64,000 bases of DNA from Citricoccus zhacaiensis (GTDB lineage Bacteria; Actinomycetota; Actinomycetes; Actinomycetales; Micrococcaceae): NCBI RefSeq assembly GCF_014645315.1, contig NZ_BMLQ01000002.1, positions 1 through 64,000 on the forward strand, given 5' to 3'. Both the position numbers and the translations under genes were made by a program. Position 1 is the first letter of the stretch. The number at the start of each line of letters is the position of its first letter. The notes under the pieces were generated by a model. That model did no database searches. It had not been told where the DNA came from and saw only the letters and a list, made by a program, of their open reading frames with translations. Positions 1 to 64,000 of the stretch are shown piece by piece.

Positions 1-57
1 CAATACAAGTGGCTCTGAAAGGCAATACTGGGTGGCTCTCAGGCCCTCAAATACTCA
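1..57. repeat. Short tandem repeats at outer edge of the broken IS
   Basis: Two adjacent near-identical 22-bp units begin CAATACAAGTGGCTCT (1-22) and CAATACTGGGTGGCTCT (23-44). A partial third unit, CAAATACTCAG, follows to about 58, exactly where the ISL3 transposase frame breaks off. Multiple tandem copies of an approximately 20-bp motif are typical of IS21-family ends. I therefore read this as the edge of a second IS that cut the first, but only the edge is visible and the family call is tentative. Confidence 0.4.
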
Positions 58-1247
58 GTTGATGGCCTCCGTGGGTCCGTTCGAGGTCCCGGGCCGATCG
101 AAGTAGGCCAAGATGTCCGCCGACCGCTTCTTCAACGTCCGGCCCAACGCGGCCAGCTCCGTGAGCTTCTTCGGCACTGCACGGCCCAGCTTGGCGATCA
201 GTGACTGCATCATCGTCTTGCCCTTGGCTCTGTCCGGTTGCCGGTAAGCGGCGACTATGTGCTGGTAGAACGCCCACGTCGCCTCAACCTCCACGTGCTC
301 ATCGCCCTCGAAGACAGCCTGAATCCGGGAGTACTGCCTGTCCGTGAGTAGGTCCGCACCAGTGAGCAATGTGCGGCGGGCCTTGTAGAGCGGGTCAGTC
401 TTCCGTCCCCGGTGGCCGTGGACCTGTTGCTGGACCCGGCGCCGGCAACGCTCGACGGCATCTCCGGCCAGCCGGACTACGTGGAAGGGATCCATGACCG
501 CCACCGCCTCGGGACCTCATCCTCGGCGGCGGTCTTGAAGCCGGTGAACCCGTCCATGGCCACGACGTCGATGCCGTCCTGCCAGTCCTGGTCTCGTTCG
601 GCCAGCCAGGTCTTGAACACCTTCTTCGACCGGCCTTCCACCATGTCCAACAGGCGGGCCGGGCCGGTCCCGGCCCGCAGCGGGGTGAGATCGATGATCA
701 CGGTGACGTACTTGTCCCCACGCCGGGTGTGTCGCCACACGTGCTCGTCCACGCCGATCGCCGTGACTCCGTCGAACCGGGTGGGGTCGTTGATCAGCAG
801 GCGTTGACCCTCGGCCAGCACGGCGTCGTTGGCGGTGTTCCACCGCACAGCCAGGGACTCGGCGACCCGGGCGATGGTCAGGTGCTGCAGCACGAGCGCT
901 TCAAGCGCCCACCGCAGTGCACGGCGTGAGAGTTTGGCCATGGGCTCGGCCGCCTTCGTGGTGTCTTGGCGCCAGACATGGGCGCAGTCCTCGCACCGGT
1001 AGCGGCGCACGGTGATCTGCAGGGTGGTGGGCCGCCAGCCCACCGGTTCGTGCGCCAGCTGCCGGATCACAGTGCCGCGTGGAGTTCCTTGGGATCCGCA
1101 GCGATGGCACCAGTCATCTGGCTCCACCACCCGGCAGGCCAGCACGGCCCGTCCGGGTTCCAGGCGTTGGCCGACGGCTACGAGGCCGAGCTCGTCGAGG
1201 CGGCAGAACTTGGTCAGGTCACAGTCGTCGAAGGTAGCGTTAGGCAC
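58..1247 (-). pseudogene. ISL3-family transposase, frameshifted and 3'-truncated
   Basis: The N-terminal part (1247 to about 510) carries the ISL3 zinc finger with paired Cys (DDWCHRCGS and RYRCEDCAHVW), a helix-turn-helix region and the start of the DDE domain (GVDEHVWRH, VVAMDGFTGFK). The C-terminal part lies in another frame (504 to 58) beginning AVMDPFHVVRLAGDAVERC and ending FDRPGTSNGPTEAIN-stop. A single-base loss around 509-513 separates VPxAVAVMDPF into two frames. Intact relatives continue for roughly 35 further residues after GPTEAIN, so the 3' end is also lost. It is very unlikely to be active. ISL3 elements are not known for programmed frameshifting, so this is decay or a sequence error. 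Confidence 0.9.
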
Positions 1248-1369
1248 GTCGAGGTCTTCCCGATGGGCAGTGTGAGAACTTCCATCATCGGAAGGCCTCG
1301 ACCTCTACCCAGACATCGACGCGCCGCCACCCCCGGGGGAACCATCTACACCCCTATTTGTGATGAGCC

Positions 1370-1812
1370 AGTAATCGACCTCGGGATCCTCGACTGCCGC
1401 ACGGGCCTGATCGAGATCAGGGGTGGAACGTCCGATCAGCACCTCGGAGCCGAGTAAGGACCGTGCCTGGGCGGGGGAGAGATCGTGCTGGCCGATGTGG
1501 AAGATGTCCGCGCCGACGTGGGGCCGCCACGTCGGCCCGGTCGTTGACCGCGAACAGTTTCTCGTTTTCGCCCGCCACGTCGGCCAGCAGGTGCAGTGCG
1601 GAGATCTCCGCATCGGTGTCCAAGGTCTTGTCCCGCAACTGGATGATGTCGACCCCACCGGCGAACGCGGCCTTCAGGACATCCTCGAGGTCACCCTGTT
1701 GCTGGCGGGCGTCGGTGCATAGGTAGAGCCGGGCGTCGGCGAGCCTTTCGGCGCGGGCACGGCGCGAGTTGCGGTCTGCTGGTACGGGGAACGCGGGGGT
1801 ATGGTGGGTCAC
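1370..1812 (-). pseudogene. thiE: thiE remnant (thiamine-phosphate synthase), frameshifted and IS-disrupted
   Basis: Reading from a GTG at 1812, the product contains [33 protein letters not shown] and [10 protein letters not shown], the ThiE signature set for joining HMP-PP to the thiazole phosphate. After DVAA a run of four G on the plus strand (1520-1523) holds one base too many. The family sequence [19 protein letters not shown] continues in the next frame. It runs to DPEVDYW and is then cut by the ISL3 element at 1369/1370, losing the last third, including the phosphate-binding end of the barrel. The gene is divergent from the riboswitch-controlled thi operon. It is non-functional as read, so ThiE activity must come from elsewhere or be absent. 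Confidence 0.85.
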
Positions 1813-1828
1813 ACGCTGGTGATAGTCA

Positions 1829-1916
1829 GCGGGTTCTGCGGGAGCCCCTCGGGGGCTGAGAAGGCTTGAGCGCCGACCGCCACACCTGATGCGGGTCATG
1901 CCGCCGGAGGAAAGGA
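1829..1916 (+). promoter_or_regulatory. TPP riboswitch (THI element)
   Basis: The two conserved halves of the thiamine pyrophosphate aptamer are visible: GGGGGCTGAGAAGG (about 1851-1865) and CACCTGATGCGGGTCATGCC (about 1881-1903), ending GCCGGAGGAAAGG. The GGAGGAAAGG at the 3' edge doubles as the Shine-Dalgarno sequence of thiO, whose GTG starts at 1918. Ligand binding would therefore hide the ribosome site, and control is probably translational, repressing thiOSGFD when TPP is plentiful. The exact 5' boundary is estimated. Confidence 0.9.
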
Positions 1917-1917
1917 C

Positions 1918-3222
1918 GTGCCGGTGAATTCTGTGCATCCTGGTGTCGGGACTAGAGCGGTCGACGTCGCCGTCGTGGGCGCCGGGCTGGTTGGCTTGGC
2001 CACCGCTTGGGAGTTGCGCCGCCGCGGTCGCTCCGTCGCGTTGATCGACCCAGACCCGGGGGCGGGGGCGTCGCGGGCGGCGGCCGGCATGCTGGCTCCG
2101 GTCAGCGAAGTCCAGTACCAGCAGGAGTCCTTGTACCCGCTGATGGGCGCTTCGGCTGCCGAATACCCGGGCTTCGCTGCTTCCGTCGAGCAGGCTGCCG
2201 GAGCATCCGTGGGGTACCGGGCCACCGAGACCCTGGTCTGCGGAGTCGACTCCTCCGACCGGCAGGCACTGGCTGACCTTCGCCAATTGCAACTGAGCCA
2301 TGGCATGGCGGTGGAACCGCTGACCCTCCGCGCGGCCCGTTCCCTGGAACCGGCCCTGACCCCGCGTCTGTCCGCGGCGTTCCGCATCCCCACCGACCAC
2401 CAGATCGACCCGCGCCGACTGGTGACCGGGTTGCTGGCGGCCCTGGTCGAGCGAGACGTGACCGGGGTGCTCCTCGCCGGTGACGTGGATGGTGGGCCAG
2501 TGCGCCTTCTCCGCGTGCAGGCCAGGGCACTGTTGTGGGACGGGCAGGGCGTGGTCACCGGTATCGTACTGACGGACGGTCAGGATGTGGTTGCTGACGA
2601 GACGATCCTGGCCCTGGGTATGGGTACCGGTGCACTGGATGGCCTGCCTGACACCTGTCGGTTGCCGCTTCGTCCGGTACATGGAGACATCCTTCGCGCC
2701 CGGCTCCCCGCTGGCCCGCAGCGACTGATCGAGCGCACCGTTCGTGGCCTGGTCCACGGGGTGCCGGTCTACCTCGTGCCGCGCGTCGACGGCACGATCG
2801 TGATCGGTGCCACGTCTCGCGAGGACGACCTGGGTGGCGTCAGCGCCGGCGGGGTGTTTCGCCTGTTGCGCGACGCCCAGGCCCTCGTGCCGGGCGTTGC
2901 CGACCTGGAGCTCAGGGAGGTCATGGCCCGCGCCCGCCCCGGTACCCCCGACGACGCGCCCTACCTCGGCCGCATCCGCACGCCCGACGGCGAACCCGTG
3001 CCCGGCCTGGTGGTCTCCACTGGTCATTTCCGCCACGGGGTGCTGCTCACCCCACTGGCCGCTCGCCTTGCCGCCCAGCTGGTCACCGATCAGGCGGGGA
3101 CCGATCCGGACGCCGACGCCGCGCACCTGACCACTACCGACCCCCACCGCTTCGACCCCTCGGGCCTCGCTCGGCGCACGGTCGCCGCCCAAGCTTCCGC
3201 CCCCGAGAACAGGAGGACCTGA
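1918..3222 (+). CDS. thiO: Glycine oxidase ThiO
   Basis: FAD-dependent oxidase of the DAO family that turns glycine into the iminoglycine used by ThiG to build the thiazole of thiamine in aerobes. The N-terminal Rossmann motif GAGLVG (about residues 21-26) is followed by the family motif [14 protein letters not shown], and the C-terminal part has [15 protein letters not shown] and [10 protein letters not shown], typical of ThiO. The length of 434 aa is slightly longer than many ThiO. The GTG start is chosen because GGAGGAAAGG, also the riboswitch tail, sits 2-11 bases upstream. The stop overlaps the thiS ATG (TGATG). First gene of the thi operon. Confidence 0.93.
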
Positions 3223-3461
3223 TGACCGCCATCACCCTCAACGGCACCCCGCATGCCGTGCCCGAGGACACGACCATCGTCGACCTCGTCGCCGAGGCCA
3301 TCAGCCGGCCCCTGGGCCCCGACGGCCGCCCGCTGGACGGGGGCCGCCTGGGCATGGCCGTGGCCGTGGACGCCATCGTCCTCCCTCGCAGCCGCTGGTA
3401 CCGCACGCCCGTCGTCGAGGGCCAGAGCATCGAGATCATCACCGCCGTCCAAGGAGGCTGA
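3222..3461 (+). CDS. thiS: Sulfur carrier protein ThiS
   Basis: A 79-residue ubiquitin-fold protein that carries sulfur as a C-terminal thiocarboxylate to thiazole synthase. It ends in the essential Gly-Gly (ITAVQGG) and begins with the typical [10 protein letters not shown] strand. It is a little longer than the usual 65-70 residues because of an extended middle ([20 protein letters not shown]). The start codon overlaps the thiO stop, and thiG begins three bases after the thiS stop, which implies tight translational coupling. Confidence 0.93.
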
Positions 3462-5482
<2,021 letters not shown>

Positions 5483-5542
5483 GCCAGCCCGACGCCACGA
5501 AGTCCACAGGTCCACCGAATGCAAGCGAGAGGAACACCGCGG

Positions 5543-5629
5543 ATGTCCGTGCCTGAAGACTCCGTACCTTCTGATACCGGCCCGGCAGAGGTCCGACCCA
5601 CGCCGGCAGAACTGGGTGGGGGGCAGTGA
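5543..5629 (+). CDS. Possible 28-residue leader or remnant ORF before thiD
   Basis: An ATG with a reasonable ribosome site (GAGAGGAAC, 5527-5535) opens a 28-codon frame, [20 protein letters not shown]... ending at TGA 5627-5629, four bases before the preferred thiD GTG. The composition is Pro/Glu-rich, with no domain. It could be the N-terminal stump of a lost thi gene, a translational-coupling leader for thiD, or chance. Confidence 0.25.
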
Positions 5630-5633
5630 ACTC

Positions 5634-6452
5634 GTGAGCAGACCACCGGTCGCCCTGACGATCGCCGGCTCGGACCCTTCCGGCGGGGCTGGCATCCAGG
5701 CCGATCTCAAGACGTTCTCGGCGTTGGGCGTCTATGGCACCGCCGTGATCACCGCGCTGACTGCCCAGTCCACCCAGGGCGTGACCGGCGTGCACGCCGT
5801 CCCCCCGGAGTTCGTCCGCGCCCAGCTCGACACCCTTCTGGCGGACATACCCGTGGACGCCATCAAGATCGGGATGCTCGCCGGCGCCCCGACCGTGCGC
5901 ACCGTGGCGGACTTCCTGCGCGAGCTGGCCGAAGGACAGGGTCCGGCCGTGGTGCTGGACCCGGTGATGGTCTCCACCAGCGGCTCGCGCCTCCTGGCCG
6001 ACGACGCCGTGGCTGCCATCCGCGAGATGTTGCCCTACAGCTCTGTCATCACCCCCAACATCCCCGAGGCCGCGGTCCTGCTCGACCAGGCAGAGGCCAC
6101 CGACATGGAAGGCATGCGCACCCAGGCCCGGGCCCTGCTCGACATCGGCGCCCGGCGGGTGCTCCTGAAGGGCGGGCATCTGGCTGGTGGGCATGCCACC
6201 GACCTGTGGCTCAACGCCGACGGAGAGCACCTGTTCACCGGGCCGCGGGTGCCGACGGCCAATACCCACGGCACCGGCTGCTCGCTGTCCTCGGCCATGG
6301 CCGCCCTGGTACCGCGCTGCGCGTCATGGCCGCAGACGGTAGACCGGGCAAAGTCTTGGCTGACCGGGGCCCTGCGGGCCGCGGACTCCCTCGAGATCGG
6401 CCAGGGCCCCGGACCCGTCCACCACTTCTACGATCTCTGGAAGTCGCCATGA
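5634..6452 (+). CDS. thiD: Hydroxymethylpyrimidine / HMP-phosphate kinase ThiD
   Basis: Ribokinase-fold kinase that phosphorylates HMP and HMP-P to HMP-PP, the pyrimidine half of thiamine. Conserved blocks are [20 protein letters not shown] at the start, [35 protein letters not shown] and the anion-hole motif [12 protein letters not shown] near the end. It lacks the extra TenA or ThiE domains seen in some fusions. GTG 5634 is preferred because of GGTGGGGGG about 10 bases upstream; an in-frame GTG at 5616 would add six residues. It is separated from thiF by 150 bp and may be read from the same transcript. Confidence 0.92.
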
Positions 6453-6724
6453 TCCAGACCGGCACATGATCCACCAGCGGATCGCCAGTCGGAAGAGGCG
6501 ATCGTGATCTGATCGAACGGTATTGGGGCTAATCCGCCGGGCCGCATCGTGCGGAAGCCACTGCTCAGACACCACCGGTCGATCGCCTGGGTCCGGCCGA
6601 TCGCTTCCCAGACACCCGTCGCGTCGTGCCTCGTCCGCCAATCTGCAGGCAGACGTTCAGCGTGGGCGGCGGGGTTGACGGGCAACAGCCAGTGCGTGCA
6701 CTCAGAACCGTCAGTGGGGCGCAT
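6428..6724 (-). pseudogene. Possible C-terminally truncated ORF (EVE-domain-like start), low confidence
   Basis: An ATG at 6724, overlapping the end of the glycosyltransferase gene, opens 98 codons. The first 55 residues read like real protein (THWLLPVNPAAHAERLPADW, then DRWCLSSGFRTMRPGG). The W-L-P-V-N-P start and R-M-R-P-G block recall EVE/PUA-like proteins, but I cannot confirm this. After MRPGG the sequence loses protein character and runs antisense into the thiD 3' end. It is best read as a decayed gene at the end of the crt operon. A 7-bp inverted repeat (GATCGCC, 6480-6486 / 6497-6503) lies in the same stretch. Confidence 0.3.
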
Positions 6725-7514
6725 GGCGAACACCCCACCCGAACCGCAGGGCCCACCGTTTCCACGGGGGCACCCGAGACCAATTGAGGGACAGGGTGCG
6801 CAGGGCGCGGTGGAAACGGCGGCCGAGCTGGGCCATCCCGCGCAGTGAGCGGGCCGAGACCCCCACCACGATGCGGGGCACGGTGGCCACGATGTGGTGA
6901 GGCCCCAACGCGAGGGCCAGGTCCATGTCGTCATGCACTTCCCGCTCCGTGCGGTGCACCCGGCCTCGCACCTCCCGCCAGACCGACCGACGGATGGCCA
7001 TGTTCGAGCCCCACAGCGGCGCCCGGGCGGTCGCCGCGTAACCGAGGGCGTAGTAGGCCCCCAGGTACACCGCAGCCGCAGGGATGCCGATCAGCCGGGG
7101 CAGGTCCACGAAACGACCCCAGCCGGTGACTGCGGCGGCCTCCGGGCGCTGCGCCATGGCCTCGGTGATCTGCTCGACCCAGTCTGGGCGGGGCAGCGAG
7201 TCGGCGTCGAGGCGGGCGATGACCGGGGCTTCGGCGGCGTCGTAACCGGTGGCGGCCGCGGCCCAGATGCCGACCGTCGGTTCCACCAGCACGCGCGCCC
7301 CGTGGAACGCGGCCACAGCCGCTGTGGTGTCCTCGGAGGCGTTGTCCACCACGATCACCTCGGCCGGCGCCACGGTCTGCTGCGCCAGGGCGAGCAGGCA
7401 CCGGTCCAGCAGGACGGCGTCGTCTCGGGCGGGGATCACCACACTCACCAACTCCCGCTTCGGAGCTGGTGCTGGTACTGGCACTGAACCGTGCGTCTCG
7501 GAACTCAGGGCCAC
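6711..7514 (-). CDS. crtX: GT2-family glycosyltransferase, probable carotenoid glucosyltransferase CrtX
   Basis: The N-terminal GT-A domain begins VSVVIPARDDAVLLDRCLLAL, with VIVVDNASEDTT, the D-x-D type metal site IARLDADSLPRPDWV and a later HDDMDLALAL. The product of 267 residues has no clear membrane span. It is the last intact gene of the carotenoid operon, its start overlapping the membrane-protein gene by 10 bp. By position and family it should glucosylate the terminal hydroxyls of the C50 carotenoid, as CrtX does in Corynebacterium and Micrococcus. The substrate is inferred from context only. Confidence 0.75.
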   Translation of the reverse strand: MALSSETHGSVPVPAPAPKRELVSVVIPARDDAVLLDRCLLALAQQTVAPAEVIVVDNASEDTTAAVAAFHGARVLVEPTVGIWAAAATGYDAAEAPVIARLDADSLPRPDWVEQITEAMAQRPEAAAVTGWGRFVDLPRLIGIPAAAVYLGAYYALGYAATARAPLWGSNMAIRRSVWREVRGRVHRTEREVHDDMDLALALGPHHIVATVPRIVVGVSARSLRGMAQLGRRFHRALRTLSLNWSRVPPWKRWALRFGWGVRHAPH

Positions 7515-8122
7515 GGCCCGTCCTTCACGAGCCGGTCCAGCAACAGCCCGGCCAGCAGCGCGCCGAGCACCCCGGCGGCCAGGTCACCCATCGTGTCTTC
7601 GTAGCCGACCTGGATGGCGGGATCGAGCAGGGTGTGGCCGAACCACTCGCCCACCTCCCAGAGCACGGCCAGCAGGGCGCCCAATCCGGCGGTGAGCAGG
7701 GTCTGGCCAGCGCGGCCGGCTGAGGGACCCGTCTGCAGCCAGCCGCTACGCAGCAGCGCGGCGGTACCGATGGCGGCCAGGAGGCCGGTGGCCACCACGT
7801 GCATGACGAGGTCGAGCCACGGGATCAGCTGGTACGCGTCCAGCAGGGCCGCCCAGGCGGCAACCAGCAGGATGACGGCGGTTCCAGCCTGGACAGATCC
7901 CCGTAGCGGGGCCAGGCGGATCACGGTCTGGCCCAGGAGCACCAGGGAGTACAAGGCCACGGCCACCCCGCTGTCCCACAGTCCCAGGACCAGACTCAGA
8001 AGCGTGAGCAGGGCGGCGGCGTCGGCGATCAGCCGGGCGGGCAGCGGTCCGTCCACCCGCAGCGTCCGCACGGCCTCCTGCCACAGGCGTGCCGCGGGGC
8101 TGGCGTTCGCCTCAGCCGCCAC
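7505..8122 (-). CDS. Polytopic membrane protein of the carotenoid operon, unknown function
   Basis: A 205-residue protein with about six predicted hydrophobic segments (for example LIADAAALLTLLSLVLGLW, AVALYSLVLLGQTVIRL, AVILLVAAWAALL, LVMHVVATGLLAAIGTAAL). A C-terminal block WEVGEWFGHTLLD...YEDTMGDLAAGVLGALLAG resembles the W-E-x-x-E-W / D-T-x-x-D pattern of YjdF/DUF2238-type membrane proteins. It overlaps crtEb by 11 bp and crtX by 10 bp, so it is cotranscribed and translationally coupled with C50 carotenoid genes. It has none of the lycopene cyclase or UbiA motifs. A role in carotenoid placement, transport or modification is only inference. Confidence 0.8.
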   Translation of the reverse strand: MAAEANASPAARLWQEAVRTLRVDGPLPARLIADAAALLTLLSLVLGLWDSGVAVALYSLVLLGQTVIRLAPLRGSVQAGTAVILLVAAWAALLDAYQLIPWLDLVMHVVATGLLAAIGTAALLRSGWLQTGPSAGRAGQTLLTAGLGALLAVLWEVGEWFGHTLLDPAIQVGYEDTMGDLAAGVLGALLAGLLLDRLVKDGPWP

Positions 8123-8996
8123 GGGCGATCCAGATCAGCAGCAGGGTCACCAGGAATCCGGTCACCATGTTGAGCCAGAGGAACCGGCGCCAGCCCCGGT
8201 TCGCCTCCTCGCAGCGCTCATCCGGCAGGGACCGGAACGGCAGGATGCTGACGATGTAGGGCAGCACCAGCACCCCGGCCAGGGCACCGGGCCACCCGGC
8301 CAGCAGCATCACGAGTCCGGCGGCGGCGTAGAGGACCACCGCGGTGCGGACGGCTCCGCGGGCTCCCAGTGCGGTGGCGATGGAGCCGATGCCGGCCTGC
8401 CGGTCCGCCGTGACGTCCTGCGCCGCGCCGAAGGCCTGCGATGCCATGCCCCAGAAGAAGAACGCGACCATGGAGGCCACCACGGTCAGGGTCGGCGGGG
8501 CCTCGGCCAGCGCCAGCCCGAAGACCGCGGGGCCCACGAAGTGCGTGGACGAGGTCATGGAGTCCAGCAGCGGACGTTCCTTCAGCCGGATCCGCGGAGC
8601 CGAATATCCCACGACGGCGGCCAGCGCCACCGCGAGCACCACGCCGGACACAACCGTGCCGGCCATCAGCAGGAACACCACGAAGGGCAGCGATAGCAGC
8701 CCGGCAGACCACAGGGTCAGCCGGTGCCACCGGTCGGAGAGGACGATGCCCTCCACCCCGCCCTTGCGCGGGTTGCGTAGGTCGGACTCGTAGTCGAACA
8801 CGTCATTGATTCCGTACATCAACAGGTTGTACGGGAACAGGAAGAACAGGGTGCCGACGATCAGCTCGAGGGTGGAGCTGCCGCCGGCCATCAGATACGC
8901 CGCGGCGAACGGATAGGCGGTGTTGACCCAGCTGATCGGGCGGGAGGACCCGAGCAGCTGGCGGGCCGCCTCCGGGGCGGTGGCCGTGACCGTCAT
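8112..8996 (-). CDS. crtEb: Lycopene elongase CrtEb (UbiA-type prenyltransferase)
   Basis: Integral membrane prenyltransferase that adds two C5 units from DMAPP to lycopene, making the C50 flavuxanthin backbone. The first aspartate motif is NDVFDYESDLRNPRK (residues about 63-77) and the second is DVTADRQAGIGSIATALG, each in the expected loop between hydrophobic helices (e.g. LIVGTLFFLFPYNLLMYGI). The length of 294 aa is normal. It follows crtYf with a 4-bp overlap. The pairing with heterodimeric cyclases CrtYe/CrtYf identifies it as an elongase and not a menaquinone UbiA. Confidence 0.9.
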   Translation of the reverse strand: MTVTATAPEAARQLLGSSRPISWVNTAYPFAAAYLMAGGSSTLELIVGTLFFLFPYNLLMYGINDVFDYESDLRNPRKGGVEGIVLSDRWHRLTLWSAGLLSLPFVVFLLMAGTVVSGVVLAVALAAVVGYSAPRIRLKERPLLDSMTSSTHFVGPAVFGLALAEAPPTLTVVASMVAFFFWGMASQAFGAAQDVTADRQAGIGSIATALGARGAVRTAVVLYAAAGLVMLLAGWPGALAGVLVLPYIVSILPFRSLPDERCEEANRGWRRFLWLNMVTGFLVTLLLIWIARGG

Positions 8997-9370
8997 GCCT
9001 CCACCTCCCGTCCCGTCTCCTGCTGCTCCGTGTCAGTCCATCCTGTCTCGTCTCGGCTCGACCCGTCCCGCCTCGTCCTGGACAGCAGGGCGCTGACCGC
9101 GGGCAGCAGCAGTCCCGCCGCCACCGGCCAGACCAGGTCCTCGATCGGGGCCAGCCCCACCCGCCAGCCGGTGAGCAGCTCCTCGTTGTACCGGAACAGG
9201 TCGGCGGCGATCATCAGGTTGTCGAACACCACGGTCAGCGCCACCAGGACGGCGATGGTCAATCCGGTGGCGGCCCACCACCGCTGCCCCAGTCGGCAGC
9301 GCCAGGAGGCGTAGGCGGCCACGGCCACCGGGAGCAGCAGGAAGAGCCCGGCGAGCGCTATGTAGCTCAC
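8993..9370 (-). CDS. crtYf: C50 carotenoid cyclase subunit CrtYf-like
   Basis: A 125-residue protein with three hydrophobic helices (LFLLLPVAVAAYA, WWAATGLTIAVLVALTVV, and WPVAAGLLLPAVSALL). The lycopene-cyclase domain motif P-I-E-D-L-V-W follows FDNLMIAADLFRYNEELLTG. It pairs with the upstream gene to form the heterodimeric cyclase acting on the C50 product of CrtEb. Whether the rings are epsilon (decaprenoxanthin) or gamma (sarcinaxanthin) cannot be told from the sequence by eye. It overlaps its neighbours by 4 bp on both sides. Confidence 0.85.
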   Translation of the reverse strand: MSYIALAGLFLLLPVAVAAYASWRCRLGQRWWAATGLTIAVLVALTVVFDNLMIAADLFRYNEELLTGWRVGLAPIEDLVWPVAAGLLLPAVSALLSRTRRDGSSRDETGWTDTEQQETGREVEA

Positions 9371-9768
9371 TCTCCCACCTCCTGACCGGCGGCCGGGCGC
9401 GGGGCTGGTCCGCCGGCGTCGGGCAGGGTGCTTCCGGTGGATCCACCACGGCCGGCCCGGCGCAGGACGAGGACGATCAGCCCGCGCAGCACCAGGGTGA
9501 GGTAGGAGAGGAAGGTGATGAAGACGATCTCCTCCAACGGCAGCTCGGGGGCGAGCATGATGCCCGTCATGCCCGCGCTCTGGCCGGCGGCATAGTGCTG
9601 GGAGGCGATTGCCGCCAGGTCCCAGGCAAGGAAGAACGCGATGCCGATGGCCACGGTGATCGCCCCGGCCCGCGGCGCGCGCCAGAGTACGAGCCGGAAG
9701 CGGTGATCGAGCAGCGCCATGCAGCCGGTCGAGACGAGCAGGGCGGCGAGGTAGAGAAACGCCGTCAT
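9367..9768 (-). CDS. crtYe: C50 carotenoid cyclase subunit CrtYe-like
   Basis: The start is the ATG at 9768, which overlaps the crtI stop (ATGA), giving 133 aa. Three hydrophobic segments (FLYLAALLVSTGCMALL, GAITVAIGIAFFLAWDLAAI, and FLSYLTLVLRGLIVLVL) and the motif APELPLEEIVFI with its P-x-E-E core match the first half of heterodimeric lycopene-type cyclases. The C-terminal tail is a hydrophilic Gly/Pro/Ser-rich extension. It works with the product of 8993-9370. Confidence 0.85.
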   Translation of the reverse strand: MTAFLYLAALLVSTGCMALLDHRFRLVLWRAPRAGAITVAIGIAFFLAWDLAAIASQHYAAGQSAGMTGIMLAPELPLEEIVFITFLSYLTLVLRGLIVLVLRRAGRGGSTGSTLPDAGGPAPRPAAGQEVGE

Positions 9769-11519
9769 GGCCGCCCCTGGATGGTCAGCGGGGTGCCGGG
9801 ACTCTCGGGAGCAGACGACGGCGCCCCAAGCGCCTCCGCGGGAGACGGTTCCGGTTCCGGCAGCGGTGCGGCGGAGTGGTCCCCGCGCAAGCGCTTGAGC
9901 AGGATCTCGGCGCTGATCAGGCACATCGGCAGGCCGATGCCGGGGATGGTGCTGGAACCGGCGTAGTACAGCCCCGACACACGCCGGGAGACATTGCCGG
10001 CTCGGAAGAAGGCGCTCTGGGCCAGCGTGTGGGCCGGCCCCAGGATGCCTCCGCGCCAGGCACCCAGGTCCTCGGCGAAGTCCCTGGGTCCCACGGTGCG
10101 GCGGACCACGGTCCGCTCGGCCAGGTCCGGGATGCCGGCCCAGCGGGCCACCTGCTCGAGGGCGGCGTCCGCGATCGACTCGATCATCGGATCACCGTTG
10201 CCGTCGAGGCCGCCCCGGCCCAGGTCCGGATCGGCCGGCATGGGCACCAGGATGAAGAGGTTCTCGTGTCCCTCCGGGGCCACCCCCGGGTCCGTGGCCG
10301 AGGGCTTGCACACGTAGACCGAGGCCGGTTCCGGCACGGTTCCGGCGGCGATGGCGGAGAAGTTGGCTTTCCAGTCCCGCGTGAAGAACAGGCTGTGATG
10401 CGGCATCTCCGGCAGCGTGCCCCGCACCCCCAGCATCACCAGGACACCGCCCGGCCCGCTCGTGCGCCGGTGCCACCAATCCTCGGGGAACGTCTGCAGC
10501 GGGCGCGGCAGCAGGGTCGTCTCCGTATGGTGCAGGTCCGCGGCGGAGACCACGACGCCGGCCGGCAGCTCCCGCTCCTCCCCGTCCCGTCCGCGGACCC
10601 GGACGCCGGTGGCGCGGGCCGGCAGCCGGCGGGCACGGCGATCGCGAGACGCTGGGTGAGCGCTGTGAGCAGGTTCCGTGAGGATGGCGGTCGCGGCGGT
10701 GCCGGCATGCAGGCGCACGCCGGACTCGCGGGCCAGCCGGACCATGACGTCCATGAGGTGGCCGAAACCGCCCTGCGGGTACAGCACCCCGCCGGTCAGG
10801 TCCAGGGCGCTCATCAGGTGGTACATCCCGGGGGTGCGGTCCGGGGAGGACCCCAGGAAGACGGCCGGGTAGCCCAGGACCTGGCGGATCCGCGGATCCG
10901 TGAAGCGGCGGGCCACGAACCTCTCCAAGGACTGCAGCAGCAGCGGTCCGAGCCGGTGGGCCTGGCCGGCCACACCCCGGGACAGGAACGGCCGGATGGA
11001 GGAGAAGGAGGTGTAGAGGAAGCGCTCGATGGCCATGTCATACGTGCGCTGCGCCGAGTCGAGGTAGCGTGCCAGGGCTCGGCCGGCCCCCGGTTGGACC
11101 GCCTCGAACCGGGCGATGTTGGTGTCCCGGTCCGCGGCGATGTCGAGGGGTTCGGGTGGGTCGCCGTCATCACCATCGAGTCCCTCGAAGAAGACCCGGT
11201 AGGCGGGGTCGAGCTGCTGCAGGTCGAGTTCGGCCTCGGCGGTGGTGCCGAGGAGCCGGAAGAAGTGGTCGAAGACGTCCGGCATCAGATACCAGGACGG
11301 CCCCGTGTCGAAGCGAAAGCCCTCGTGCTCCCAGCTGCCGGCGCGGCCGCCGAAGGACTCCCGCGCTTCGACGAGGTCCACGGTGTACCCCTCGCGGGCC
11401 AGCAGGGCGGCGGACGCGAGCCCGGCGATGCCGCCACCGATGACCACCACGTTCTCGCCGTCGGGGTGGGACGCAATCTCGTGCTCCGCCGTCGTTCTCG
11501 AGTGTCGTCCGGCGCTCAT
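9765..11519 (-). CDS. crtI: Phytoene desaturase CrtI
   Basis: FAD-dependent desaturase that converts phytoene to lycopene. The N-terminal dinucleotide motif is VVVIGGGIAGLASAALLARE, followed by GGRAGSWEHEGFRFDTGPSW. The C-terminal signature YYAGSSTIPGIGLPMCLISA is diagnostic of CrtI. The length of 584 aa is longer than the usual 500-550 because of a basic, low-complexity insert near the middle (HPASRDRRARRLPARATGVR) and an acidic/Pro tail. It starts on an ATG overlapping the crtB stop. Confidence 0.93.
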   Translation of the reverse strand: MSAGRHSRTTAEHEIASHPDGENVVVIGGGIAGLASAALLAREGYTVDLVEARESFGGRAGSWEHEGFRFDTGPSWYLMPDVFDHFFRLLGTTAEAELDLQQLDPAYRVFFEGLDGDDGDPPEPLDIAADRDTNIARFEAVQPGAGRALARYLDSAQRTYDMAIERFLYTSFSSIRPFLSRGVAGQAHRLGPLLLQSLERFVARRFTDPRIRQVLGYPAVFLGSSPDRTPGMYHLMSALDLTGGVLYPQGGFGHLMDVMVRLARESGVRLHAGTAATAILTEPAHSAHPASRDRRARRLPARATGVRVRGRDGEERELPAGVVVSAADLHHTETTLLPRPLQTFPEDWWHRRTSGPGGVLVMLGVRGTLPEMPHHSLFFTRDWKANFSAIAAGTVPEPASVYVCKPSATDPGVAPEGHENLFILVPMPADPDLGRGGLDGNGDPMIESIADAALEQVARWAGIPDLAERTVVRRTVGPRDFAEDLGAWRGGILGPAHTLAQSAFFRAGNVSRRVSGLYYAGSSTIPGIGLPMCLISAEILLKRLRGDHSAAPLPEPEPSPAEALGAPSSAPESPGTPLTIQGRP

Positions 11520-12367
11520 GTAGCCCGTCCCGTCAGCGCCCGGAGCAGGATGAGGGCCTTCTCGGTGTCCGGGACGCGCACCCGTGCCTGGCGGATCTGC
11601 GCGGCCGGGGTCTGCCGCAGGCGCCGGGACAGGGCGGCGAACAGTCCGTGGGCGGCCTGGACCGCGCGCCGGCTGCTGGACGGCAAGTGGGGGATCGCCG
11701 TGGCGGCCACGGCCAGGTCTGCGTCGATGTCATCCAGCAGCGCATCCCGGTGGGCGTCGCTGAAGGTCGCCGGGTCGAGTCCCGGGAAGTAGGTGCGGCC
11801 CAACAGGTCATGATCATCAGCGAGGTCCCGGAGGAAGTTCACCTTCTGGAAGGCCGCGCCGAGGCTACGGGCAGCCGGTGCGAGGCGTTCGAAGGCCCCG
11901 GGGTCACCGGCGGTGAAGACCTTCAGGCACATCAGCCCCACCACCTCCGCCGAACCGTAGACGTACTCGGACAGGCTCTGGCTGTCATGTGAACTCTGGC
12001 TCAGGTCCGCCCGCATGGAGGCGAAGAACGGCTGCACAAGCCCGGTGCCGATCCCGCACCGCCGAGCCACACCCGCGAACGCATGGACCACCAGATTCGT
12101 GCTGCGGGCGCATTCCAGGGCCTTCATCGTCTCGGCTTCGAGACCGTCGAGTTGGGCCGCCCTCAGTGCCGGCGTGAGGACCGGGTCCGGGTCGTCGACG
12201 ATCTCATCGGCCACCCGCACCAGCGCGTAGATGCTGCGCACATCGGAGCGGACGGGTTCGGCAAGAAGTCGGGACGCCCAGCCGAAGGACGTCGAGTATC
12301 CGCTGATCACCTTGGCGGCACTGGCCTGGGCCACCCGGTCGTAACGGTTGGTGGCCGGCGCGTTCAT
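11516..12367 (-). CDS. crtB: Phytoene synthase CrtB
   Basis: Squalene/phytoene synthase family; condenses two GGPP to phytoene. Both aspartate-rich motifs are present: ADEIVDDPD and NFLRDLADDHDLLGRTYFPG. The other family blocks, YSTSFGWASRLL near the N terminus and YVYGSAEVVGLMCL, are also visible. The length of 283 aa is normal. It overlaps crtE and crtI by four bases each. Confidence 0.94.
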   Translation of the reverse strand: MNAPATNRYDRVAQASAAKVISGYSTSFGWASRLLAEPVRSDVRSIYALVRVADEIVDDPDPVLTPALRAAQLDGLEAETMKALECARSTNLVVHAFAGVARRCGIGTGLVQPFFASMRADLSQSSHDSQSLSEYVYGSAEVVGLMCLKVFTAGDPGAFERLAPAARSLGAAFQKVNFLRDLADDHDLLGRTYFPGLDPATFSDAHRDALLDDIDADLAVAATAIPHLPSSSRRAVQAAHGLFAALSRRLRQTPAAQIRQARVRVPDTEKALILLRALTGRAT

Positions 12368-13539
12368 CGGGCCCCCGCCCTGGAGGCGTCAGCGAACTGT
12401 GCCGGTTCAGCCGCTGCGTCCGGCGGGGCCACCGCGGGTGACGACGTCGAGGCGTCCACGCTCCTGACAGTCCGTGGATCGTCGAGGGCCAGCACGGCGG
12501 TGTCCCGGATGTCGCGGACCAGGTCGGTGAGGACTCGGGCCAGCGCGGCAGGAATCGGCTTCCGTGCTGCGGCGGCGAGTGCCTCCTCGAGGTGACGGTC
12601 GGCGACCTCCTGGACGGCATCCCGAGCGCCGCAGTCTTCGAGCAGGGCACGTGCGCGGCCGGCGTCGTGGTGGTCCAGGTCCGGGTCCCCGACCAGGCCC
12701 TGCAGGTCGGGCCAGGCCGCGGTGGTCCGGGCGTGGGCCAGCAAGGCGGTGTGCTTGCCCTCGCGCAGGTCCGTCAGGGCGCTCTTGCCGGTGCGGGTCT
12801 CGTTGCCGAACACCCCGAGCAGATCGTCCAGCAGTTGGAAGCCGATGCCCACCAGCCGGCCCAGGCGGGCCAGGGCCGCGGTGACGTCCGCCGGAGCGCC
12901 GGCGAGGATGGCACCGGCCTGGAGCGGGAGCTGGAAGGAGTAGACGGCGGTCTTCTGTTCGGCCACCCGCAGGGCCTCGTCCAGGGTGACCGGGTGCCCG
13001 CTCAGGTGCAGACCGAGCCGAACGTCCGCCAACTCACCGCTCGCGGTGGCGTGCACGGTGTCCTCGAGCAGGTCCAGCAGCTCGTCCACGAGGGCAGCCG
13101 GCGCCTGACATCGGGCGACCAGCCGGACCGCGGAGACCAGGGCAAGATCGCCGGCCAGGATCCCGGCGGCCTCACCGTAGTGACGGGCTGCGGGCTGGTC
13201 CGCTCCCGCGTCCCGGGCGGCTGCGGCGAAGGTCCCCGAGACATTGGGGCGCCCCCGTCGCACATCGTCACCGTCGATCACGTCATCGTGCACCACGAAG
13301 GCCGTGTGCAGCAGTTCCAGTGCGGCGCCGACGCGGTCCACGGAATCGGACGAGGATCCACCGAGGGCGTCATGCGTGGCGACCGCCAGACCGGGACGGA
13401 ATCGCTTGCCGCCGCCGGACGCCAGGGACAGTGCGTCCCAGAGATCGCGGTGGTCCTGTCCCAGCCGGGTGGAGCGGTCCAGCCCGGAGGCCAACAGCCG
13501 ATCCAGTTCCTCCGTGACCCCGTCGGGGGCGTCCTTCAT
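12364..13539 (-). CDS. crtE: Geranylgeranyl diphosphate synthase CrtE
   Basis: Polyprenyl synthase making GGPP for CrtB. The first aspartate-rich motif is FVVHDDVIDGDDVRRGRPN (lid and Mg sites) and the second is FQLLDDLLGVFGNETRTGKS. GGKRFRPGL near residue 41 is the IPP-binding block. The length of 391 aa includes an Ala/Ser/Asp-rich C-terminal tail (TVRSVDASTSSPAVAPPDAA) not needed for the fold. Second gene of the operon; overlaps idi and crtB by four bases. Confidence 0.92.
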   Translation of the reverse strand: MKDAPDGVTEELDRLLASGLDRSTRLGQDHRDLWDALSLASGGGKRFRPGLAVATHDALGGSSSDSVDRVGAALELLHTAFVVHDDVIDGDDVRRGRPNVSGTFAAAARDAGADQPAARHYGEAAGILAGDLALVSAVRLVARCQAPAALVDELLDLLEDTVHATASGELADVRLGLHLSGHPVTLDEALRVAEQKTAVYSFQLPLQAGAILAGAPADVTAALARLGRLVGIGFQLLDDLLGVFGNETRTGKSALTDLREGKHTALLAHARTTAAWPDLQGLVGDPDLDHHDAGRARALLEDCGARDAVQEVADRHLEEALAAAARKPIPAALARVLTDLVRDIRDTAVLALDDPRTVRSVDASTSSPAVAPPDAAAEPAQFADASRAGAR

Positions 13540-14099
13540 GCCTTCTCACCCTCGGTCGCGGCCGGATGCGTCCGGTGGGCGAGCACCCCGGGGAGTTGTT
13601 CGGCCATCCAGGGGCTCACGGCCCAGGGGGCGGCCCGAACGAGAGCCGCGACCTCGCCGGCGGGGACCCAGCGATAATCCATGACCTCGTCCGGGTTCGG
13701 CACGGGGTCACCGTGGGCTGTGGCCACGTAGACGGGGCAGATCTCGTTCTCGACGATCCCGGAGGCATCGACGGCACGGTAGCGGAAGTCCGGGAGCGCG
13801 CAGTGGAGCCACTTGACCTGCAGGCCGAGTTCATGGGCGGCATACCGCTCGATGGTCTGCTCATACGACTCGTCGAGCCTCGGGTGACCGCAGAACGAAT
13901 TGGTCCAGACCCCGGGCCAGGCCACCTTCGCGAGGGAACGGCGCGTGAGGAGGAGGTCCCCGTTCGGCCGGAAGACATAGCAGGAGAACGCCAGATGCAG
14001 TGGGGTGTCCGTGGTGTGGACCGTGGCACGAGGAGCGAGGCCCTGGGCGTTGCGGTGTTCGTCCACCAGCACCACGTGGTCTTCCGGAACGGTGCTCAC
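13536..14099 (-). CDS. idi: Isopentenyl-diphosphate delta-isomerase, type I (Idi)
   Basis: Nudix-fold enzyme interconverting IPP and DMAPP. It supplies both the GGPP chain and the DMAPP used by CrtEb for the C50 extension. The catalytic Cys lies in WTNSFCGHPRLDESYE, the second metal/Glu site in IVENEICPVYVA, and HLAFSCYVFRPNGDLLLTRR is the conserved entry strand. 187 aa, normal length. First gene of the carotenoid operon, its ATG about 25 bp from the divergent operator. Confidence 0.94.
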   Translation of the reverse strand: MSTVPEDHVVLVDEHRNAQGLAPRATVHTTDTPLHLAFSCYVFRPNGDLLLTRRSLAKVAWPGVWTNSFCGHPRLDESYEQTIERYAAHELGLQVKWLHCALPDFRYRAVDASGIVENEICPVYVATAHGDPVPNPDEVMDYRWVPAGEVAALVRAAPWAVSPWMAEQLPGVLAHRTHPAATEGEKA

Positions 14100-14125
14100 T
14101 GGCTCTCCCTCACGCGATCACAACA

Positions 14126-14159
14126 TTCACTAGACAATCTAGCTAGCCTGTCTAGTGAA
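14126..14159. promoter_or_regulatory. Perfect 11-bp inverted repeat: probable CrtR operator
   Basis: TTCACTAGACA (14126-14136) and its exact reverse complement TGTCTAGTGAA (14149-14159) flank a 12-bp spacer that itself contains CTAGCTAG. The element fills the short gap between divergent idi and the MarR-family gene, the expected place for a regulator controlling both directions. In Corynebacterium glutamicum a MarR-type CrtR sits in the same arrangement and responds to GGPP. Binding here is inferred. No convincing -35/-10 pair could be picked by eye. Confidence 0.7.
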
Positions 14160-14181
14160 GACGACATTAGCATTGACCACC

Positions 14182-14697
14182 ATGGACAATCCACCAGGAC
14201 GCGGCGTCTCCTCGACACCCTATTGGTATGAGGGCTCCGACCCCACGGTGGATCTGCTCCATGCACTGCGCCGCTTCCGGCGGGCAGACCAGAGAATGCG
14301 GCGGCGCATGGGCTCGGACATGGATCTCAACGCCACGGACGTTGAGGCACTGCGCCACATCATTGCCCACCACGCGGCGGGTGAAGCGGTGACGGCCAGA
14401 GGCTTGGCGACCCACCTCGACATCTCGACGGCGTCCACGGCCAAACTGCTCAACCGCCTCAGCGCGTCCGGTCACGTCCAACGCCATCCCCACCCCGACG
14501 ACAGGCGTTCGGTGATCGTGACGGCCACCGACCATGCCCATGCTCAGATCCGTGAGTGGCTGACGGACATGCACCAACGGATGCTGGAGGTCGCGCACGG
14601 CGTCCCCGAGGAGTCCCGGCAGGCCGTGACGGATTTCCTGGAATCGATGGCCGACTGCCTCGACCCGGCAGCTTGTGACGACACGTCAGACCGATAG
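14182..14697 (+). CDS. crtR: MarR-family regulator of the carotenoid operon (CrtR-like)
   Basis: Winged-helix MarR protein of about 171 aa. The DNA-binding core reads LNATDVEALRHIIAHHA, TARGLATHLDISTASTAKLL (recognition helix) and the wing HPHPDDRRSVIVTATDHA. It is divergent from idi-crtEB... with a perfect inverted repeat between them, so it most likely represses the carotenoid genes and itself. The ATG at 14182 is preferred because the alternative GTG at 14155 lies inside the right arm of the operator; neither has a good ribosome site. The downstream FBP-type gene follows after 22 bp. Confidence 0.85.
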   Translation: MDNPPGRGVSSTPYWYEGSDPTVDLLHALRRFRRADQRMRRRMGSDMDLNATDVEALRHIIAHHAAGEAVTARGLATHLDISTASTAKLLNRLSASGHVQRHPHPDDRRSVIVTATDHAHAQIREWLTDMHQRMLEVAHGVPEESRQAVTDFLESMADCLDPAACDDTSDR

Positions 14698-14719
14698 AGA
14701 GAAGAGAGAAGATACGACC

Positions 14720-15202
14720 ATGATCGCCCTCACGGAAGAGGCCATCCGTTCCTCCTTCGTCAACACCTCCCGCCGCGAGCGCACCGATGCAGTCCTTCCG
14801 CCCGCACTGGAGTTGACTCCCTGGGAGAGCCTCGACTACCTCGGATGGCGGGACCCCAAACTCCCCGGCCGCGCCTACGCGGTCATCCCGGTGGGAGACG
14901 GCGGACTGGTGGGCATCATGTTCCGGCAAGCCGAGGCGTCGGTAGGCCTGCGGATGATGTGCGCGTGGTGCGAGGACGTCTGGCTCAACAGCGAGGTGGT
15001 CTTCTACGGGGCCAAGCGGTCCGGAACGGCCGGCCGCCAGGGCAACTCCGTGGGGACCTATATCTGCCGGGACTTCAACTGCTCGGAGAATGTGCGCCGG
15101 GATCCCCCACTGCCGTACAAGGGATATGACCTGGAAGCGGCCCGGAACACCCGGATCGCGCAGCTGCAGCAGAAGGTGGCCGTGTTCGCCACGAACGTGT
15201 GA
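14720..15202 (+). CDS. FBP-type treble-clef zinc-finger protein
   Basis: A 160-residue protein with the C-terminal zinc ribbon of the fibronectin/EF-G-binding (FBP/FusB) zinc-finger family: MMCAWCEDVW and later YICRDFNCSENVR supply four Cys. FusB-type proteins bind elongation factor G and can rescue fusidic-acid-stalled ribosomes; actinobacterial members such as this are mostly uncharacterised. The start at 14720 follows the purine-rich GAGAGAAGAGAGAAG. It lies in the same direction as the MarR gene and is probably cotranscribed, which could link it to the same signal. Confidence 0.8.
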   Translation: MIALTEEAIRSSFVNTSRRERTDAVLPPALELTPWESLDYLGWRDPKLPGRAYAVIPVGDGGLVGIMFRQAEASVGLRMMCAWCEDVWLNSEVVFYGAKRSGTAGRQGNSVGTYICRDFNCSENVRRDPPLPYKGYDLEAARNTRIAQLQQKVAVFATNV

Positions 15203-15348
15203 GCCCCGCGCAGATCGGCTGCTAGCAAGGCTAGCAATTCCCACCCGCCCCGTGTTCGAATGAGCGCGTCCGGGCCAACCTGACCTCAACCACGGCTTCC
15301 ACGCCGCAACCGTCCGGTCCGGGCTCCACTCCACATGGAAGGAAAACC

Positions 15349-15582
15349 ATGCTGAAGAAACTGTCCGATATGGGAATCAAGTCCGACCACCTCTACACGG
15401 CCGGATTCGCCTCCATCGGCCTGACCTTCTTGTCCTGGGCCGTCTCCCGAGGCAAGAAGGACGACTCGAAGTCGCAGTCAGACCGCTGGGGCCTGTTCGT
15501 CGGGGAATGGACCCCCACGTTCTTCGCCCTCGGTGTGGCCCTCAAGCTTGAGGAGGGCGACCGCTCGCCGCTCAAGCGCTGA
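15349..15582 (+). CDS. Small membrane protein, unknown
   Basis: 77 residues, MLKKLSDMGIKSDHLYTAGF..., with one clear hydrophobic stretch (AGFASIGLTFLSWAV) and a weaker second (FVGEWTPTFFALGVAL), separated by a Lys/Asp/Ser-rich linker. The ribosome site GGAAGGAAA is 5-6 bases before the ATG, which supports translation. I recognise no family. It stands alone, followed by a hairpin. Confidence 0.7.
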   Translation: MLKKLSDMGIKSDHLYTAGFASIGLTFLSWAVSRGKKDDSKSQSDRWGLFVGEWTPTFFALGVALKLEEGDRSPLKR

Positions 15583-15602
15583 GCCGCTACCGCGTGCCGA
15601 GT

Positions 15603-15626
15603 CGCTCCCCGCGCTGACGGGGAGCG
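15603..15626. terminator. Hairpin between convergent genes
   Basis: CGCTCCCCG / CGGGGAGCG, a perfect 9-bp stem with a 6-base loop, lies between the small membrane-protein gene (+) and the SDR gene (-). There is no T-run, so termination is plausible but not certain. Confidence 0.5.
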
Positions 15627-15645
15627 GCCGTGCCGCGGCTGGCCG

Positions 15646-17223
15646 CTACACGAGCCGGCAGTCGGTGGCGATGCCATCGGGGGCGGTCTTCGTGGCGGCC
15701 TGGGCATCAGCGGCAGCCAGGATGTTCTTGGCCATGGTCGGGAAGACGAGGGCATGGAACGGCTGGATGGCCCGCCAGTAGGCCCGGCCGGCCAGTCCGG
15801 AGGGGAAGAACACCGCACGCTGGCGCAGACGTGACCCGCCGCCGTCGCGCCCCTCCACACTGAACTGTAGCCAGGCCCGGCCGCCGGCCCGCATCTCGGC
15901 CCGCAGCGTGACCGAGCGTCCGGGCTCGACCTTCTCCACACGCCACCAGTCGACATGGTCGTTGACGCGCAGCCGGCGGGCGTCCCGCCGGCCCCGCGCC
16001 AGCCCGTAGCCGCCCATCACCTGGTCCATCAGCCCGCGGATCCGCCACAGCACCGGTGCGGAATACCAGCCGTTCTGACCACCGATGGACTCCACCACCT
16101 CCCACACCGCTTCGGGCGAGGCCTCGCCATCACGTTCCCGCACGTCCGTGAAGACCGTATTCCCCGCCCACTCCGGGTCCGAGGGCAGCGGTTCTGCCGG
16201 GTCGAGCGCCATCGTGGCCAGGACGTCGTCATCCCAGGTCTGGTCCACGGCTCCCGAACGCTGGCGTTCGATCGCCCGCCGGCAGGCCTCCCGGAAGTCC
16301 GTCAGCCCCTCGAGCGGGTCAGGGATCAGGCCAGCGATGTCATGCTCCTCGCTCACAGCGTCCTCGGCCATCGAGGCGGACAGCGGCATGGCGATACCCC
16401 GCGGGATCGGGGTGACAATTCCGATCCAGAACCCGGAGAGTCGCTGGGCCGGGATGGGCAGGGCGTAGACCTTGCGTGGCGAGAGACCGGCGACCTCGGC
16501 ATACTCCGTCAGCATGGTGGCGAAGGACTGCGGCCGCCCGCAGCCGATGTCGAAGGTGCGGTTGACCGGTTCCTGCAGTGCGCAGGCGTGGGCCAGGTAG
16601 TACAGGATGTCCCGGATCGCGATCGGCTCGATGCTGTTGGCCAGCCAACTGGGTCCGGGCATCACCGGCAGCCGTTCGGCCAGGTGGCGGATCATCTCGA
16701 AGGACACCGAGCCCGAGCCGATGATCACCCCCGCCTCGAACACCAGCGTGGGAACCTCGCCGGACAGCAGGATCCGGGAGACCTGTTCCCGGGAGCGCAT
16801 GTGGTCTGAGAGCTCCTCCAGCGGCTTGTCCGGATGCAGCCCTCCCAGGAAGACGATCTGGTGGACGCCGGCCTCGGCGGCGGCCTGTGCCACGGTGCGC
16901 GCCATCGCCGCCTCTCGCTCGATGAAGTCCTTGCCGGAGCCCATGGAGTGCACCAGGTACAGCACCGTATGCACATCCTGCATCGCCGCCCGCACCTGCT
17001 CTTCCTCCTGCAGGTCCGCCTGGGCCGTCTCCACCGACCCCGCCCACGGCCGTTGGGACAGGTCCTCCAGGTTTCGGGCCGTGGCCCGCACCGCGAATCC
17101 GGCGGCCAGCAGCTCCGGAATCAACCGGCCGCCCACATAGCCGGTGGCTCCGGTGACCAATACGCGGCGCCCCTCTCCGGCGGGGAGGGACAGCTGCAGC
17201 GGCGACAGTGGTTCGGAAGTCAT
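15646..17223 (-). CDS. NAD(P)-binding SDR protein with C-terminal DUF2867 domain
   Basis: The N-terminal 300 residues are an atypical SDR/NmrA-like Rossmann domain: VLVTGATGYVGGRLIPELL, then HTVLYLVHSMGSGKDF and GVHQIVFLGGL. The C-terminal part (from about ERQRSG) contains the DUF2867 type segment ENGWYSAPVLWRIRGLMD-like (here GGQNGWYSAPVLWRIRG) and SRLRQRAVFFPSGLAGRAYW. The same two-domain protein is common in actinobacteria; its substrate is unknown. The ATG at 17223 is chosen over a GTG nine bases upstream because GGTGGGG is correctly placed before it. 525 aa. Confidence 0.85.
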   Translation of the reverse strand: MTSEPLSPLQLSLPAGEGRRVLVTGATGYVGGRLIPELLAAGFAVRATARNLEDLSQRPWAGSVETAQADLQEEEQVRAAMQDVHTVLYLVHSMGSGKDFIEREAAMARTVAQAAAEAGVHQIVFLGGLHPDKPLEELSDHMRSREQVSRILLSGEVPTLVFEAGVIIGSGSVSFEMIRHLAERLPVMPGPSWLANSIEPIAIRDILYYLAHACALQEPVNRTFDIGCGRPQSFATMLTEYAEVAGLSPRKVYALPIPAQRLSGFWIGIVTPIPRGIAMPLSASMAEDAVSEEHDIAGLIPDPLEGLTDFREACRRAIERQRSGAVDQTWDDDVLATMALDPAEPLPSDPEWAGNTVFTDVRERDGEASPEAVWEVVESIGGQNGWYSAPVLWRIRGLMDQVMGGYGLARGRRDARRLRVNDHVDWWRVEKVEPGRSVTLRAEMRAGGRAWLQFSVEGRDGGGSRLRQRAVFFPSGLAGRAYWRAIQPFHALVFPTMAKNILAAADAQAATKTAPDGIATDCRLV

Positions 17224-17399
17224 GGGCCCCACCGTACGGCTCCATCTGAGGGCTGAGAACGGTTTCCCGCTGGGAGCTTCCCGTGCATCCCACTCCGGCA
17301 GCCCATGCCCCTATTGCGTTCCGTGCCATCTGTGTTGGACTGGCTGGACCGACCCGATGGCCTGCGGACCCGTCGGATCCACGCTAATGAGGAGGAACC

Positions 17400-17882
17400 A
17401 TGGTTGACCACGATCCCGTGAAGAACCTGTTGGAGAAGACCGAGAAGGCGGGCGTGGCCATGCTGGCCACCACTGATGCCGATGGGCGCATCGTCAGCCG
17501 GCCGATGGCCATCCAGGAGATCGAGCCGGACCACACCATCTGGTTCATCACCCGGGTCAGCACGCCGAAGATCGGCGAGGTGACCGGGAGCCAGCCGGTC
17601 AACGTGACCGTGGCGGAGAAGGGCTTCTGGGCCTCCATCACCGGCACCGCCACTGTGGAGGGGGACGTGGAGCGCAAGAAGCGCTACTGGTCCAAGACCA
17701 CCGAGGCGTTCTTCGGCGAGTCGCAGCCGGAGGACTCGGACATCGTCCTGCTCAAGGTGGACCCGGACACGGGTGAGTACTGGGATTCCCCGGGCCTGCC
17801 GGCCACCGTGGTGGAGGTCATCAAGGGCATGGTCAGCAGTGAACCCGCCCGCCCCGGAGAGAGCAACACCGTCGAGCTCTGA
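17400..17882 (+). CDS. Pyridoxamine 5'-phosphate oxidase-like (general stress protein 26 family)
   Basis: 160-residue split-barrel flavin-binding protein. Family blocks are VAMLATTDADGRIVSRPMA, TIWFITRVSTPKIGEV and FWASITGTATVEGD, ending with DTGEYWDSPG. Members bind FMN, FAD or F420 and are often stress-induced; the reaction is unknown. AATGAGGAGGAACC gives a strong ribosome site. It converges with the P450 gene, leaving 10 bp between stops. Confidence 0.85.
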   Translation: MVDHDPVKNLLEKTEKAGVAMLATTDADGRIVSRPMAIQEIEPDHTIWFITRVSTPKIGEVTGSQPVNVTVAEKGFWASITGTATVEGDVERKKRYWSKTTEAFFGESQPEDSDIVLLKVDPDTGEYWDSPGLPATVVEVIKGMVSSEPARPGESNTVEL

Positions 17883-17892
17883 TCCTCCGCGT

Positions 17893-19269
17893 TCAGCCCC
17901 GCCGGACGGCGAAGCGCAGGTGGAAGGGGCTCAGGGTGCCCGGGAGCCGCCTCGTGTCCAGGGGTTCGGCTGCCGCGATCTCCCTCTGACCCAGCAGTTC
18001 CCCGAGCACCCTGCTGGCCGTCAGCAGCACCACGTTCCGCCCCGGGCACATGCCGGGTCCGCCGCTGAACGGCACGAGCGGCCAGTCACTGTCATCCCGG
18101 TCACCGGACCACAGTGCTGGACTGAAGCGGTGGGCCTCCGGCAGGGTCTGGCCGTCGCGGTGGAAGAACGGCGCGAAGATAACCAATCCGGCACCTGCCG
18201 GGAGGGTGCCGTTGCGCCAGCGGGTGCCAGCAGTACTGTCCCGCAGGATCAGCGGGGTGGTGGGCCACAGGCGCAGGGATTCCAGGACGGCGGCACGCAG
18301 CAGGGGCTGGTCCCGCGGACCGCACGCGCTTGACCCGGCCGCCTCCGCCGCGCTCGCCCCGGGCGGAACCGTCATCTCGGACCGGACCTGCTCCGCAGCG
18401 CCCGGATGGGACACCAGCAGCGCCAGCGCCCGGAACGTCGCCCACGCCTCCGCGTCGAAGGCGAACAGCCACTGCGGCATCTGCTGGACCGGCTTGGCAT
18501 CCGCCGGCGCCGGGGTCTGCGCGACCATCGCCGCCAGACTCCCTGACTCCGCGCGGTCGACGTACTCCTGCAACCGGCCCAGGAATCTCTCGCGCAGCCG
18601 GCGGTTCTGGGGCATGAGGTAGGAGAGATTGCCGCGCTCCCGCAGCCGGCGGAGGTCGTCGGTGACCTGATCGTCCTCGCGCGCGCCGTCGCCCAGCACG
18701 ATGCGCCGGACCATCCGTCCCCACATCACCGCGAAACCGTCCCAGTCCAGCGTCCCGGTGAAGTCCGCGTGCCCCAGCAGGGCCTCGACCTCCTCGGTGA
18801 TGATGGCCGTCATCTGCTCGGCGTGGCTGTGGACGGGACGATCCGTCTCCAGGACCTGCTCGTTGAACGGCCGGCGGGACAGCCGCTGCTGCGCCGAGGA
18901 GACCAGCGAGCTGCCCGGCTCGAAGTGGTTCAGGGCTCCGCGCTTCTCCAGCGTGGCCTGCGAGAACGGCTCGGGGCCTTCATTCAGCACCCGGTGCACG
19001 TCCTCCGGATCAAGGAGCAGGGCGATCCTCCGTCCGGGGATCCGCAACTGCACCGGGCCGGGTCCGTAGCGGCTGCGCAGCCGCTGCATCTCGGCCACCC
19101 CGGCCGAGTCGAGGTCGATGCGTTCGGCCAGGCCGACAACCCTCGGTCGGCGCACGATCGGCCCCTTGATCACCGGACTGAGCAGCACGCGGGCGAGAAC
19201 GCGCGCATGGCCGACGGGTCCGAGGATGGGGATGTCCGGTGAGCTGCGGGGTTCCGTTGCACGGGGCAT
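17893..19269 (-). CDS. Cytochrome P450
   Basis: Heme monooxygenase of 458 aa from the ATG at 19269 (a GTG further upstream would extend it by 12 residues). The heme motif PFSGGPGMCPGRNVV supplies the thiolate Cys and the K-helix ExxR is ESLRLWP. The I-helix is poorly matched: the region AWATFRALALLVSHPG lacks the usual A-G-x-D/E-T, which is odd. No ferredoxin or reductase gene is adjacent, so redox partners must be elsewhere. The substrate cannot be inferred. Confidence 0.88.
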   Translation of the reverse strand: MPRATEPRSSPDIPILGPVGHARVLARVLLSPVIKGPIVRRPRVVGLAERIDLDSAGVAEMQRLRSRYGPGPVQLRIPGRRIALLLDPEDVHRVLNEGPEPFSQATLEKRGALNHFEPGSSLVSSAQQRLSRRPFNEQVLETDRPVHSHAEQMTAIITEEVEALLGHADFTGTLDWDGFAVMWGRMVRRIVLGDGAREDDQVTDDLRRLRERGNLSYLMPQNRRLRERFLGRLQEYVDRAESGSLAAMVAQTPAPADAKPVQQMPQWLFAFDAEAWATFRALALLVSHPGAAEQVRSEMTVPPGASAAEAAGSSACGPRDQPLLRAAVLESLRLWPTTPLILRDSTAGTRWRNGTLPAGAGLVIFAPFFHRDGQTLPEAHRFSPALWSGDRDDSDWPLVPFSGGPGMCPGRNVVLLTASRVLGELLGQREIAAAEPLDTRRLPGTLSPFHLRFAVRRG

Positions 19270-19431
19270 GCTCCCCAGACTTCCACGGGGGTCTGGGCGC
19301 CACAAGGCCGACCGGAAACTCGTCAGCCGAGATACCGGAGGAGCGGCGACTGGACCGGTTAGCGCTCAGTAACTAGGATCGTCCGCGACGAGATCATGTG
19401 ATCTGGATTACACCCGCCGACAGGAGTCCTC

Positions 19432-21072
19432 ATGACCAGCCAACCGACCGGCACCACTCTGTCCCATGACCGCGGCGAGACCAGCACTCCCCTCCTGGAG
19501 GAGACCATCGGCGAGAACCTGGGACGGACCGTCGCCGCCTTCGGCGAGCGCGAAGCGCTGGTGGACGTGCCGAGCGGACGGCGCTGGACGTACGCGGAGT
19601 TCGCGGCCGACGTCGACCGCGTGGCCACCGGACTGCTGGGGATGGGCATCGAGACGGGTGACCGGGTGGGGATCTGGGCGCCGAACCTGCCCGAATGGAC
19701 GCTGACCCAGTACGCCACCGCGCGGATGGGCGCGATCCTGGTGAACATCAATCCGGCCTACCGGACGGAGGAGCTGCAGTACGTGCTCAACCAGTCCGGC
19801 GTCCGCACGGTCGTGGCGGCGAGCTCGTTCAAGACCTCGGACTACGAGGCGATGCTGGCGCAGGTCAGGCGCGACTGCCCGGAGCTAAAGGACGTGGTGA
19901 TCATCGGCGGCGAGGACTGGAACCGGCTGGCCAGCACGGATGCCGACCCGGCCCGCCTGGAACGGATCGCCGCGCACCTGACCCCGGACGACCCGATCAA
20001 TATCCAGTACACCTCCGGCACCACGGGCTTCCCCAAGGGCGCCACCCTGTCCCACCGGAACATCCTCAACAACGGCTTCTTCGTCGGCGAGCGCGTGCAG
20101 TACACCGAGGCCGACCGGGTCTGCATTCCGGTGCCCTTCTACCACTGCTTCGGCATGGTGATGGGCAACCTGGCGTGCACCACCCACGGCGCGGCCATGG
20201 TCATCCCGGCGCCGGGATTCGATCCCACGGCCAGCCTACACGCCGTGGCCACCGAGCGCTGCACCTCCCTGTATGGGGTGCCGACCATGTTCATCGCCGA
20301 GCTCGGCCTGGAGGACTTCTCCTCCTACGACCTCTCCACCCTGCGCACCGGCATCATGGCCGGCTCGCCCTGCCCCGAGCACGTGATGCGCCAGGTGATC
20401 GAGCAGATGAACATGCGGGACGTCTCCATCTGTTACGGCATGACGGAGACCTCCCCGGTCTCCCTCCAGACCACGACGTCGGACAGCCTGGACCAGCGCG
20501 TCGGCACCGTGGGGCGGGTGGGGCCCCACCTCGAGGTCCGCGTGGTGGACCCGGTATCCAGCGAGGTGCTGCCGCGCGGGGAGGCCGGCGAGCTGCAGAC
20601 CTTGGGCTACTCCGTGATGAAGGGCTACTGGAACGACCCGGACAAGACCGCCGAATCCATTGATGATGAGGGCTGGATGCACACCGGGGACATCGGCCTC
20701 ATGGACGGGGACGGCTATGTGCAGATCACCGGCCGCATCAAGGACATGGTGATCCGCGGCGGCGAGAACATCTACCCACGCGAGATCGAGGAGTTCCTCT
20801 ACCTGCACCCGGACATTGTGGACGCCCAGGTGGTCGGGGTGCCGGACGAGAAGTACGGCGAGGAGCTGATGGCCTGGATCCGGATCCGCGAGGGCGCCCC
20901 GGAACCGACAGCCTCCTCACTGCGGGAGTTCTGCTCCGGGAAGATCGCCCACTACAAGGTGCCCCGCTACGTGCAGGTCATCGAGGAGTTCCCCATGACC
21001 GTCACCGGCAAGGTCCGCAAGGTGGATCTGCGAGCGCAGGCGATGGACCTGCTGGCGGAAAGCTCCCGCTGA
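19432..21072 (+). CDS. AMP-binding acyl-CoA synthetase (FadD-like)
   Basis: ANL-superfamily ligase of 546 aa that activates a carboxylic acid as acyl-AMP and transfers it to CoA. The P-loop motif is [18 protein letters not shown], the second adenylation block [10 protein letters not shown], then [17 protein letters not shown] and the hinge/C-domain [20 protein letters not shown]. The catalytic Lys is in [14 protein letters not shown]. It resembles medium/long-chain fatty acyl ligases; the exact chain is unknown. A purine-rich GACAGGAGTCC precedes the ATG. Confidence 0.88.
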
Positions 21073-21168
21073 CCTGCTCCCCGATGGTGCTCTTCGGGCA
21101 GAAGTTGCGAGTGCTCTCTTGCCCGCGGGGCCATCACCCTTTCGGCTCCGGAGTGCCGCTCGCAATTG

Positions 21169-21205
21169 CTCTAAGCTACTCTAAATTTTTTAGAGTAGCT
21201 TAGAG
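21169..21205. promoter_or_regulatory. Palindrome A upstream of the AlbA_2 regulator (probable operator/promoter)
   Basis: A perfect 17-bp AT-rich inverted repeat (left arm 21169-21185, right arm 21189-21205, 3-base loop) ends seven bases before the regulator ATG (21213). The right arm extended to the ATG (21189-21215) is built of two tandem 10-mers, TTAGAGTAGC and TTAGAGTAGT. It matches the right arm of palindrome B (22674-22700) at 25 of 27 positions. There is no ordinary ribosome site between the palindrome and the ATG, so the mRNA may be leaderless and the repeat could overlap the promoter. The operator role is inferred. Confidence 0.65.
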
Positions 21206-21212
21206 TAGTTTC

Positions 21213-22628
21213 ATGCATGGCACCCCCGCAAGTCACCTCGCTTCTCTTCCGGAAGACGCCAGACTCAAAGCGCTGCTGGAAACCACTGAAGACCAGTGGT
21301 TCGACCGAAAGTCCGCCCGAGCAGCACCCAAGGACCTCGCTTCATTACTGGTGGCCTTGGCCAACGCAGAGGGTGGAACTGCCGCCATCGGTGTGCACGA
21401 TGGCGAGTACGATGGGCATCTCCTCACACCGGCCCGGAACAGTGCCTTACGCCAAGCGGCCATGGACCACACCAATCCGCCGGTCCGCATGGAGACCGAG
21501 GAAGTCAGCGTGGGAGATGACCGTTCCGTCCTCTTGATACACGTCCGCCCCGGCGACCAGGTCTACGAAACCAGCAAGGGCGATGCCTACCTCCGGGTCG
21601 GCGACGAGACTCGCAAACTGGGATTCAACCAACGGCGTGAGTTGGCGTATGACCGAGGCTCGGCGCAGTTCGAGGGAGAAGCAGCGCCAGGGGCAAGCAC
21701 TGATGACCTGGATTCAGATCAACTCCAGCGTTACCGCGACGCCATCGGCGCGGGCGCAGACGACCCGACGGCGCTCAGGGCGCGCAGTCTGTTGACACGC
21801 ACGGGCGACCTCACGGTTGCAGGTCTCCTGCTACTGGGCCACTCCCCCCAGCAATACCTACCCCAGGCTCTGGTCCGCGTAATGCGCTTCTCCGAACGGG
21901 ATCCTGGAACCGGTTCGCGGCAGTCTCTCGAGAGTGGCAAAGACCGACGCTTCGAGGGACCCATCCCCACCATCATCGACCAGGCAGCAGAGTGCATCTC
22001 GCAGTGGATGCCGAAGCGCCGCGCCCTGGGCGCATCCCGCCGGTTCGAGGACATCCCCTTGCTACCCGATGACGTGTGGCTGGAGGGACTGGTCAATGCC
22101 GTGGTCCACCGGTCCTACAGCCTCGCCGGGGACCATATCCGCGTCAGCATCTTTCCCGACCGGATCGAGGTGGAGAGCCCCGGCCGGTTTCCCGGACTTG
22201 CCGACCCGACCCATCCCCTAGACATCGCCCGTTATGCGAGGAATCCACGCGTTGCCCGCGTGTGTTCGGACCTGGGGATCACGCTGGAGCGCGGCGAGGG
22301 AATCCGCCGCATGTTCGAGGAGATGCGCGGGCTGGGCCTCGTCGACCCGCTGTACGAACAGACCGGCGGAAGTGTTCGCCTGACACTGGCGGCCACGTCT
22401 CGGCTCGATCCGGAGCTGGAGAGCCAGCTGCCCGCCGGAGCCGACGACCTGGTCCGGATGCTCCGGCAGCACGGCGGTGCCATCGGCACGGGAGAGATCG
22501 TGGAAGAGTCCGGGCGGTCCAGGCCATGGGTCCGGACTGTACTCGAAACCCTGCGGGAGGCCGGGGTGGTCGCCTGGGAGGGCAAGTCCCCCAAAGATCC
22601 GCGCGCAACGTGGCGCCTGGTCGATTGA
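21213..22628 (+). CDS. AlbA_2 (Schlafen-like) / HATPase_c_4 transcriptional regulator-type protein
   Basis: 471 residues. The N-terminal AlbA_2 domain (about 20-150) shows FDRKSARAAPKDLASLLVAL, ANAEGGTAAIGVHDG and ETSKGDAYLRVGDETRKL. The middle ATPase-like domain has EGLVNAVVHRSYS, the FPDRIEVESPGRFP block and ERGEGIRRMFEEM. A winged-helix region closes the C terminus (TGEIVEESGRSRPWVRTVLE). Such proteins are DNA-binding regulators or accessory factors often found near defence and mobile genes. It lies directly upstream of the Wadjet operon, 120 bp from jetA, and is bracketed by two related palindromes. I infer that it controls itself and jetABCD; an effector role is not excluded. Confidence 0.85.
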   Translation: MHGTPASHLASLPEDARLKALLETTEDQWFDRKSARAAPKDLASLLVALANAEGGTAAIGVHDGEYDGHLLTPARNSALRQAAMDHTNPPVRMETEEVSVGDDRSVLLIHVRPGDQVYETSKGDAYLRVGDETRKLGFNQRRELAYDRGSAQFEGEAAPGASTDDLDSDQLQRYRDAIGAGADDPTALRARSLLTRTGDLTVAGLLLLGHSPQQYLPQALVRVMRFSERDPGTGSRQSLESGKDRRFEGPIPTIIDQAAECISQWMPKRRALGASRRFEDIPLLPDDVWLEGLVNAVVHRSYSLAGDHIRVSIFPDRIEVESPGRFPGLADPTHPLDIARYARNPRVARVCSDLGITLERGEGIRRMFEEMRGLGLVDPLYEQTGGSVRLTLAATSRLDPELESQLPAGADDLVRMLRQHGGAIGTGEIVEESGRSRPWVRTVLETLREAGVVAWEGKSPKDPRATWRLVD

Positions 22629-22643
22629 TACACGCATCGCTGG

Positions 22644-22700
22644 CATGAAACTACTCGAAGTTACTCTAAAAAATTTAGAGTAACTTCGAGTAGTTTCATG
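22644..22700. promoter_or_regulatory. Palindrome B between regulator and jetA (57-bp perfect hairpin)
   Basis: Left arm 22644-22670 and right arm 22674-22700 are exact 27-bp reverse complements around an AAA loop. Each arm starts or ends with CATGAAACTACTC / GAGTAGTTTCATG. The right arm repeats the sequence in front of the regulator gene with two mismatches. Lying 16 bp after the regulator stop and about 50 bp before jetA, it could act as operator for the Wadjet operon, as terminator for the regulator, or both. It lacks a trailing T-run. Function inferred. Confidence 0.65.
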
Positions 22701-22748
22701 TAGCGCCGTCTGCCCTACCGCGTCCGGGCCACCTGACAGACTGTGCTC

Positions 22749-24224
22749 ATGTCCTCGCTCGTCCGGGCCCTGACGGTCCAGCGCCTCCTGCGGGAGGACA
22801 CCACCCTGCGCATGCTCCGGATGGACACCCTCCCCCTCCTGGCCGGCGTCCTCGCCGAGCACCTGGGCGCTCCCAACGCGAAGACCCCTACCCAGGACCT
22901 GCATGAGGCGGTCGACGCGGAGCTGGACTCCCTGCGCACCCACCTCGACCTCTCAGACCGCACGGCCAAGGCCTACTGCGACGACTGGCGCCAGACCGGA
23001 CTGCTCCTGCGCCGGCCCGCCTCCGACGCCCGCGCCGAGACCTACGAGCTCACCCCAGAGGCCCGTCACGGGCTGCGGGTCATCGAGGAGCTCATCGCGC
23101 CGCGGGCCGCCGCCACCGAGTCCCGGCTCGTTTCGCTGACCGGCGCCCTCCGCCAACTGGCCATCGCCACGGACCCGGACGTCGGGTCTCGGCTGGAGGC
23201 GTTGCAGGCTGAGCGAGACGCCCTGGACGAACGCATCCGCCGGGTCCGGTCCGGCGAGACCGGCGTGCTGGACTCCCGCCGCGCCCTGGAACGGGTGGGG
23301 GACATCCTGGCCCAGGCCGAGGACCTGCCCACCGACTTCGCCCGCGTCCGCGCCCGCTTCGAGGAGCTCAACCACGAGTTGCGGGTCAACATCCTGACCG
23401 GCGACGACCTGCCCGGCGGCGTGCTGGACGAGGTCTTCCGCGGCGTGGACCTGATCGAGTCCTCGGACGAGGGCCAGACCTTCGCGGGCTTCTCCCGGCT
23501 GGTGCGGGACCCGGAGATCTCCGAGTCCTTCGAGGCCGATCTGCGCTCCATCCTGGACCGGGACTTCGCGCGCAGCCTGACCCCGTCCTCCCGGACCGCG
23601 CTGCGCGGGCTCGTCCGCACCCTCAAGGACGGCTCCCGGACGGTGCAGGACTCCCTGGCGGAGTTCGCGCGCGGGCTGCGCCGTTATGTGCTCTCCCTCG
23701 AGTACCAGCGGGACCGGCAACTGCGCCTGACGCTGCAGGACGCCCTCGCCGCGGCCGTCCCGGCCCTGGCCGCCACGCGCCCCTACCATCATTCCGGCCT
23801 GGACCTGGAGATGACCGGCATGCAGGTGGCCTCGGTCGGCGAGGTCGCCCTCCACGATCCCTCGGAGTACGACGCCGGCCCGGTCCTGGATGACGCGCCG
23901 GTGGCGGTCGTGGACGTGGAGACGCTGCGGGCCATCGCCCGGCAGACCGAGATCGACTTCGCCGAACTCGAGGACAACGTCCACGCCGTCCTGACGGGGG
24001 CCACCGCCGAGCAGCGGTCCGCCGGAGTCTCCGTGGCGGAGGTCTTGGCGGCCTTCCCCGCGAGCCAGGGCGTGGCCAGCGTGGTGGGTCTGCTCTCCCT
24101 GGCCGCCCGCCACGGCACCGTGGATGCTGACCGCACGGACCTTGTCAGCTGGGACGGCGAGGACGGCCACCCGCGCCACGCCCGCGTGGTACGCCACGCC
24201 TTCACCGGAAGGATCAGGTCCTGA
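22749..24224 (+). CDS. jetA: Wadjet protein JetA (DUF3375)
   Basis: A 491-residue kleisin-like subunit of the type I Wadjet anti-plasmid complex (MukF-like role). The start MSSLVRALTVQRLLREDTTL and the winged-helix segment with YCDDWRQTGLLLRR...YELTPEARHGLRVIEEL are typical of DUF3375. The central part is helical and acidic. ATG 22749 is preferred over a GTG six bases upstream. The stop overlaps the jetB ATG (TGATG). The family is assigned from sequence and from the exact jetA-B-C-D gene order that follows. Confidence 0.93.
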   Translation: MSSLVRALTVQRLLREDTTLRMLRMDTLPLLAGVLAEHLGAPNAKTPTQDLHEAVDAELDSLRTHLDLSDRTAKAYCDDWRQTGLLLRRPASDARAETYELTPEARHGLRVIEELIAPRAAATESRLVSLTGALRQLAIATDPDVGSRLEALQAERDALDERIRRVRSGETGVLDSRRALERVGDILAQAEDLPTDFARVRARFEELNHELRVNILTGDDLPGGVLDEVFRGVDLIESSDEGQTFAGFSRLVRDPEISESFEADLRSILDRDFARSLTPSSRTALRGLVRTLKDGSRTVQDSLAEFARGLRRYVLSLEYQRDRQLRLTLQDALAAAVPALAATRPYHHSGLDLEMTGMQVASVGEVALHDPSEYDAGPVLDDAPVAVVDVETLRAIARQTEIDFAELEDNVHAVLTGATAEQRSAGVSVAEVLAAFPASQGVASVVGLLSLAARHGTVDADRTDLVSWDGEDGHPRHARVVRHAFTGRIRS

Positions 24225-24913
24225 TGACCGAGAACCCCCCACCGTCCGCCGACTCCCCCGAGGGAGCCACCGCGCCGGACCCGTCCCGCCCGATCCTGTG
24301 GTCCGGGGACACCGGCACGCTGGGCGAGGGGTCCCGGCGCGCCCTGCTGGACCTACTCAAGGGCCCCTACCTCTCCGGTGCGCGCAAGCCCCAGTTGTGG
24401 CAGTCCCTGGTGGCCGACGAGGACGCCGTGCGTTCCCGGCTGCACGACCTGTTCCTGGAGCTGGTGATCGACCACGCCGAGGAGTTCGCCTTCACGCGCA
24501 AGGTGACCACGGAGGAACTCCAGGTCCCGGCGGCACTGCGCAGCGAGGCCCTGACCTTCCTGGACACCGCCATGCTGCTGGTGTTGCGTCAGCAATTGTT
24601 GATGGCCGCGGGCGAGCGGCGAGTGATCGCCGGCCGGACGGAGGTCTTCGAACAGCTCTCGGTCTACCGCCAGGGCGATGAGTCCTCGTGGGCCCGCCGG
24701 CTGAACAGCTCCTGGACCAAGATGCTCAACAAGTTCAACGTCCTGCATACCGTGGACGAGGGCCGGGCGGAGATCTCCCCGGTGCTGAAGATGATGGTGG
24801 ACCACGACCAGGCGCGCGCCTTCGCCGAGCTCTACCGGACCCTTACTCCCGCCGACACCGACGAACGTGACGATCCGGACACCAGCGGGCCCGAAGCAGA
24901 GGAGACCCCATGA
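24224..24913 (+). CDS. jetB: Wadjet protein JetB (DUF4194)
   Basis: 229 residues; the KITE-like (MukE-type) winged-helix subunit that binds the JetA kleisin. The core reads LLDLLKGPYLSGARKPQLWQ, then VTTEELQVPAALRSEALTFL and RQQLLMAAGERRVIAGRTEV, ending in SWARRLNSSWTKMLNKFNVLH. The N- and C-terminal tails are acidic and disordered-looking. The gene overlaps jetA by one base and jetC by four, so the three are translationally coupled. Confidence 0.92.
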   Translation: MTENPPPSADSPEGATAPDPSRPILWSGDTGTLGEGSRRALLDLLKGPYLSGARKPQLWQSLVADEDAVRSRLHDLFLELVIDHAEEFAFTRKVTTEELQVPAALRSEALTFLDTAMLLVLRQQLLMAAGERRVIAGRTEVFEQLSVYRQGDESSWARRLNSSWTKMLNKFNVLHTVDEGRAEISPVLKMMVDHDQARAFAELYRTLTPADTDERDDPDTSGPEAEETP

Positions 24914-27900
24914 CCGCGCAGCAGAAGCTGGACTTCGGCCTCGGCGCCACCGCCGCTTCCTCGGCCCAGTGGCGCCTGGCGGAGGTCCAACTGGCCAACT
25001 GGGGCACCCTGGACGGGAGTATCTACCGGCTGCCCGTGGCCCGGAAGGGGCACCTGATCACCGGCCCCTCCGGCTCCGGGAAGTCCTCCATCCTGGACGC
25101 AATCGCCGCCGTGCTCACCCCGGACCAGTGGCTGCGCTTCAACCAGGCCGCGCAGGGTGGATCCGGCAAGGCACCCACCCGCAATCTCATGTCCTACCTG
25201 CGCGGGGCCTGGACCCGCACGCAGGACGAGTCCGAGGACCGGGTGGTCTCCGCCTACCTGCGTCCCCGGGCCACGTGGAGCGGCATCATCCTGCGCTACG
25301 AGTCCGGGACCGGCAAGACGGTGTCCCTGTGCCGGCTGTTCTTCCTCCGCGGCACCGCCACCACTCGGGCGGACATGCGGGACCTGTGCCTGCTGGAGCA
25401 CTCGGCCGTGGACTTGTCCGAGCTGCAGCCCTTCGTGGCCCAGGGCATCCAGACCCGCAAGGTCCAGTCGGCCTGGCCGAACGCCGTGGTCACCACGAAC
25501 ACCGCGCACGGGCCCTTCTACGCGCGGCTGCGCTCCGTGTTCGGCATCCGAGACGCCGCTGCCCTGCAGCTGCTGCACCGGACCCAGTCCGCCAAGGGGC
25601 TGGACTCCCTGGACCAGCTCTTCCGCCACCACATGCTCGAACGCCCGGCCACCTTCGCCATGGCCGAGAAGGCCGTGGAGGAGTTCGGCGCCCTGCGCAC
25701 CGCCTACGAGCGGGTGGTGGACCTGCGCCGCCAGCGGGACCACCTCGAGGGGCTGCGTGCCGCGGCCACCGAATATGAGGCGGCCCAGTCCCAGGCCGAC
25801 CGGTTGCGGGACCTCCAGGACGCCGTGCACCCGTACCAGCGGATCCGTCAGCTCGAGTTGATCCAGGACGAGCTCCACGGCCTGCGCGAATCCCTCCACG
25901 GGCTGCGGGCCGCCCACGAGCAGGCCGAGGCCGTCCACGCGCAGGCACGCCAGGCACACACGGACGCGCAGCTGACCTTGCACCAGGTCGGCGGCACCCG
26001 CGTCACGGACCTGCAGCGCCAGCGCGAGGAGCTGCGGGCCCGCCGCACGGAGGTCAGCGACCGTTGGGACACGCTGCGGTCCCGCCTGGAGCGCGCCGGG
26101 ATCGGCACGGTCCCGACGACGGCGGGCGAGTTCGCCGAGCTCCTCACCGAGATCGAGAAGGACCTCGAGGCCCCGGCGGCGGACCTCGGTCCCACCCACG
26201 AGCAGAACCGGGCCGCGTTCGAGACCCAGGACCGGCTCCGCCGGATCGACGCGGACATCGCTGCCCTGCGCCGCGGGTCCAGCGCGGTCCCGGCCCCGCT
26301 ACTGGGAGTCCGGGAGCGGCTGGCGGAGCAGCTTGGGGTGCCCACCTCCGCCCTGCCGTTCGCTGCGGAACTCCTCGAGGTGGAGGCCGGCCAGGAGCAG
26401 TGGGCGGGGGCGATCGAGCGGGTCCTGTCCCCGCTGTCCCTGACCCTGCTGGTCCCGGCCCGGCTCCTGCGCCAGGCCCGGAGCTGGATCGACGGTCACC
26501 ACCTGGGTCTGCGGCTGCGCTACGAGGAGGTCACCGGCACCACCGAGGCCGTCCGCCCGGCCCGCTCAGAGGCATCGCTGGTCCACAAGATCGCCGTCCG
26601 TCCGGGCGAGTTCCACGACTGGCTCCAGTCCCGCCTATCGTCCCGGTTCGACTACGCCTGCGTGAAGACTGCCGCCGAGCTGGATGACCACCTCCGCGCC
26701 GTCACCCTGGCCGGCCAGGTGAAGTCCTCGGCGACCAGTTACGAGAAGAACGACCGGCACCGCCTCGACGACCGCTCCCGTTGGGTCCTCGGAGACCCGG
26801 CGGCCAAGCTCGAGGCCCTGCTGGAGTCCCGGCACCTGGTGGAGGCCGAGCACGCCGAGGCGAGCGCCGCCGTCGAGCAGGCCCAGCGGGCCGCGAACCA
26901 CGAGCGCGACCGGCGCACGGCCCTACAGTCCGTGCGGGAGACCCCGTGGAAGGACGTGGACCACTGGACGGTCTCCCGGGCAGCCGAGGCGGTCGAGGAC
27001 CAGCTGCGGCAGCTCACCGAGGGGGACATCGGGCTGCAGGCGGCCACCGACCGCGAGCGGGCCGCCGCGTCCGAGGAGGGCGATGCGCAGACGGCGGCCC
27101 AGCAGGCCCGGCTGGAGCTGGACCGGGCCGAGACGGACGAGGCCCGGCTGGGCGCGGAGCGGGACGAGCTGCTGGCGCTGGGAGCCGGGACCGAGACGGT
27201 GCCGGAGCCGCTCGCCGTCGAGCTGGCCGCCCGCTTCCGGACAGTGCGGCGCAAGCTGACGCGGGTGTCCCTGCCGGAGACCACGCAGACGGTCCTGCGG
27301 GACATCGGCCGGGAGCTGGACGCCACGCGGTCGGCCTCGAACGGGGCAGCCACGCGCTGCACCATGCTGACCACCGAGTTCTCCCAGCTCTGGCCCTCCG
27401 TGGCGGCGGACGCCACACCGGGGGTGGAGGACCGCGGCTCCTACCTGCAGATCCTGGACCGGATCATCGGCCAGGGACTGCCCGAACACGAGTCCCGGTT
27501 CCAGCAGCTGCTGCACGAGCGGTCCTCCACCCTGATCGGGGAACTCTCCAGCGAGATCCGCTCGGCGCCCGGAGAGATCGAGAACCGGGTGGAACCCATC
27601 AACACGTCTCTCGCCCGCTCGCCCTTCGACGAGGGCCGGTTCCTGCGGCTGCGCGTCAAGACCCGGCGCTCGGAGACGGTACGGGGCTTCATGGCGGACC
27701 TGGCCGCCGTCGCCGAGCATTCCTGGTCCGAGGAGGACCTGACGGCCGCGGAGAACCGGTACCGGCGGCTGGCCGCGATCATGGACCGCTTCGCCTCCTC
27801 CGAGCATGCCGACCGGACGTGGCGGCAGGCCTGCCTGGATACCCGCGAGCACGTCACGTTCCTGGCGGACGAGGTCGATGTCCACGGCACGGCCCACGCC

Positions 27901-28269
27901 ACGTACGACTCGGGTGCGGCCATGTCCGGCGGCCAGCAGCAGAAGCTCGTGATCTTCTGCTTGGCGGCGGCGCTGCGCTACCAGCTGGCGTCCCCGGACG
28001 ATCCGCTGCCGGCCTACGGCACCGTGATCCTGGACGAGGCCTTCGACAAGGCCGATGTGCGCTACACCCGGATGGCCATGGACGTGTTCGTGGAGTTCGG
28101 CTTCCAGATGGTCCTCGCCACCCCGCAAAAGCTGCTGCAGACCATCGAGCCGTACGTCGGCGGGATCACCACCGTGGAGAACCCCAGCCGGCGCCTCACC
28201 CGGCTGGCCGATGTCACCTGGGAGTCCGGGGGCACGGCTGGTCGCGGAGACGCCGAGAGCTCGGCATGA
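24910..28269 (+). CDS. jetC: Wadjet SMC-like ATPase JetC
   Basis: The 1119-residue motor of the complex, MukB/SbcC-like. Walker A GPSGSGKSS lies at residues 52-60, long coiled-coil arms rich in Glu/Arg/Leu occupy roughly 230-420 and 600-900, and an ABC signature SGGQQQKLVIFCLAAALRY lies near 1005. Walker B is GTVILDEAFDKAD near 1037. JetABC dimers extrude DNA loops and present small circular DNA to JetD. The catalytic motifs look intact, so the motor should be active. The jetD ATG overlaps the stop (ATGA). Confidence 0.94.
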   Translation: MTAQQKLDFGLGATAASSAQWRLAEVQLANWGTLDGSIYRLPVARKGHLITGPSGSGKSSILDAIAAVLTPDQWLRFNQAAQGGSGKAPTRNLMSYLRGAWTRTQDESEDRVVSAYLRPRATWSGIILRYESGTGKTVSLCRLFFLRGTATTRADMRDLCLLEHSAVDLSELQPFVAQGIQTRKVQSAWPNAVVTTNTAHGPFYARLRSVFGIRDAAALQLLHRTQSAKGLDSLDQLFRHHMLERPATFAMAEKAVEEFGALRTAYERVVDLRRQRDHLEGLRAAATEYEAAQSQADRLRDLQDAVHPYQRIRQLELIQDELHGLRESLHGLRAAHEQAEAVHAQARQAHTDAQLTLHQVGGTRVTDLQRQREELRARRTEVSDRWDTLRSRLERAGIGTVPTTAGEFAELLTEIEKDLEAPAADLGPTHEQNRAAFETQDRLRRIDADIAALRRGSSAVPAPLLGVRERLAEQLGVPTSALPFAAELLEVEAGQEQWAGAIERVLSPLSLTLLVPARLLRQARSWIDGHHLGLRLRYEEVTGTTEAVRPARSEASLVHKIAVRPGEFHDWLQSRLSSRFDYACVKTAAELDDHLRAVTLAGQVKSSATSYEKNDRHRLDDRSRWVLGDPAAKLEALLESRHLVEAEHAEASAAVEQAQRAANHERDRRTALQSVRETPWKDVDHWTVSRAAEAVEDQLRQLTEGDIGLQAATDRERAAASEEGDAQTAAQQARLELDRAETDEARLGAERDELLALGAGTETVPEPLAVELAARFRTVRRKLTRVSLPETTQTVLRDIGRELDATRSASNGAATRCTMLTTEFSQLWPSVAADATPGVEDRGSYLQILDRIIGQGLPEHESRFQQLLHERSSTLIGELSSEIRSAPGEIENRVEPINTSLARSPFDEGRFLRLRVKTRRSETVRGFMADLAAVAEHSWSEEDLTAAENRYRRLAAIMDRFASSEHADRTWRQACLDTREHVTFLADEVDVHGTAHATYDSGAAMSGGQQQKLVIFCLAAALRYQLASPDDPLPAYGTVILDEAFDKADVRYTRMAMDVFVEFGFQMVLATPQKLLQTIEPYVGGITTVENPSRRLTRLADVTWESGGTAGRGDAESSA

Positions 28270-29525
28270 GCCCGGACCCGATGGTCTCCCCCGAGGCAGC
28301 ACGCTCCGAGGCCCGGCGCCGGCTCACCGCCTCCCACCGGCGGTGGACCCTGGACGGATGGTCGCAGCCGGTCTGGACCCTGCCCCTGCGCCCGCCGACC
28401 GAACGCCAGGTCCTGGCCGACCCCGCAGCCGCCGAGGCCTGGGTCCGCGGCTGGGCCGGACGGTCCCTGACGGCGGGCCTCAGCCTGGACTGGGAGGACC
28501 GGACCTGGCGCAGCGTCGGCACCCAACGGGTCCCCGTGCGGCTGGTCGCGCAATCACCGGAGGACCTGGCCGGATTCGCCGGCGGCCCGGTGGCGGCGGA
28601 GGCCACTCGGTTCGCCGCGCGGGTGGCGCGGATCCGCACCGACTACCCGGCCGCCGTCGGGCAGAGCCCGCTGGCCCGCTACTTGGGTGGCCCTGACGTT
28701 CCAGCAGATGATGGGGATCCCGGCGACCCCCGGCACGAGAGGCTCAACGCCGCCCTTCGCCGCCATGCGGAGCGTCTCACCGGACTGCCGGACGAGGAGT
28801 TCGACCGGATGCTGGGGGTGCTCGCGTGGCTCGCCCGGCATCCGGTCGCCGGGCTCCGGCCGCGGCAGCTACCCATCCGCGGAGTGGACTCCAAGTGGTT
28901 CTCCGTGCATCGGACCGTGCTGACGGCCCTGCACGGGGCGTTGGCGTCCGTGCCCGTGGATCTCGGCGTGGTCGACGCCGACCCGCGCGTCCGCATGCGG
29001 GTGCTGGACCCGTCGATGCGACCGGCCGGACTGGAGGACCTCGAGCTGCCCATGGCGGAGGCCGTCACACTGGATGGGGTACTGGGCGGGGCACTGGAGC
29101 GGGTGCTGATCGTGGAGAACAAGGAGACGCTGCTGTGCCTACCGGAGGCCCGCGGCGTGTTGGCCATCTGGGGGCGGGGATTCGACACCGCGGCCGCGGT
29201 GCTGCCGTGGTTGGCTGGCGTGCCGATCACCTACTGGGGTGATCTGGACTCGCAGGGATTCGCCATCCTGCACCGGTACCGTTCGCACCTGCCCCAGGTC
29301 GAGAGCGTGCTGATGGACGAGGCCACCCTGGAGGACTTCGCAGACCTCTGGGTGCCCGAGCCGAAGCCGTTCCGTGGCGCCCTGGTCACCCTCACCCCGG
29401 CCGAGTCACGGACGGTGGAGCGGCTGCGTGCTGAAGGCGACGTGCGATTGGAGCAGGAACGGGTCTCGTGGCCTTACGCGCTGGCCCGGCTGGCCTCCCA
29501 CCTGCGACTGCAGGTTGATGGGTGA
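28266..29525 (+). CDS. jetD: Wadjet nuclease JetD (DUF3322-DUF2220, Toprim)
   Basis: 419-residue topoisomerase-VI-like nuclease that cuts plasmid DNA loaded by JetABC. The N-terminal DUF3322 portion spans about residues 10-180 (LTASHRRWTLDGWSQPVWTL). The C-terminal DUF2220/Toprim part carries the acidic catalytic set: ERVLIVENKETLLCLP (Glu near 285) and ITYWGDLDSQGFAIL (D-L-D near 326). The start is the ATG overlapping the jetC stop; although the frame stays open far upstream inside jetC, that part has no coding character. It completes a full type I jetABCD set. Confidence 0.93.
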   Translation: MSPDPMVSPEAARSEARRRLTASHRRWTLDGWSQPVWTLPLRPPTERQVLADPAAAEAWVRGWAGRSLTAGLSLDWEDRTWRSVGTQRVPVRLVAQSPEDLAGFAGGPVAAEATRFAARVARIRTDYPAAVGQSPLARYLGGPDVPADDGDPGDPRHERLNAALRRHAERLTGLPDEEFDRMLGVLAWLARHPVAGLRPRQLPIRGVDSKWFSVHRTVLTALHGALASVPVDLGVVDADPRVRMRVLDPSMRPAGLEDLELPMAEAVTLDGVLGGALERVLIVENKETLLCLPEARGVLAIWGRGFDTAAAVLPWLAGVPITYWGDLDSQGFAILHRYRSHLPQVESVLMDEATLEDFADLWVPEPKPFRGALVTLTPAESRTVERLRAEGDVRLEQERVSWPYALARLASHLRLQVDG

Positions 29526-29590
29526 TCCGAAACCCGTAGATTGACGGTCAAACAGCGAATCCATCGACCGACAGATCCGGAAGGGGACGC

Positions 29591-30418
29591 ATGTCAGAGG
29601 AGATGATCCACCACGCGCGGGACGGGTTTCCGCTCGGGGTCCAGACCAGCGGCCCGGCGGAGGGAGATGAGGCAGAGAAGGCGTTGCCGGCGCTACTGTT
29701 GCTGCCCGGCCAGTCGAACTCACACCATTGGTGGGACCGCGTCCGCGGCGGATTCGAGGAGGCGTTCCGGACGGTGACCTTTGACTACCGCGGTACCGGG
29801 AACAGCCGCGGCGAGCTGGGAGCGTGGACCACGGAGGGATTCGCCGACGACGCCGCCGAGGTCCTGTGCCACCTCGGCATCCGCTCCGCGGCCGTGTTCG
29901 GCACCTCGATGGGCGGCCGGGTGGCCCAGATGCTCGCCGCCCACCACCCCGAGCGTGTCTGGGCCCTGGTGTTGGGCTGCACCTCCCCCGGCGGGGAGCA
30001 TGCCCACGAGCGCAAAGCCGAGACCCGACGGTGGCTGGCCCGGGGCGCCCGCGAGGAGCAGCAGGCCAAGCTGCACGAGCTCTTCTACACCCCCGACTGG
30101 CCGGGAACCCCCGCGCAAAGCACCCTGCTGGGCGATCCCACCATGCGCCCGCGCGAGCAGGTGGGCCACCGCAGGGCCAGCGACCGCCATGACGCCTGGG
30201 AGGCACTGCCCTCGATCACCGCTCCCACGCTGGTCCTGCACGGCACCGAGGACCTCATGGTCCCGGCCGAGAACGCCGCACTGATCACCCAGCGGATTCC
30301 CGACGCGCGGATGCGCCTCTACCCGGGCGGCCGGCACGGCTTCTTCGAGGAGTTCGCCGAGGAGGTGCTGCCGGACATCCTGGCGTTCCTGGCCGACGTC
30401 GTGCCCTCCGGTTCCTGA
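29591..30418 (+). CDS. Alpha/beta hydrolase
   Basis: 275-residue hydrolase. The oxyanion HG-like block is LLLLPGQSNSHHWWD, the nucleophile elbow GTSMGGRVAQML, the acid in LHGTEDLMVP and the catalytic His in GGRHGFFEEF. The substrate is unknown; relatives include 3-oxoadipate enol-lactonases and haloperoxidase-like esterases. A GGAAGGGGAC ribosome site precedes the ATG. It follows jetD by 65 bp, but nothing shows it belongs to the defence operon. Confidence 0.85.
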   Translation: MSEEMIHHARDGFPLGVQTSGPAEGDEAEKALPALLLLPGQSNSHHWWDRVRGGFEEAFRTVTFDYRGTGNSRGELGAWTTEGFADDAAEVLCHLGIRSAAVFGTSMGGRVAQMLAAHHPERVWALVLGCTSPGGEHAHERKAETRRWLARGAREEQQAKLHELFYTPDWPGTPAQSTLLGDPTMRPREQVGHRRASDRHDAWEALPSITAPTLVLHGTEDLMVPAENAALITQRIPDARMRLYPGGRHGFFEEFAEEVLPDILAFLADVVPSGS

Positions 30419-30487
30419 GACCGCCGCAGTACGGCGGACCAGGGCCCATAGCCCCACCCTCTGAATCCAGAGCCTTTGAGTATTTTT

Positions 30488-30501
30488 GCGTTCAAGAACG
30501 C
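30488..30501. promoter_or_regulatory. Short palindrome upstream of the AAA gene
   Basis: GCGTTC-AA-GAACGC is a perfect 6-bp inverted repeat 80-95 bp before the AAA ATPase start, followed closely by a TAGGCT that could serve as -10. A regulator site is possible but unproven. Confidence 0.35.
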
Positions 30502-30582
30502 GGGGCTAGGCTGACCCCAATCCCGCCGGCGTGAGCCACGGCATACTCGGCGGGCGGTCCGCCCAGTGAAGGAGTCCTGCGG

Positions 30583-32159
30583 ATGTTCATCGCCCCCACG
30601 GAGGTGGTCCTCGCCACCACTGCTGACGATCTGCAGACGGCCCGCACGCAGGCCGGCTCGTGGCGGTCCAAGGAGATGGGCATCCCGGACCGGTACCTCT
30701 CCGATGCCGCCTTGGCGGACCTGGCGGCGGCCGCAGAGTCCGTGCAGGATGCCGGCTTCGCCCGTGCCGTGATGGCCGTCCAGTCCGCCCGCGCCGGTGA
30801 CTTCGCCCCGATCCCGAACATCAACTCCGCCGTGGAACTCTTCCGCGAATTCCTCAAGGACGGGCTGATCGACGGCTGGCTCTACGTCCAGGAGCCCGAC
30901 GGCTACCTGCACCCCTACCTGGTGATGGACATCGGGCTGGACCACGGTGACCGCACCCGCCCGCCGCGCATCAAGATCACGATGGAGGCGGACAATCCCA
31001 CGGTCAAGCGCCCCTCCCGGGCACCGCGGCTGCTGCAGTTCGACGAGACCGAGCTGGTCGGCAAGACGCCCGCGGACGTCCTGACCGCGCATCGGGCGTT
31101 CAAGGAGACGGAGCGGCTGCGGGCGGAGTACCAGGAGCGCCGGGATGCGTTCCAGGACATCATCGACCACGACTTCGGCCAGCAGTTCGTCTTCACCGGC
31201 CGTGCCATGCGCACCGAGGACTACCGCTCGGCCCATGACCGCACCCACCGCAAGGTCGTCCACGACGTGGCCCCGGACGAACGGGCACCCCTGCGGATGG
31301 TGGCCTCCTCCGTCCTCTTCGACGAACAGGAGACCGGCGCGGTCCCCGTGGTCACCGCCGTGCGTGTGTTCGACCTCGCCGCCCAGGACTACCTGGACGT
31401 CAACACCGCCGACCTCACCCGTTACGAGTACAACCCGGGGCTGCGGGACAAGCTGGTGCTGCCGGACGACCAGCGCGAGCTGCTGGACATCCTCACCTCG
31501 GACATCTCCGTGTTCACCGGAGACATCATCGAGGGCAAGTCCGCCGGGAACGTGATCCTGGCCCGCGGCCGGCCCGGCGTCGGCAAGACGCTGACTGCCG
31601 AGGTGTACGCCGAGGTCATCGGACGCCCGCTCTACTCCATCCACACCGGCTCTCTGGGCATCCCGCGGAACTGGTGCGTAAGAACCTCGAGGAAATCTTC
31701 GTCCAGGCCAAGCGCTGGGACGCCGTGCTGCTGCTGGACGAGGCCGACGTCTTCGTGCTGGAGCGCGGGTTCGAATTGCACCAGAACGCGATCGTGGCCG
31801 AGTTCCTGCGCACCCTCGAGTACTACGACGGGCTGCTGTTCCTCACCACGAACCGGATCGACGAGGTGGACGGGGCCATCCTCGCCCGTTGTGCCGCCGT
31901 CATCGACTACCGCTCCCCCGAGCCGGATGCCGCCCGCCAGATCTGGCAGACCTTCGCCGCCGGCCACCAGGTCACCCTGCCCGATGGCCTGCTGGACCAG
32001 CTCGTGGACGGCTTCCCGGACATCACGCCCCGGGACATCAAAATGCTGCTGAGGCTCGGCCTGCGCATGGCCGCCCACCGGGACACGGCACCGGATCTCG
32101 ACGTCTTCACCGCCGCCGCCCGCTTCCGAGGGCTGCAGTACATCCCGTCCAGCCCATAG
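30583..32159 (+). pseudogene. AAA-family ATPase, frameshifted
   Basis: Read through the break, a protein of about 525 aa emerges. It has a 300-residue N-terminal region of unknown fold, Walker A ARGRPGVGKTLTAEVYAE, then after the frameshift Walker B WDAVLLLDEADVFVLERG, sensor LLFLTTNRIDEVDGAI and arginine-finger-like ARCAAVIDYRSPE. At 31662-31664 a CCC run is one C short. HTGSLGIP should continue AELVRKNLEEIFVQAK but goes out of frame and the first frame runs on as nonsense to 32052. One base in a homopolymer may equally be a sequencing error. It lies 53 bp before catA; its role is unknown (chaperone-like remodelling is a guess). Confidence 0.85.
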
Positions 32160-32212
32160 ACGACACCACCGCACATCCGCATATCCGCACAGGACGAAAG
32201 AGAGCAGGAATC

Positions 32213-33085
32213 ATGACCCAGGACAGCTACAACGAGGAGACCGTCGCCCGCGCCGCCGATTCCGGAGCCAACGCCTCGGCACGGTTCCGCGAGCGCATGG
32301 CCGCCCAGTCCGCCGGCGGCGTGGTGGACACCGAGCGCGTCAACCACCTGGCCTCCCGCGCGGTGAAGGCCCTCAATGACATCGTGCTCGAGGAGAGGGT
32401 CAGCTACGAGGAGTACAACGCCTTCAAGGCCTGGCTGATCCGCGTGGGCGAGGACGGCGAGTGGCCGCTGTTCCTGGACGTCTGGCTGGAGCACTCCGTC
32501 GAGGAGGTCGCCAACGAGCACCGTGAGGGCTCCAAGGGCACCATCGAGGGCCCCTACTACCTCGAGGACTCCCCCGAGGTCCCGTGGAACGGCACCATCC
32601 CGATGCGTGAGGACGAGCCGGGCACCCCGTTCACCTTCACCGGCCAGGTCCGCGCCGTGGACGGCTCCCCGCTGCCCGGGGCCAAGCTGGAACTGTGGCA
32701 CGCCGATGACCTGGGCTTCTACTCCCAGTTCGCCCCCGGCCTGCCCGAATGGAACCTGCGCGCCACCTGGACCGCCAACGAGGACGGCCGCTTCGAGATC
32801 CACACCGTTCGCCCCGCGCCCTACCAGATCCCCACCGACGGCGCCTGCGGCCAGCTCATCGAGGCCGCCGGCTGGCACGCCTGGCGCCCAGCCCACCTGC
32901 ACTTCAAGGTGCATGCCCCGGGCCACCACAAGCTGACCGCCCAGCTCTACTTCCCGGGCGACCCGCACAACGAGGACGACATCGCCTCGGCCGTGAAGCC
33001 CGAACTGATGCTGGACCCGCAGCCGAACCCGGACGGCGAGGGCGAGATCACCCACTACGACTTCGTCCTCGACCCGGAGCAGTGA
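32213..33085 (+). CDS. catA: Catechol 1,2-dioxygenase (intradiol)
   Basis: Non-heme Fe(III) ring-cleaving enzyme of the ortho-cleavage pathway, catechol to cis,cis-muconate. The iron ligands are Tyr in EGPYYLEDSPEVP, Tyr in PAPYQIPTDG, and the two His in RPAHLHFKVHAPGHHKLTAQ. The N-terminal linker-dimerisation domain (LASRAVKALNDIVLEERVSY, then AFKAWLIRVGEDGEWPLFLD) is also typical. 290 aa. The ATG at 32213 has AGAGCAGGAA in front. No catB/catC neighbours in this window, so the rest of the pathway lies elsewhere. Hydroxyquinol dioxygenase is a less likely alternative. Confidence 0.88.
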   Translation: MTQDSYNEETVARAADSGANASARFRERMAAQSAGGVVDTERVNHLASRAVKALNDIVLEERVSYEEYNAFKAWLIRVGEDGEWPLFLDVWLEHSVEEVANEHREGSKGTIEGPYYLEDSPEVPWNGTIPMREDEPGTPFTFTGQVRAVDGSPLPGAKLELWHADDLGFYSQFAPGLPEWNLRATWTANEDGRFEIHTVRPAPYQIPTDGACGQLIEAAGWHAWRPAHLHFKVHAPGHHKLTAQLYFPGDPHNEDDIASAVKPELMLDPQPNPDGEGEITHYDFVLDPEQ

Positions 33086-33116
33086 TCCGTCACTGACCCC
33101 TGCGTTGTTGGGCGCG

Positions 33117-33152
33117 GAGAAAGGGGGTACGCGTACGCGCACCCCTTTTCTC
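33117..33152. terminator. Bidirectional terminator after catA
   Basis: GAGAAAGGGGGT and ACCCCTTTTCTC form a 12-bp stem with one mismatch around a 12-base loop between the convergent catA and ligase genes. The T-rich 3' arm (CCCCTTTTCTC) supports termination. Immediately after, CTTCTCTGCCCCACAG occurs twice in tandem (33147-33178). Confidence 0.65.
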
Positions 33153-33195
33153 TGCCCCACAGCTTCTCTGCCCCACAGCGCCTTCGACTGGCTGG

Positions 33196-34812
33196 CTAGC
33201 TCCGCTCCGCCCGCAGCTCCCGCTTGAGCAGCTTGCCGGACTGGTTCCGCGGCAGCTCGGCCACGAAGTCCACGCGCTTGGGAACCTTGAAGTCCGCGAT
33301 CTTCGACTTCACGTGGGCACGGACGGCCTCGGCGGTCAGCTCGGCACCGTCCTTGAGCACGACGACGGCCGTCACCGCCTCGATCCAGCGCTCGTCCGGC
33401 AGCCCCACCACGGCGACCTCGGCGACTTCCTCCAGCTCGTAGATGCAGTCCTCCACCTCCCGCGGGGCCACGAGCACGCCACCGGTGTTGATGACGTCCT
33501 TGATGCGGTCCACGATCTGCAGGTAGCCCTGCTCGTCCTGGGTGGCCTGGTCGCCGGAACGGAACCAGCCGTCGTCGAACGCCTCGGCCGTGGCCTCCGG
33601 CTTGTTCCAGTACCCGCTCATCAGCTGCGGGGACCGGTACTGCACCTCTCCGGGCTCACCCGGCCGCGCCAACGCACCCTCCGCCGTGACCAGCCGGGCC
33701 TCGACGAACAACACAGGCCGGCCGCAGGAGGCGGGCCGCGCGTGGTGCTCCTCGGGGCGGAGAACCGTGCACAGCGGGGCCATCTCGGACTGGCCGAAGC
33801 AGTTGTAGAAGCCGATTCTCGGGTACCGCTCGCGCAGCCGCTGCAGCACGGTCACCGGCATGATCGAGGCACCGTACTGCGCCTTGGTCAGCGAGGAGAG
33901 GTCGCGGGCGTCCAGGTCCGGGTGGTTGCTCAGCGGCACCCACACGGTGGGCGCGAGGAAGAGCGAGCCGATGTGCTCGGCCTCCACGAACCGCAGGACC
34001 TCCGGCACGTCGGGCTTGGGCAGCAGCCGGACGGTCGCACCGAGGGTCAGGTACGGCATGAGAAACACGTGCATCGCCGCCGAGTGGTAGAGCGGCATGC
34101 ACACCAGCGGCCGGTCCTCCTCCGTCAGGTCGAGGGCGACGATGGTGGACACGTACTCGGAGATCAGCGCCTGGTGGGACATCATGGCGCCCTTGGGGGC
34201 CGACGTCGTGCCCGAGGTGTACAGCAACTGGACCAGGTCGGCGTCGCCGATGGACAGGTCCAGCGGGGTGTCCGGCGCCGACTCGTCCAGGGCCGTGGTC
34301 AGCAGCGCCGCGTCCGGTGCGCCGGCCGCGGAACCGTCCGTGCCGCCGTCGGGAAGGCCTCCGTCGGCAAAGAACGGCCAGAGCTGCCCGACGCCGGCCG
34401 CTCGCCCCTGGTCCCGGACCTCGCCGATGCGCGGCATCAGCGCGGGATCCGCCACGAGCAGTGCGGCGCCGGAATCCTCGAGGATGTAGGCCAGCTCCTC
34501 GCCCTTCAGCGCGAAGTTGACCGGCACGTGCACGTATCCGGCGGTGGCACAGGCGAGGAAGAGGATCGCGTAGGCGTCCGAGTTCAGCCCGTAGGCGGCC
34601 ACGCGGGAGCCGTCCGGCAGCCCGGTGTCCCGCAGCCGGTGGGTCACCCGGTGCACGGCCTGCTCCAGCTCGGAATAGGTCCACTCGCGGTCCTCGAACC
34701 GCAGTGCCGTGTTCGTCCCATTCCGCGAGGCGGTCCGCGCAAGCAGGGTGCCGAGGGTGTTGGCCCCGGCGCGGGTGATGGCCTGGTCGGGTGCTTCGGT
34801 CTCCGTGGTCAT
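33196..34812 (-). CDS. AMP-dependent acyl/aryl-CoA ligase
   Basis: 538-residue ANL ligase from the ATG at 34812. The P-loop motif is VQLLYTSGTTSAPKGAMMSH, then GFYNCFGQSEMAPLC, DGWFRSGDQATQDEQGYLQI, RIKDVINTGGVLVAPREVED and catalytic-Lys region LPRNQSGKLLKREL. It lies two bases behind the thiolase stop, so the pair is an operon. Together they suggest CoA activation and thiolytic cleavage of a fatty or aromatic-derived acid. A loop (FFADGGLPDGGTDGSAAGAP) is an acidic/Gly insertion. The frame remains open upstream into the thiolase gene, without coding character. Confidence 0.87.
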   Translation of the reverse strand: MTTETEAPDQAITRAGANTLGTLLARTASRNGTNTALRFEDREWTYSELEQAVHRVTHRLRDTGLPDGSRVAAYGLNSDAYAILFLACATAGYVHVPVNFALKGEELAYILEDSGAALLVADPALMPRIGEVRDQGRAAGVGQLWPFFADGGLPDGGTDGSAAGAPDAALLTTALDESAPDTPLDLSIGDADLVQLLYTSGTTSAPKGAMMSHQALISEYVSTIVALDLTEEDRPLVCMPLYHSAAMHVFLMPYLTLGATVRLLPKPDVPEVLRFVEAEHIGSLFLAPTVWVPLSNHPDLDARDLSSLTKAQYGASIMPVTVLQRLRERYPRIGFYNCFGQSEMAPLCTVLRPEEHHARPASCGRPVLFVEARLVTAEGALARPGEPGEVQYRSPQLMSGYWNKPEATAEAFDDGWFRSGDQATQDEQGYLQIVDRIKDVINTGGVLVAPREVEDCIYELEEVAEVAVVGLPDERWIEAVTAVVVLKDGAELTAEAVRAHVKSKIADFKVPKRVDFVAELPRNQSGKLLKRELRAERS

Positions 34813-34814
34813 GG

Positions 34815-35972
34815 TCAGAGCCTTTCGATGATGGTGACGTTGGCCTGGCCGCCGCCCTCGCACATGGTCTGGAGTCCATAGCGGCCGCCGGTGCGCTCGA
34901 GCTCGTGCAGCAGCGAGGTCATCAGGCGGGCCCCGGTGGCCCCGATCGGGTGGCCCAGCGCGATCGCCCCGCCGTTGACGTTCACCTTCTCCGGATCCGC
35001 GCCGGTCTCCTGCAACCAGGCGAGCACGACGGCGGCGAACGCCTCGTTGATCTCCACCAGGTCGATCTCCTCCAGGGTGAGCCCCGACTTCTCCAGGGCG
35101 TACTTCGTGGCGGGGATCGGCGCGGAGAGCATCATCACCGGGTCCGCACCCCGCGCGGAGAGATGGTGGATCCGGGCCCGCGGTTTCAGACCATGCCGTT
35201 CCACCGCGGCCGGCGAGGCGATCAACAGGGCGGCAGCGCCGTCGGACATCTGGGACGCCGAGGCGGCCGTGTGCGCACCGCCGGGAAGGATCGGGTTTAG
35301 GGAGCGGATCTTGTCCAGGTCCGGCTCGCGCGGGCCCTCGTCCTGGGTCACGGACTCGGCACCCGGGACCGGGATGATCTCGCGCTCGAAGTGACCGGCG
35401 GACCGGGCGGCCAGGGCTCGCTGCTGCGAGATCACGGCGAACTCCTCGAGCTGGTCCCGGGTGAAACCCCACCGCTCCACCATCATCTCCACCCCGCGGA
35501 ACTGGGAGATCTCCTGGTCGCCATAGCGCTCGGCCCAGGACGCGGACCCGTTAAAGGGGTCGTCGAAGCCGAACTCGCGGGCGGCCTGGTTGGAGTAGGA
35601 CAGCGGGATGGCGGACATCGACTGCACCCCGCCGGCCACCACCAGGTCACTCGTGCCGGACATGACGGCCTGCGCCGCGTAGTGGATGGCCTGCTGACCG
35701 GAACCGCACTGGCGCTCCACCGTGGTGCCCGGGACGGACTCGGAACCACCCGCGGCCAGCCAGGCACTGCGGGCGATGTCCATGGCCTGAGGTCCCACCT
35801 GGTCGATGCAGCCCAGGATCACCTCGTCATAGAGCTCCGTGTCCACCCCGGCCCGGGCGATGATCTCGCGGATCGGAGCCGCCGCCAGGTCCAGCGGGTG
35901 GACGTGCGCCAGCCCCTTGCCGCGGCGCCCCACGGGTGTGCGGACGGCATCGACGATGTAAGCCTCGGTCAT
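34815..35972 (-). CDS. Acetyl-CoA acyltransferase (thiolase)
   Basis: 385-residue thiolase of the beta-oxidation/biosynthetic class. The nucleophilic Cys is in TTVERQCGSGQQAIHYAAQ, the NEAF motif is VEINEAFAAVVLAWL, the catalytic His is in VNGGAIALGHPIGATGARL, and the second Cys in LQTMCEGGGQANVTII. First gene of a two-gene operon with the acyl-CoA ligase. The upstream 235 bp hold its promoter and that of the divergent antiporter; I see no clear operator there. Confidence 0.9.
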   Translation of the reverse strand: MTEAYIVDAVRTPVGRRGKGLAHVHPLDLAAAPIREIIARAGVDTELYDEVILGCIDQVGPQAMDIARSAWLAAGGSESVPGTTVERQCGSGQQAIHYAAQAVMSGTSDLVVAGGVQSMSAIPLSYSNQAAREFGFDDPFNGSASWAERYGDQEISQFRGVEMMVERWGFTRDQLEEFAVISQQRALAARSAGHFEREIIPVPGAESVTQDEGPREPDLDKIRSLNPILPGGAHTAASASQMSDGAAALLIASPAAVERHGLKPRARIHHLSARGADPVMMLSAPIPATKYALEKSGLTLEEIDLVEINEAFAAVVLAWLQETGADPEKVNVNGGAIALGHPIGATGARLMTSLLHELERTGGRYGLQTMCEGGGQANVTIIERL

Positions 35973-36207
35973 GGTGGTCCTCTCGGAAGAAGCGGCATCG
36001 ATGCCGGGGGCACGATGTGGCGATTGCCATACTCACTAGTAGCATTCCCCAGCCGCCGACCTGTTGTCCAGATCACTCCACGCTGACGCCGGCGGCGCTA
36101 GGATGGTTGATCGGGACGCCGGAAACCACGGTGGACCTGCGGATGGGACGGCCCATTCCGGCTTGTTGCGAGGGGGACGGCCCCTTCAGGACAGGACCCG
36201 AACCGCC

Positions 36208-37392
36208 ATGGCCAGTTCACCGGCATCTTCCACCACCTCCCGGGGGTCCTCCCCCGTGCGCACCATCCTCACGCCCGCCGCCCTCGTCCGCCTCGGCGTG
36301 GGCTGGGGGACCTTCCTGGCCCTGGCCCTGTCCGGCCCGCTGCTGGAGCCGCCCCTCCCCGGACCTTTGCTGATCATCGCCCTGGCGGTGATCGTCGGGG
36401 TCATCCTGCTCTGCTCCTTCGGGGTGGTGCACGAGGCCGAGCACCTCGCCCGCCGCCTCGGCGACCCCTACGGGACCCTCGTGTTGACTCTCTCGATCGT
36501 GCTGATCGAGGTCGTGCTGATCGCCGCCGTCATGCTGGGCCCCGGCGAGCATGCCACGATCGCGCGGGACTCGGTCATGGCCGTCTCCATGATCATCCTC
36601 AACGCGGTGATCGGACTGTCCCTCCTCTTGGGCGGGCTGCGCCACGGCGGCCTCGCGCACAACCGCACCGGCGCCTCCGCCTACCTCGCCCTCTTGGTCC
36701 CGCTGGCCGCGATGGCGCTGGCGCTGCCCGCGGTGATCGGCCGCAACGGCGCGTACACCCCGGGCCAGGAGATCCCGATCATCGTCCTCACCCTGGCCCT
36801 GTACGGGTTCTTCCTGGTCCGGCAGATGGGGCCGCAGGCTGCGGATTTCCGCGAAGTCGACGCCGGCCCGGCCGCCACGGCCGGGACCTTCACCACAGCC
36901 CCGGCCGCCCCCAGCATCCGGGACACCCTGACGCGCCACCGCGGCGAGATCATCGCCCGGGTGGCCCTGCTGGTGGCGACCGTGCTGCCCATCGTGCTGC
37001 TCTCCCATGACATGGCCGCCCTGCTGGACGACGGCCTGGAACGCCTCGGGGCACCCGTGGCCCTGAGCGGAGTGCTGATCGCCATGATCGTGTTCCTGCC
37101 CGAGGCCATCACCTCGGTGCGCGCCGCCCTGGGGGGAGAGATCCAGCGGGTCAGTAACCTCTGCCACGGCGCCCTGGTCTCCACGGTGGGGCTGACCATC
37201 CCCGCGGTGCTGATCATCGGCCTGCTCACCGGACAGGACGTCGTGCTGGCCGAGTCGCCGGCCAACCTGCTCCTGCTGGGAGTGACGTTGCTGCTGTCCG
37301 TGACCACCTTGGCGGCGAGGAAGGTGACCGCCCTGCACGGAGCCGCCCACCTCGTGGTGTTCGCTGTCTACGGCATCGCGCTCTTCTCCTGA
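36208..37392 (+). CDS. CaCA-family cation/proton antiporter (ChaA-like)
   Basis: 394-residue membrane protein with about eleven hydrophobic segments in two halves. The cation-binding alpha repeats are visible: GVVHEAEHLARRLGDPYGTL with VLIEVVLIAAVM, and the second half IVFLPEAITSVRAALGGEIQRV. Each contains the conserved Glu of Ca2+/H+ (or Na+/K+ per H+) exchangers. A polar loop rich in Ala/Thr/Pro separates the halves (GPAATAGTFTTAPAAP). The start ATG 36208 is chosen because the open frame upstream (from 36064) is not protein-like. Confidence 0.85.
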   Translation: MASSPASSTTSRGSSPVRTILTPAALVRLGVGWGTFLALALSGPLLEPPLPGPLLIIALAVIVGVILLCSFGVVHEAEHLARRLGDPYGTLVLTLSIVLIEVVLIAAVMLGPGEHATIARDSVMAVSMIILNAVIGLSLLLGGLRHGGLAHNRTGASAYLALLVPLAAMALALPAVIGRNGAYTPGQEIPIIVLTLALYGFFLVRQMGPQAADFREVDAGPAATAGTFTTAPAAPSIRDTLTRHRGEIIARVALLVATVLPIVLLSHDMAALLDDGLERLGAPVALSGVLIAMIVFLPEAITSVRAALGGEIQRVSNLCHGALVSTVGLTIPAVLIIGLLTGQDVVLAESPANLLLLGVTLLLSVTTLAARKVTALHGAAHLVVFAVYGIALFS

Positions 37393-37491
37393 GCCTCCTC
37401 AACCTGCCGAGGCGAGTCGCTGCCGTTGCTGGATAGGCCGGCGCGTGCGAACGGTTCACCGGTGGGCACTGACCTGGATACCCTGTCGCCC

Positions 37492-37911
37492 ATGTCCACC
37501 ACCCCCGCCCTGCGCGGCCTGGCCCAGGTCAACATCCCTGCCGACGACGTGGCCGCCACCCGCGACTGGTACGCCCAGGCCCTCGGCGTCCAGCCGTACT
37601 TTCAGCAGCCCGACGCCGGGTCGCCCGCCTATGTCGAGTTTCGGCTTGGCGACCGCCGGGACGAACTCGGGATCATCGACCGCCGTTACCTGCCGTCACC
37701 GGAGGGCCACACCGGTGGCGGTGGGATTATCGCCCGCTGGCACGCGGATGATCTCGAGGGAATGGTCGCCCACCTGATGTCGATCGGGGCCACCGAGCAC
37801 GAGCCCATCACTCCGCGAGGGGACGAGGGCTTCGTGACAGCCTCCATGCTGGACCCCTTCGGGAACATCCTGGGGCTCATCCACAGCCCGCACTTCCTCG
37901 AACAGCTCTGA
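37492..37911 (+). CDS. VOC (glyoxalase/bleomycin resistance) family protein
   Basis: 139 residues forming two beta-alpha-beta-beta-beta modules: QVNIPADDVAATRDWYAQAL with YVEFRLGDRRDELGI, and ARWHADDLEGMVAHLMSIGA with ASMLDPFGNILGLIHSP. Metal-binding Glu/His positions are partly present. The function (dioxygenase-like, isomerase or resistance) cannot be told. The ATG at 37492 gives the usual start just before the first strand. Confidence 0.8.
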   Translation: MSTTPALRGLAQVNIPADDVAATRDWYAQALGVQPYFQQPDAGSPAYVEFRLGDRRDELGIIDRRYLPSPEGHTGGGGIIARWHADDLEGMVAHLMSIGATEHEPITPRGDEGFVTASMLDPFGNILGLIHSPHFLEQL

Positions 37912-37923
37912 GCCGCCCAGGTC

Positions 37924-37966
37924 CCGTGACCCGTGACCCGCGACCCCGCGACCCGTGACCCGTGAC
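37924..37966. repeat. Heptamer tandem repeat CCGTGAC
   Basis: About six imperfect copies of CCGTGAC/CCGCGAC directly follow the VOC gene stop. A slippage-prone simple repeat; no spacer structure, so not CRISPR. Confidence 0.8.
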
Positions 37967-37994
37967 CCGAGTCCGGGAGACCAGCTGTGAGATG

Positions 37995-38053
37995 TCCCGC
38001 CGATCGTGAGAATTCCCCGTCATCATGGCCGTGATTTTTCACGATCATCGGGA
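37995..38053. repeat. Imperfect 18-bp inverted repeat
   Basis: Left arm 37995-38012 (TCCCGCCGATCGTGAGAA) and right arm 38036-38053 pair at 15 of 18 positions around a 23-base loop. It could be a terminator for the VOC gene or a small repetitive element. Nothing else is seen in this intergenic stretch. Confidence 0.45.
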
Positions 38054-38124
38054 AAGTTCCATTGAGGCAGGGACAGGGTAGAGGTCAGCCCATTTCTGCC
38101 TATAACCCGTCGGCCCCAACGCAA

Positions 38125-38156
38125 AGACCCCGGAAACCGTGAGGTTTCCGGGGTCT
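38125..38156 (-). terminator. Terminator of tRNA-Ser
   Basis: A perfect 14-bp stem (AGACCCCGGAAACC / GGTTTCCGGGGTCT) with a 4-base loop lies just 3' of tRNA-Ser on the minus strand and is followed there by TTTGCGTT. The position and stem strength fit a rho-independent terminator. Confidence 0.85.
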
Positions 38157-38161
38157 GACTG

Positions 38162-38246
38162 CGGAGGATGGGGGATTTGAACCCCCGAGGGCGTTAACCC
38201 AACACGCGTTCCAGGCGTGCGCCATAGGCCGCTAGGCGAATCCTCC
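38162..38246 (-). tRNA. tRNA-Ser (anticodon GGA)
   Basis: On the minus strand the acceptor stem is GGAGGAT / ATCCTCC plus discriminator G. The anticodon arm is CACGC-CTGGAAC-GCGTG, giving anticodon GGA (Ser, UCC/UCU). A long variable arm (class II) follows, and the T arm GGGGGTTCAAATCCCCC is intact. Length 85 nt. CCA is not fully encoded, as usual in actinobacteria. Confidence 0.95.
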
Positions 38247-38334
38247 TGAGGTGCCCAAGTTCCGGATGCGCGTGGCAACCGACTCAAGAGCAGGATTCAT
38301 CGTACCTGACCGAAGGCCTCGGGGACCAATCGGC

Positions 38335-39042
38335 TCATTCCGCCCCGGCCACACCGGGCTCCACGTCCCTCACGATAGCCAGGGCGAAGCCGTCCCAGCC
38401 CTTGCCGCCGACGGTCTGCAGGGCCGTGCCGTCCAGCCGCGGATCATCCCCCTGCCGCTGCAGGTAGGCGCGGATCCCGGCCACGTCTGCGGCGTCGGCA
38501 CCGGTGCCGGAGTCGTCCAGCACCCGGCCGCCGCGGACCACGTTGTCCCCGATGATCACGGTGCCGGGCCGGGAGAGCTTCAGGGCAGCATCGAGGTAGT
38601 TGGCATTGTTGGCCTTGTCCGCGTCGATGAAGACCACGTCGAAGGGACCCGCCCCGGAGTCGATGAGCTCCTGCACTGTGGCCAGCGCCGCCCCGACGCG
38701 GATCTGAACCCGGTCTCCCAGTCCCGCGGCGTCCAGATTCGCTCGGGCCACCTCGGCATGACGTGGTTCGTATTCGAGCGTGGTGACTGTGCCCCCGGGC
38801 CCGACGGCGGCCGCGAACCATTGCGTCGAGTACCCACCGAGGGTGCCGAACTCCAGCACCGAGCGGGCCCCGGCCAGTTCGGCGATCAGGCCCATCAGCT
38901 TGCCCTGCCCGGCGGGCACCTCGATCGGCGGCAGCCCGGCCTCGTGGGTGGCAGCTCGGGTGCGATCAGAAGCCGCGTCGGGCCGGATCGCGGTCTCCAC
39001 GAGGTAGTCGTCAACGGCGCTCCACTGCTCACGTGAGGTCAT
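38335..39042 (-). CDS. SAM-dependent O-methyltransferase (class I, COMT-like)
   Basis: 235 residues. SAM site VLEFGTLGGYSTQWFA, then TTLEYEPRHAEVARANLDAAG, and the metal/catalytic segment FDVVFIDADKANNANYLDA with PGTVIIGDNVVRGGRVLD. This is the bacterial catechol/caffeoyl-CoA O-methyltransferase-like family (PF01596). The substrate is unknown, probably a small catecholic compound. It is a single gene next to tRNA-Ser and divergent from the SRP RNA. Confidence 0.87.
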   Translation of the reverse strand: MTSREQWSAVDDYLVETAIRPDAASDRTRAATHEAGLPPIEVPAGQGKLMGLIAELAGARSVLEFGTLGGYSTQWFAAAVGPGGTVTTLEYEPRHAEVARANLDAAGLGDRVQIRVGAALATVQELIDSGAGPFDVVFIDADKANNANYLDAALKLSRPGTVIIGDNVVRGGRVLDDSGTGADAADVAGIRAYLQRQGDDPRLDGTALQTVGGKGWDGFALAIVRDVEPGVAGAE

Positions 39043-39138
39043 GCGCCCAGACTAGGGGCCGGTTCAACCGGGAGACAGGGAGGGCTTCACGTTCTGACCC
39101 ACTCGTTCAGCGAGATCACATCGGGCGGCGGACGCTGG

Positions 39139-39144
39139 TAGTAT
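39139..39144 (+). promoter_or_regulatory. -10 box of the SRP RNA gene
   Basis: TAGTAT lies 6-7 bases before the predicted 5' end of the SRP RNA. A -35 is not obvious upstream. Confidence 0.45.
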
Positions 39145-39150
39145 GGACGA

Positions 39151-39243
39151 CGGCCCCTCACGTGGTGTCATCTCGCTGAACTCCCCCAGGACCGGAAGGT
39201 AGCAAGGGTAAGTGGGCTCTGGCAGGTGCGTGGGGGGTCTTTA
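39151..39243 (+). ncRNA. ffs: Signal recognition particle RNA (4.5S, small type)
   Basis: The universally conserved SRP domain IV is plain: CCAGGACCGGAAGGTAGCA (39186-39204) with the GGAA tetraloop and AGCA internal loop. The outer helix is formed by GGCCCCTCACG at the 5' side and CGTGGGGGGTC at the 3' side. It partners with Ffh for cotranslational membrane targeting. Small hairpin type, as in most actinobacteria; the ends are placed by helix pairing. Confidence 0.93.
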
Positions 39244-39313
39244 ATTTCCCCTCCAGTTCCCACCCTTCCCGCCGCTGTGTCACCACCAGCCGCGCCACCT
39301 TCCCGGAGGTCCC

Positions 39314-40450
39314 GTGCCCGCAGGCCGCTACGCCCCCAGTCCGTCCGGAGACCTGCACCTGGGCAACCTCCGCACCGCGATCCTGGCGTGGCTGTACGCC
39401 CGTCACTCGGACCGGACGTTCCTCCTGCGCATCGAGGATTTGGACCGCGTCCGCTCCGGCGCCGAGGCCCAGCAGGTCGCCGACCTGGCGGCCATCGGCC
39501 TCACCTGGGACGCCGAACCGGTCCGCCAGTCCGAGCGGATCCACCTCTACGAGGACGCCCTCACCGCACTGGGCGGGGCAGGCGGGAAGGACGCTCTCGG
39601 CAGCGGCCTCGTCTACGAGTGCTACTGCTCCCGCAAGGACATCGCCGAGGCCACGAGCGCCCCGCACCTCGCTCCTCACGACGCGGCCTCTTCTGCGCCC
39701 CACCCGCCCGCTGAGGCCACCGCCGCCACCGGCCCCGGCGGCGCTGCACCCCTCCTCTTGCCACCCGGTTCGTATCCCGGGACCTGCCGGAACCTCACCG
39801 AGTCAGAGCGCGAGCGTCGCCGCGCCGAACGGCCCGCTGCCCTGCGGATCAACGCCGCCCGCGCCGCCGGGCTGCCGGACGGCCAGGCGCCGGTCCACCG
39901 CATCACGGACCGGCTGAATGGAACGGTGGAGGCCGCCGTCGACGATTTCGTGCTGCGCCGCAATGATGGGGCGTTTGCCTACAACCTGGCGGTCGTCGTC
40001 GACGATCTGGCCCAGGGGGTGGACCAGGTGGTGCGCGGGGACGACCTGCTCTCCTCCACGCCGCGGCAGGACTGGCTGGCCCGGCTGCTGGCCGAGCGCA
40101 TGGGCCGACCCGCGCCGGAGACCGAGTACGTGCACGTCCCGCTGGTGCTGAATGCCGCCGGCCAGCGCCTGGCGAAACGGGACGGCGCCGTGACGCTGGC
40201 GGACCTGGCGGCCCTGCCGGCCAGCTCCGCACACGGAGACCAAGGGTCCGACGTCGGCTGGTCGCCCGAGCGCGTCAGGGACCTGTTGCTGGACTCACTC
40301 GGCCTGCCGGCTGGCCCCCTGGACCGAGCGCTGACCCGCTTCGATCCGGACGCGGTACCAGGCTCCCCCTGGACTCCGCCGCTGCCTCCTCCACAGACCC
40401 CCGCCGACCCTGCGGGGACCCCCGAAGAGAAGATAAGGTTCCATAGGTGA
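39314..40450 (+). CDS. gluQ: Glutamyl-Q tRNA(Asp) synthetase (GluQRS)
   Basis: GluRS-like catalytic core without anticodon domain, which glutamylates queuosine in tRNA-Asp. HIGH-type motif RYAPSPSGDLHLGNLRTAIL, RIEDLDRVR, zinc ligands CYCSRKDI and SYPGTCR, VDDFVLRRNDGAFAYNLAVVVDD and the KMSKS-equivalent GQRLAKRDGAV. 378 aa is longer than the usual ~300 because of an Ala/Pro/His insert between the zinc ligands and a Pro-rich C-terminal tail. Start GTG at 39314. The stop overlaps the dnaX GTG. Confidence 0.9.
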   Translation: MPAGRYAPSPSGDLHLGNLRTAILAWLYARHSDRTFLLRIEDLDRVRSGAEAQQVADLAAIGLTWDAEPVRQSERIHLYEDALTALGGAGGKDALGSGLVYECYCSRKDIAEATSAPHLAPHDAASSAPHPPAEATAATGPGGAAPLLLPPGSYPGTCRNLTESERERRRAERPAALRINAARAAGLPDGQAPVHRITDRLNGTVEAAVDDFVLRRNDGAFAYNLAVVVDDLAQGVDQVVRGDDLLSSTPRQDWLARLLAERMGRPAPETEYVHVPLVLNAAGQRLAKRDGAVTLADLAALPASSAHGDQGSDVGWSPERVRDLLLDSLGLPAGPLDRALTRFDPDAVPGSPWTPPLPPPQTPADPAGTPEEKIRFHR

Positions 40451-43400
40451 CTACCGCCCTGTACCGCCGCTACCGTCCCGACTCCTTCGAGGACATCATT
40501 GGCCAGGAGCACGTCACCGTGCCGCTGATGACCGCCCTGTCCAAGGACCGGGTCAACCACGCCTACCTCTTCTCCGGTCCGCGCGGCTGCGGCAAGACGA
40601 CCTCGGCCCGCGTCCTCGCCCGCTGCCTGAACTGTGCTGAGGGACCCACCGGCCACCCGTGCGGGGTGTGCGACTCCTGCCGGGAACTGGCCACCGGCGG
40701 CTCGGGTGCCCTGGACGTCATCGAGATCGACGCGGCCTCGCACGGCGGCGTCGATGATGCCCGCGACCTGCGCGAACGCGCCACCTTCGCCCCCGTGCGG
40801 GACCGGTACAAGATCTTCATCATCGATGAGGCCCACATGGTCACCTCGGCTGGCTTCAACGCGCTGCTGAAGATCGTGGAGGAGCCCCCGCCCCACATCA
40901 AGTTCATCTTCGCCACCACCGAGCCGGACAAGGTGATCGGGACCATCCGCTCCCGCACGCACCACTACCCGTTCCGCCTAGTGCCGCCGGAGCCGCTCAT
41001 GGAGTACCTCGAGCGGCTGTGCGTGCAGGAGAACATGGAGGTGGAGCCGGGCGTGCTCTCCCTGGTGGTCCGCTCCGGCGGCGGCTCCGTGCGTGACACC
41101 CTGTCCGTGCTCGACCAGCTCATGGCCGGCGCCGCCGAGGGCGCGATCGGCTACGAGCTGGCCGTGAACCTGCTCGGCTACACCCCGGACGCCCTGCTGG
41201 ACGACGTGGTGGACGCCGTGGCCGCCGCCGACTCCCAGACCGTGTTCCGCGTGGTGGACCGGGTGGTGCAGTCCGGCCAGGACCCGCGCCGCTTCGTCGA
41301 GGACCTGCTGGAGCGGTTCCGGGATCTCATCATCGTCAAGGCCATGCCGGAGTCAGCCTCCGCCGTGCTGCACGGCATGCCCGAGGACCAGGTCCGCCGC
41401 CTCGAGACCCAGTCCGCCCAGCTGGGCCACGGCGAGATCTCCCGCGCCGCGGACATCACCAACCAGGCCCTGACCGAGATGGTCGGCGCCACCAGCCCGC
41501 GCCTGCACCTCGAGCTGCTGATGGCCCGGCTGATGCTGCCCACCACGGACGCCACCGAACGCGGGTTGGCCGCCCGCCTGGATCGGATCGAACGGCGGCT
41601 CGCCTATGGCGGCGGCCCGGACGTCCCTGAAGCACCCTCAGCGCACGACGCCGGCCCTGCCGCTCCCGGCCGCCCCGCACCTGCCGCGCCGGTCACCTCT
41701 GGTGCACCCCGGACTGCGTCCGAGGGCTCGAACCGCGGCTACTCCCCCGACGGTCAACAGCAGGGCTCGCAGGGCACTCCGACCGGCGGAGCTGACGCCT
41801 CGGGCCTGTCCGGTGCGGCCTTGGCCCGGGCCGCGATGAAGCGTGGCGAGACGGCGGATCAGTCGGCGCCCCCGGCCCAGGACGACAATGCGCCGCGCGC
41901 CGAGCAGCGAGTCGATCAGCATGCTGAGCAGCGCGTCGATCAGCGGGGCGACCAGCGGAGCGCCCCGGCCGCCGATGAGCCCGCAGGGACCCACGCCGGC
42001 CCGCCGTCCATGCCTGCCGCCGGGACTCCGGCCGCCGCGATGCCAACCGCACCACCGGCCCGCCCCGCTGGCGCTCCTTCGCCCGACTGGGGCGGAGGCT
42101 GGGGCTTCGCCCCGGAACCGGAACAGCAGGAACAGCAGGAACAGCAGGAACAGCCGGCAGCAGAGCACACTCCGGCAGCACCGCCGGCCACTCCTCCCAC
42201 GCACGGCGGTTCCACCTCGCAGGTGGAGATGATCCGCCGGGCATGGCCGGAGATCCTCGGCTACCTGGAGGAGCACTCACGGCTCATCTGGATGCTGGTC
42301 TCCCAGAACGCCTCCGTGGCGGGTTTCGACGGTCAGCTGCTGACTATCGGCTTCTCCGGCGACGGCCCCCGAGACACCGTCCAGCGGCGCGGCGGCGATC
42401 AGGTCATCTCCGAGGCGGTCCACTCGGTCCTCGGGATCCAGCCGAAGCTGGACCTCATCACCGGAGGGTCCGCGCCAGCGGGTGGTTCCAGCCCAAAAGC
42501 TGAGGGCCGCCCCGCACTGGCGGCCCCGCAGCCGGAGGCACCGCGGCCGGAGGCACCGCGGCCCGCTTCCGCGTCCGCACCCGCAGATCCAGCATTTGCC
42601 GCGGTGACCGCCACCGAGCCACCCGCCGAACCCGCTGCGGCTCCTGCACCACAGGGCCGCGTCATGGAGGCGAATGCGGACGCCGGCACGGAGGCCAACG
42701 CCGACGATGACGCCGATGATGAGACCTCCCTTGATCCGGTCGAGGAAGCCGCCACCGGCCCGGGGCATCCCGCCGAGCCGGAGGACTTGGCCGCCGATGA
42801 CGTCCCGGTCTCCGACTGGGATGGCTCCGGCGGACCGTATCCGTACGACGACGTCCCGCCGCCACCCTATGACGAACCAGAGCCCGAGGATGACGGCGGC
42901 TATGCACGCCAGTGGGGCGAAGATCCCGCCCCGGCCCCAGCTCCGACTCCGACTCCGGTGCAGACTCGAGCTTCGGAGCCCGCGTCGGGTGGCATCCCGC
43001 GTCCCGAACCCGCGGCGGGTGGCATCCCGCGGCCTGAACCCACCGCTGCTCCGATCCCCCGGCCCGAGCCCGGCTTCGGCGGCATCCCGTCGTTCGCCAA
43101 GCCGGAGGCCGAGATGACGGCCGCGCGTGAGGCCACGCCGGCCAGTGCACCTACGCCCGCGGCGGCGGAGACTCCCCACCACCGGCGGTCCAGCCGCTTC
43201 CAGCAGATGATGGAGGAGTACAACCAGTCCCAGGGCGGTGCACCCGCCGCGGGAAACGCGGGGGGAGGCGTCGGCCGGCCCGGGGTGACTGGGGCGGCGG
43301 GGCCGGCGTCGGGAACTTCCGACGGCGGCGGCGGTGCGACCGGGAACGGGGCACCCGGGTCCGTAAACTGGAGCGACGAGGTTCCCAGCGAGGACGACAT

Positions 43401-43503
43401 CACCATTGAGGAATCCGGCATCGCCGGGCGCAAGGTGGTCGAGCGACTGCTGGGCGGCCGCTTCATCGAGGAACGCATGCTGGACGGGAGTCCCCTGTCC
43501 TGA
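40447..43503 (+). CDS. dnaX: DNA polymerase III subunits gamma and tau
   Basis: Clamp-loader ATPase of 1018 aa. Residues 1-370 are the AAA+ core: ALYRRYRPDSFEDIIGQEHV, Walker A FSGPRGCGKTTSARVLA, four-Cys zinc module (CLNCAEG...CGVCDSC), Walker B YKIFIIDEAHMV and sensor FIFATTEPDKVIGTIRSR. A long Pro/Ala/Glu-rich linker follows, with a conserved tau block around SRLIWMLVSQNASVAGFDGQ. The C terminus ends VVERLLGGRFIEERML. The GTG start overlaps gluQ. No clear slippery site for a short gamma form was found, so tau-only expression is likely. Confidence 0.95.
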   Translation: MTTALYRRYRPDSFEDIIGQEHVTVPLMTALSKDRVNHAYLFSGPRGCGKTTSARVLARCLNCAEGPTGHPCGVCDSCRELATGGSGALDVIEIDAASHGGVDDARDLRERATFAPVRDRYKIFIIDEAHMVTSAGFNALLKIVEEPPPHIKFIFATTEPDKVIGTIRSRTHHYPFRLVPPEPLMEYLERLCVQENMEVEPGVLSLVVRSGGGSVRDTLSVLDQLMAGAAEGAIGYELAVNLLGYTPDALLDDVVDAVAAADSQTVFRVVDRVVQSGQDPRRFVEDLLERFRDLIIVKAMPESASAVLHGMPEDQVRRLETQSAQLGHGEISRAADITNQALTEMVGATSPRLHLELLMARLMLPTTDATERGLAARLDRIERRLAYGGGPDVPEAPSAHDAGPAAPGRPAPAAPVTSGAPRTASEGSNRGYSPDGQQQGSQGTPTGGADASGLSGAALARAAMKRGETADQSAPPAQDDNAPRAEQRVDQHAEQRVDQRGDQRSAPAADEPAGTHAGPPSMPAAGTPAAAMPTAPPARPAGAPSPDWGGGWGFAPEPEQQEQQEQQEQPAAEHTPAAPPATPPTHGGSTSQVEMIRRAWPEILGYLEEHSRLIWMLVSQNASVAGFDGQLLTIGFSGDGPRDTVQRRGGDQVISEAVHSVLGIQPKLDLITGGSAPAGGSSPKAEGRPALAAPQPEAPRPEAPRPASASAPADPAFAAVTATEPPAEPAAAPAPQGRVMEANADAGTEANADDDADDETSLDPVEEAATGPGHPAEPEDLAADDVPVSDWDGSGGPYPYDDVPPPPYDEPEPEDDGGYARQWGEDPAPAPAPTPTPVQTRASEPASGGIPRPEPAAGGIPRPEPTAAPIPRPEPGFGGIPSFAKPEAEMTAAREATPASAPTPAAAETPHHRRSSRFQQMMEEYNQSQGGAPAAGNAGGGVGRPGVTGAAGPASGTSDGGGGATGNGAPGSVNWSDEVPSEDDITIEESGIAGRKVVERLLGGRFIEERMLDGSPLS
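42121..42153 (+). repeat. 9-bp tandem repeat inside dnaX
   Basis: GAACAGCAG is repeated about 3.7 times, encoding a Glu-Gln-Gln run in the tau linker. In-frame slippage would only lengthen or shorten the disordered linker. Confidence 0.85.
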
Positions 43504-43591
43504 CGCGTCCTGATCCGACGCTCCTGGCCCCGCAGGAACCCTCCCCTCCGGCCCATCGGCCGGTCCAGCAACGCAGAAAGTGGTCGGTAGC

Positions 43592-44191
43592 GTGTACGAA
43601 GGTGCGGTCCAGGACCTGATCGACGAACTCGGACGGTTGCCCGGCATCGGGCCGAAGTCAGCCCAGCGCATCGCCTTCCACGTCCTGGAGGCCGAAGCGG
43701 AGGACATGATGCGGCTGGCCGACGCGATCCGCACGGTCAAGGACAAGGTCAAGCACTGCAGCATCTGCTTCAACGTCTCTGAACAGGAGACATGCTCCAT
43801 CTGCCGTGACGATCGCCGGGACCGGGCCCAGGTCTGCGTGGTGGAGGAGTCCAAGGACGTCATGGCGATCGAGCGGACCCGTACCTTCCGCGGCCGGTAT
43901 CACGTGCTGGGCGGCTCCATCAATCCAATCGCGGGCATCGGCCCGGACCAGCTGCACATCCGCGAGCTGTTGACCCGGCTGCAGAACGCCGAGATCGAGG
44001 AGGTCATCCTCGCGACCGATCCGAACCTCGAGGGCGAGGCGACCGCCACCTATCTGGCCCGAATGCTCGGCTCGACGGGCCTGAAGGTCACGCGCCTGGC
44101 CTCCGGACTACCGGTGGGCGGAGACCTCGAATACGCCGACGAGGTCACCCTCGGCCGTGCCTTCGAGGGCCGGCGCAACGTCGCCGGCTGA
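43592..44191 (+). CDS. recR: Recombination protein RecR
   Basis: 199-residue partner of RecFO in gap repair. N-terminal HhH segment [20 protein letters not shown], four-Cys zinc finger [16 protein letters not shown], Toprim domain with [14 protein letters not shown], and the C-terminal Walker-like [20 protein letters not shown]. The GTG at 43592 ([11 protein letters not shown]) is chosen because this is where RecR proteins usually begin; an upstream GTG at 43580 would add four residues. The dnaX-recR order is a classic conserved pair. Confidence 0.95.
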
Positions 44192-44230
44192 TCCGGGGCC
44201 CTGGTCAGAGCAGACTCTCAGAACTGACGG

Positions 44231-45013
44231 TCAGGGCAGCCGGTTGAAGGAGAAGTGCGAGCCGTCAGCCTCACCGGAGACCGTGCTGAAGGGCTCGTGC
44301 AGGCGTCCGAGGAGGCGGTCGACCGTCTGCCGGAAGTGCCCCGCCAGGGTCTCCGAGGCGGCTTGGCCGTCGCCGTCTGAGAGCTGGCGCAGCAACGTGC
44401 GGTGGATGTCGAGGATGTCGGTCCGCACCACATAGCCGTCCGCGTGCGAGAGGGCGGCGATGCGCGTCTGGATGATCAGCGTGGACGCGAAGGACATCAG
44501 CCGCAGGTTGCCGGTGGCCTCGACCAGTCCGTAGTGCAGGTCCAGGTCCGCGTCCCCGATCCGGCGGGCATCAGTGCCGTCCTCGAGCGCTGAGGCCAGC
44601 GCGGCCAGCAGGTCCTCGGCCGAGGCGATGTGCCGACGCCGCTCCTCGGGATCCAGTGCTGCGATCTGGCGCACGGCAGCGCTCTCGATCGCGAGCCGGG
44701 CCTGGTAGAGGTCTTCGACCTGGTCCGCGCCGACTGCCACCACGCGCAGGCCTGCCCCGGGGCGGGCCACGAGCAGGCCCTCCTGGACCAGTCGTTGGGC
44801 CGATTCCCGCAGGGGGCCGCGGCTGACTCCGAGTTGGGAGGCCACCTCGGCCTCGCGGACGGAGGACCCCGGCATCAGGGTGCCCCCGTAGATCGCGTTG
44901 CGCAGTTCCACGGCGATCAAGTCGACTGTCGAGGGACGGCGCACCGTGTTGACCAGAGGCCTGGTGACCGGTCCGTTCCGGCGGGCCGAACCCCGGTCCT
45001 GGGTCTGGTTCAT
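44231..45013 (-). CDS. GntR-family regulator, FCD subfamily
   Basis: 260 residues. The N-terminal winged helix reads VAVELRNAIYGGTLMPGSSV-like (IAVELRNAIYGGTLMPG), then EVASQLGVSRGPLRESAQRL and the wing GLLVARPGAGLRVV. The C-terminal FCD domain (LYQARLAIESAAVRQIA, DLDLHYGLVEATGN, DIHRTLLRQLSDGD) carries Asp/His metal ligands and binds small organic acids. Divergent from the ehu importer across 315 bp, so it is the likely local regulator of ectoine uptake, an inference. Known ehu loci more often use a MocR-type EnuR, which makes this pairing of note. Confidence 0.82.
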   Translation of the reverse strand: MNQTQDRGSARRNGPVTRPLVNTVRRPSTVDLIAVELRNAIYGGTLMPGSSVREAEVASQLGVSRGPLRESAQRLVQEGLLVARPGAGLRVVAVGADQVEDLYQARLAIESAAVRQIAALDPEERRRHIASAEDLLAALASALEDGTDARRIGDADLDLHYGLVEATGNLRLMSFASTLIIQTRIAALSHADGYVVRTDILDIHRTLLRQLSDGDGQAASETLAGHFRQTVDRLLGRLHEPFSTVSGEADGSHFSFNRLP

Positions 45014-45039
45014 GTGGCGGTTCCTTTCGACGCAACCAC

Positions 45040-45097
45040 GATCATTCCATGCGACGAACCCTGATCATTCCACGCGAATCGTTACATTGTCGACATT
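45040..45097. promoter_or_regulatory. Repeats in the GntR-ehuB intergenic region
   Basis: The 315-bp gap between the GntR gene and ehuB holds two direct repeats, GATCATTCCATGCGA (45040-45054) and GATCATTCCACGCGA (45063-45077), and the palindrome TGTCGACA (45088-45095). The last fits the T-x-G-T-x-x-x-A-C type core bound by FCD-GntR proteins. These are candidate operators for the regulator and ehuBCDA. The remaining intergenic sequence up to 45328 shows no further structure that I can support. Confidence 0.45.
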
Positions 45098-45328
45098 CTT
45101 CAGGTCGACGATCCAATGGTGGCCCCGTTCACATTCTGCTAACGTCGGCCCCAGGTTGCCAGCGATTTCCGTGGCGCCGGACACAGTGGGGGACGATCCC
45201 CGACCCTCTTGTGACCGCTTCCGCGTATCGCCCAGACCACGACGCACCGCACCCAAGCACCGTCACGATTCGCACCACCGGCCCTCCCGCCGGCAGCCCG
45301 GGAGGTCCGGACAGCTGAGGAGCACGCC

Positions 45329-46303
45329 ATGACCATCCAGCACCTGACCACCCTGACCTCTCCCGCCGGCACATCCCGCAAGCGCCGGCTCCTGCAGGGG
45401 GCGGGCCTGTTGGCCGCCTCGGCCCTGATGCTCACGGCCTGCGGCGGGGGTGACGGCGGCGCTGAGGGCGGCGACGGCGGCGAGGGCACCACCGCAGCGG
45501 CCGAGGGCAACACCCTGGAACGCCTCCAGGAGGAGGGCACCATCACCGTCGGCATCGCCGGCGAGGTCCCTTACTCCTACCTGGAGGACGGCGAGCCTGC
45601 CGGGGCCACCGTGGCCATGCACGAGAAGATCTTCGCGGACATGGGCATCGAGAACGTCGAGGCCGAGCTGGTCGAGTGGAACTCGCTGATCCCGGGTCTG
45701 AACGCCGGCCGCTTCGACGCCGTCTCCGCCGGCATGTCCATCCTTCCGGATCGCTGCGCCCAGGCCGCGTTCTCCGATCCGGAGATCATGTACACCACCA
45801 CCCTGATGGTGGCCGAGGGCAATCCCCTGGGTCTGACCGACCTGGACTCCGTCAAGGAGAAGATGGATGCCGGCGAGAACGTCAACCTGGCCGTGCTGGC
45901 CGGCGGCATCGAGGCCGGCTACGCCGAGTCCCTGGGCCTGGACGTCCAGTCCGTCCCGGATGCCCAGACCGGCATGGACACCGTGGCCAACGGCCGAGCG
46001 GACGCCTTCGCCATGACCGCGATCTCCCTGAACACCCTGGCCGAGGAGAACCCGGATGCCGGCGTCGAGACCACTGATGCCTTCGTCCAGGTGATCGACG
46101 GCGTGGAGCAGATCGGCGCCGGCGGCACCGTGTTCCGCCAGGATGACACCGAGTTGCTGGAGGCCTACAACGAGGCACTGGCATCCGTCACCGAGTCCGA
46201 GGAGACCTACTTGGAGGTGGTGGGCGACTACGGCTTCACCGCCGAGAACCTCCCCCCGGAGGACCTGACCACCGAACAGCTGTGCGCAGGCGAACTGGGC
46301 TGA
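45329..46303 (+). CDS. ehuB: Ectoine/hydroxyectoine-binding lipoprotein EhuB
   Basis: Extracellular solute-binding protein (family 3) of 324 aa. Signal sequence KRRLLQGAGLLAASALMLTACGGG with lipobox L-T-A-C, so it is lipid-anchored. A Gly/Glu linker follows, then the binding fold with ENVEAELVEWNSLIPGLNAG and RFDAVSAGMSILPDRCAQAA, the pattern of EhuB. It captures the compatible solutes ectoine and hydroxyectoine for the permease/ATPase set downstream. GAGGAGC precedes the ATG at 45329. Confidence 0.87.
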   Translation: MTIQHLTTLTSPAGTSRKRRLLQGAGLLAASALMLTACGGGDGGAEGGDGGEGTTAAAEGNTLERLQEEGTITVGIAGEVPYSYLEDGEPAGATVAMHEKIFADMGIENVEAELVEWNSLIPGLNAGRFDAVSAGMSILPDRCAQAAFSDPEIMYTTTLMVAEGNPLGLTDLDSVKEKMDAGENVNLAVLAGGIEAGYAESLGLDVQSVPDAQTGMDTVANGRADAFAMTAISLNTLAEENPDAGVETTDAFVQVIDGVEQIGAGGTVFRQDDTELLEAYNEALASVTESEETYLEVVGDYGFTAENLPPEDLTTEQLCAGELG

Positions 46304-46309
46304 TAGTCG

Positions 46310-47047
46310 GTGCTTGACAACCTCCAAGCCACAGCGGAGGCCTGGCCGTTCCTAGCCCAGGGACTGTGGGTGACCATCCAGCTCACCGTCATGGGTTCGG
46401 CGCTGTCCCTCGTCCTCGCCGTTGTCCTCGGGCTGATGGCCGGGGCCTCCAACAAGGCCCTGGCCATCCCCGGCCGGATCATCATCGAGTTCTTCCGCGG
46501 GACCTCCCTGGTGGTCCAACTGTTCTTCATCTTCTTCGTCCTGCCCCAGTTCGGGGTGGAGTTGCCCGGCATGGTCGTGGGGGTGCTCGCCTTGGGCCTG
46601 AACTACGGGGCCTACTCCGCGGAGGTGGTGCGCGGCTCCATCGCCTCGGTGCCGCAGGGACAGTGGGAAGCCACCACCGCTTTGTCCATGTCTCCGGTCC
46701 ACCGGATGCGGCGGGTGATCTTCCCGCAGGCCTGGGCTCTGATGATCCCGTCCCTGGCCACCCTGATGGTCCACCTGCTCAAGGGCACGGCCATCGTCAG
46801 CGTCATCCTCCTGCGGGACTTCACGTTCTACCTGGACCAGCTCACCCGGCAGACAGACACATTCTGGGCCTACGCCGCCGTCGGGCTGGTGGGGTACTTC
46901 CTCCTCGCCCTGATCCTGACGCTCTTCATGAATGCGTTGGAGGCCCGCGCCAAGCACCGGCTGGGCCGGGGCCCGTCCCTGCGTGAGGTCCTCTCGCCCA
47001 CGCCCACCAACAAGAACTCACTGTCCACGGCGGGAGGTGGCGTCTGA
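46310..47047 (+). CDS. ehuC: Ectoine ABC transporter permease EhuC
   Basis: 245-residue inner-membrane permease of the polar amino acid type. The hydrophobic helices start at GLWVTIQLTVMGSALSLVLA, and the cytoplasmic EAA loop is VPQGQWEATTALSMSPVHRM. The GTG start lies six bases after ehuB. It pairs with EhuD as a heterodimer. The C-terminal tail is polar. The stop overlaps the ehuD ATG (TGATG). Confidence 0.87.
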   Translation: MLDNLQATAEAWPFLAQGLWVTIQLTVMGSALSLVLAVVLGLMAGASNKALAIPGRIIIEFFRGTSLVVQLFFIFFVLPQFGVELPGMVVGVLALGLNYGAYSAEVVRGSIASVPQGQWEATTALSMSPVHRMRRVIFPQAWALMIPSLATLMVHLLKGTAIVSVILLRDFTFYLDQLTRQTDTFWAYAAVGLVGYFLLALILTLFMNALEARAKHRLGRGPSLREVLSPTPTNKNSLSTAGGGV

Positions 47048-47709
47048 TGGAGAACCAGCGCCAGCCCTGGAACTGGGACCTCGCCTTCGAGGCCCTGCCG
47101 GACATCCTCTTGGCATTCCTCCAAGTCACCCTGTTGGTGACCGTCGTCGCCACCCTGATCGCGGCCGTCCTCGGCCTGGTCTGGGCCATGATCATCCGGC
47201 TGGCCCCGCAGCCGATCTCCGGGATCGTCAAGTGGGTCGTCAGCTTCATCCGGATGACCCCGATCGTCGTGCAGCTGCTGTTCGCCTACTACACGTTCCT
47301 GATGTTCGATGCGATCCCCATCGGGATCGTGGTGTTCGGCATCCACTACTCGACGTACATGTCCGAGGTGTACCGCGCCGGCATCGATGCCGTGCCGAAG
47401 GGCCAGTGGGAGGCCACCACGGCACTGTCCATGTCCACGCGACGCACCTGGACCGCCGTCGTGATCCCCCAGGCCCTGCGCGCCACCGTGCCGGCCCTGG
47501 GCAACTACGCCATCTCCATGTTCAAGGACACGCCGTTCCTGCTGGTGATCGGAGTGGTGGAGATGGTCAACGCCGCCCAGATCTTCGGTGGAAACAACTT
47601 CCGCTACGTGGAGGCCATCACGCTGGCCGGCATCATCTTCCTGCTGGCCAGCTACCCCACGTCCGTCCTCGTCCGCCGATTGGAGAAGCGACTTGCCTAC
47701 GCCTACTGA
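47047..47709 (+). CDS. ehuD: Ectoine ABC transporter permease EhuD
   Basis: 220-residue second permease. Five hydrophobic spans, from LLAFLQVTLLVTVVATLIAA to ITLAGIIFLLASYPTSVLV, with EAA loop VPKGQWEATTALSMSTRRTW almost identical to that of EhuC. Coupled to ehuC by a one-base overlap and to ehuA by a 17-bp overlap. Confidence 0.87.
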   Translation: MENQRQPWNWDLAFEALPDILLAFLQVTLLVTVVATLIAAVLGLVWAMIIRLAPQPISGIVKWVVSFIRMTPIVVQLLFAYYTFLMFDAIPIGIVVFGIHYSTYMSEVYRAGIDAVPKGQWEATTALSMSTRRTWTAVVIPQALRATVPALGNYAISMFKDTPFLLVIGVVEMVNAAQIFGGNNFRYVEAITLAGIIFLLASYPTSVLVRRLEKRLAYAY

Positions 47710-48571
47710 CCCCGGTGCCACCACCCCCGGTGACCGCGCCGGTGGCGCCACTGCGGCTGCCGCCGGCCACGCTACAAGGGGCACCGCCCCCATCATCGAG
47801 TTCCGGGACGTGGAGAAGCGCTTCGGTGACAACGTGGTGCTCAAGGACCTGAACTTCCACGTCAACAAGGGTGAGCGGGTGACCCTGATCGGTCCGTCCG
47901 GCTCCGGCAAGACCACCATCCTGCGGCTGGTCATGACCCTGGAGGAGGCCACGGACGGGATGATCCTCATCGACGGGGATCCCCTGACCCACCGGATCGA
48001 GGGTGGCAAACGGGTCCGGCTGTCCAACAAGGAGATCAAGAAGACCCGCACCCGGATCGGCATGGTGTTCCAGCAGTTCAACCTGTTCCCGAACATGACC
48101 GTGATCCAGAACATCACGGAGTCCCCCATCCACGTGCTGGGCCAGTCCAAGGACGAGGCCCGGGCCAAGGCCAAAGACCTGCTGCACAAGGTCGGGCTGG
48201 ATGACAAGGCGGACGCCCACCCCTCGTCCCTGTCCGGCGGTCAGCAGCAGCGCGTGGCCATCGCGCGAGCCCTGGCCATGGACCCGGAGATCCTGTTGCT
48301 GGACGAGGTGACCTCCGCCCTGGACCCGGAGATCGTGGACGAGGTGCTCGGCATCCTGCGGAACATCGCAGACACCACGGACATCACCATGCTGATCGTC
48401 ACCCACGAGATGCAGTTCGCCCGGGACGTCTCGGACCGGGTGCTGATGTTCGACGGCGGCGCGATCGTGGAGGACGCCGATCCGCACACCATGTTCACAG
48501 CGCCGACCCATGACCGCACGAAGAAGTTCCTCCGTGCCGTCCTCGGCGAGGGCCAGATCGGCACCCGCTGA
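47693..48571 (+). CDS. ehuA: Ectoine ABC transporter ATPase EhuA
   Basis: 292-residue ATPase that powers EhuCD. Walker A LIGPSGSGKTTILRL, Q-loop GMVFQQFNLFPNMTV, signature SLSGGQQQRVAIARAL, Walker B EILLLDEVTSALDPE, switch His in LIVTHEMQFARDVSD. The start is a TTG at 47693 with GGAGAAG four bases upstream, inside the end of ehuD; the next possible starts would remove the Walker A region. A 30-residue Ala/Gly/Thr-rich N-terminal tail precedes the fold. Confidence 0.88.
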   Translation: MPTPTDPGATTPGDRAGGATAAAAGHATRGTAPIIEFRDVEKRFGDNVVLKDLNFHVNKGERVTLIGPSGSGKTTILRLVMTLEEATDGMILIDGDPLTHRIEGGKRVRLSNKEIKKTRTRIGMVFQQFNLFPNMTVIQNITESPIHVLGQSKDEARAKAKDLLHKVGLDDKADAHPSSLSGGQQQRVAIARALAMDPEILLLDEVTSALDPEIVDEVLGILRNIADTTDITMLIVTHEMQFARDVSDRVLMFDGGAIVEDADPHTMFTAPTHDRTKKFLRAVLGEGQIGTR

Positions 48572-48577
48572 CCCCTA

Positions 48578-48622
48578 GCACTGTCCGGCCCATCCCACCG
48601 GAGGGAATGGGCCGGACAGTGC
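48578..48622. terminator. Hairpin between ehuA and the ABC-2 permease gene
   Basis: A 19-bp stem with one mismatch, GCACTGTCCGGCCCATCCC against 48604-48622, separates two convergent operons. Strong enough to end both; no clean T-run. Confidence 0.75.
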
Positions 48623-48656
48623 CTTAAGGCGATTCGACGGGGACGACGCCGGCCGG

Positions 48657-49808
48657 TCACGCCACGCGGGTCCCGCGCGGCAGGCGGGCGGCCGGGGCCA
48701 CGATCCGCTGGCGGCCCCACGCGAACAGGGCGGCGGCCACGGCGACCTGGATGCCCAGTCCGAGCGGCCAGACGGGGGTGCCCTCGGAGTCCTCGTCCTG
48801 CTGGCCTTGGTCCATCAGTTGGCCGTTGGCACACTCCACGTTCGTCTCCGGCGGCTGCTGCAGGTAGCGCACCCCGGTGGAGATCGAGGTCATGATGCCA
48901 TCGGGCGCCCAGGTCTCGGGGTCGTCGGGATCATAGGGCGGCTTCTCCGGATGCGGCACGGCATCCGCCACCACCACGAACGGGTTGGCGGCCAGCATCC
49001 AGTACGTGGACCGCGTGTCCAGGGTCTCCTGGGGGACCATCGGCCCGGCGCACCGCAGTGGTTCCCACTCCGCCGCGTCGTACTCGGTCTCCTCGTCGAC
49101 GAGCGGCTGCTCGTCCGGGTACACCGCCTGGTTGGCCGGCACGGTGGTCATGGTCAATGGGGCGGTCAGGGCGAAGCCGATCAGCGTACCCAGGGAGAAC
49201 AAGGCCACCAGCAGGTAGGTGGCCACCACCGCGAACAGGGTCCTGGAGACGATGGCGGAGACCGCGGTACCGAGGGCGCAGATGACCCCGAACTCCACGG
49301 CCACCATCAGGACGAAGACCACGAGCCCCGGGACGTCCAGCCCGCCCAGCACCACGGCCAGGATGATGTACGGCAGGGCGGCCACCAGGAAGCCGAGCGC
49401 GGCGATCCAGGAGGCCAGCCATTTGCCGGTGAGCAGTTGGCCCGGGGTGGCCAGCGTGACCTGAACGACCGCCAGGGTGCCACCGGCGCGGTCCCCGCTG
49501 ACGGTGCTCGCGGACATGGCCGGGGCCACCAGCAGCCCGAAGAAGAGCACGAAGCCGACCACGGCCTCGAACACGAAGCGGCCCGGGCTGAAGAACAGGT
49601 CGTCGCCGGCCAGGGTGTTGTAGCTGGCCACCGAACCCCAGGTGACCAGGCCGATGACCACGAACCAGACGGCCAGCATGACGTACCAGCTGCGGGTGCG
49701 CAGCCGCTGGCGCAGTTCCATCTGGATGACGTTGCCGAGGGCTGCTCCCCAGCCGAGCCGCCCCGCCGATCGGACGGCCGACTCCTGCTTGGTGTCCATT
49801 GTCATCAC
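48657..49808 (-). CDS. ABC-2 type exporter permease
   Basis: 383-residue membrane protein with about six spans (SWYVMLAVWFVVIGLVTWGS, FVFEAVVGFVLFFGLLVAPA, ALGFLVAALPYIILAVVLGG, ALFSLGTLIGFALTAPL and a last one near the C terminus, VWPLGLGIQVAVAAALFAW). The long extracytoplasmic loop between the last two is acidic and contains paired Cys. Together with the overlapping ATPase gene it forms an exporter of unknown substrate. The ATG overlaps the ATPase stop. Confidence 0.82.
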   Translation of the reverse strand: MMTMDTKQESAVRSAGRLGWGAALGNVIQMELRQRLRTRSWYVMLAVWFVVIGLVTWGSVASYNTLAGDDLFFSPGRFVFEAVVGFVLFFGLLVAPAMSASTVSGDRAGGTLAVVQVTLATPGQLLTGKWLASWIAALGFLVAALPYIILAVVLGGLDVPGLVVFVLMVAVEFGVICALGTAVSAIVSRTLFAVVATYLLVALFSLGTLIGFALTAPLTMTTVPANQAVYPDEQPLVDEETEYDAAEWEPLRCAGPMVPQETLDTRSTYWMLAANPFVVVADAVPHPEKPPYDPDDPETWAPDGIMTSISTGVRYLQQPPETNVECANGQLMDQGQQDEDSEGTPVWPLGLGIQVAVAAALFAWGRQRIVAPAARLPRGTRVA

Positions 49809-50878
49809 TGGATCCCCCTTCCATCCGGGCGCATGCCCGGCCGATGTGCGGCACCGGCCCGGCCGGCGTCGGGCCCGGGGAGCGACGCCGGCCCCTCTGC
49901 CGGGCGGCGGCGGTCCAGTTCGAGGTAGGCAGCCTCCAGACGCGAGGTGCCGGGGGTGAAGGACAGCACCCGGACGCCGTCACCCACGAGGGTGGCGAGC
50001 ATGTCAGCGGCCTCGCTGGCGGAGGCCACCTCCACGCTGACCGAGTCCCGCCGCTTGCCCTCGGTGCGGTAGGCGATGGAGTAGTGCTCCAGGGCCGCGT
50101 GCAGGGAGCCCGGATCGAGAGCGGTGATGAGGAAGCGGCCCCCGGCGGCCCCCTCCTGGCTGAGGTCCTCGACCCGGACGGTGACTCCGGACTGGATGAA
50201 GACGGCCAGGTCCGCCATCTCGTCCAGCTCGGAGAGCACATGGGAGGAGACCAGGATGGTCTTGCCGGCGGCGGCCATCTGCTTGAGGTCGTCCCGGAGC
50301 CGGATCCGGGAGCCCGGATCCAGGCCGGAGGCGGGCTCGTCCAGCAGCAGCACCTGGGGATCGTGGAGGATGGCCCGGGCCAGGGACAGCCGTTGCTGCT
50401 GCCCGCGGGAGAGCACCCGGGCCGGCTGGTCCGCCAGCGTGGACAGCTCCTGCCACTCCAGCAGCTCCGCCGCGCGGGACCGCACCCGGTCCCGGTCCAT
50501 CCCGTAGAACCGGCCCATGGTCACGAGGATCTCGCGGGCCGTCAGCGATTCCCACACCCCGAGCGTGTCCGGCATCCAGCCGGTGTTCCGGCGGACCGCG
50601 GCCGGATGGACCAAGGGATCGAAGCCGGCGATCGTGACGGAGCCGGCGTCGGGCTTCAACAGGGACGCCAGCACCAGCATGAGGGTGGTCTTCCCCGAGC
50701 CATTGGGGCCCACCAGCGCCGTGATGGCCCCGGCCGGCGCCGTGAGGTCCACGCCCTGCAGGGCATTGACGGGCCCGAAGCTGCGCGTCACCGAGTCCAC
50801 GGTGATGCCCGGCGCCGCGTCCGAGGACGCAGGGACCGGGGCCTCTCCGGAGTCGTCGGTTCGGGTGTCGGTAGTCAT
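49805..50878 (-). CDS. ABC exporter ATP-binding protein
   Basis: 357-residue ATPase from the ATG at 50878 (MTTDTRTDDSGE...). Walker A ALVGPNGSGKTTLMLVLA, signature-like VLSRGQQQRLSLARAI, Walker B VLLLDEPASGLDPGS, switch His SSHVLSELDEMADL. After residue 230 a C-terminal domain of the DrrA/YxlF class is seen (SVSVEVASASEAADMLATLV). First gene of a two-gene exporter operon. The upstream 219 bp are shared with lysC. Confidence 0.88.
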   Translation of the reverse strand: MTTDTRTDDSGEAPVPASSDAAPGITVDSVTRSFGPVNALQGVDLTAPAGAITALVGPNGSGKTTLMLVLASLLKPDAGSVTIAGFDPLVHPAAVRRNTGWMPDTLGVWESLTAREILVTMGRFYGMDRDRVRSRAAELLEWQELSTLADQPARVLSRGQQQRLSLARAILHDPQVLLLDEPASGLDPGSRIRLRDDLKQMAAAGKTILVSSHVLSELDEMADLAVFIQSGVTVRVEDLSQEGAAGGRFLITALDPGSLHAALEHYSIAYRTEGKRRDSVSVEVASASEAADMLATLVGDGVRVLSFTPGTSRLEAAYLELDRRRPAEGPASLPGPDAGRAGAAHRPGMRPDGRGIQ

Positions 50879-51097
50879 GGGCCCATCGTCCGGCACGGTC
50901 CATCCCACGGCAAGGACGGGCAGGCGGAATGGAGTCCGGACCACACGCGCAGAGCAGTCAGACACCACCGCGGCGTTACCCTTCTGTGACTTCGGCGGTC
51001 ATGGGTGGGGCCCGAACGCCGCCTCCACCTAGACTGAACAGCAGTCCCTTTGCCAGTCCGCTGACAGCGGTACGTCAACCCACTCTGAGGTCCTTGC

Positions 51098-52384
51098 ATG
51101 AGCCTGATCGTCCAGAAGTACGGCGGATCCTCCGTCGCCGATGCCGAAGGGATCCTGCGCGTGGCCAGACGCGTGGTGGAGACCCAGCAGGCCGGCCACC
51201 AGGTGGTGGTGGTGGTCTCCGCGATGGGGGACACCACCGATGAGCTGCTGGACCTCTCCGAGCAGATCAACCAAGAGCCACCGGCCCGCGAGATGGACAT
51301 CCTGCTCTCCGCGGGCGAGCGCATCTCCATGTCCCTGCTGGCCATGGGCATCCACTCGCAGGGCGCCACCGCCCAGTCCTTCACGGGCTCCCAGGCCGGC
51401 ATGTTCACGGACAGCCTGCACGGAGACGCCCGGATCATCGACGTCTCCCCCAACCGCGTGAAGGACGCCGTGGATGCCGGCGACATCGCGATCGTGGCCG
51501 GCTTCCAGGGCATGAGCCGTGAGTCCCGGGACATCACCACCATGGGCCGCGGCGGCTCGGACACCACGGCCGTGGCGCTGGCCGCCGCACTGAACGCGGA
51601 CGTCTGCGAGATCTACTCGGACGTGGACGGCGTCTACACCGCGGACCCGCGCGTGGTCCCCTCGGCGCGGAAGATCGACGAGATCTCCTCCGAGGACATG
51701 CTGGAGATGGCCGCGGCCGGCTCCAAGATCCTGCACCTGCGCTGCGTGGAGTACGCCCGCCGCTTCGGCGTGCTGCTGCACGTGCGCTCCTCCTTCTCCC
51801 ACAACGAAGGCACCTGGGTGCGTCCCAATCCTGACGACACCATCAAACTTGAGGAAGGCGAACCCATGGAACAGCCGATCGTTGCCGGCGTTGCCCACGA
51901 CCGCTCCGAGGCCAAGGTCACCGTCTACGGCGTCCCGGACTTCCCGGGCAAGGCCGCTGAGGTGTTCAACGTGGTCGCCACGGCCGGCGTGAACATCGAC
52001 ATGATCGTGCAGAACGTCCCCCGCGTGGAGACCGGACGCACGGACATCTCCTTCACCCTGCCGATCACCGACGGCAAGACGGCCATGGCCGCCCTGGACG
52101 CTGCCCGGGAGGAGATCGGCTTCGAGGACGCCATCCTCAACCCGCACGTCGGTAAGCTCTCCGTGATCGGCGGCGGCATGCGCTCCAACCCGGGCGTCTC
52201 CGCCACCTTCTTCGACGCCCTGAAGCTGGCTGGCGTGAACATCGAGATGATCACCACCTCGGAGATCCGCATCTCCATCATCACCCGCGAGGACATGCTG
52301 GACACCGCCGTGCGCGCCGTCCACCAGGCCTTCGGCCTCGACGCAGACGAGGAAGCCACCGTCTACGGCGGCACCGGCCGCTGA
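51098..52384 (+). CDS. lysC: Aspartate kinase LysC (alpha subunit)
   Basis: 428-residue first enzyme of the aspartate family (lysine, threonine, methionine, DAP). N-terminal [51 protein letters not shown] and [13 protein letters not shown] form the kinase. The C-terminal half holds two ACT domains ([20 protein letters not shown], then [20 protein letters not shown]) for lysine/threonine feedback. The length matches the corynebacterial alpha subunit. No asd follows here; instead a terminator and a convergent peptidase gene. Confidence 0.93.
51866..52384 (+). CDS. Internal in-frame start: aspartate kinase beta subunit
   Basis: In the same frame as lysC, GAGGAAGGCGAACCC precedes the ATG at 51866. 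The product, [20 protein letters not shown]..., is the 172-residue regulatory ACT part alone. In Corynebacterium and Mycobacterium lysC the same internal start makes the beta subunit of the alpha2-beta2 enzyme. The ribosome site is well formed, so dual translation is likely. Confidence 0.75.
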
Positions 52385-52436
52385 GCCAGCGGTAGGGTCG
52401 GCCCTCGAGCCGGCCCCCGAGAACCCACTACACACA

Positions 52437-52490
52437 AAGCCCGACGCCGGCCGCGCATCTCGCGCGGCCGACGTCGGGCTTGGTGTTTTT
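52437..52490 (+). terminator. Rho-independent terminator of lysC
   Basis: A 20-bp stem (AAGCCCGACGCCGGCCGCGC against 52462-52481, one mismatch) with a 5-base loop is followed by TGGTGTTTTT. The T-run points to lysC; the hairpin lies between convergent genes and could serve both. Confidence 0.9.
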
Positions 52491-52502
52491 GCTCTCTGTT
52501 GG

Positions 52503-55500
52503 CTAGCCGCCCGTCACCTCATCAGCGCGGGACAGCAGGGCTGCCACCTCGCCGCGGGTGATCTGGTGACCCGGACGGTAGTTGCCGTCCTCATAGCCGG
52601 TGGAGATTCCTTCCTCCGCCATCCAGACGATCGCCTCGTGGTGCGCGCTGGATTCCGGAACGTCCGGGAAGCCCTCACCCTCCACGGTGCCGGGCTCCGG
52701 CCCGACCGTGCGGAAGACGAAGGAGGCGAACTCACCGCGCGTCACCTCATCGAACTGGCGGAACGTGCCGTCCTCGTACCCGGTGGTGATCTCCTCGGCG
52801 TTCGCCCACGAGATCGCGTCGAAGAAGGTGCTGGACTCCGGGACGTCCGGGAACTCAGCCGGATCCGTCACCGTGGGTGAATCCATGTAGCGGTACAGGA
52901 ACGCCACGGACTCGCCACGGGCGATGTCCCGGTGCTTCTGGTACGTGTTGTTCTCGTAACCCGTGGTGATGCCATCACACTGCATCCAGCGCACGTAGTC
53001 GTAGTACTGGCTGCCGGGGGCGTTGTCCGTGAAGTCCTCGGCCTCGCAGTCGGCCGGGCCCTCTCCCACGGTCACGGTGACCGTGGACCGGGTGCCGGGT
53101 GCCCACTCGATGGCGCCCTTCCAGGTGCCCGGGGTCAGACCCTGCCACTCGACGGCGACCGGCTCGGCCTGACCGTTCTCCACGGCCAACGGGTCCGGAG
53201 TGACGGTCAGGTTGCCGGAATCGCCCTCAAGAACCACGGTCTCCATGGTGGCGGCCGCCGAGGCACCGCCCGGTGAGGAGTACAGGTTCGAGACGGCCAA
53301 GTACTCCCCCGGGACGGGGTCGAGCAGGACCAACTCCTCGGAACCGGAGGCGGTGGCCTCCTGGATGACAGCGCCCTCCGGAGTGATGACGAACAGGTCC
53401 CAATCGGACTCGCCGTCACCCGCATTGAGCGACCACGTCACGGAAGTGGCACCCTCGGGGACCACGGTCTCGGTGACGTGGTTGGAGGCATTCTCCGCGC
53501 CAGCCAGGTCTCCGGGGACCTTGGAGAACTCATCGGTCACGGCCAGGCCGAGGCCTTCGATGACCGGCTCCAGGGTGTCCGTGACGCCGGGCTCGAGCTC
53601 GGACTCCACAGCACCGCTGGCGCCCTCACCCGTGATGGCGTCTTCGGCCAGCACGTCCACCGAGCGCACGGCCACCGGGGAGGTGACGGCGGCGGCACCC
53701 GGACGGGTCCAGGTGAAGGAACCCTGGCCCCACTCGTCTGCGGGGGCATCCGTGCGGGTCAGCGTGATCTTCACCTCTTCGGACTCGCCGGCGGACAGGG
53801 ACAGGGTGGACGGCGAGGCCGTCACCTCGTAGCCGGGTACCGAACCGCTGGCGGCCCAGGTCCCGGTCTCGGTGGCCGTGACGGTGCGGGTCACGGTGGC
53901 CGAACCCAGCAGGTCGTTCACCGCGATCGATGCCACGTTGATGTCCCGGCCGGTGGTCTCACCCAGGATGAGGGCGTCCCACTGGCGGGCGTCGGCCTCG
54001 TAGACCAACCCCGGCTCCACCATCGCCGCCGGGTCGGCCGAGCCGGCACCGGTGGCGAAGTTGTCCGCGCTGGCCGAGCCATCGGCGTTCAGGACGTCAC
54101 CGGCAGTGGTCATCATGGCCGACTTGATGGCCATCGGAGACCAGTCCGGCTTCTCCGCGCTCATGAGCGCGGCCATGCCGGCCAGGTTCGGGGCGGCCAT
54201 GGAGGTGCCGGACATCAGCCCGTAGGAGTCACCGTTGTACATCGGGTCGAGCGGGGAGACACCGGCCAGGACGTTGACGCCCGGGGCGGCGACGTCCGGC
54301 TTGAGCAGCTCGGAGTCCACCGCGGTGGACGGACCACGCGAGGAGAACCCGGCGATCTGGGGCACGGGGACCGGATCCAGGTCCGTGGTGTCCCCGACCA
54401 CGAGGGTCGCCGGCTGGTCAGTGGAGGCGACGAGCTCCTTGATGGACTCGTCCGAGGTGTGCACGGTGGGAACCGCATGAAGGTCCGCATCCTCGGAGCC
54501 GCCGCCGATGTTCACCAGCACCATACCCACGCCGCCGGCCTGGGCGACCGCGACCGATTTGGCTGCGCGGTCGACCTCCCCACGGTCACAGACCACGATC
54601 TTGCCGGCGGCAGTGGCCGGGTCCAGGGATCCGGGTGCGCACAGCTGGACGTCACCGGTCTGCTGGCCGGCGAGTTCGACCTCACTGGCCAGCACGATCT
54701 CCGCCGGTCCCACACCCTCGGGCATGGAAGAGACCCCGCGGAACTTTGCCCCGTCCGGGAACTCCACGGTGCCGGACAGTTCATTGGAGAACGTCGAGGC
54801 AGCCACGGAGGTCAGCCACGGTGCGGAGTGATTCACCGTCTGGGCGACCGGACCGGAGTTGCCGGCGGAGGCCGAGACGAAGATCCCGGCTTCGGCGGCA
54901 GACTTGAAGGCCAGCGAGACGGGATCCACCACGGAGTTGTTCGATCCGGAGATCGAGTAGTTCAACACGTCGACGCCGTCGATGATGGCCTGCTCGATGG
55001 CCGCCACGGAGGCGGTGCCGTAGCAGCCGCCCGTATCAGGGTTGTCATCCTCCCAGCAGATCTTGTAGACGGAGACGGCCGCCGCGGGTGCCACGCCGGA
55101 GCCCTCGCCATAGGAGTGGCCGCCGTTGAAGACCTGGTCAACCCCGTTGTTGCCCGCAGCCGTGGTGGCGGTGTGGGTGCCGTGCGAGGCGATGTCGAGC
55201 GGGGACAGCCGCTCCCGGGGGTCGCGATTCGCCTCGGGAACGAAGGCTTCGAAGTCCTCGGAGTAGTAGCGGGCGGAGAGCACCTTGGAGTTGCACTCCT
55301 CACCGGAGAAGTCCTCGCCGGCCTCGCAGTCGCCGCTGAAGGTGGTGCCGTCAGCCTTGAGCATGGCGATGCGCCCGGCGGAGTCCAGGTATGGCTCCCC
55401 GACCTGAGGCTCACCGGAGAGTGCCGGGACCGGTTCCCCTGCGAGCATCTCCTGATCGGGGTAGTAGCCGGTGTCGATCACACCGACCACGACGCCTTTG

Positions 55501-56060
55501 CCGGCGGCTTCCAGCCCACCGTACTGGTTGTTCCAGGCTCCCTGCGGGCCAGGCAGGCCGAGGAACTCGGTGGACGAGTAGTCCGGTGCGTATTCCTGAA
55601 CCTCGGAGACGCCCAGGACGCGTTCATCCTTGGACAGCTCGCGCGCCTGCTCTGCGGTGAGGTCGGAGACGAAGGCGTTGAGGGCCGTGGTGAAGTGCTT
55701 GTCCACGGACAGCGACTCTGAGGCAGCGACCTCCAGCTGGCCCGCGGTGAGGTGCCGATCGTACTTCTGGGCTGCTGCGGATTCCGCCTCGAAAGTGCCG
55801 TCCGTGGCGGCCGTGGCCGGGAAGCCGTCCGTGCCGCCCTGGTAGGTGGCCACCGGATCCTCCTTGAGGATCACGAAGTAGCGGCCGTCCTTGTACTCCG
55901 CGCCAGCCTGCAGCGCCTGGTCGATCGAGGGATACGAGCCGCCGCCGGACGGGGCCGCCACGGCCGGCATGGCCGCGAGCGGCGTGGCCAGCAGGCCGAT
56001 CCCCGCCAATGTGGCAGTCAGTGCCCGGCGTCGCCGAGCTGTTTTGGGGTTCCTGGACAT
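52503..56060 (-). CDS. Secreted S8 subtilase with PA and three C-terminal SLH repeats
   Basis: 1185 residues. Signal peptide RRRRALTATLAGIGLLATPLAAMPAVAA; I9 propeptide region to about residue 150. The catalytic triad is Asp in VVVGVIDTGYYPD (about 194), His in DIASHGTHTATTAAG (about 293) and Ser in GLMSGTSMAAPNLAGMAAL (about 618). A PA-like insert lies near 440-560. Fn3-like strands follow, then three SLH-type repeats from about 1000 (FTDNAPGSQYYDYVRWM, FPDVPESSTFFDAISW, FPDVPESSAHHEAIVW, each with ITTGYEDGTF/ISTGYEDGN). It is probably held at the cell surface. Family: cucumisin-like, cell-envelope protease. Confidence 0.93.
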   Translation of the reverse strand: MSRNPKTARRRRALTATLAGIGLLATPLAAMPAVAAPSGGGSYPSIDQALQAGAEYKDGRYFVILKEDPVATYQGGTDGFPATAATDGTFEAESAAAQKYDRHLTAGQLEVAASESLSVDKHFTTALNAFVSDLTAEQARELSKDERVLGVSEVQEYAPDYSSTEFLGLPGPQGAWNNQYGGLEAAGKGVVVGVIDTGYYPDQEMLAGEPVPALSGEPQVGEPYLDSAGRIAMLKADGTTFSGDCEAGEDFSGEECNSKVLSARYYSEDFEAFVPEANRDPRERLSPLDIASHGTHTATTAAGNNGVDQVFNGGHSYGEGSGVAPAAAVSVYKICWEDDNPDTGGCYGTASVAAIEQAIIDGVDVLNYSISGSNNSVVDPVSLAFKSAAEAGIFVSASAGNSGPVAQTVNHSAPWLTSVAASTFSNELSGTVEFPDGAKFRGVSSMPEGVGPAEIVLASEVELAGQQTGDVQLCAPGSLDPATAAGKIVVCDRGEVDRAAKSVAVAQAGGVGMVLVNIGGGSEDADLHAVPTVHTSDESIKELVASTDQPATLVVGDTTDLDPVPVPQIAGFSSRGPSTAVDSELLKPDVAAPGVNVLAGVSPLDPMYNGDSYGLMSGTSMAAPNLAGMAALMSAEKPDWSPMAIKSAMMTTAGDVLNADGSASADNFATGAGSADPAAMVEPGLVYEADARQWDALILGETTGRDINVASIAVNDLLGSATVTRTVTATETGTWAASGSVPGYEVTASPSTLSLSAGESEEVKITLTRTDAPADEWGQGSFTWTRPGAAAVTSPVAVRSVDVLAEDAITGEGASGAVESELEPGVTDTLEPVIEGLGLAVTDEFSKVPGDLAGAENASNHVTETVVPEGATSVTWSLNAGDGESDWDLFVITPEGAVIQEATASGSEELVLLDPVPGEYLAVSNLYSSPGGASAAATMETVVLEGDSGNLTVTPDPLAVENGQAEPVAVEWQGLTPGTWKGAIEWAPGTRSTVTVTVGEGPADCEAEDFTDNAPGSQYYDYVRWMQCDGITTGYENNTYQKHRDIARGESVAFLYRYMDSPTVTDPAEFPDVPESSTFFDAISWANAEEITTGYEDGTFRQFDEVTRGEFASFVFRTVGPEPGTVEGEGFPDVPESSAHHEAIVWMAEEGISTGYEDGNYRPGHQITRGEVAALLSRADEVTGG

Positions 56061-56358
56061 GAACCTCGCCTTTCCTCACCAAGGTGCGAACCGGGCACGG
56101 GTGTGCCCGGCGAGTGATCTCCGTGGTTGCTGCACGAGGCTGCCGCGGTGTTCGGCCGAGACGGGCACGAGTCGGTGCGAAAGCCATTGTGAGAGCGGTG
56201 CGAGTGATGCGAACCACAGAGGTGGGATGACGGCAACTTACCCGAGCCGCACGGTCAACGGAAGTCCTGAAACAGACCTTTTACACGCGGATGGCTCACC
56301 TCCTGCCCGGTCCGTCGCCTCACCTGCGCGGATCCGCCGGGAACCGTACGCTGGTGGG

Positions 56359-57357
56359 GTGCCCGGTTCCCTCTCCACCCGCTCCGCCGACCCATTGACC
56401 ACTGGTGGGCTCCGGGTGCTGTCCGTGGACCGGTGGCAGGCCACCGCTGCGGCCCACCGCCAGCGCATCGCTGCCTACACGGAGCCGCTGAAGGACCTGC
56501 ATTCCCGCGGTGTGCGGCACCCGGTCCACGACTTCCTGTTCTCCTACTATTCACTCACCCCGGGCGCCCTCGAGCGCTGGCACCCGGGGGCCGGCGTCGT
56601 GCTGGCTGCGCCGGCCCGGCCTCACGACGACGGCCACGCGGCTCCCGCGGGCGGGCCCGGCTCCGGGGGCGGAGGGAAGTTCTACCGGTGGGTGGAGCCC
56701 TGCCCGGGGCTGCCCGACGGCGGCTGGACCGTGGATGTGCCCGCGTTTGCCGCACGCCGCGCCGCGATGATCGAGTTCGCCGGGCGCATCCTCGGCCTGA
56801 CGGCACAGCGCCCGGCCCGGCTGGCCTGCTTCGGCCTGCACGAATGGGCCATGGCCTACCGATCCGAGGTCCACGGGATCCGCCACTCCACCGTGCCACT
56901 GCGCCTGGGCTCGGACGGCACGAACCGGGTGGTCGAGGACCACCGGATCGCCTGCTCGCACTTCGACGCCTTCCGCTTCTACGCACCCGAAGCGGTGGGA
57001 CTGAACCAGCTGCAGCCCACGCGCGAGACGCAGGTGGACCTGGAGCAGCCCGGGTGTCTGCACGCCAACATGGATGTCTACAAGTGGGCCTACAAGCTGT
57101 TGCCGGCGGTCAGCTCGGACCTGGTGGCAGACTGCTTCGAACTCGCCTGGCGCATCCGGACCATGGACATGCGGGCCTCCCCCTACGAGCTGACCGACTG
57201 GGGGCTGGAGCCGATCCGGATCGAGACCACCGAGGGCCGTGCCGAGTATGTGCGCCTGCAGCGCGGTTTCGCCGCAGAGGCCAATGTGCTGCGCGGCCGG
57301 CTGCTGGCGGAACTGGACACCGTGCGGGCCCTGGGCGCCGAAGCGGGCACGCCGTGA
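56359..57357 (+). CDS. Conserved actinobacterial protein (labelled '3-methyladenine DNA glycosylase' in databases)
   Basis: 332 residues from the GTG at 56359. Characteristic blocks are HPVHDFLFSYYSLTPGALER, ACFGLHEWAMAYRSEVHGI, LRLGSDGTNRVVEDHRIACS, QPGCLHANMDVYKWAYKLLP and SPYELTDWGLEPIRIETTEG. The proteins are well conserved in actinobacteria and are often tagged as methyladenine glycosylase, but I see no HhH-GPD or MPG motif, so the function is open. Conserved His, Trp and Asp suggest an enzyme. The stop overlaps the next gene by four bases (GTGA). Confidence 0.75.
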   Translation: MPGSLSTRSADPLTTGGLRVLSVDRWQATAAAHRQRIAAYTEPLKDLHSRGVRHPVHDFLFSYYSLTPGALERWHPGAGVVLAAPARPHDDGHAAPAGGPGSGGGGKFYRWVEPCPGLPDGGWTVDVPAFAARRAAMIEFAGRILGLTAQRPARLACFGLHEWAMAYRSEVHGIRHSTVPLRLGSDGTNRVVEDHRIACSHFDAFRFYAPEAVGLNQLQPTRETQVDLEQPGCLHANMDVYKWAYKLLPAVSSDLVADCFELAWRIRTMDMRASPYELTDWGLEPIRIETTEGRAEYVRLQRGFAAEANVLRGRLLAELDTVRALGAEAGTP

Positions 57358-58382
57358 TCGGCGCCCTGCTCGCCCTCGGGTGCTGGCTGCTGTACCGCAA
57401 GATGTGGCGGACCGAACCACGCCGGCTGCGCACCGCCGTCGTACTGCTGGTGGGGGCCTGGTTCGCGTGGGGTGCCGTGGTGGAGGTCATCGGGTACTTC
57501 TCCCCCGAGGTGCAGGCGCTGATCGGCCTGGTGCTCCTGGCGCTGCCGTTCTCCGTGCTCGTGCTGGCAGGATTCCTCATCCGCAACGGGGTCCAGATGG
57601 TGCGGCGAGAGGGCCGGAGTCTGGGCAACCTGCTCTCGATGCTGGCCGGGCTCGCCCTGCTGGCGCTGCCCGTGGCAGCTTTCCTCTTGGTCGCGACACT
57701 GCACCCCGTCGGCATCGGCGCCGCGGCGTTGGCCTTCTTCGTCTCAGCCCAGGTCGGGCTGTCCTTCGTGACATTCCTGGTGTTTACGGTCCTGTACGCC
57801 CGGCGGGAGCCACGCCCGGGGGCGGATGCCGTGGTGGTGCTGGGCTCCGGGCTCGTCCACGGGAAGGTGACTCCGTTGCTGGCTTCCCGACTGGACCGGG
57901 GGCGGCAGGCCTGGCAGGCCCAGCGGGCCGCCCTGCCGATGATCCCCTCCGGCGGGCAGGGCTCGGACGAGCCGCGCCCGGAGGCGGCCGCCATGGCCGA
58001 CTACCTCGTGGACCACGGCGTGCCGCCGGAGCTGGTCCTGCCGGAGGAGCGCTCGCGCACCACGGAGGAGAACCTGCGCTTCTCGAGGGAGATCGCCGAC
58101 GGCGCGTTACCGCAGGACGCCAGGCCCGGACACTTGCTGGTGGCCACGAACGAGTATCACGCACCGAGGGCGGCCCTGCTCTCCCGGCGGATCGGCGTGG
58201 ACGCGGACGTGGTGGGTGGCAGCACGGCCGGCTATTACGTCCCCAGTGCCTACCTGCGCGAGTTCCTGGCCGTCATGGTGATGAACAAGCGCACCCAGAT
58301 CCTGCTGGCCATACCGGGGCTTCTGCTCTCGGCGGGCCTCACCACGCTGATGGTGATGTATCAACTCAACGCCGGGCCGTAG
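57354..58382 (+). CDS. YdcF-like (DUF218) membrane protein
   Basis: 342 residues. Four to five hydrophobic spans at the start (VIGALLALGCWLLYRKM, VVLLVGAWFAWGAVVEVIGY, ALIGLVLLALPFSVLVL, ALLALPVAAFLLVAT). A DUF218 domain follows: ADAVVVLGSGLVHGKVTPLLASRL, MIPSGGQGSDEPRPEAAAMADYL, ERSRTTEENLRFSRE and VATNEYHAPRAALLSRR. A final span sits at the C terminus (QILLAIPGLLLSAGL). Related proteins act in envelope or vancomycin-related processes (SanA/ElyC). GTG start overlapping the previous stop. Confidence 0.83.
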   Translation: MIGALLALGCWLLYRKMWRTEPRRLRTAVVLLVGAWFAWGAVVEVIGYFSPEVQALIGLVLLALPFSVLVLAGFLIRNGVQMVRREGRSLGNLLSMLAGLALLALPVAAFLLVATLHPVGIGAAALAFFVSAQVGLSFVTFLVFTVLYARREPRPGADAVVVLGSGLVHGKVTPLLASRLDRGRQAWQAQRAALPMIPSGGQGSDEPRPEAAAMADYLVDHGVPPELVLPEERSRTTEENLRFSREIADGALPQDARPGHLLVATNEYHAPRAALLSRRIGVDADVVGGSTAGYYVPSAYLREFLAVMVMNKRTQILLAIPGLLLSAGLTTLMVMYQLNAGP

Positions 58383-59032
58383 CGGTGTTCCGGCCGGCCA
58401 CGGGCTCCGTAGCGCAGCCCGAGGTTGATTTGCCCCGTCTGGGCCAGATGTGAGAGGTACCGCTGGGCGGTGGCCCGCGAGATCCCGACGGCTTCGGCCA
58501 CCTCCATCACGGTGAGGTCCCCCGTGGCCGCGGTGACGGCCTCCAACACGGATTGCTCGGTGGTCGCCGCGGCCGAGGCCGGAGCCTGCTCGGACTCCAC
58601 CAGCAGCACCCTGCGTGCCCGGTCGATCGCCACCTGGTCATGGGTGCCGCCCGCCAGGAGCCGGCGGTACCGGGCATAGGCCCGTAGACGGTCCGCGAGC
58701 GCCTTCTCGGCGAAGGGTTTCACCAGGTAGGCCAGGGCACCCCGCCGCAGGGCCGTCCGTACCGACTCGCCCTCCCCGGAGGCACTGAGCACGAAGGCGT
58801 CCACGTCCAGCACGCTCAGCAGCTCCAGCCCGGAGACGTGGGGCAGGTAGAGGTCCAGCAGCACCAGGTCCGGCCGGGCCTCCGCCACGGTGCGGGCCAC
58901 CACGCGGGCGTCGTTCACGGGCGGCAGCGCCGTGAAGCCGGGCACTGCGTCCACATAGGCGGCGTGCATGGACGCCACCCGGAAGTCGTCGTCCACCACG
59001 AGGACCGTCAGGTCCGTGGAGTTCTCCGTCAT
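58361..59032 (-). CDS. CitB/DcuR-type response regulator
   Basis: 223 residues from the ATG at 59032. Receiver domain: acidic pocket VLVVDDDFRVA, phosphoacceptor Asp in LVLLDLYLPHVSGLELL, conserved Ser in FVLSASGEG and Lys in AYLVKPFAEKAL. The C-terminal winged helix is of the IclR-like class (MEVAEAVGISRATAQRYLSH). It overlaps the kinase gene by four bases and the YdcF gene by 22 at its end. The most likely target is the divergent citrate transporter gene; this is inferred from context. Confidence 0.87.
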   Translation of the reverse strand: MTENSTDLTVLVVDDDFRVASMHAAYVDAVPGFTALPPVNDARVVARTVAEARPDLVLLDLYLPHVSGLELLSVLDVDAFVLSASGEGESVRTALRRGALAYLVKPFAEKALADRLRAYARYRRLLAGGTHDQVAIDRARRVLLVESEQAPASAAATTEQSVLEAVTAATGDLTVMEVAEAVGISRATAQRYLSHLAQTGQINLGLRYGARGRPEHRYGPALS

Positions 59033-60816
59033 CTCTCGCCCTCCATCGATGTGCTCAGGACCCCGGGGATGCGCGCGCAGAACACCGCTCCTGAGAGTCC
59101 CGTTCCCGCCTCGTCCAGGCCCCCAGGGTCCGCCACCCACACGTCCCCGCCCCGCTGGCGTGCCAGCCGCCGCGCCAGGGACAGGCCGACGCCGTGCCCG
59201 TGTGCCTCATGTTCCCCGCCCTCCCGGGTGGTGGCGCCCGGGGCGAAGACGTCCAGGCCCGCCGGCACCCCGCCGCCGGAGTCGGCGACCGCCAGGTGCA
59301 GGGTGTCCCCCTCCCCCAGCAGGTCGACCTCGACCCACGGGACGGCGGACGCTCGACCGGCCGTACCGGCGGTGCCAGCCCGGCCAGCCAGGTCAGCAGC
59401 GCCGGCCGGGCCGGCATCGTGGCCCTCCGGCCCGCGCCCTTCCAGCGCCGCGCGCACGGCGTTGTCCACCAGGTTGCCGAGCACCGCCGTCGCATCCTGA
59501 GGGTCCACCACGGTCTGCCAGAAGGACGTCTCCGGTCCCACCCGCAGTTCCACGCCGAGCTCGTGGGCCTGCACGCCCTTGGCGCCCACGAAGGCGCGTA
59601 AGAACGTGTCCTGCACGGCGTCGATCCGGGGCACGGGATCCTTCACGGGGCCGGACTCGATGACCTGGTGCAGGAACTCCTGGGCCGCTTCCAACTGGCC
59701 GGCCGCCAACAGGCCGGAGAGGGCATGGAGCCGATTGGCGAACTCGTGCCGCTGGGCGCGCAGGGCCGAGGCCATGGTCTCCACGGCATCCAACCGGCTG
59801 CCGAGTGCCTCCACCGCCGTGGTGTCCTTCAGCATGACCACTCCGCCCAGGTCCACGCCGTCCCGGTGCACAGGCACCACGGAGGCGATCATCGAGGATT
59901 CGCCCACGGCCAGCCGCAGTCCGGTGGCCGAGGAGCCGGACTGCAGGGCTCCAGTGACCGCCTCCGTCAGCGCGCCCGGCAGGCCGGACTCGTCATAGCG
60001 GCGGCCGACCACGTCGCCCGGTTCAGACCGGTGCGGCAGGCCCAACAGCATGCGGGCCGCCTTGTTGCGGACCGTGATGATCCCCTCCGGACTGACGCCG
60101 ATCACCCCGTCCTGCACCCCGTAGAGCACGGCAGCCTGGTCCCGCGCGGAGGCAGCGATCTCATCCGGTTCCAGCCCCAGGGTCAGGCGCCGGAGCCGGC
60201 GTTTGAGGTACATGGCGGACAGCAGGGCGAGGCCGAGCCCCACCACCCCGACGACGGCCACGGAAACCGCGGCCTGGCGCACGTCCGCGGCGACGGCGGC
60301 CACCCCCACGCCCACGCTGATCTCTCCCACCACGCGCTCTCCGTCGCCGGACCAGACGGGCACCTTGGCCCGCACCGATTCACCCAGGGTGCCGCGTTCG
60401 GTCGAGGTATCTTCCACCCCGCGCAGCGCCACCGGATCGGTGCTGACCCGCTGGCCGATGAGGTCGGGGTTGGGGTGGACCAGCCGCAGCCCGCGGTCCT
60501 CGGTGGCGATGACGAACAGGGCTCCGGTCCGCTCGCGCACCCCCTCGAGGGTGGCCTGCAGGGGCCCGTCGGCGAGCTGCACCGGGTCCAGGGTCTCGAG
60601 CTCCGCCTGGTCGGCGACCAGCTCACGGACGTCCGGGATGGAGGCGACGGACCGGGCGATGCCGAGGGCTTGCTGTTCGGCCTGGTCGTGGATGCGCTGG
60701 GCCGTCAACCACACGATGGCCAGCAGGCAGATCACCAGCGTGCCGGCCACGGCGGCCAGCACCAGGGCCGTCATGCGCCCGGAGAAGGTTCCCCGAACGG
60801 GCCGCTGCTCATCCAT
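59029..60816 (-). CDS. CitA/DcuS-type sensor histidine kinase
   Basis: 595 residues from the ATG at 60816. Two membrane spans (MTALVLAAVAGTLVICLLAIVW near the start and VSVAVVGVVGLGLALL near 180) enclose an extracytoplasmic PDC-type domain ending GERVVGEISVGVGVAAVA, like citrate/dicarboxylate sensors. A PAS domain follows (GVQDGVIGVSPEGIITVRNKA), then the phospho-His in LRAQRHEFANRLHALSGLL and the ATPase (LGNLVDNAVRAAL, VADSGGGVP, GHGVGLSLARRLARQ). A Gly/Ala-rich insert lies in the ATPase lid. Together with the response regulator it should sense citrate. Confidence 0.88.
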   Translation of the reverse strand: MDEQRPVRGTFSGRMTALVLAAVAGTLVICLLAIVWLTAQRIHDQAEQQALGIARSVASIPDVRELVADQAELETLDPVQLADGPLQATLEGVRERTGALFVIATEDRGLRLVHPNPDLIGQRVSTDPVALRGVEDTSTERGTLGESVRAKVPVWSGDGERVVGEISVGVGVAAVAADVRQAAVSVAVVGVVGLGLALLSAMYLKRRLRRLTLGLEPDEIAASARDQAAVLYGVQDGVIGVSPEGIITVRNKAARMLLGLPHRSEPGDVVGRRYDESGLPGALTEAVTGALQSGSSATGLRLAVGESSMIASVVPVHRDGVDLGGVVMLKDTTAVEALGSRLDAVETMASALRAQRHEFANRLHALSGLLAAGQLEAAQEFLHQVIESGPVKDPVPRIDAVQDTFLRAFVGAKGVQAHELGVELRVGPETSFWQTVVDPQDATAVLGNLVDNAVRAALEGRGPEGHDAGPAGAADLAGRAGTAGTAGRASAVPWVEVDLLGEGDTLHLAVADSGGGVPAGLDVFAPGATTREGGEHEAHGHGVGLSLARRLARQRGGDVWVADPGGLDEAGTGLSGAVFCARIPGVLSTSMEGER

Positions 60817-61031
60817 GCCCGTCAGTCTAGGGTCCGGCGGCTCGCGGAAGACGCGGCGGACCGCGGTGAGCACAATGCACACAATGCGCCGAACGGGTTC
60901 TTCGCCCACTTGCGAGCACAACCGCTTTCCGTGGTCCGGGTCACCGTAGGGTGACTGCAATCTGCGGGCCTCCGTGGTCCCCGTCACGCGTCCCGGTGAA
61001 AGCCGGCACCCCTCTCGAACCAGGAGAACCC

Positions 61032-62576
61032 ATGCTCGTCCTGCTGGGCTTCGCGATGGTGGCCACCTTCATGGTCCTCATCATGACGAAGCGGATGACG
61101 CCCTTGTTGGCTCTGATTCTCGTCCCCACGATCTTCGGCCTGTTCACCGGCGCCGGACTCGGCCTGGGGGACATGATCCTCGAGGCCGTCGGCCAGATGG
61201 CCCCCACCGCCGCGCTGCTGATGTTCGCCATCGCCTATTTCGGCATCATGATCGACGTCGGCCTCTTCGACAAGCTGGTCAACTGGATCGTCCGCGTGGT
61301 CGGCCACGACCCGGCCAAGGTGGTCATGGGCACGGCCCTGCTGACCGCCGTCATCTCCCTCGACGGGGACGGGTCCACCACCTTCATCGTGGTCACCGCC
61401 GCCCTGCTGCCGGTCTACCACCGCCTGGGTCTGAGCCCCGTGGTGTTGACCTGCGTGGCCGGCCTGACCAACGGCACCCTGAACATCGTCCCCTGGGGCG
61501 GCCCCACCGTCCGCGCGGCTGCCGCCCTGAACGTGGACGCCGGCGAGATCTTCGTGCCCATGATCCCCTCTCTGCTCGTGGGCCTCGCCGTGGTCTTCGT
61601 CTTCGCCTGGTTCCTGGGCGTCGCCGAGCGCCGCCGCTTGCGCCGCGAGGATCCGGCCCGCTGGGGCCGTCCGGAGCAGAGGTTCGACGCCGGCTCCGTC
61701 ACCTTCGGCGGTCAGGGCACCACCGACAGTGGTACCGGTGACGGAGCCGATGACGCCGCCGCCGGTGAGGGTTCAGGCGGTGCCGGCAGCAGAACGGGTG
61801 GCTCGCGCCCCTCCGGCGATCCCGTGCCCAGCGGGACGCCGGGCACCTCCGGGGCCCCGGCCGGCGTCGGGCTCCTGGAACGCACCGAGACTGTCGATTC
61901 CCCTGCAGGGCCGGACATGTCCGATACCGCGTTGGACCCGAACCGGGACACCCTGCGGCCCAAGCTGTTCGTGTTCAACCTCGTGCTCACCGTGGCCATC
62001 ATGGTGCTGCTGATCGCGGACATCGTGCCGCTGTCCTACCTGTTCATGATCGGCACCGCGATCGCGCTGCTGGTGAACTTCCCGAACGTCAAGAAGCAGG
62101 CCGAGGTTCTGGGCAACCACTCCTCCTCGATCGTCGCCGTGGTCTCCATGGTGTTCGCCGCCGCCGTGCTGACCGGGGTGCTGACCGGAACCGGCATGGT
62201 GGACGCGATGTCCACCTGGCTCGTGGACGTCATCCCGGACTCGATGGGCCCGATCCTCGCGGTGCTCACCGGCCTGATCTCCATCCCGGCCACGTTCTTC
62301 ATGAGCAATGACGCCTTCTACTTCGGCATCCTGCCCGTGCTGGCCGAGACCGGCGCGCACTACGGGATCCCGGCCGTGGATATGGCGCGGGCCTCCATCA
62401 CCGGCCAGCCCGTGCACATGCAGTCCCCGCTCGTGCCGGCGATCCTGCTGCTGGTCTCCATGGCCAAAGTGGACCTGGGCGACCACCACAAGAAGGTGCT
62501 CTGGCGCGCCTGCATCGTCTCGCTGGTCATGCTGGCCTCGGGTGTCCTCTTCGGGGTCATCGGCATCTACAACTGA
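61032..62576 (+). CDS. CitMHS-family citrate:cation symporter
   Basis: 514 residues, multi-span. Family blocks include MLVLLGFAMVATFMVLIMTK, AIAYFGIMIDVGLFDKLVNW, ISLDGDGSTTFIVVTAALLP, VPWGGPTVRAAAALNVD and NDAFYFGILPVLAETGAHYG. Members take up citrate complexed to Mg2+ or Ca2+ with protons. It is longer than typical (about 430-460) because of a 90-residue hydrophilic Gly/Ser/Pro/Thr-rich loop after residue 225 (GTGDGADDAAAGEGSGGAGS). The divergent kinase pair supports citrate as substrate. CAGGAGAACCC precedes the ATG. Confidence 0.9.
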   Translation: MLVLLGFAMVATFMVLIMTKRMTPLLALILVPTIFGLFTGAGLGLGDMILEAVGQMAPTAALLMFAIAYFGIMIDVGLFDKLVNWIVRVVGHDPAKVVMGTALLTAVISLDGDGSTTFIVVTAALLPVYHRLGLSPVVLTCVAGLTNGTLNIVPWGGPTVRAAAALNVDAGEIFVPMIPSLLVGLAVVFVFAWFLGVAERRRLRREDPARWGRPEQRFDAGSVTFGGQGTTDSGTGDGADDAAAGEGSGGAGSRTGGSRPSGDPVPSGTPGTSGAPAGVGLLERTETVDSPAGPDMSDTALDPNRDTLRPKLFVFNLVLTVAIMVLLIADIVPLSYLFMIGTAIALLVNFPNVKKQAEVLGNHSSSIVAVVSMVFAAAVLTGVLTGTGMVDAMSTWLVDVIPDSMGPILAVLTGLISIPATFFMSNDAFYFGILPVLAETGAHYGIPAVDMARASITGQPVHMQSPLVPAILLLVSMAKVDLGDHHKKVLWRACIVSLVMLASGVLFGVIGIYN

Positions 62577-62614
62577 CGGCCCACCCCGCCCCAACCCAAC
62601 CCAACCCACCCAAC

Positions 62615-62677
62615 CGTTGAGTCTGGAGGGATTCACGCCCAGACGGGCGAAATCTGTGAATCCCTCCAGGCTCAACG
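62615..62677. terminator. Long hairpin between CitMHS and YchJ-like genes
   Basis: Arms 62615-62636 and 62656-62677 pair over 22 bp with one mismatch around a 19-base loop. It ends the transporter gene and overlaps the last codons of the convergent YchJ-like gene. Bidirectional terminator likely. Confidence 0.75.
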
Positions 62678-63172
62678 TGGGGCTGCGGAAACCTCACCGT
62701 CGCGGTAGAACCAGGTGCCCTGGCGGCGCACGAAGCGCGAGGTCTCGTGCTGGGTGTGCCGGCCCGCCGGCGTCCGGAAGTGGGCGGTGAAGGTGACCGT
62801 GCCGGCGTCGTCGAAAGGGCCGCCGCCGGACGTGGACTCGACGTCCAAGCGCAGCCAGTGGACATCGTCGCCGGACTCGTCTGCCGGCCCGTCCAGGGCC
62901 AGCTGCGCCGGCCGGGTCTCAGGTGCCCACGTCGCCAACAGATAGGCCTCGGCCTCCGCCAACTCCCCCGTGGCAGCGAGCGCGAACGCCGCGTACCGCG
63001 AGCGCATCAGGGCCTCGGCGGTGGGGGCGGCCAGGGTGCCGTCCGCGGCGAACCTCCCGTGCAGGCGACCGCAACAGGCGCCGTAGACGTCACCGCCGCC
63101 GCAGGGGCACCGGCGCTCTGCGGAGGCTTGGCCGGCGGCGTGATCTGCGGGCGGGTTCTCGGACGTGTTCAT
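62672..63172 (-). CDS. YchJ-like SEC-C motif protein (UPF0225)
   Basis: 166 residues. N-terminal zinc motif RCPCGGGDVYGACCGRLHG is of the SEC-C type. The rest is the NTF2-like YchJ domain: PTAEALMRSRYAAFALAATG, AEAYLLATWAPETRP, VTFTAHFRTPAGRHTQHETS and RFVRRQGTWFYRDGEV. Function unknown. The start is the ATG at 63172; the open frame continues upstream without coding character. Confidence 0.86.
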   Translation of the reverse strand: MNTSENPPADHAAGQASAERRCPCGGGDVYGACCGRLHGRFAADGTLAAPTAEALMRSRYAAFALAATGELAEAEAYLLATWAPETRPAQLALDGPADESGDDVHWLRLDVESTSGGGPFDDAGTVTFTAHFRTPAGRHTQHETSRFVRRQGTWFYRDGEVSAAPR

Positions 63173-63252
63173 CGTTTCAGCGTAGGCGGATCGGGCCGGC
63201 CGGTCACGGCTAGACTGAGTCAAGCCCTCACGCATACCACCGGGAGTCCTCC

Positions 63253-63531
63253 ATGCCCACGATCGTCGTCGACGTCATGCCCAAACCCGAGATCCTTGAC
63301 CCGCAGGGCAAGGCCATCGCCGGAGCCCTGCCCCGCCTCGGTTTCACCGGATTCGCATCGGTCCGCCAAGGCCGCCGCTTCGAACTGACCGTGGACGGCG
63401 AGGTCACCGAAGACGTCCTCGCCCAGGCCCGGAAGGCCGCTGAAGAACTGCTGTCCAACCCGGTCATCGAGGACGTGGTCAACGTCGCCGTGCTGACCGA
63501 GTCGGCCCAGAACGAGAGCCAGAGCGCCTGA
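63253..63531 (+). CDS. purS: Phosphoribosylformylglycinamidine synthase subunit PurS
   Basis: 92 residues. Typical start [20 protein letters not shown], then [20 protein letters not shown] and ending [12 protein letters not shown]. PurS bridges PurL and PurQ in the FGAM synthase of actinobacteria and Bacillus. The stop overlaps the purQ ATG. First gene of the purine operon in this window. Confidence 0.95.
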
Positions 63532-64000
63532 TGACCGCGCAGAATACCGAGCTGCCGCTCATCGGTGACTACTCCACGGCCGGGCCCGTCCTCACCGGCG
63601 CGCGCATCGGCGTGGTGACCTTCCCCGGCACCCTCGATGACCGGGACGCCGCCCGCGCCGTGCGCCTGGCCGGCGGCGAAGCCGTGCCCCTGTGGCACGC
63701 CGAGCCCGACGGCGCGGCGGCCCTGTCCTCACTGGACGCCGTGATCATCCCCGGCGGCTTCTCCTACGGCGACTACCTGCGCGCCGGGGCCATCGCCCGC
63801 TTCGCCCCCCTGATGGACGCCATCATCGCCGCCGCCGGAGGCACGGCCGGGAACGACGCCGGCCTGGGCGGCTCGGCCGCCGGCCTGCCGGTACTCGGCA
63901 TCTGCAACGGCTTCCAGATCCTCACCGAGTCGCACCTGCTGCCCGGCTCGATGATCAAGAACGAGAGCCTCAAGTTCCTTTGCCAGGACCAGGTGCTGCG
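63531..64000 (+). CDS. purQ: FGAM synthase glutaminase PurQ (partial, 3' end outside window)
   Basis: Starts on the ATG overlapping the purS stop (TGATG) and runs open to the window end, giving the first 156 residues. The glutaminase core is plain: [40 protein letters not shown], and the nucleophile Cys in [21 protein letters not shown] short Gly/Ala-rich insert ([15 protein letters not shown]) precedes the nucleophile strand. The C-terminal His/Glu of the triad lies beyond the window. Confidence 0.95.

Follow-up and report, generated by a model that had tools for sequence, protein, structure and literature searches.

A solitary Schlafen-type gene beside a Wadjet operon carries a conserved operator-like array over its own putative promoter

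Introduction

In the window analysed here, a stretch of 64,000 nucleotides from Citricoccus zhacaiensis (contig NZ_BMLQ01000002.1), an array and a gene with AlbA_2 and HATPase domains have an AMP-ligase gene on one side and a type I Wadjet operon on the other, and two related palindromes flank the gene. This arrangement raises the question of what the palindromes serve: control of the Wadjet operon, control of the gene itself, or movement of the gene between genomes. From sequence comparison with relatives, we consider it probable that the gene is a self-contained, self-controlling Schlafen-type unit, in which array and gene are passed around together and now stand beside Wadjet.

Results

Two exact palindromes and the gene between them

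The locus comprises the following features.

21164..21210, no strand assigned: palindrome A, operator-like, with a perfect core at 21169-21205 and two 10-bp half-sites per arm
21201..21206, + strand: TAGAGT, a hexamer of -10 type 6 nt upstream of the ATG, part of a putative leaderless promoter
21213..22628, + strand: Schlafen-type gene, 471 aa, with AlbA_2 (26-136), HATPase_c_4 (306-392) and winged helix (~399-471)
22644..22700, no strand assigned: palindrome B, second operator-like copy, with 27-bp perfect arms
21164..22700, + strand: whole array-gene-array unit, bounded by A and B, absent from the G034 Wadjet locus, with equivalents in relatives
22743..24224, + strand: jetA (PADLOC), context outside the unit, start at GTG 22743 or ATG 22749
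24224..24913, + strand: jetB (PADLOC), context
24910..28269, + strand: jetC (PADLOC), context
28266..29525, + strand: jetD (PADLOC), 419 aa, context

The core of palindrome A consists of two perfect 17-bp arms around a 3-nt loop, with 91% pairing over the full 21164-21210, and the arms of palindrome B are likewise separated by a 3-nt loop. Aligned over 27 bases, the right arms of A (21189-21215) and B (22674-22700) show 2 mismatches, and the palindromes as a whole are 83% identical over 52 nt. Folding as single-stranded DNA gave z = -7.7 for A and z = -14.1 for B. The core TACTCTAAANNNTTTAGAGTA occurs twice in the window at up to 2 mismatches (0.00 expected) and was not found elsewhere in the organism's own 3.69-Mb genome at 0-1 mismatch, a second search pattern being concordant. 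The original prediction, made on the window alone, of two related palindromes around the gene is thus confirmed, and its estimate of about four half-sites per palindrome agrees with the two in each arm of A. Its placement of one palindrome at the gene start and the other about 50 bp before jetA also holds: A ends at the ATG (21213), and B starts 15 nt past the stop codon of the gene and ends 42 nt short of the GTG of jetA, the distance to the in-frame ATG being 48 nt.

The domain content and conserved residues of the 471-aa product identify it as a predicted bacterial Schlafen-type AlbA_2 / GHKL-like / winged-helix protein, kin of the antiviral Schlafen proteins. The SLFN AlbA_2 domain is present, as are a GHKL/HATPase_c_4 domain (PF13749, E 4.1e-20) and a C-terminal winged helix, for which the Pfam HTH match is weak; model and fold matches are consistent with this three-part architecture, and the absence of a family from the fold-search match list does not exclude that family. 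Acidic nuclease-type residues are retained in the alignment (E26 and D/E31 in 47/47 rows, D/E67 in 42/47), which, judged by their offset, probably correspond to the SLFN catalytic residues, and E291, N295 and H299 of the GHKL-like domain are conserved in 47/47 rows. NCBIfam holds no family for the protein, PHROGs returned one matching family, annotated as DNA helicase, and PADLOC matched the gene to three models only, all of the pAgo/Aga type.

A conserved array over a putative leaderless -10

Relatives of the gene were collected at a cut-off that leaves those weaker than E 1e-20 unlisted. At least two TACTN(2-3)AA half-sites lie directly 5' of the gene in 53/65 loci, compared with 5/2509 control windows (11 of 73 loci were left out of this count as not full length). 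A TANAGT hexamer of -10 type stands 6-7 nt 5' of the start in 44/74 loci, compared with 3/1480 controls, and this geometry is missing in the other 30 of the 74; the test covered 74 of 78 loci, L202, L210, L217 and L218 being dropped. The palindrome therefore overlaps an apparent leaderless promoter. A promoter scan of the window region returned no sigma-70-type promoter, and a -35 element was not evident. Taken together, these comparisons indicate an array that is conserved with the gene, and the Schlafen-type protein most likely represses its own promoter. In this form, as an operator-like element conserved over the gene's own -10 region, the notion of an autoregulated switch is the best reading; its extension to Wadjet is not supported.

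A minority of loci have a second array, with half-sites of the same kind, on the 3' side of the gene. Pairing of arrays is restricted to a subset of loci, because fewer than two half-sites of the same pattern were counted downstream in 45/65 and upstream in 12/65. In several loci with a 3' array, the modules flanking the gene are long direct repeats. Other flank elements were considered and set aside. GACCTGC, a candidate second conserved element, was mildly enriched only (20/61 upstream and 16/61 downstream, compared with 356/2299 controls, with four near-duplicate Micropruina loci removed here and from later comparisons). In L098, a distant homologue from Streptococcus (35%), the inverted repeat 5' of the start is of another kind; the striking tandem 10-mer array 3' of a Streptococcus dysgalactiae plasmid homologue was not counted as support, its promoter repeat being different.

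The array follows the gene and not Wadjet

The proximity of palindrome B to a defence operon had suggested a palindrome-linked control module for Wadjet, in which the gene would be a dedicated regulator acting on jetABCD through palindrome B and on itself through palindrome A. The window is compatible with such a role: PADLOC models recognise all four jet genes, and B lies 42-48 nt 5' of a co-directional jetA, matches A and keeps one TAGAGT. The relatives, however, argue against it. The proposed search for AlbA_2 genes beside jetABCD found no jet genes in the DNA examined around 73 relatives from named genomes, 2 from phages and 20 at order level, which are overlapping sets, nor around 9 further relatives from the genus of G435. 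At a cut-off of E 1e-60, jetA is present in 10/24 genomes with the gene compared with 170/396 genomes of the order overall, so co-occurrence is not raised and the palindromes go with the gene and not with Wadjet. Among the 10 genomes with both, jetA adjoins the gene in G000 only; in 4 of the other 9 the two are on different contigs, where distance is unreadable. Furthermore, among loci with a 3' array and a neighbour that could be called, the next gene is convergent at 10/15; neighbour ORFs were called by a simple script, so that neighbour names and gaps are approximate, and L022, L044, L051 and L070 were left out with no gene placed, the call at L087 being overlapping and L023 having none. 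Finally, the orthologous Wadjet locus in G034 (jetD 59%, a single orthologue) lacks the gene and both palindromes together; the opposing case, jetABCD keeping both palindromes in the absence of the gene, was not seen. At the position of palindrome B before jetA, this one orthologue has a different, imperfect inverted repeat; its intergenic DNA is unlike that of the window on both sides, which is not a clean insertion, and a target duplication is unreadable. A dedicated Wadjet regulator is thus distinctly improbable. In the window strain itself, palindrome B may have put jetA under shared control, a local consequence that we regard as possible but somewhat doubtful.

Palindrome B could instead be a transcription terminator or insulator of the gene. 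Its position just past the stop codon, its strong fold and a terminator-like score are in keeping with this, as are the downstream arrays found with convergent neighbours. A terminator scan nevertheless performed at chance level (1 compared with a mean of 1.0), downstream and promoter arrays have half-site cores in common, and in Corynebacterium loci the downstream array copies the entire upstream module, all of which make this reading unlikely. That the arrays are bound by some other protein, such as a tyrosine integrase using them as arm-type sites, appears very improbable: a ~337-aa protein family that includes two phage integrases is present in 10 loci and tRNA-bracketed units exist, but a member of that family is absent at most loci, and the gene with its -10 is what the arrays follow.

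Mobility and the origin of the second array

The palindromes might chiefly be the ends of a mobile unit, serving as recombination or transposition sites with control secondary, the mover being the protein itself or a helper recombinase. Direct repeats bracket the gene in 24/70 loci, compared with 1/426 controls; this test covered 70 of 78 loci, L202 and L210 (as same places) and six short-flank loci being dropped, and L201, L206 and L209 were removed as same places from flank-repeat comparisons. In five loci (L026, L031, L053, L063 and L071) these repeats are duplicated tRNA ends enclosing 1.8-2.3 kb, which leaves room for little beyond the gene. Homologues lie near an integrase in two phage groups, and G003 has a solo palindrome with the gene absent; there, no credible gene remnant was found in 13 kb (best E 0.23), nor a contiguous empty site in relatives. 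Against the reading of palindromes as mobile-unit ends, Pfam finds AlbA_2, HATPase_c_4 and a weak HTH alone in the protein, with no transposase or recombinase domain, the own genome has no further palindrome copies, the geometry of the -10 is evidence of a promoter role, and no target duplication was read for the window. MITE-like dispersal of the modules was not seen in 14 genomes apart from one short 36-bp partial match. The idea of a small mobile unit, raised at the outset as a less favoured option, accordingly gains some support from the flanking repeats and tRNA-bracketed units, although target duplication is not readable for the window; that mobility is the main function of the palindromes is improbable. 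In G435, a dispersed MITE-like repeat family flanks the gene. Viral contigs contain 5 exact matches to the core, with no gene beside them in the stretch examined and none in a protein scan of viral contigs. For L201, a Brachybacterium locus, the supposed empty site in G607 was uninformative, as an oxidase-like gene lies there between both flanking genes.

Some paired arrays retain traces of the gene itself. In L055, a piece matching gene residues 22-81 lies 115 bp past the stop, behind the right-hand module, and in L052 the final 45 bp of the gene are found, 100% identical, upstream of the left-hand module; these traces point to tandem duplication as a source of paired arrays. The upstream repeat of L041 takes in the 3'-terminal 21 bp of the gene, and L064 has a 19-bp match. 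It is a further step, and one we judge fairly unlikely, to regard the 3' copy as a functionless relic left when array and gene were doubled and the second gene was lost: remnants occur in these few of 78 loci, palindrome B is more perfect than A, which is unexpected for a decaying relic, and the modules of L055 and L059 are still 92-95% alike. For this Corynebacterium pair, replacement by a different unit appears as possible as homogenisation, because the flanks are 80% and 86% identical and the gene region only 73%, with ~3.9 kb between the gene and the matching right flank in L055.

Discussion

Our preferred reading is that of a portable, self-controlling unit. The winged helix would bind 10-11-bp half-sites of the CTACTYKMAA type, which in inverted and tandem copies would cover the -10 of the leaderless promoter that serves the gene itself. 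Binding would hold the level of a potentially toxic protein down, and a signal would then bring release. Array and gene would travel between genomes as a portable unit, and a second array could arise at insertion or when the unit is duplicated in tandem. A broader view, that solitary Schlafen-type genes are widespread single-gene immune cassettes whose paired, co-evolving repeats act both as silencing operator and as ends for maintenance, homogenisation and exchange between genomes and phages, is speculative and in our judgement rather doubtful.

Bacterial Schlafen-type proteins are newly tied to phage defence (work cited in PMC12839542), which puts the control of such potentially toxic proteins at issue. 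The conserved array over a putative leaderless -10, repeated 3' in some loci, represents a concrete and testable candidate operator in many actinobacteria and two temperate phage groups. The window illustrates how a portable promoter-operator could give a defence operon next to it a new form of control, and mobile elements of a very small kind are suggested by the tRNA-bracketed units of ~2 kb.

In comparison with known systems, a single gene between palindromes is the layout of RAYT/REP elements and insertion sequences, yet the window protein has no transposase domain and its palindrome is undispersed in its own genome. The uncharacterised Corynebacterium diphtheriae protein 3LMM, which is longer and has no known function, is 22% identical to the window protein. 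WYL-domain regulators of phage-defence loci, as far as the available part of PMC9122601 describes them, are also encoded beside defence genes, a likeness in idea; they belong to another protein family, whereas the window gene travels without a defence operon and has a nuclease-like domain. BrxR and CapW are names used for such regulators. We found no description of flanking arrays for the bacterial Schlafen-type family in the open-licence PubMed Central literature, which is no proof of absence. The closest counterparts are the Schlafen-family proteins of bacterial BREX and related loci, which combine a Schlafen RNase, a minimal histidine kinase and a wHTH and are described in PMC12839542; the available part of PMC12839542 makes no mention of operator-like arrays for them. 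Among its references is a preprint by Taboada et al. (2025) that deals with bacterial Schlafens in anti-phage defence. To the extent that PMC12839542 describes these proteins, the window gene shares their three-part architecture and likewise lies beside defence genes, but it is solitary, has no conserved neighbour, stands beside Wadjet and not BREX, and carries operator-like arrays.

Conservation of the half-site arrays

The two related palindromes that the original prediction placed on either side of the AlbA_2/HATPase gene are present as described, with right arms identical at 25/27 positions and an overall likeness of 83% across 52 nt. The palindrome core, TACTCTAAANNNTTTAGAGTA, occurs twice in the window against an expectation of 0.00, and nowhere else in the 3.69-Mb genome with 0-1 mismatch. 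The region is arranged as follows.

21169-21205, palindrome A, perfect 17-bp arms, 3-nt loop
21213-22628, Schlafen-type gene, 471 aa; Pfam domains AlbA_2, HATPase_c_4 and, weakly, HTH
22644-22700, palindrome B, perfect 27-bp arms, 3-nt loop
Start at 22743 or 22749, jetA, PADLOC Wadjet model, JetA1-D1 series
After jetA, jetB and jetC, PADLOC Wadjet models, JetA1-D1 series
28266-29525, jetD, PADLOC Wadjet model, JetA1-D1 series

Behind the Wadjet operon, a 489-aa open frame (30583-32052) matches neither Pfam nor PADLOC models at E 0.001.

Relatives of the Schlafen-type gene were found at 73 loci in named genomes. Half-sites of the pattern TACTN(2-3)AA were counted in 65 loci (62 full-length loci, the window and two phage loci), in an upstream zone reaching from 300 bp before the gene to 45 bp into it and in a downstream zone of 300 bp. 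At least two half-sites were found upstream in 53/65 loci and downstream in 20/65, each against 5/2509 control windows, with densities per kb of 8.3 upstream, 4.2 downstream and 0.11 in controls. The half-site sequence differs between loci (CTACTCTAAA, CTACTTGAAA, CTACTCGAAA, CTACTGGAAA and others), and the two flanks of a locus tend to be of one type, in 15/25 loci versus 7.0 after shuffling, and 0/5000 shuffles came as high as 15. Conservation of the arrays together with the Schlafen-type gene is demonstrated here at the level of sequence. Relatives with 51-53% identity occur in Mycobacterium phage Squirty and a group of Gordonia phages, near the integrase and within the immunity region, and a like palindrome precedes the gene's start in both phage loci read. 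Two phage homologues (L095, L096) bear the label DNA helicase or RecG-like, which apparently stems from the description of PF13749; Pfam found no helicase domain in the window's protein. On a viral contig (L142:2426-2446), tandem TACTCTAAAG and a palindrome core lie just 5' of what may be a gene's start codon. A Streptococcus dysgalactiae plasmid encodes a distant homologue (35%) whose stop codon is followed by the 10-mer TAGGATACAG, repeated 20 times in perfect tandem (L098:5414-5613).

Relationship to Wadjet

The further proposal, that the gene and its palindromes form a control module for Wadjet, was not borne out as a general rule; in this strain palindrome B may drive or repress jetA. Searches with the jet proteins (tblastn, E up to 1e-3) found a match in the DNA covered around the relatives in 0/73 named-genome loci, 0/2 phage loci, 0/20 loci of the order and 0/9 of the genus of genome G435, sets that overlap in part (e.g., L024 = L201) and include some short flanks. 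The order is represented by 396 genomes, of which 24 carry the gene (E up to 1e-60) and 170 carry jetA; jetA is present in 10 of the 24 genomes with the gene, or 42% versus 43% overall, and the two are adjacent only in the window, lying on different contigs in 4 of the other 9 genomes. These searches show that an association with Wadjet is absent from the genomes covered. The orthologous Wadjet locus of a relative of the window's genus, G034 (JetA 82%, JetB 76%, JetC 77%, JetD 59%), lies directly 3' of the same AMP-ligase gene as in the window, without the Schlafen-type gene and without the palindromes; a long imperfect inverted repeat 5' of its jetA (L133:3410-3560) is unrelated in sequence to A and B. 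Fifteen loci have two or more downstream half-sites together with a usable call for the next gene, and in 10/15 that gene points towards the unit, which argues against the downstream array acting as a general promoter of following genes.

Possible mobility and origin of the paired arrays

The less favoured reading of the original prediction, a small mobile unit, gained some support from repeats that bracket the gene. Comparison of the window with G034 revealed no clean junction and no target duplication. In 24/70 loci, the gene lies between direct repeats (length at least 30 bp, identity at least 84%, within 600 bp on either side), versus 1/426 random intervals. On reading, these 24 comprise 14 with half-site arrays, 5 with duplicated tRNA ends (L026, L031, L053, L063, L071; 1.8-2.3 kb enclosed) and 5 with other repeats. 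A joined-repeat search found the repeat paired at the gene in 14/14 genomes, the second copy 77-97% identical, and elsewhere a single 36-bp partial match. The unit of array, gene and array may be one that moves as a whole. Beyond the window's own genome, the family sample comprises 294 genomes, and these hold no close relative of the gene (E up to 1e-20), only 12 distant homologues (28-32% identity); 80 neighbour genes scanned gave 84 Pfam families of at most two members each and scattered PADLOC matches. G003, of the window's genus, has a solo palindrome (L134:6337-6379; perfect arms of 20 bp), and the Schlafen-type gene was not found in that genome. In G435 (L211, L284-L288), direct repeats of ~125 bp beside the gene are members of a MITE-like family, dispersed and with inverted ends, of which six more copies share 72-80% identity.

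For two Corynebacterium loci from different species, left and right modules resemble each other at 92% in one locus and 95% in the other, and the likeness between species is 75-79% (left with left, right with right), a pattern that would fit homogenisation. Replacement of the unit by another is also possible, since the gene region is 73% identical versus 80% and 86% for the flanks, and about 3.9 kb separates the gene from the matching right flank in one locus. Two of 78 loci, at least, point to a putative tandem duplication followed by loss: in L055, a remnant of another copy of the gene (residues 22-81) lies behind the right-hand module, 115 bp 3' of the gene's stop, and L052 carries the gene's last 45 bp 5' of the left-hand module. 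Paired arrays may stem either from insertion or from duplication. Copies with stops or frame breaks occur at L087, L092/L181, L079, L216 and L217, and the gene therefore seems to decay besides spreading.

A candidate operator

The hexamer TANAGT lies 6 or 7 nt 5' of an in-frame start codon in 44/74 loci versus 3/1480 random positions, with a spacing of exactly 6 nt in 36 of the 44. A -10 hexamer this close to the start codon is the geometry of leaderless promoters in actinobacteria, and the right arm of the palindrome would serve as the -10 of such a putative promoter; a pattern scan of the window region found no full sigma-70 promoter. Protein sitting on the palindrome would shut off the gene's own promoter, and we infer binding, repression and release on infection as the steps of this switch. 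The best supported reading of these sequences is a putatively autoregulated Schlafen-type gene within an array-gene-array unit that is located ahead of jetA, and its concrete candidate operator makes this unit worth testing.
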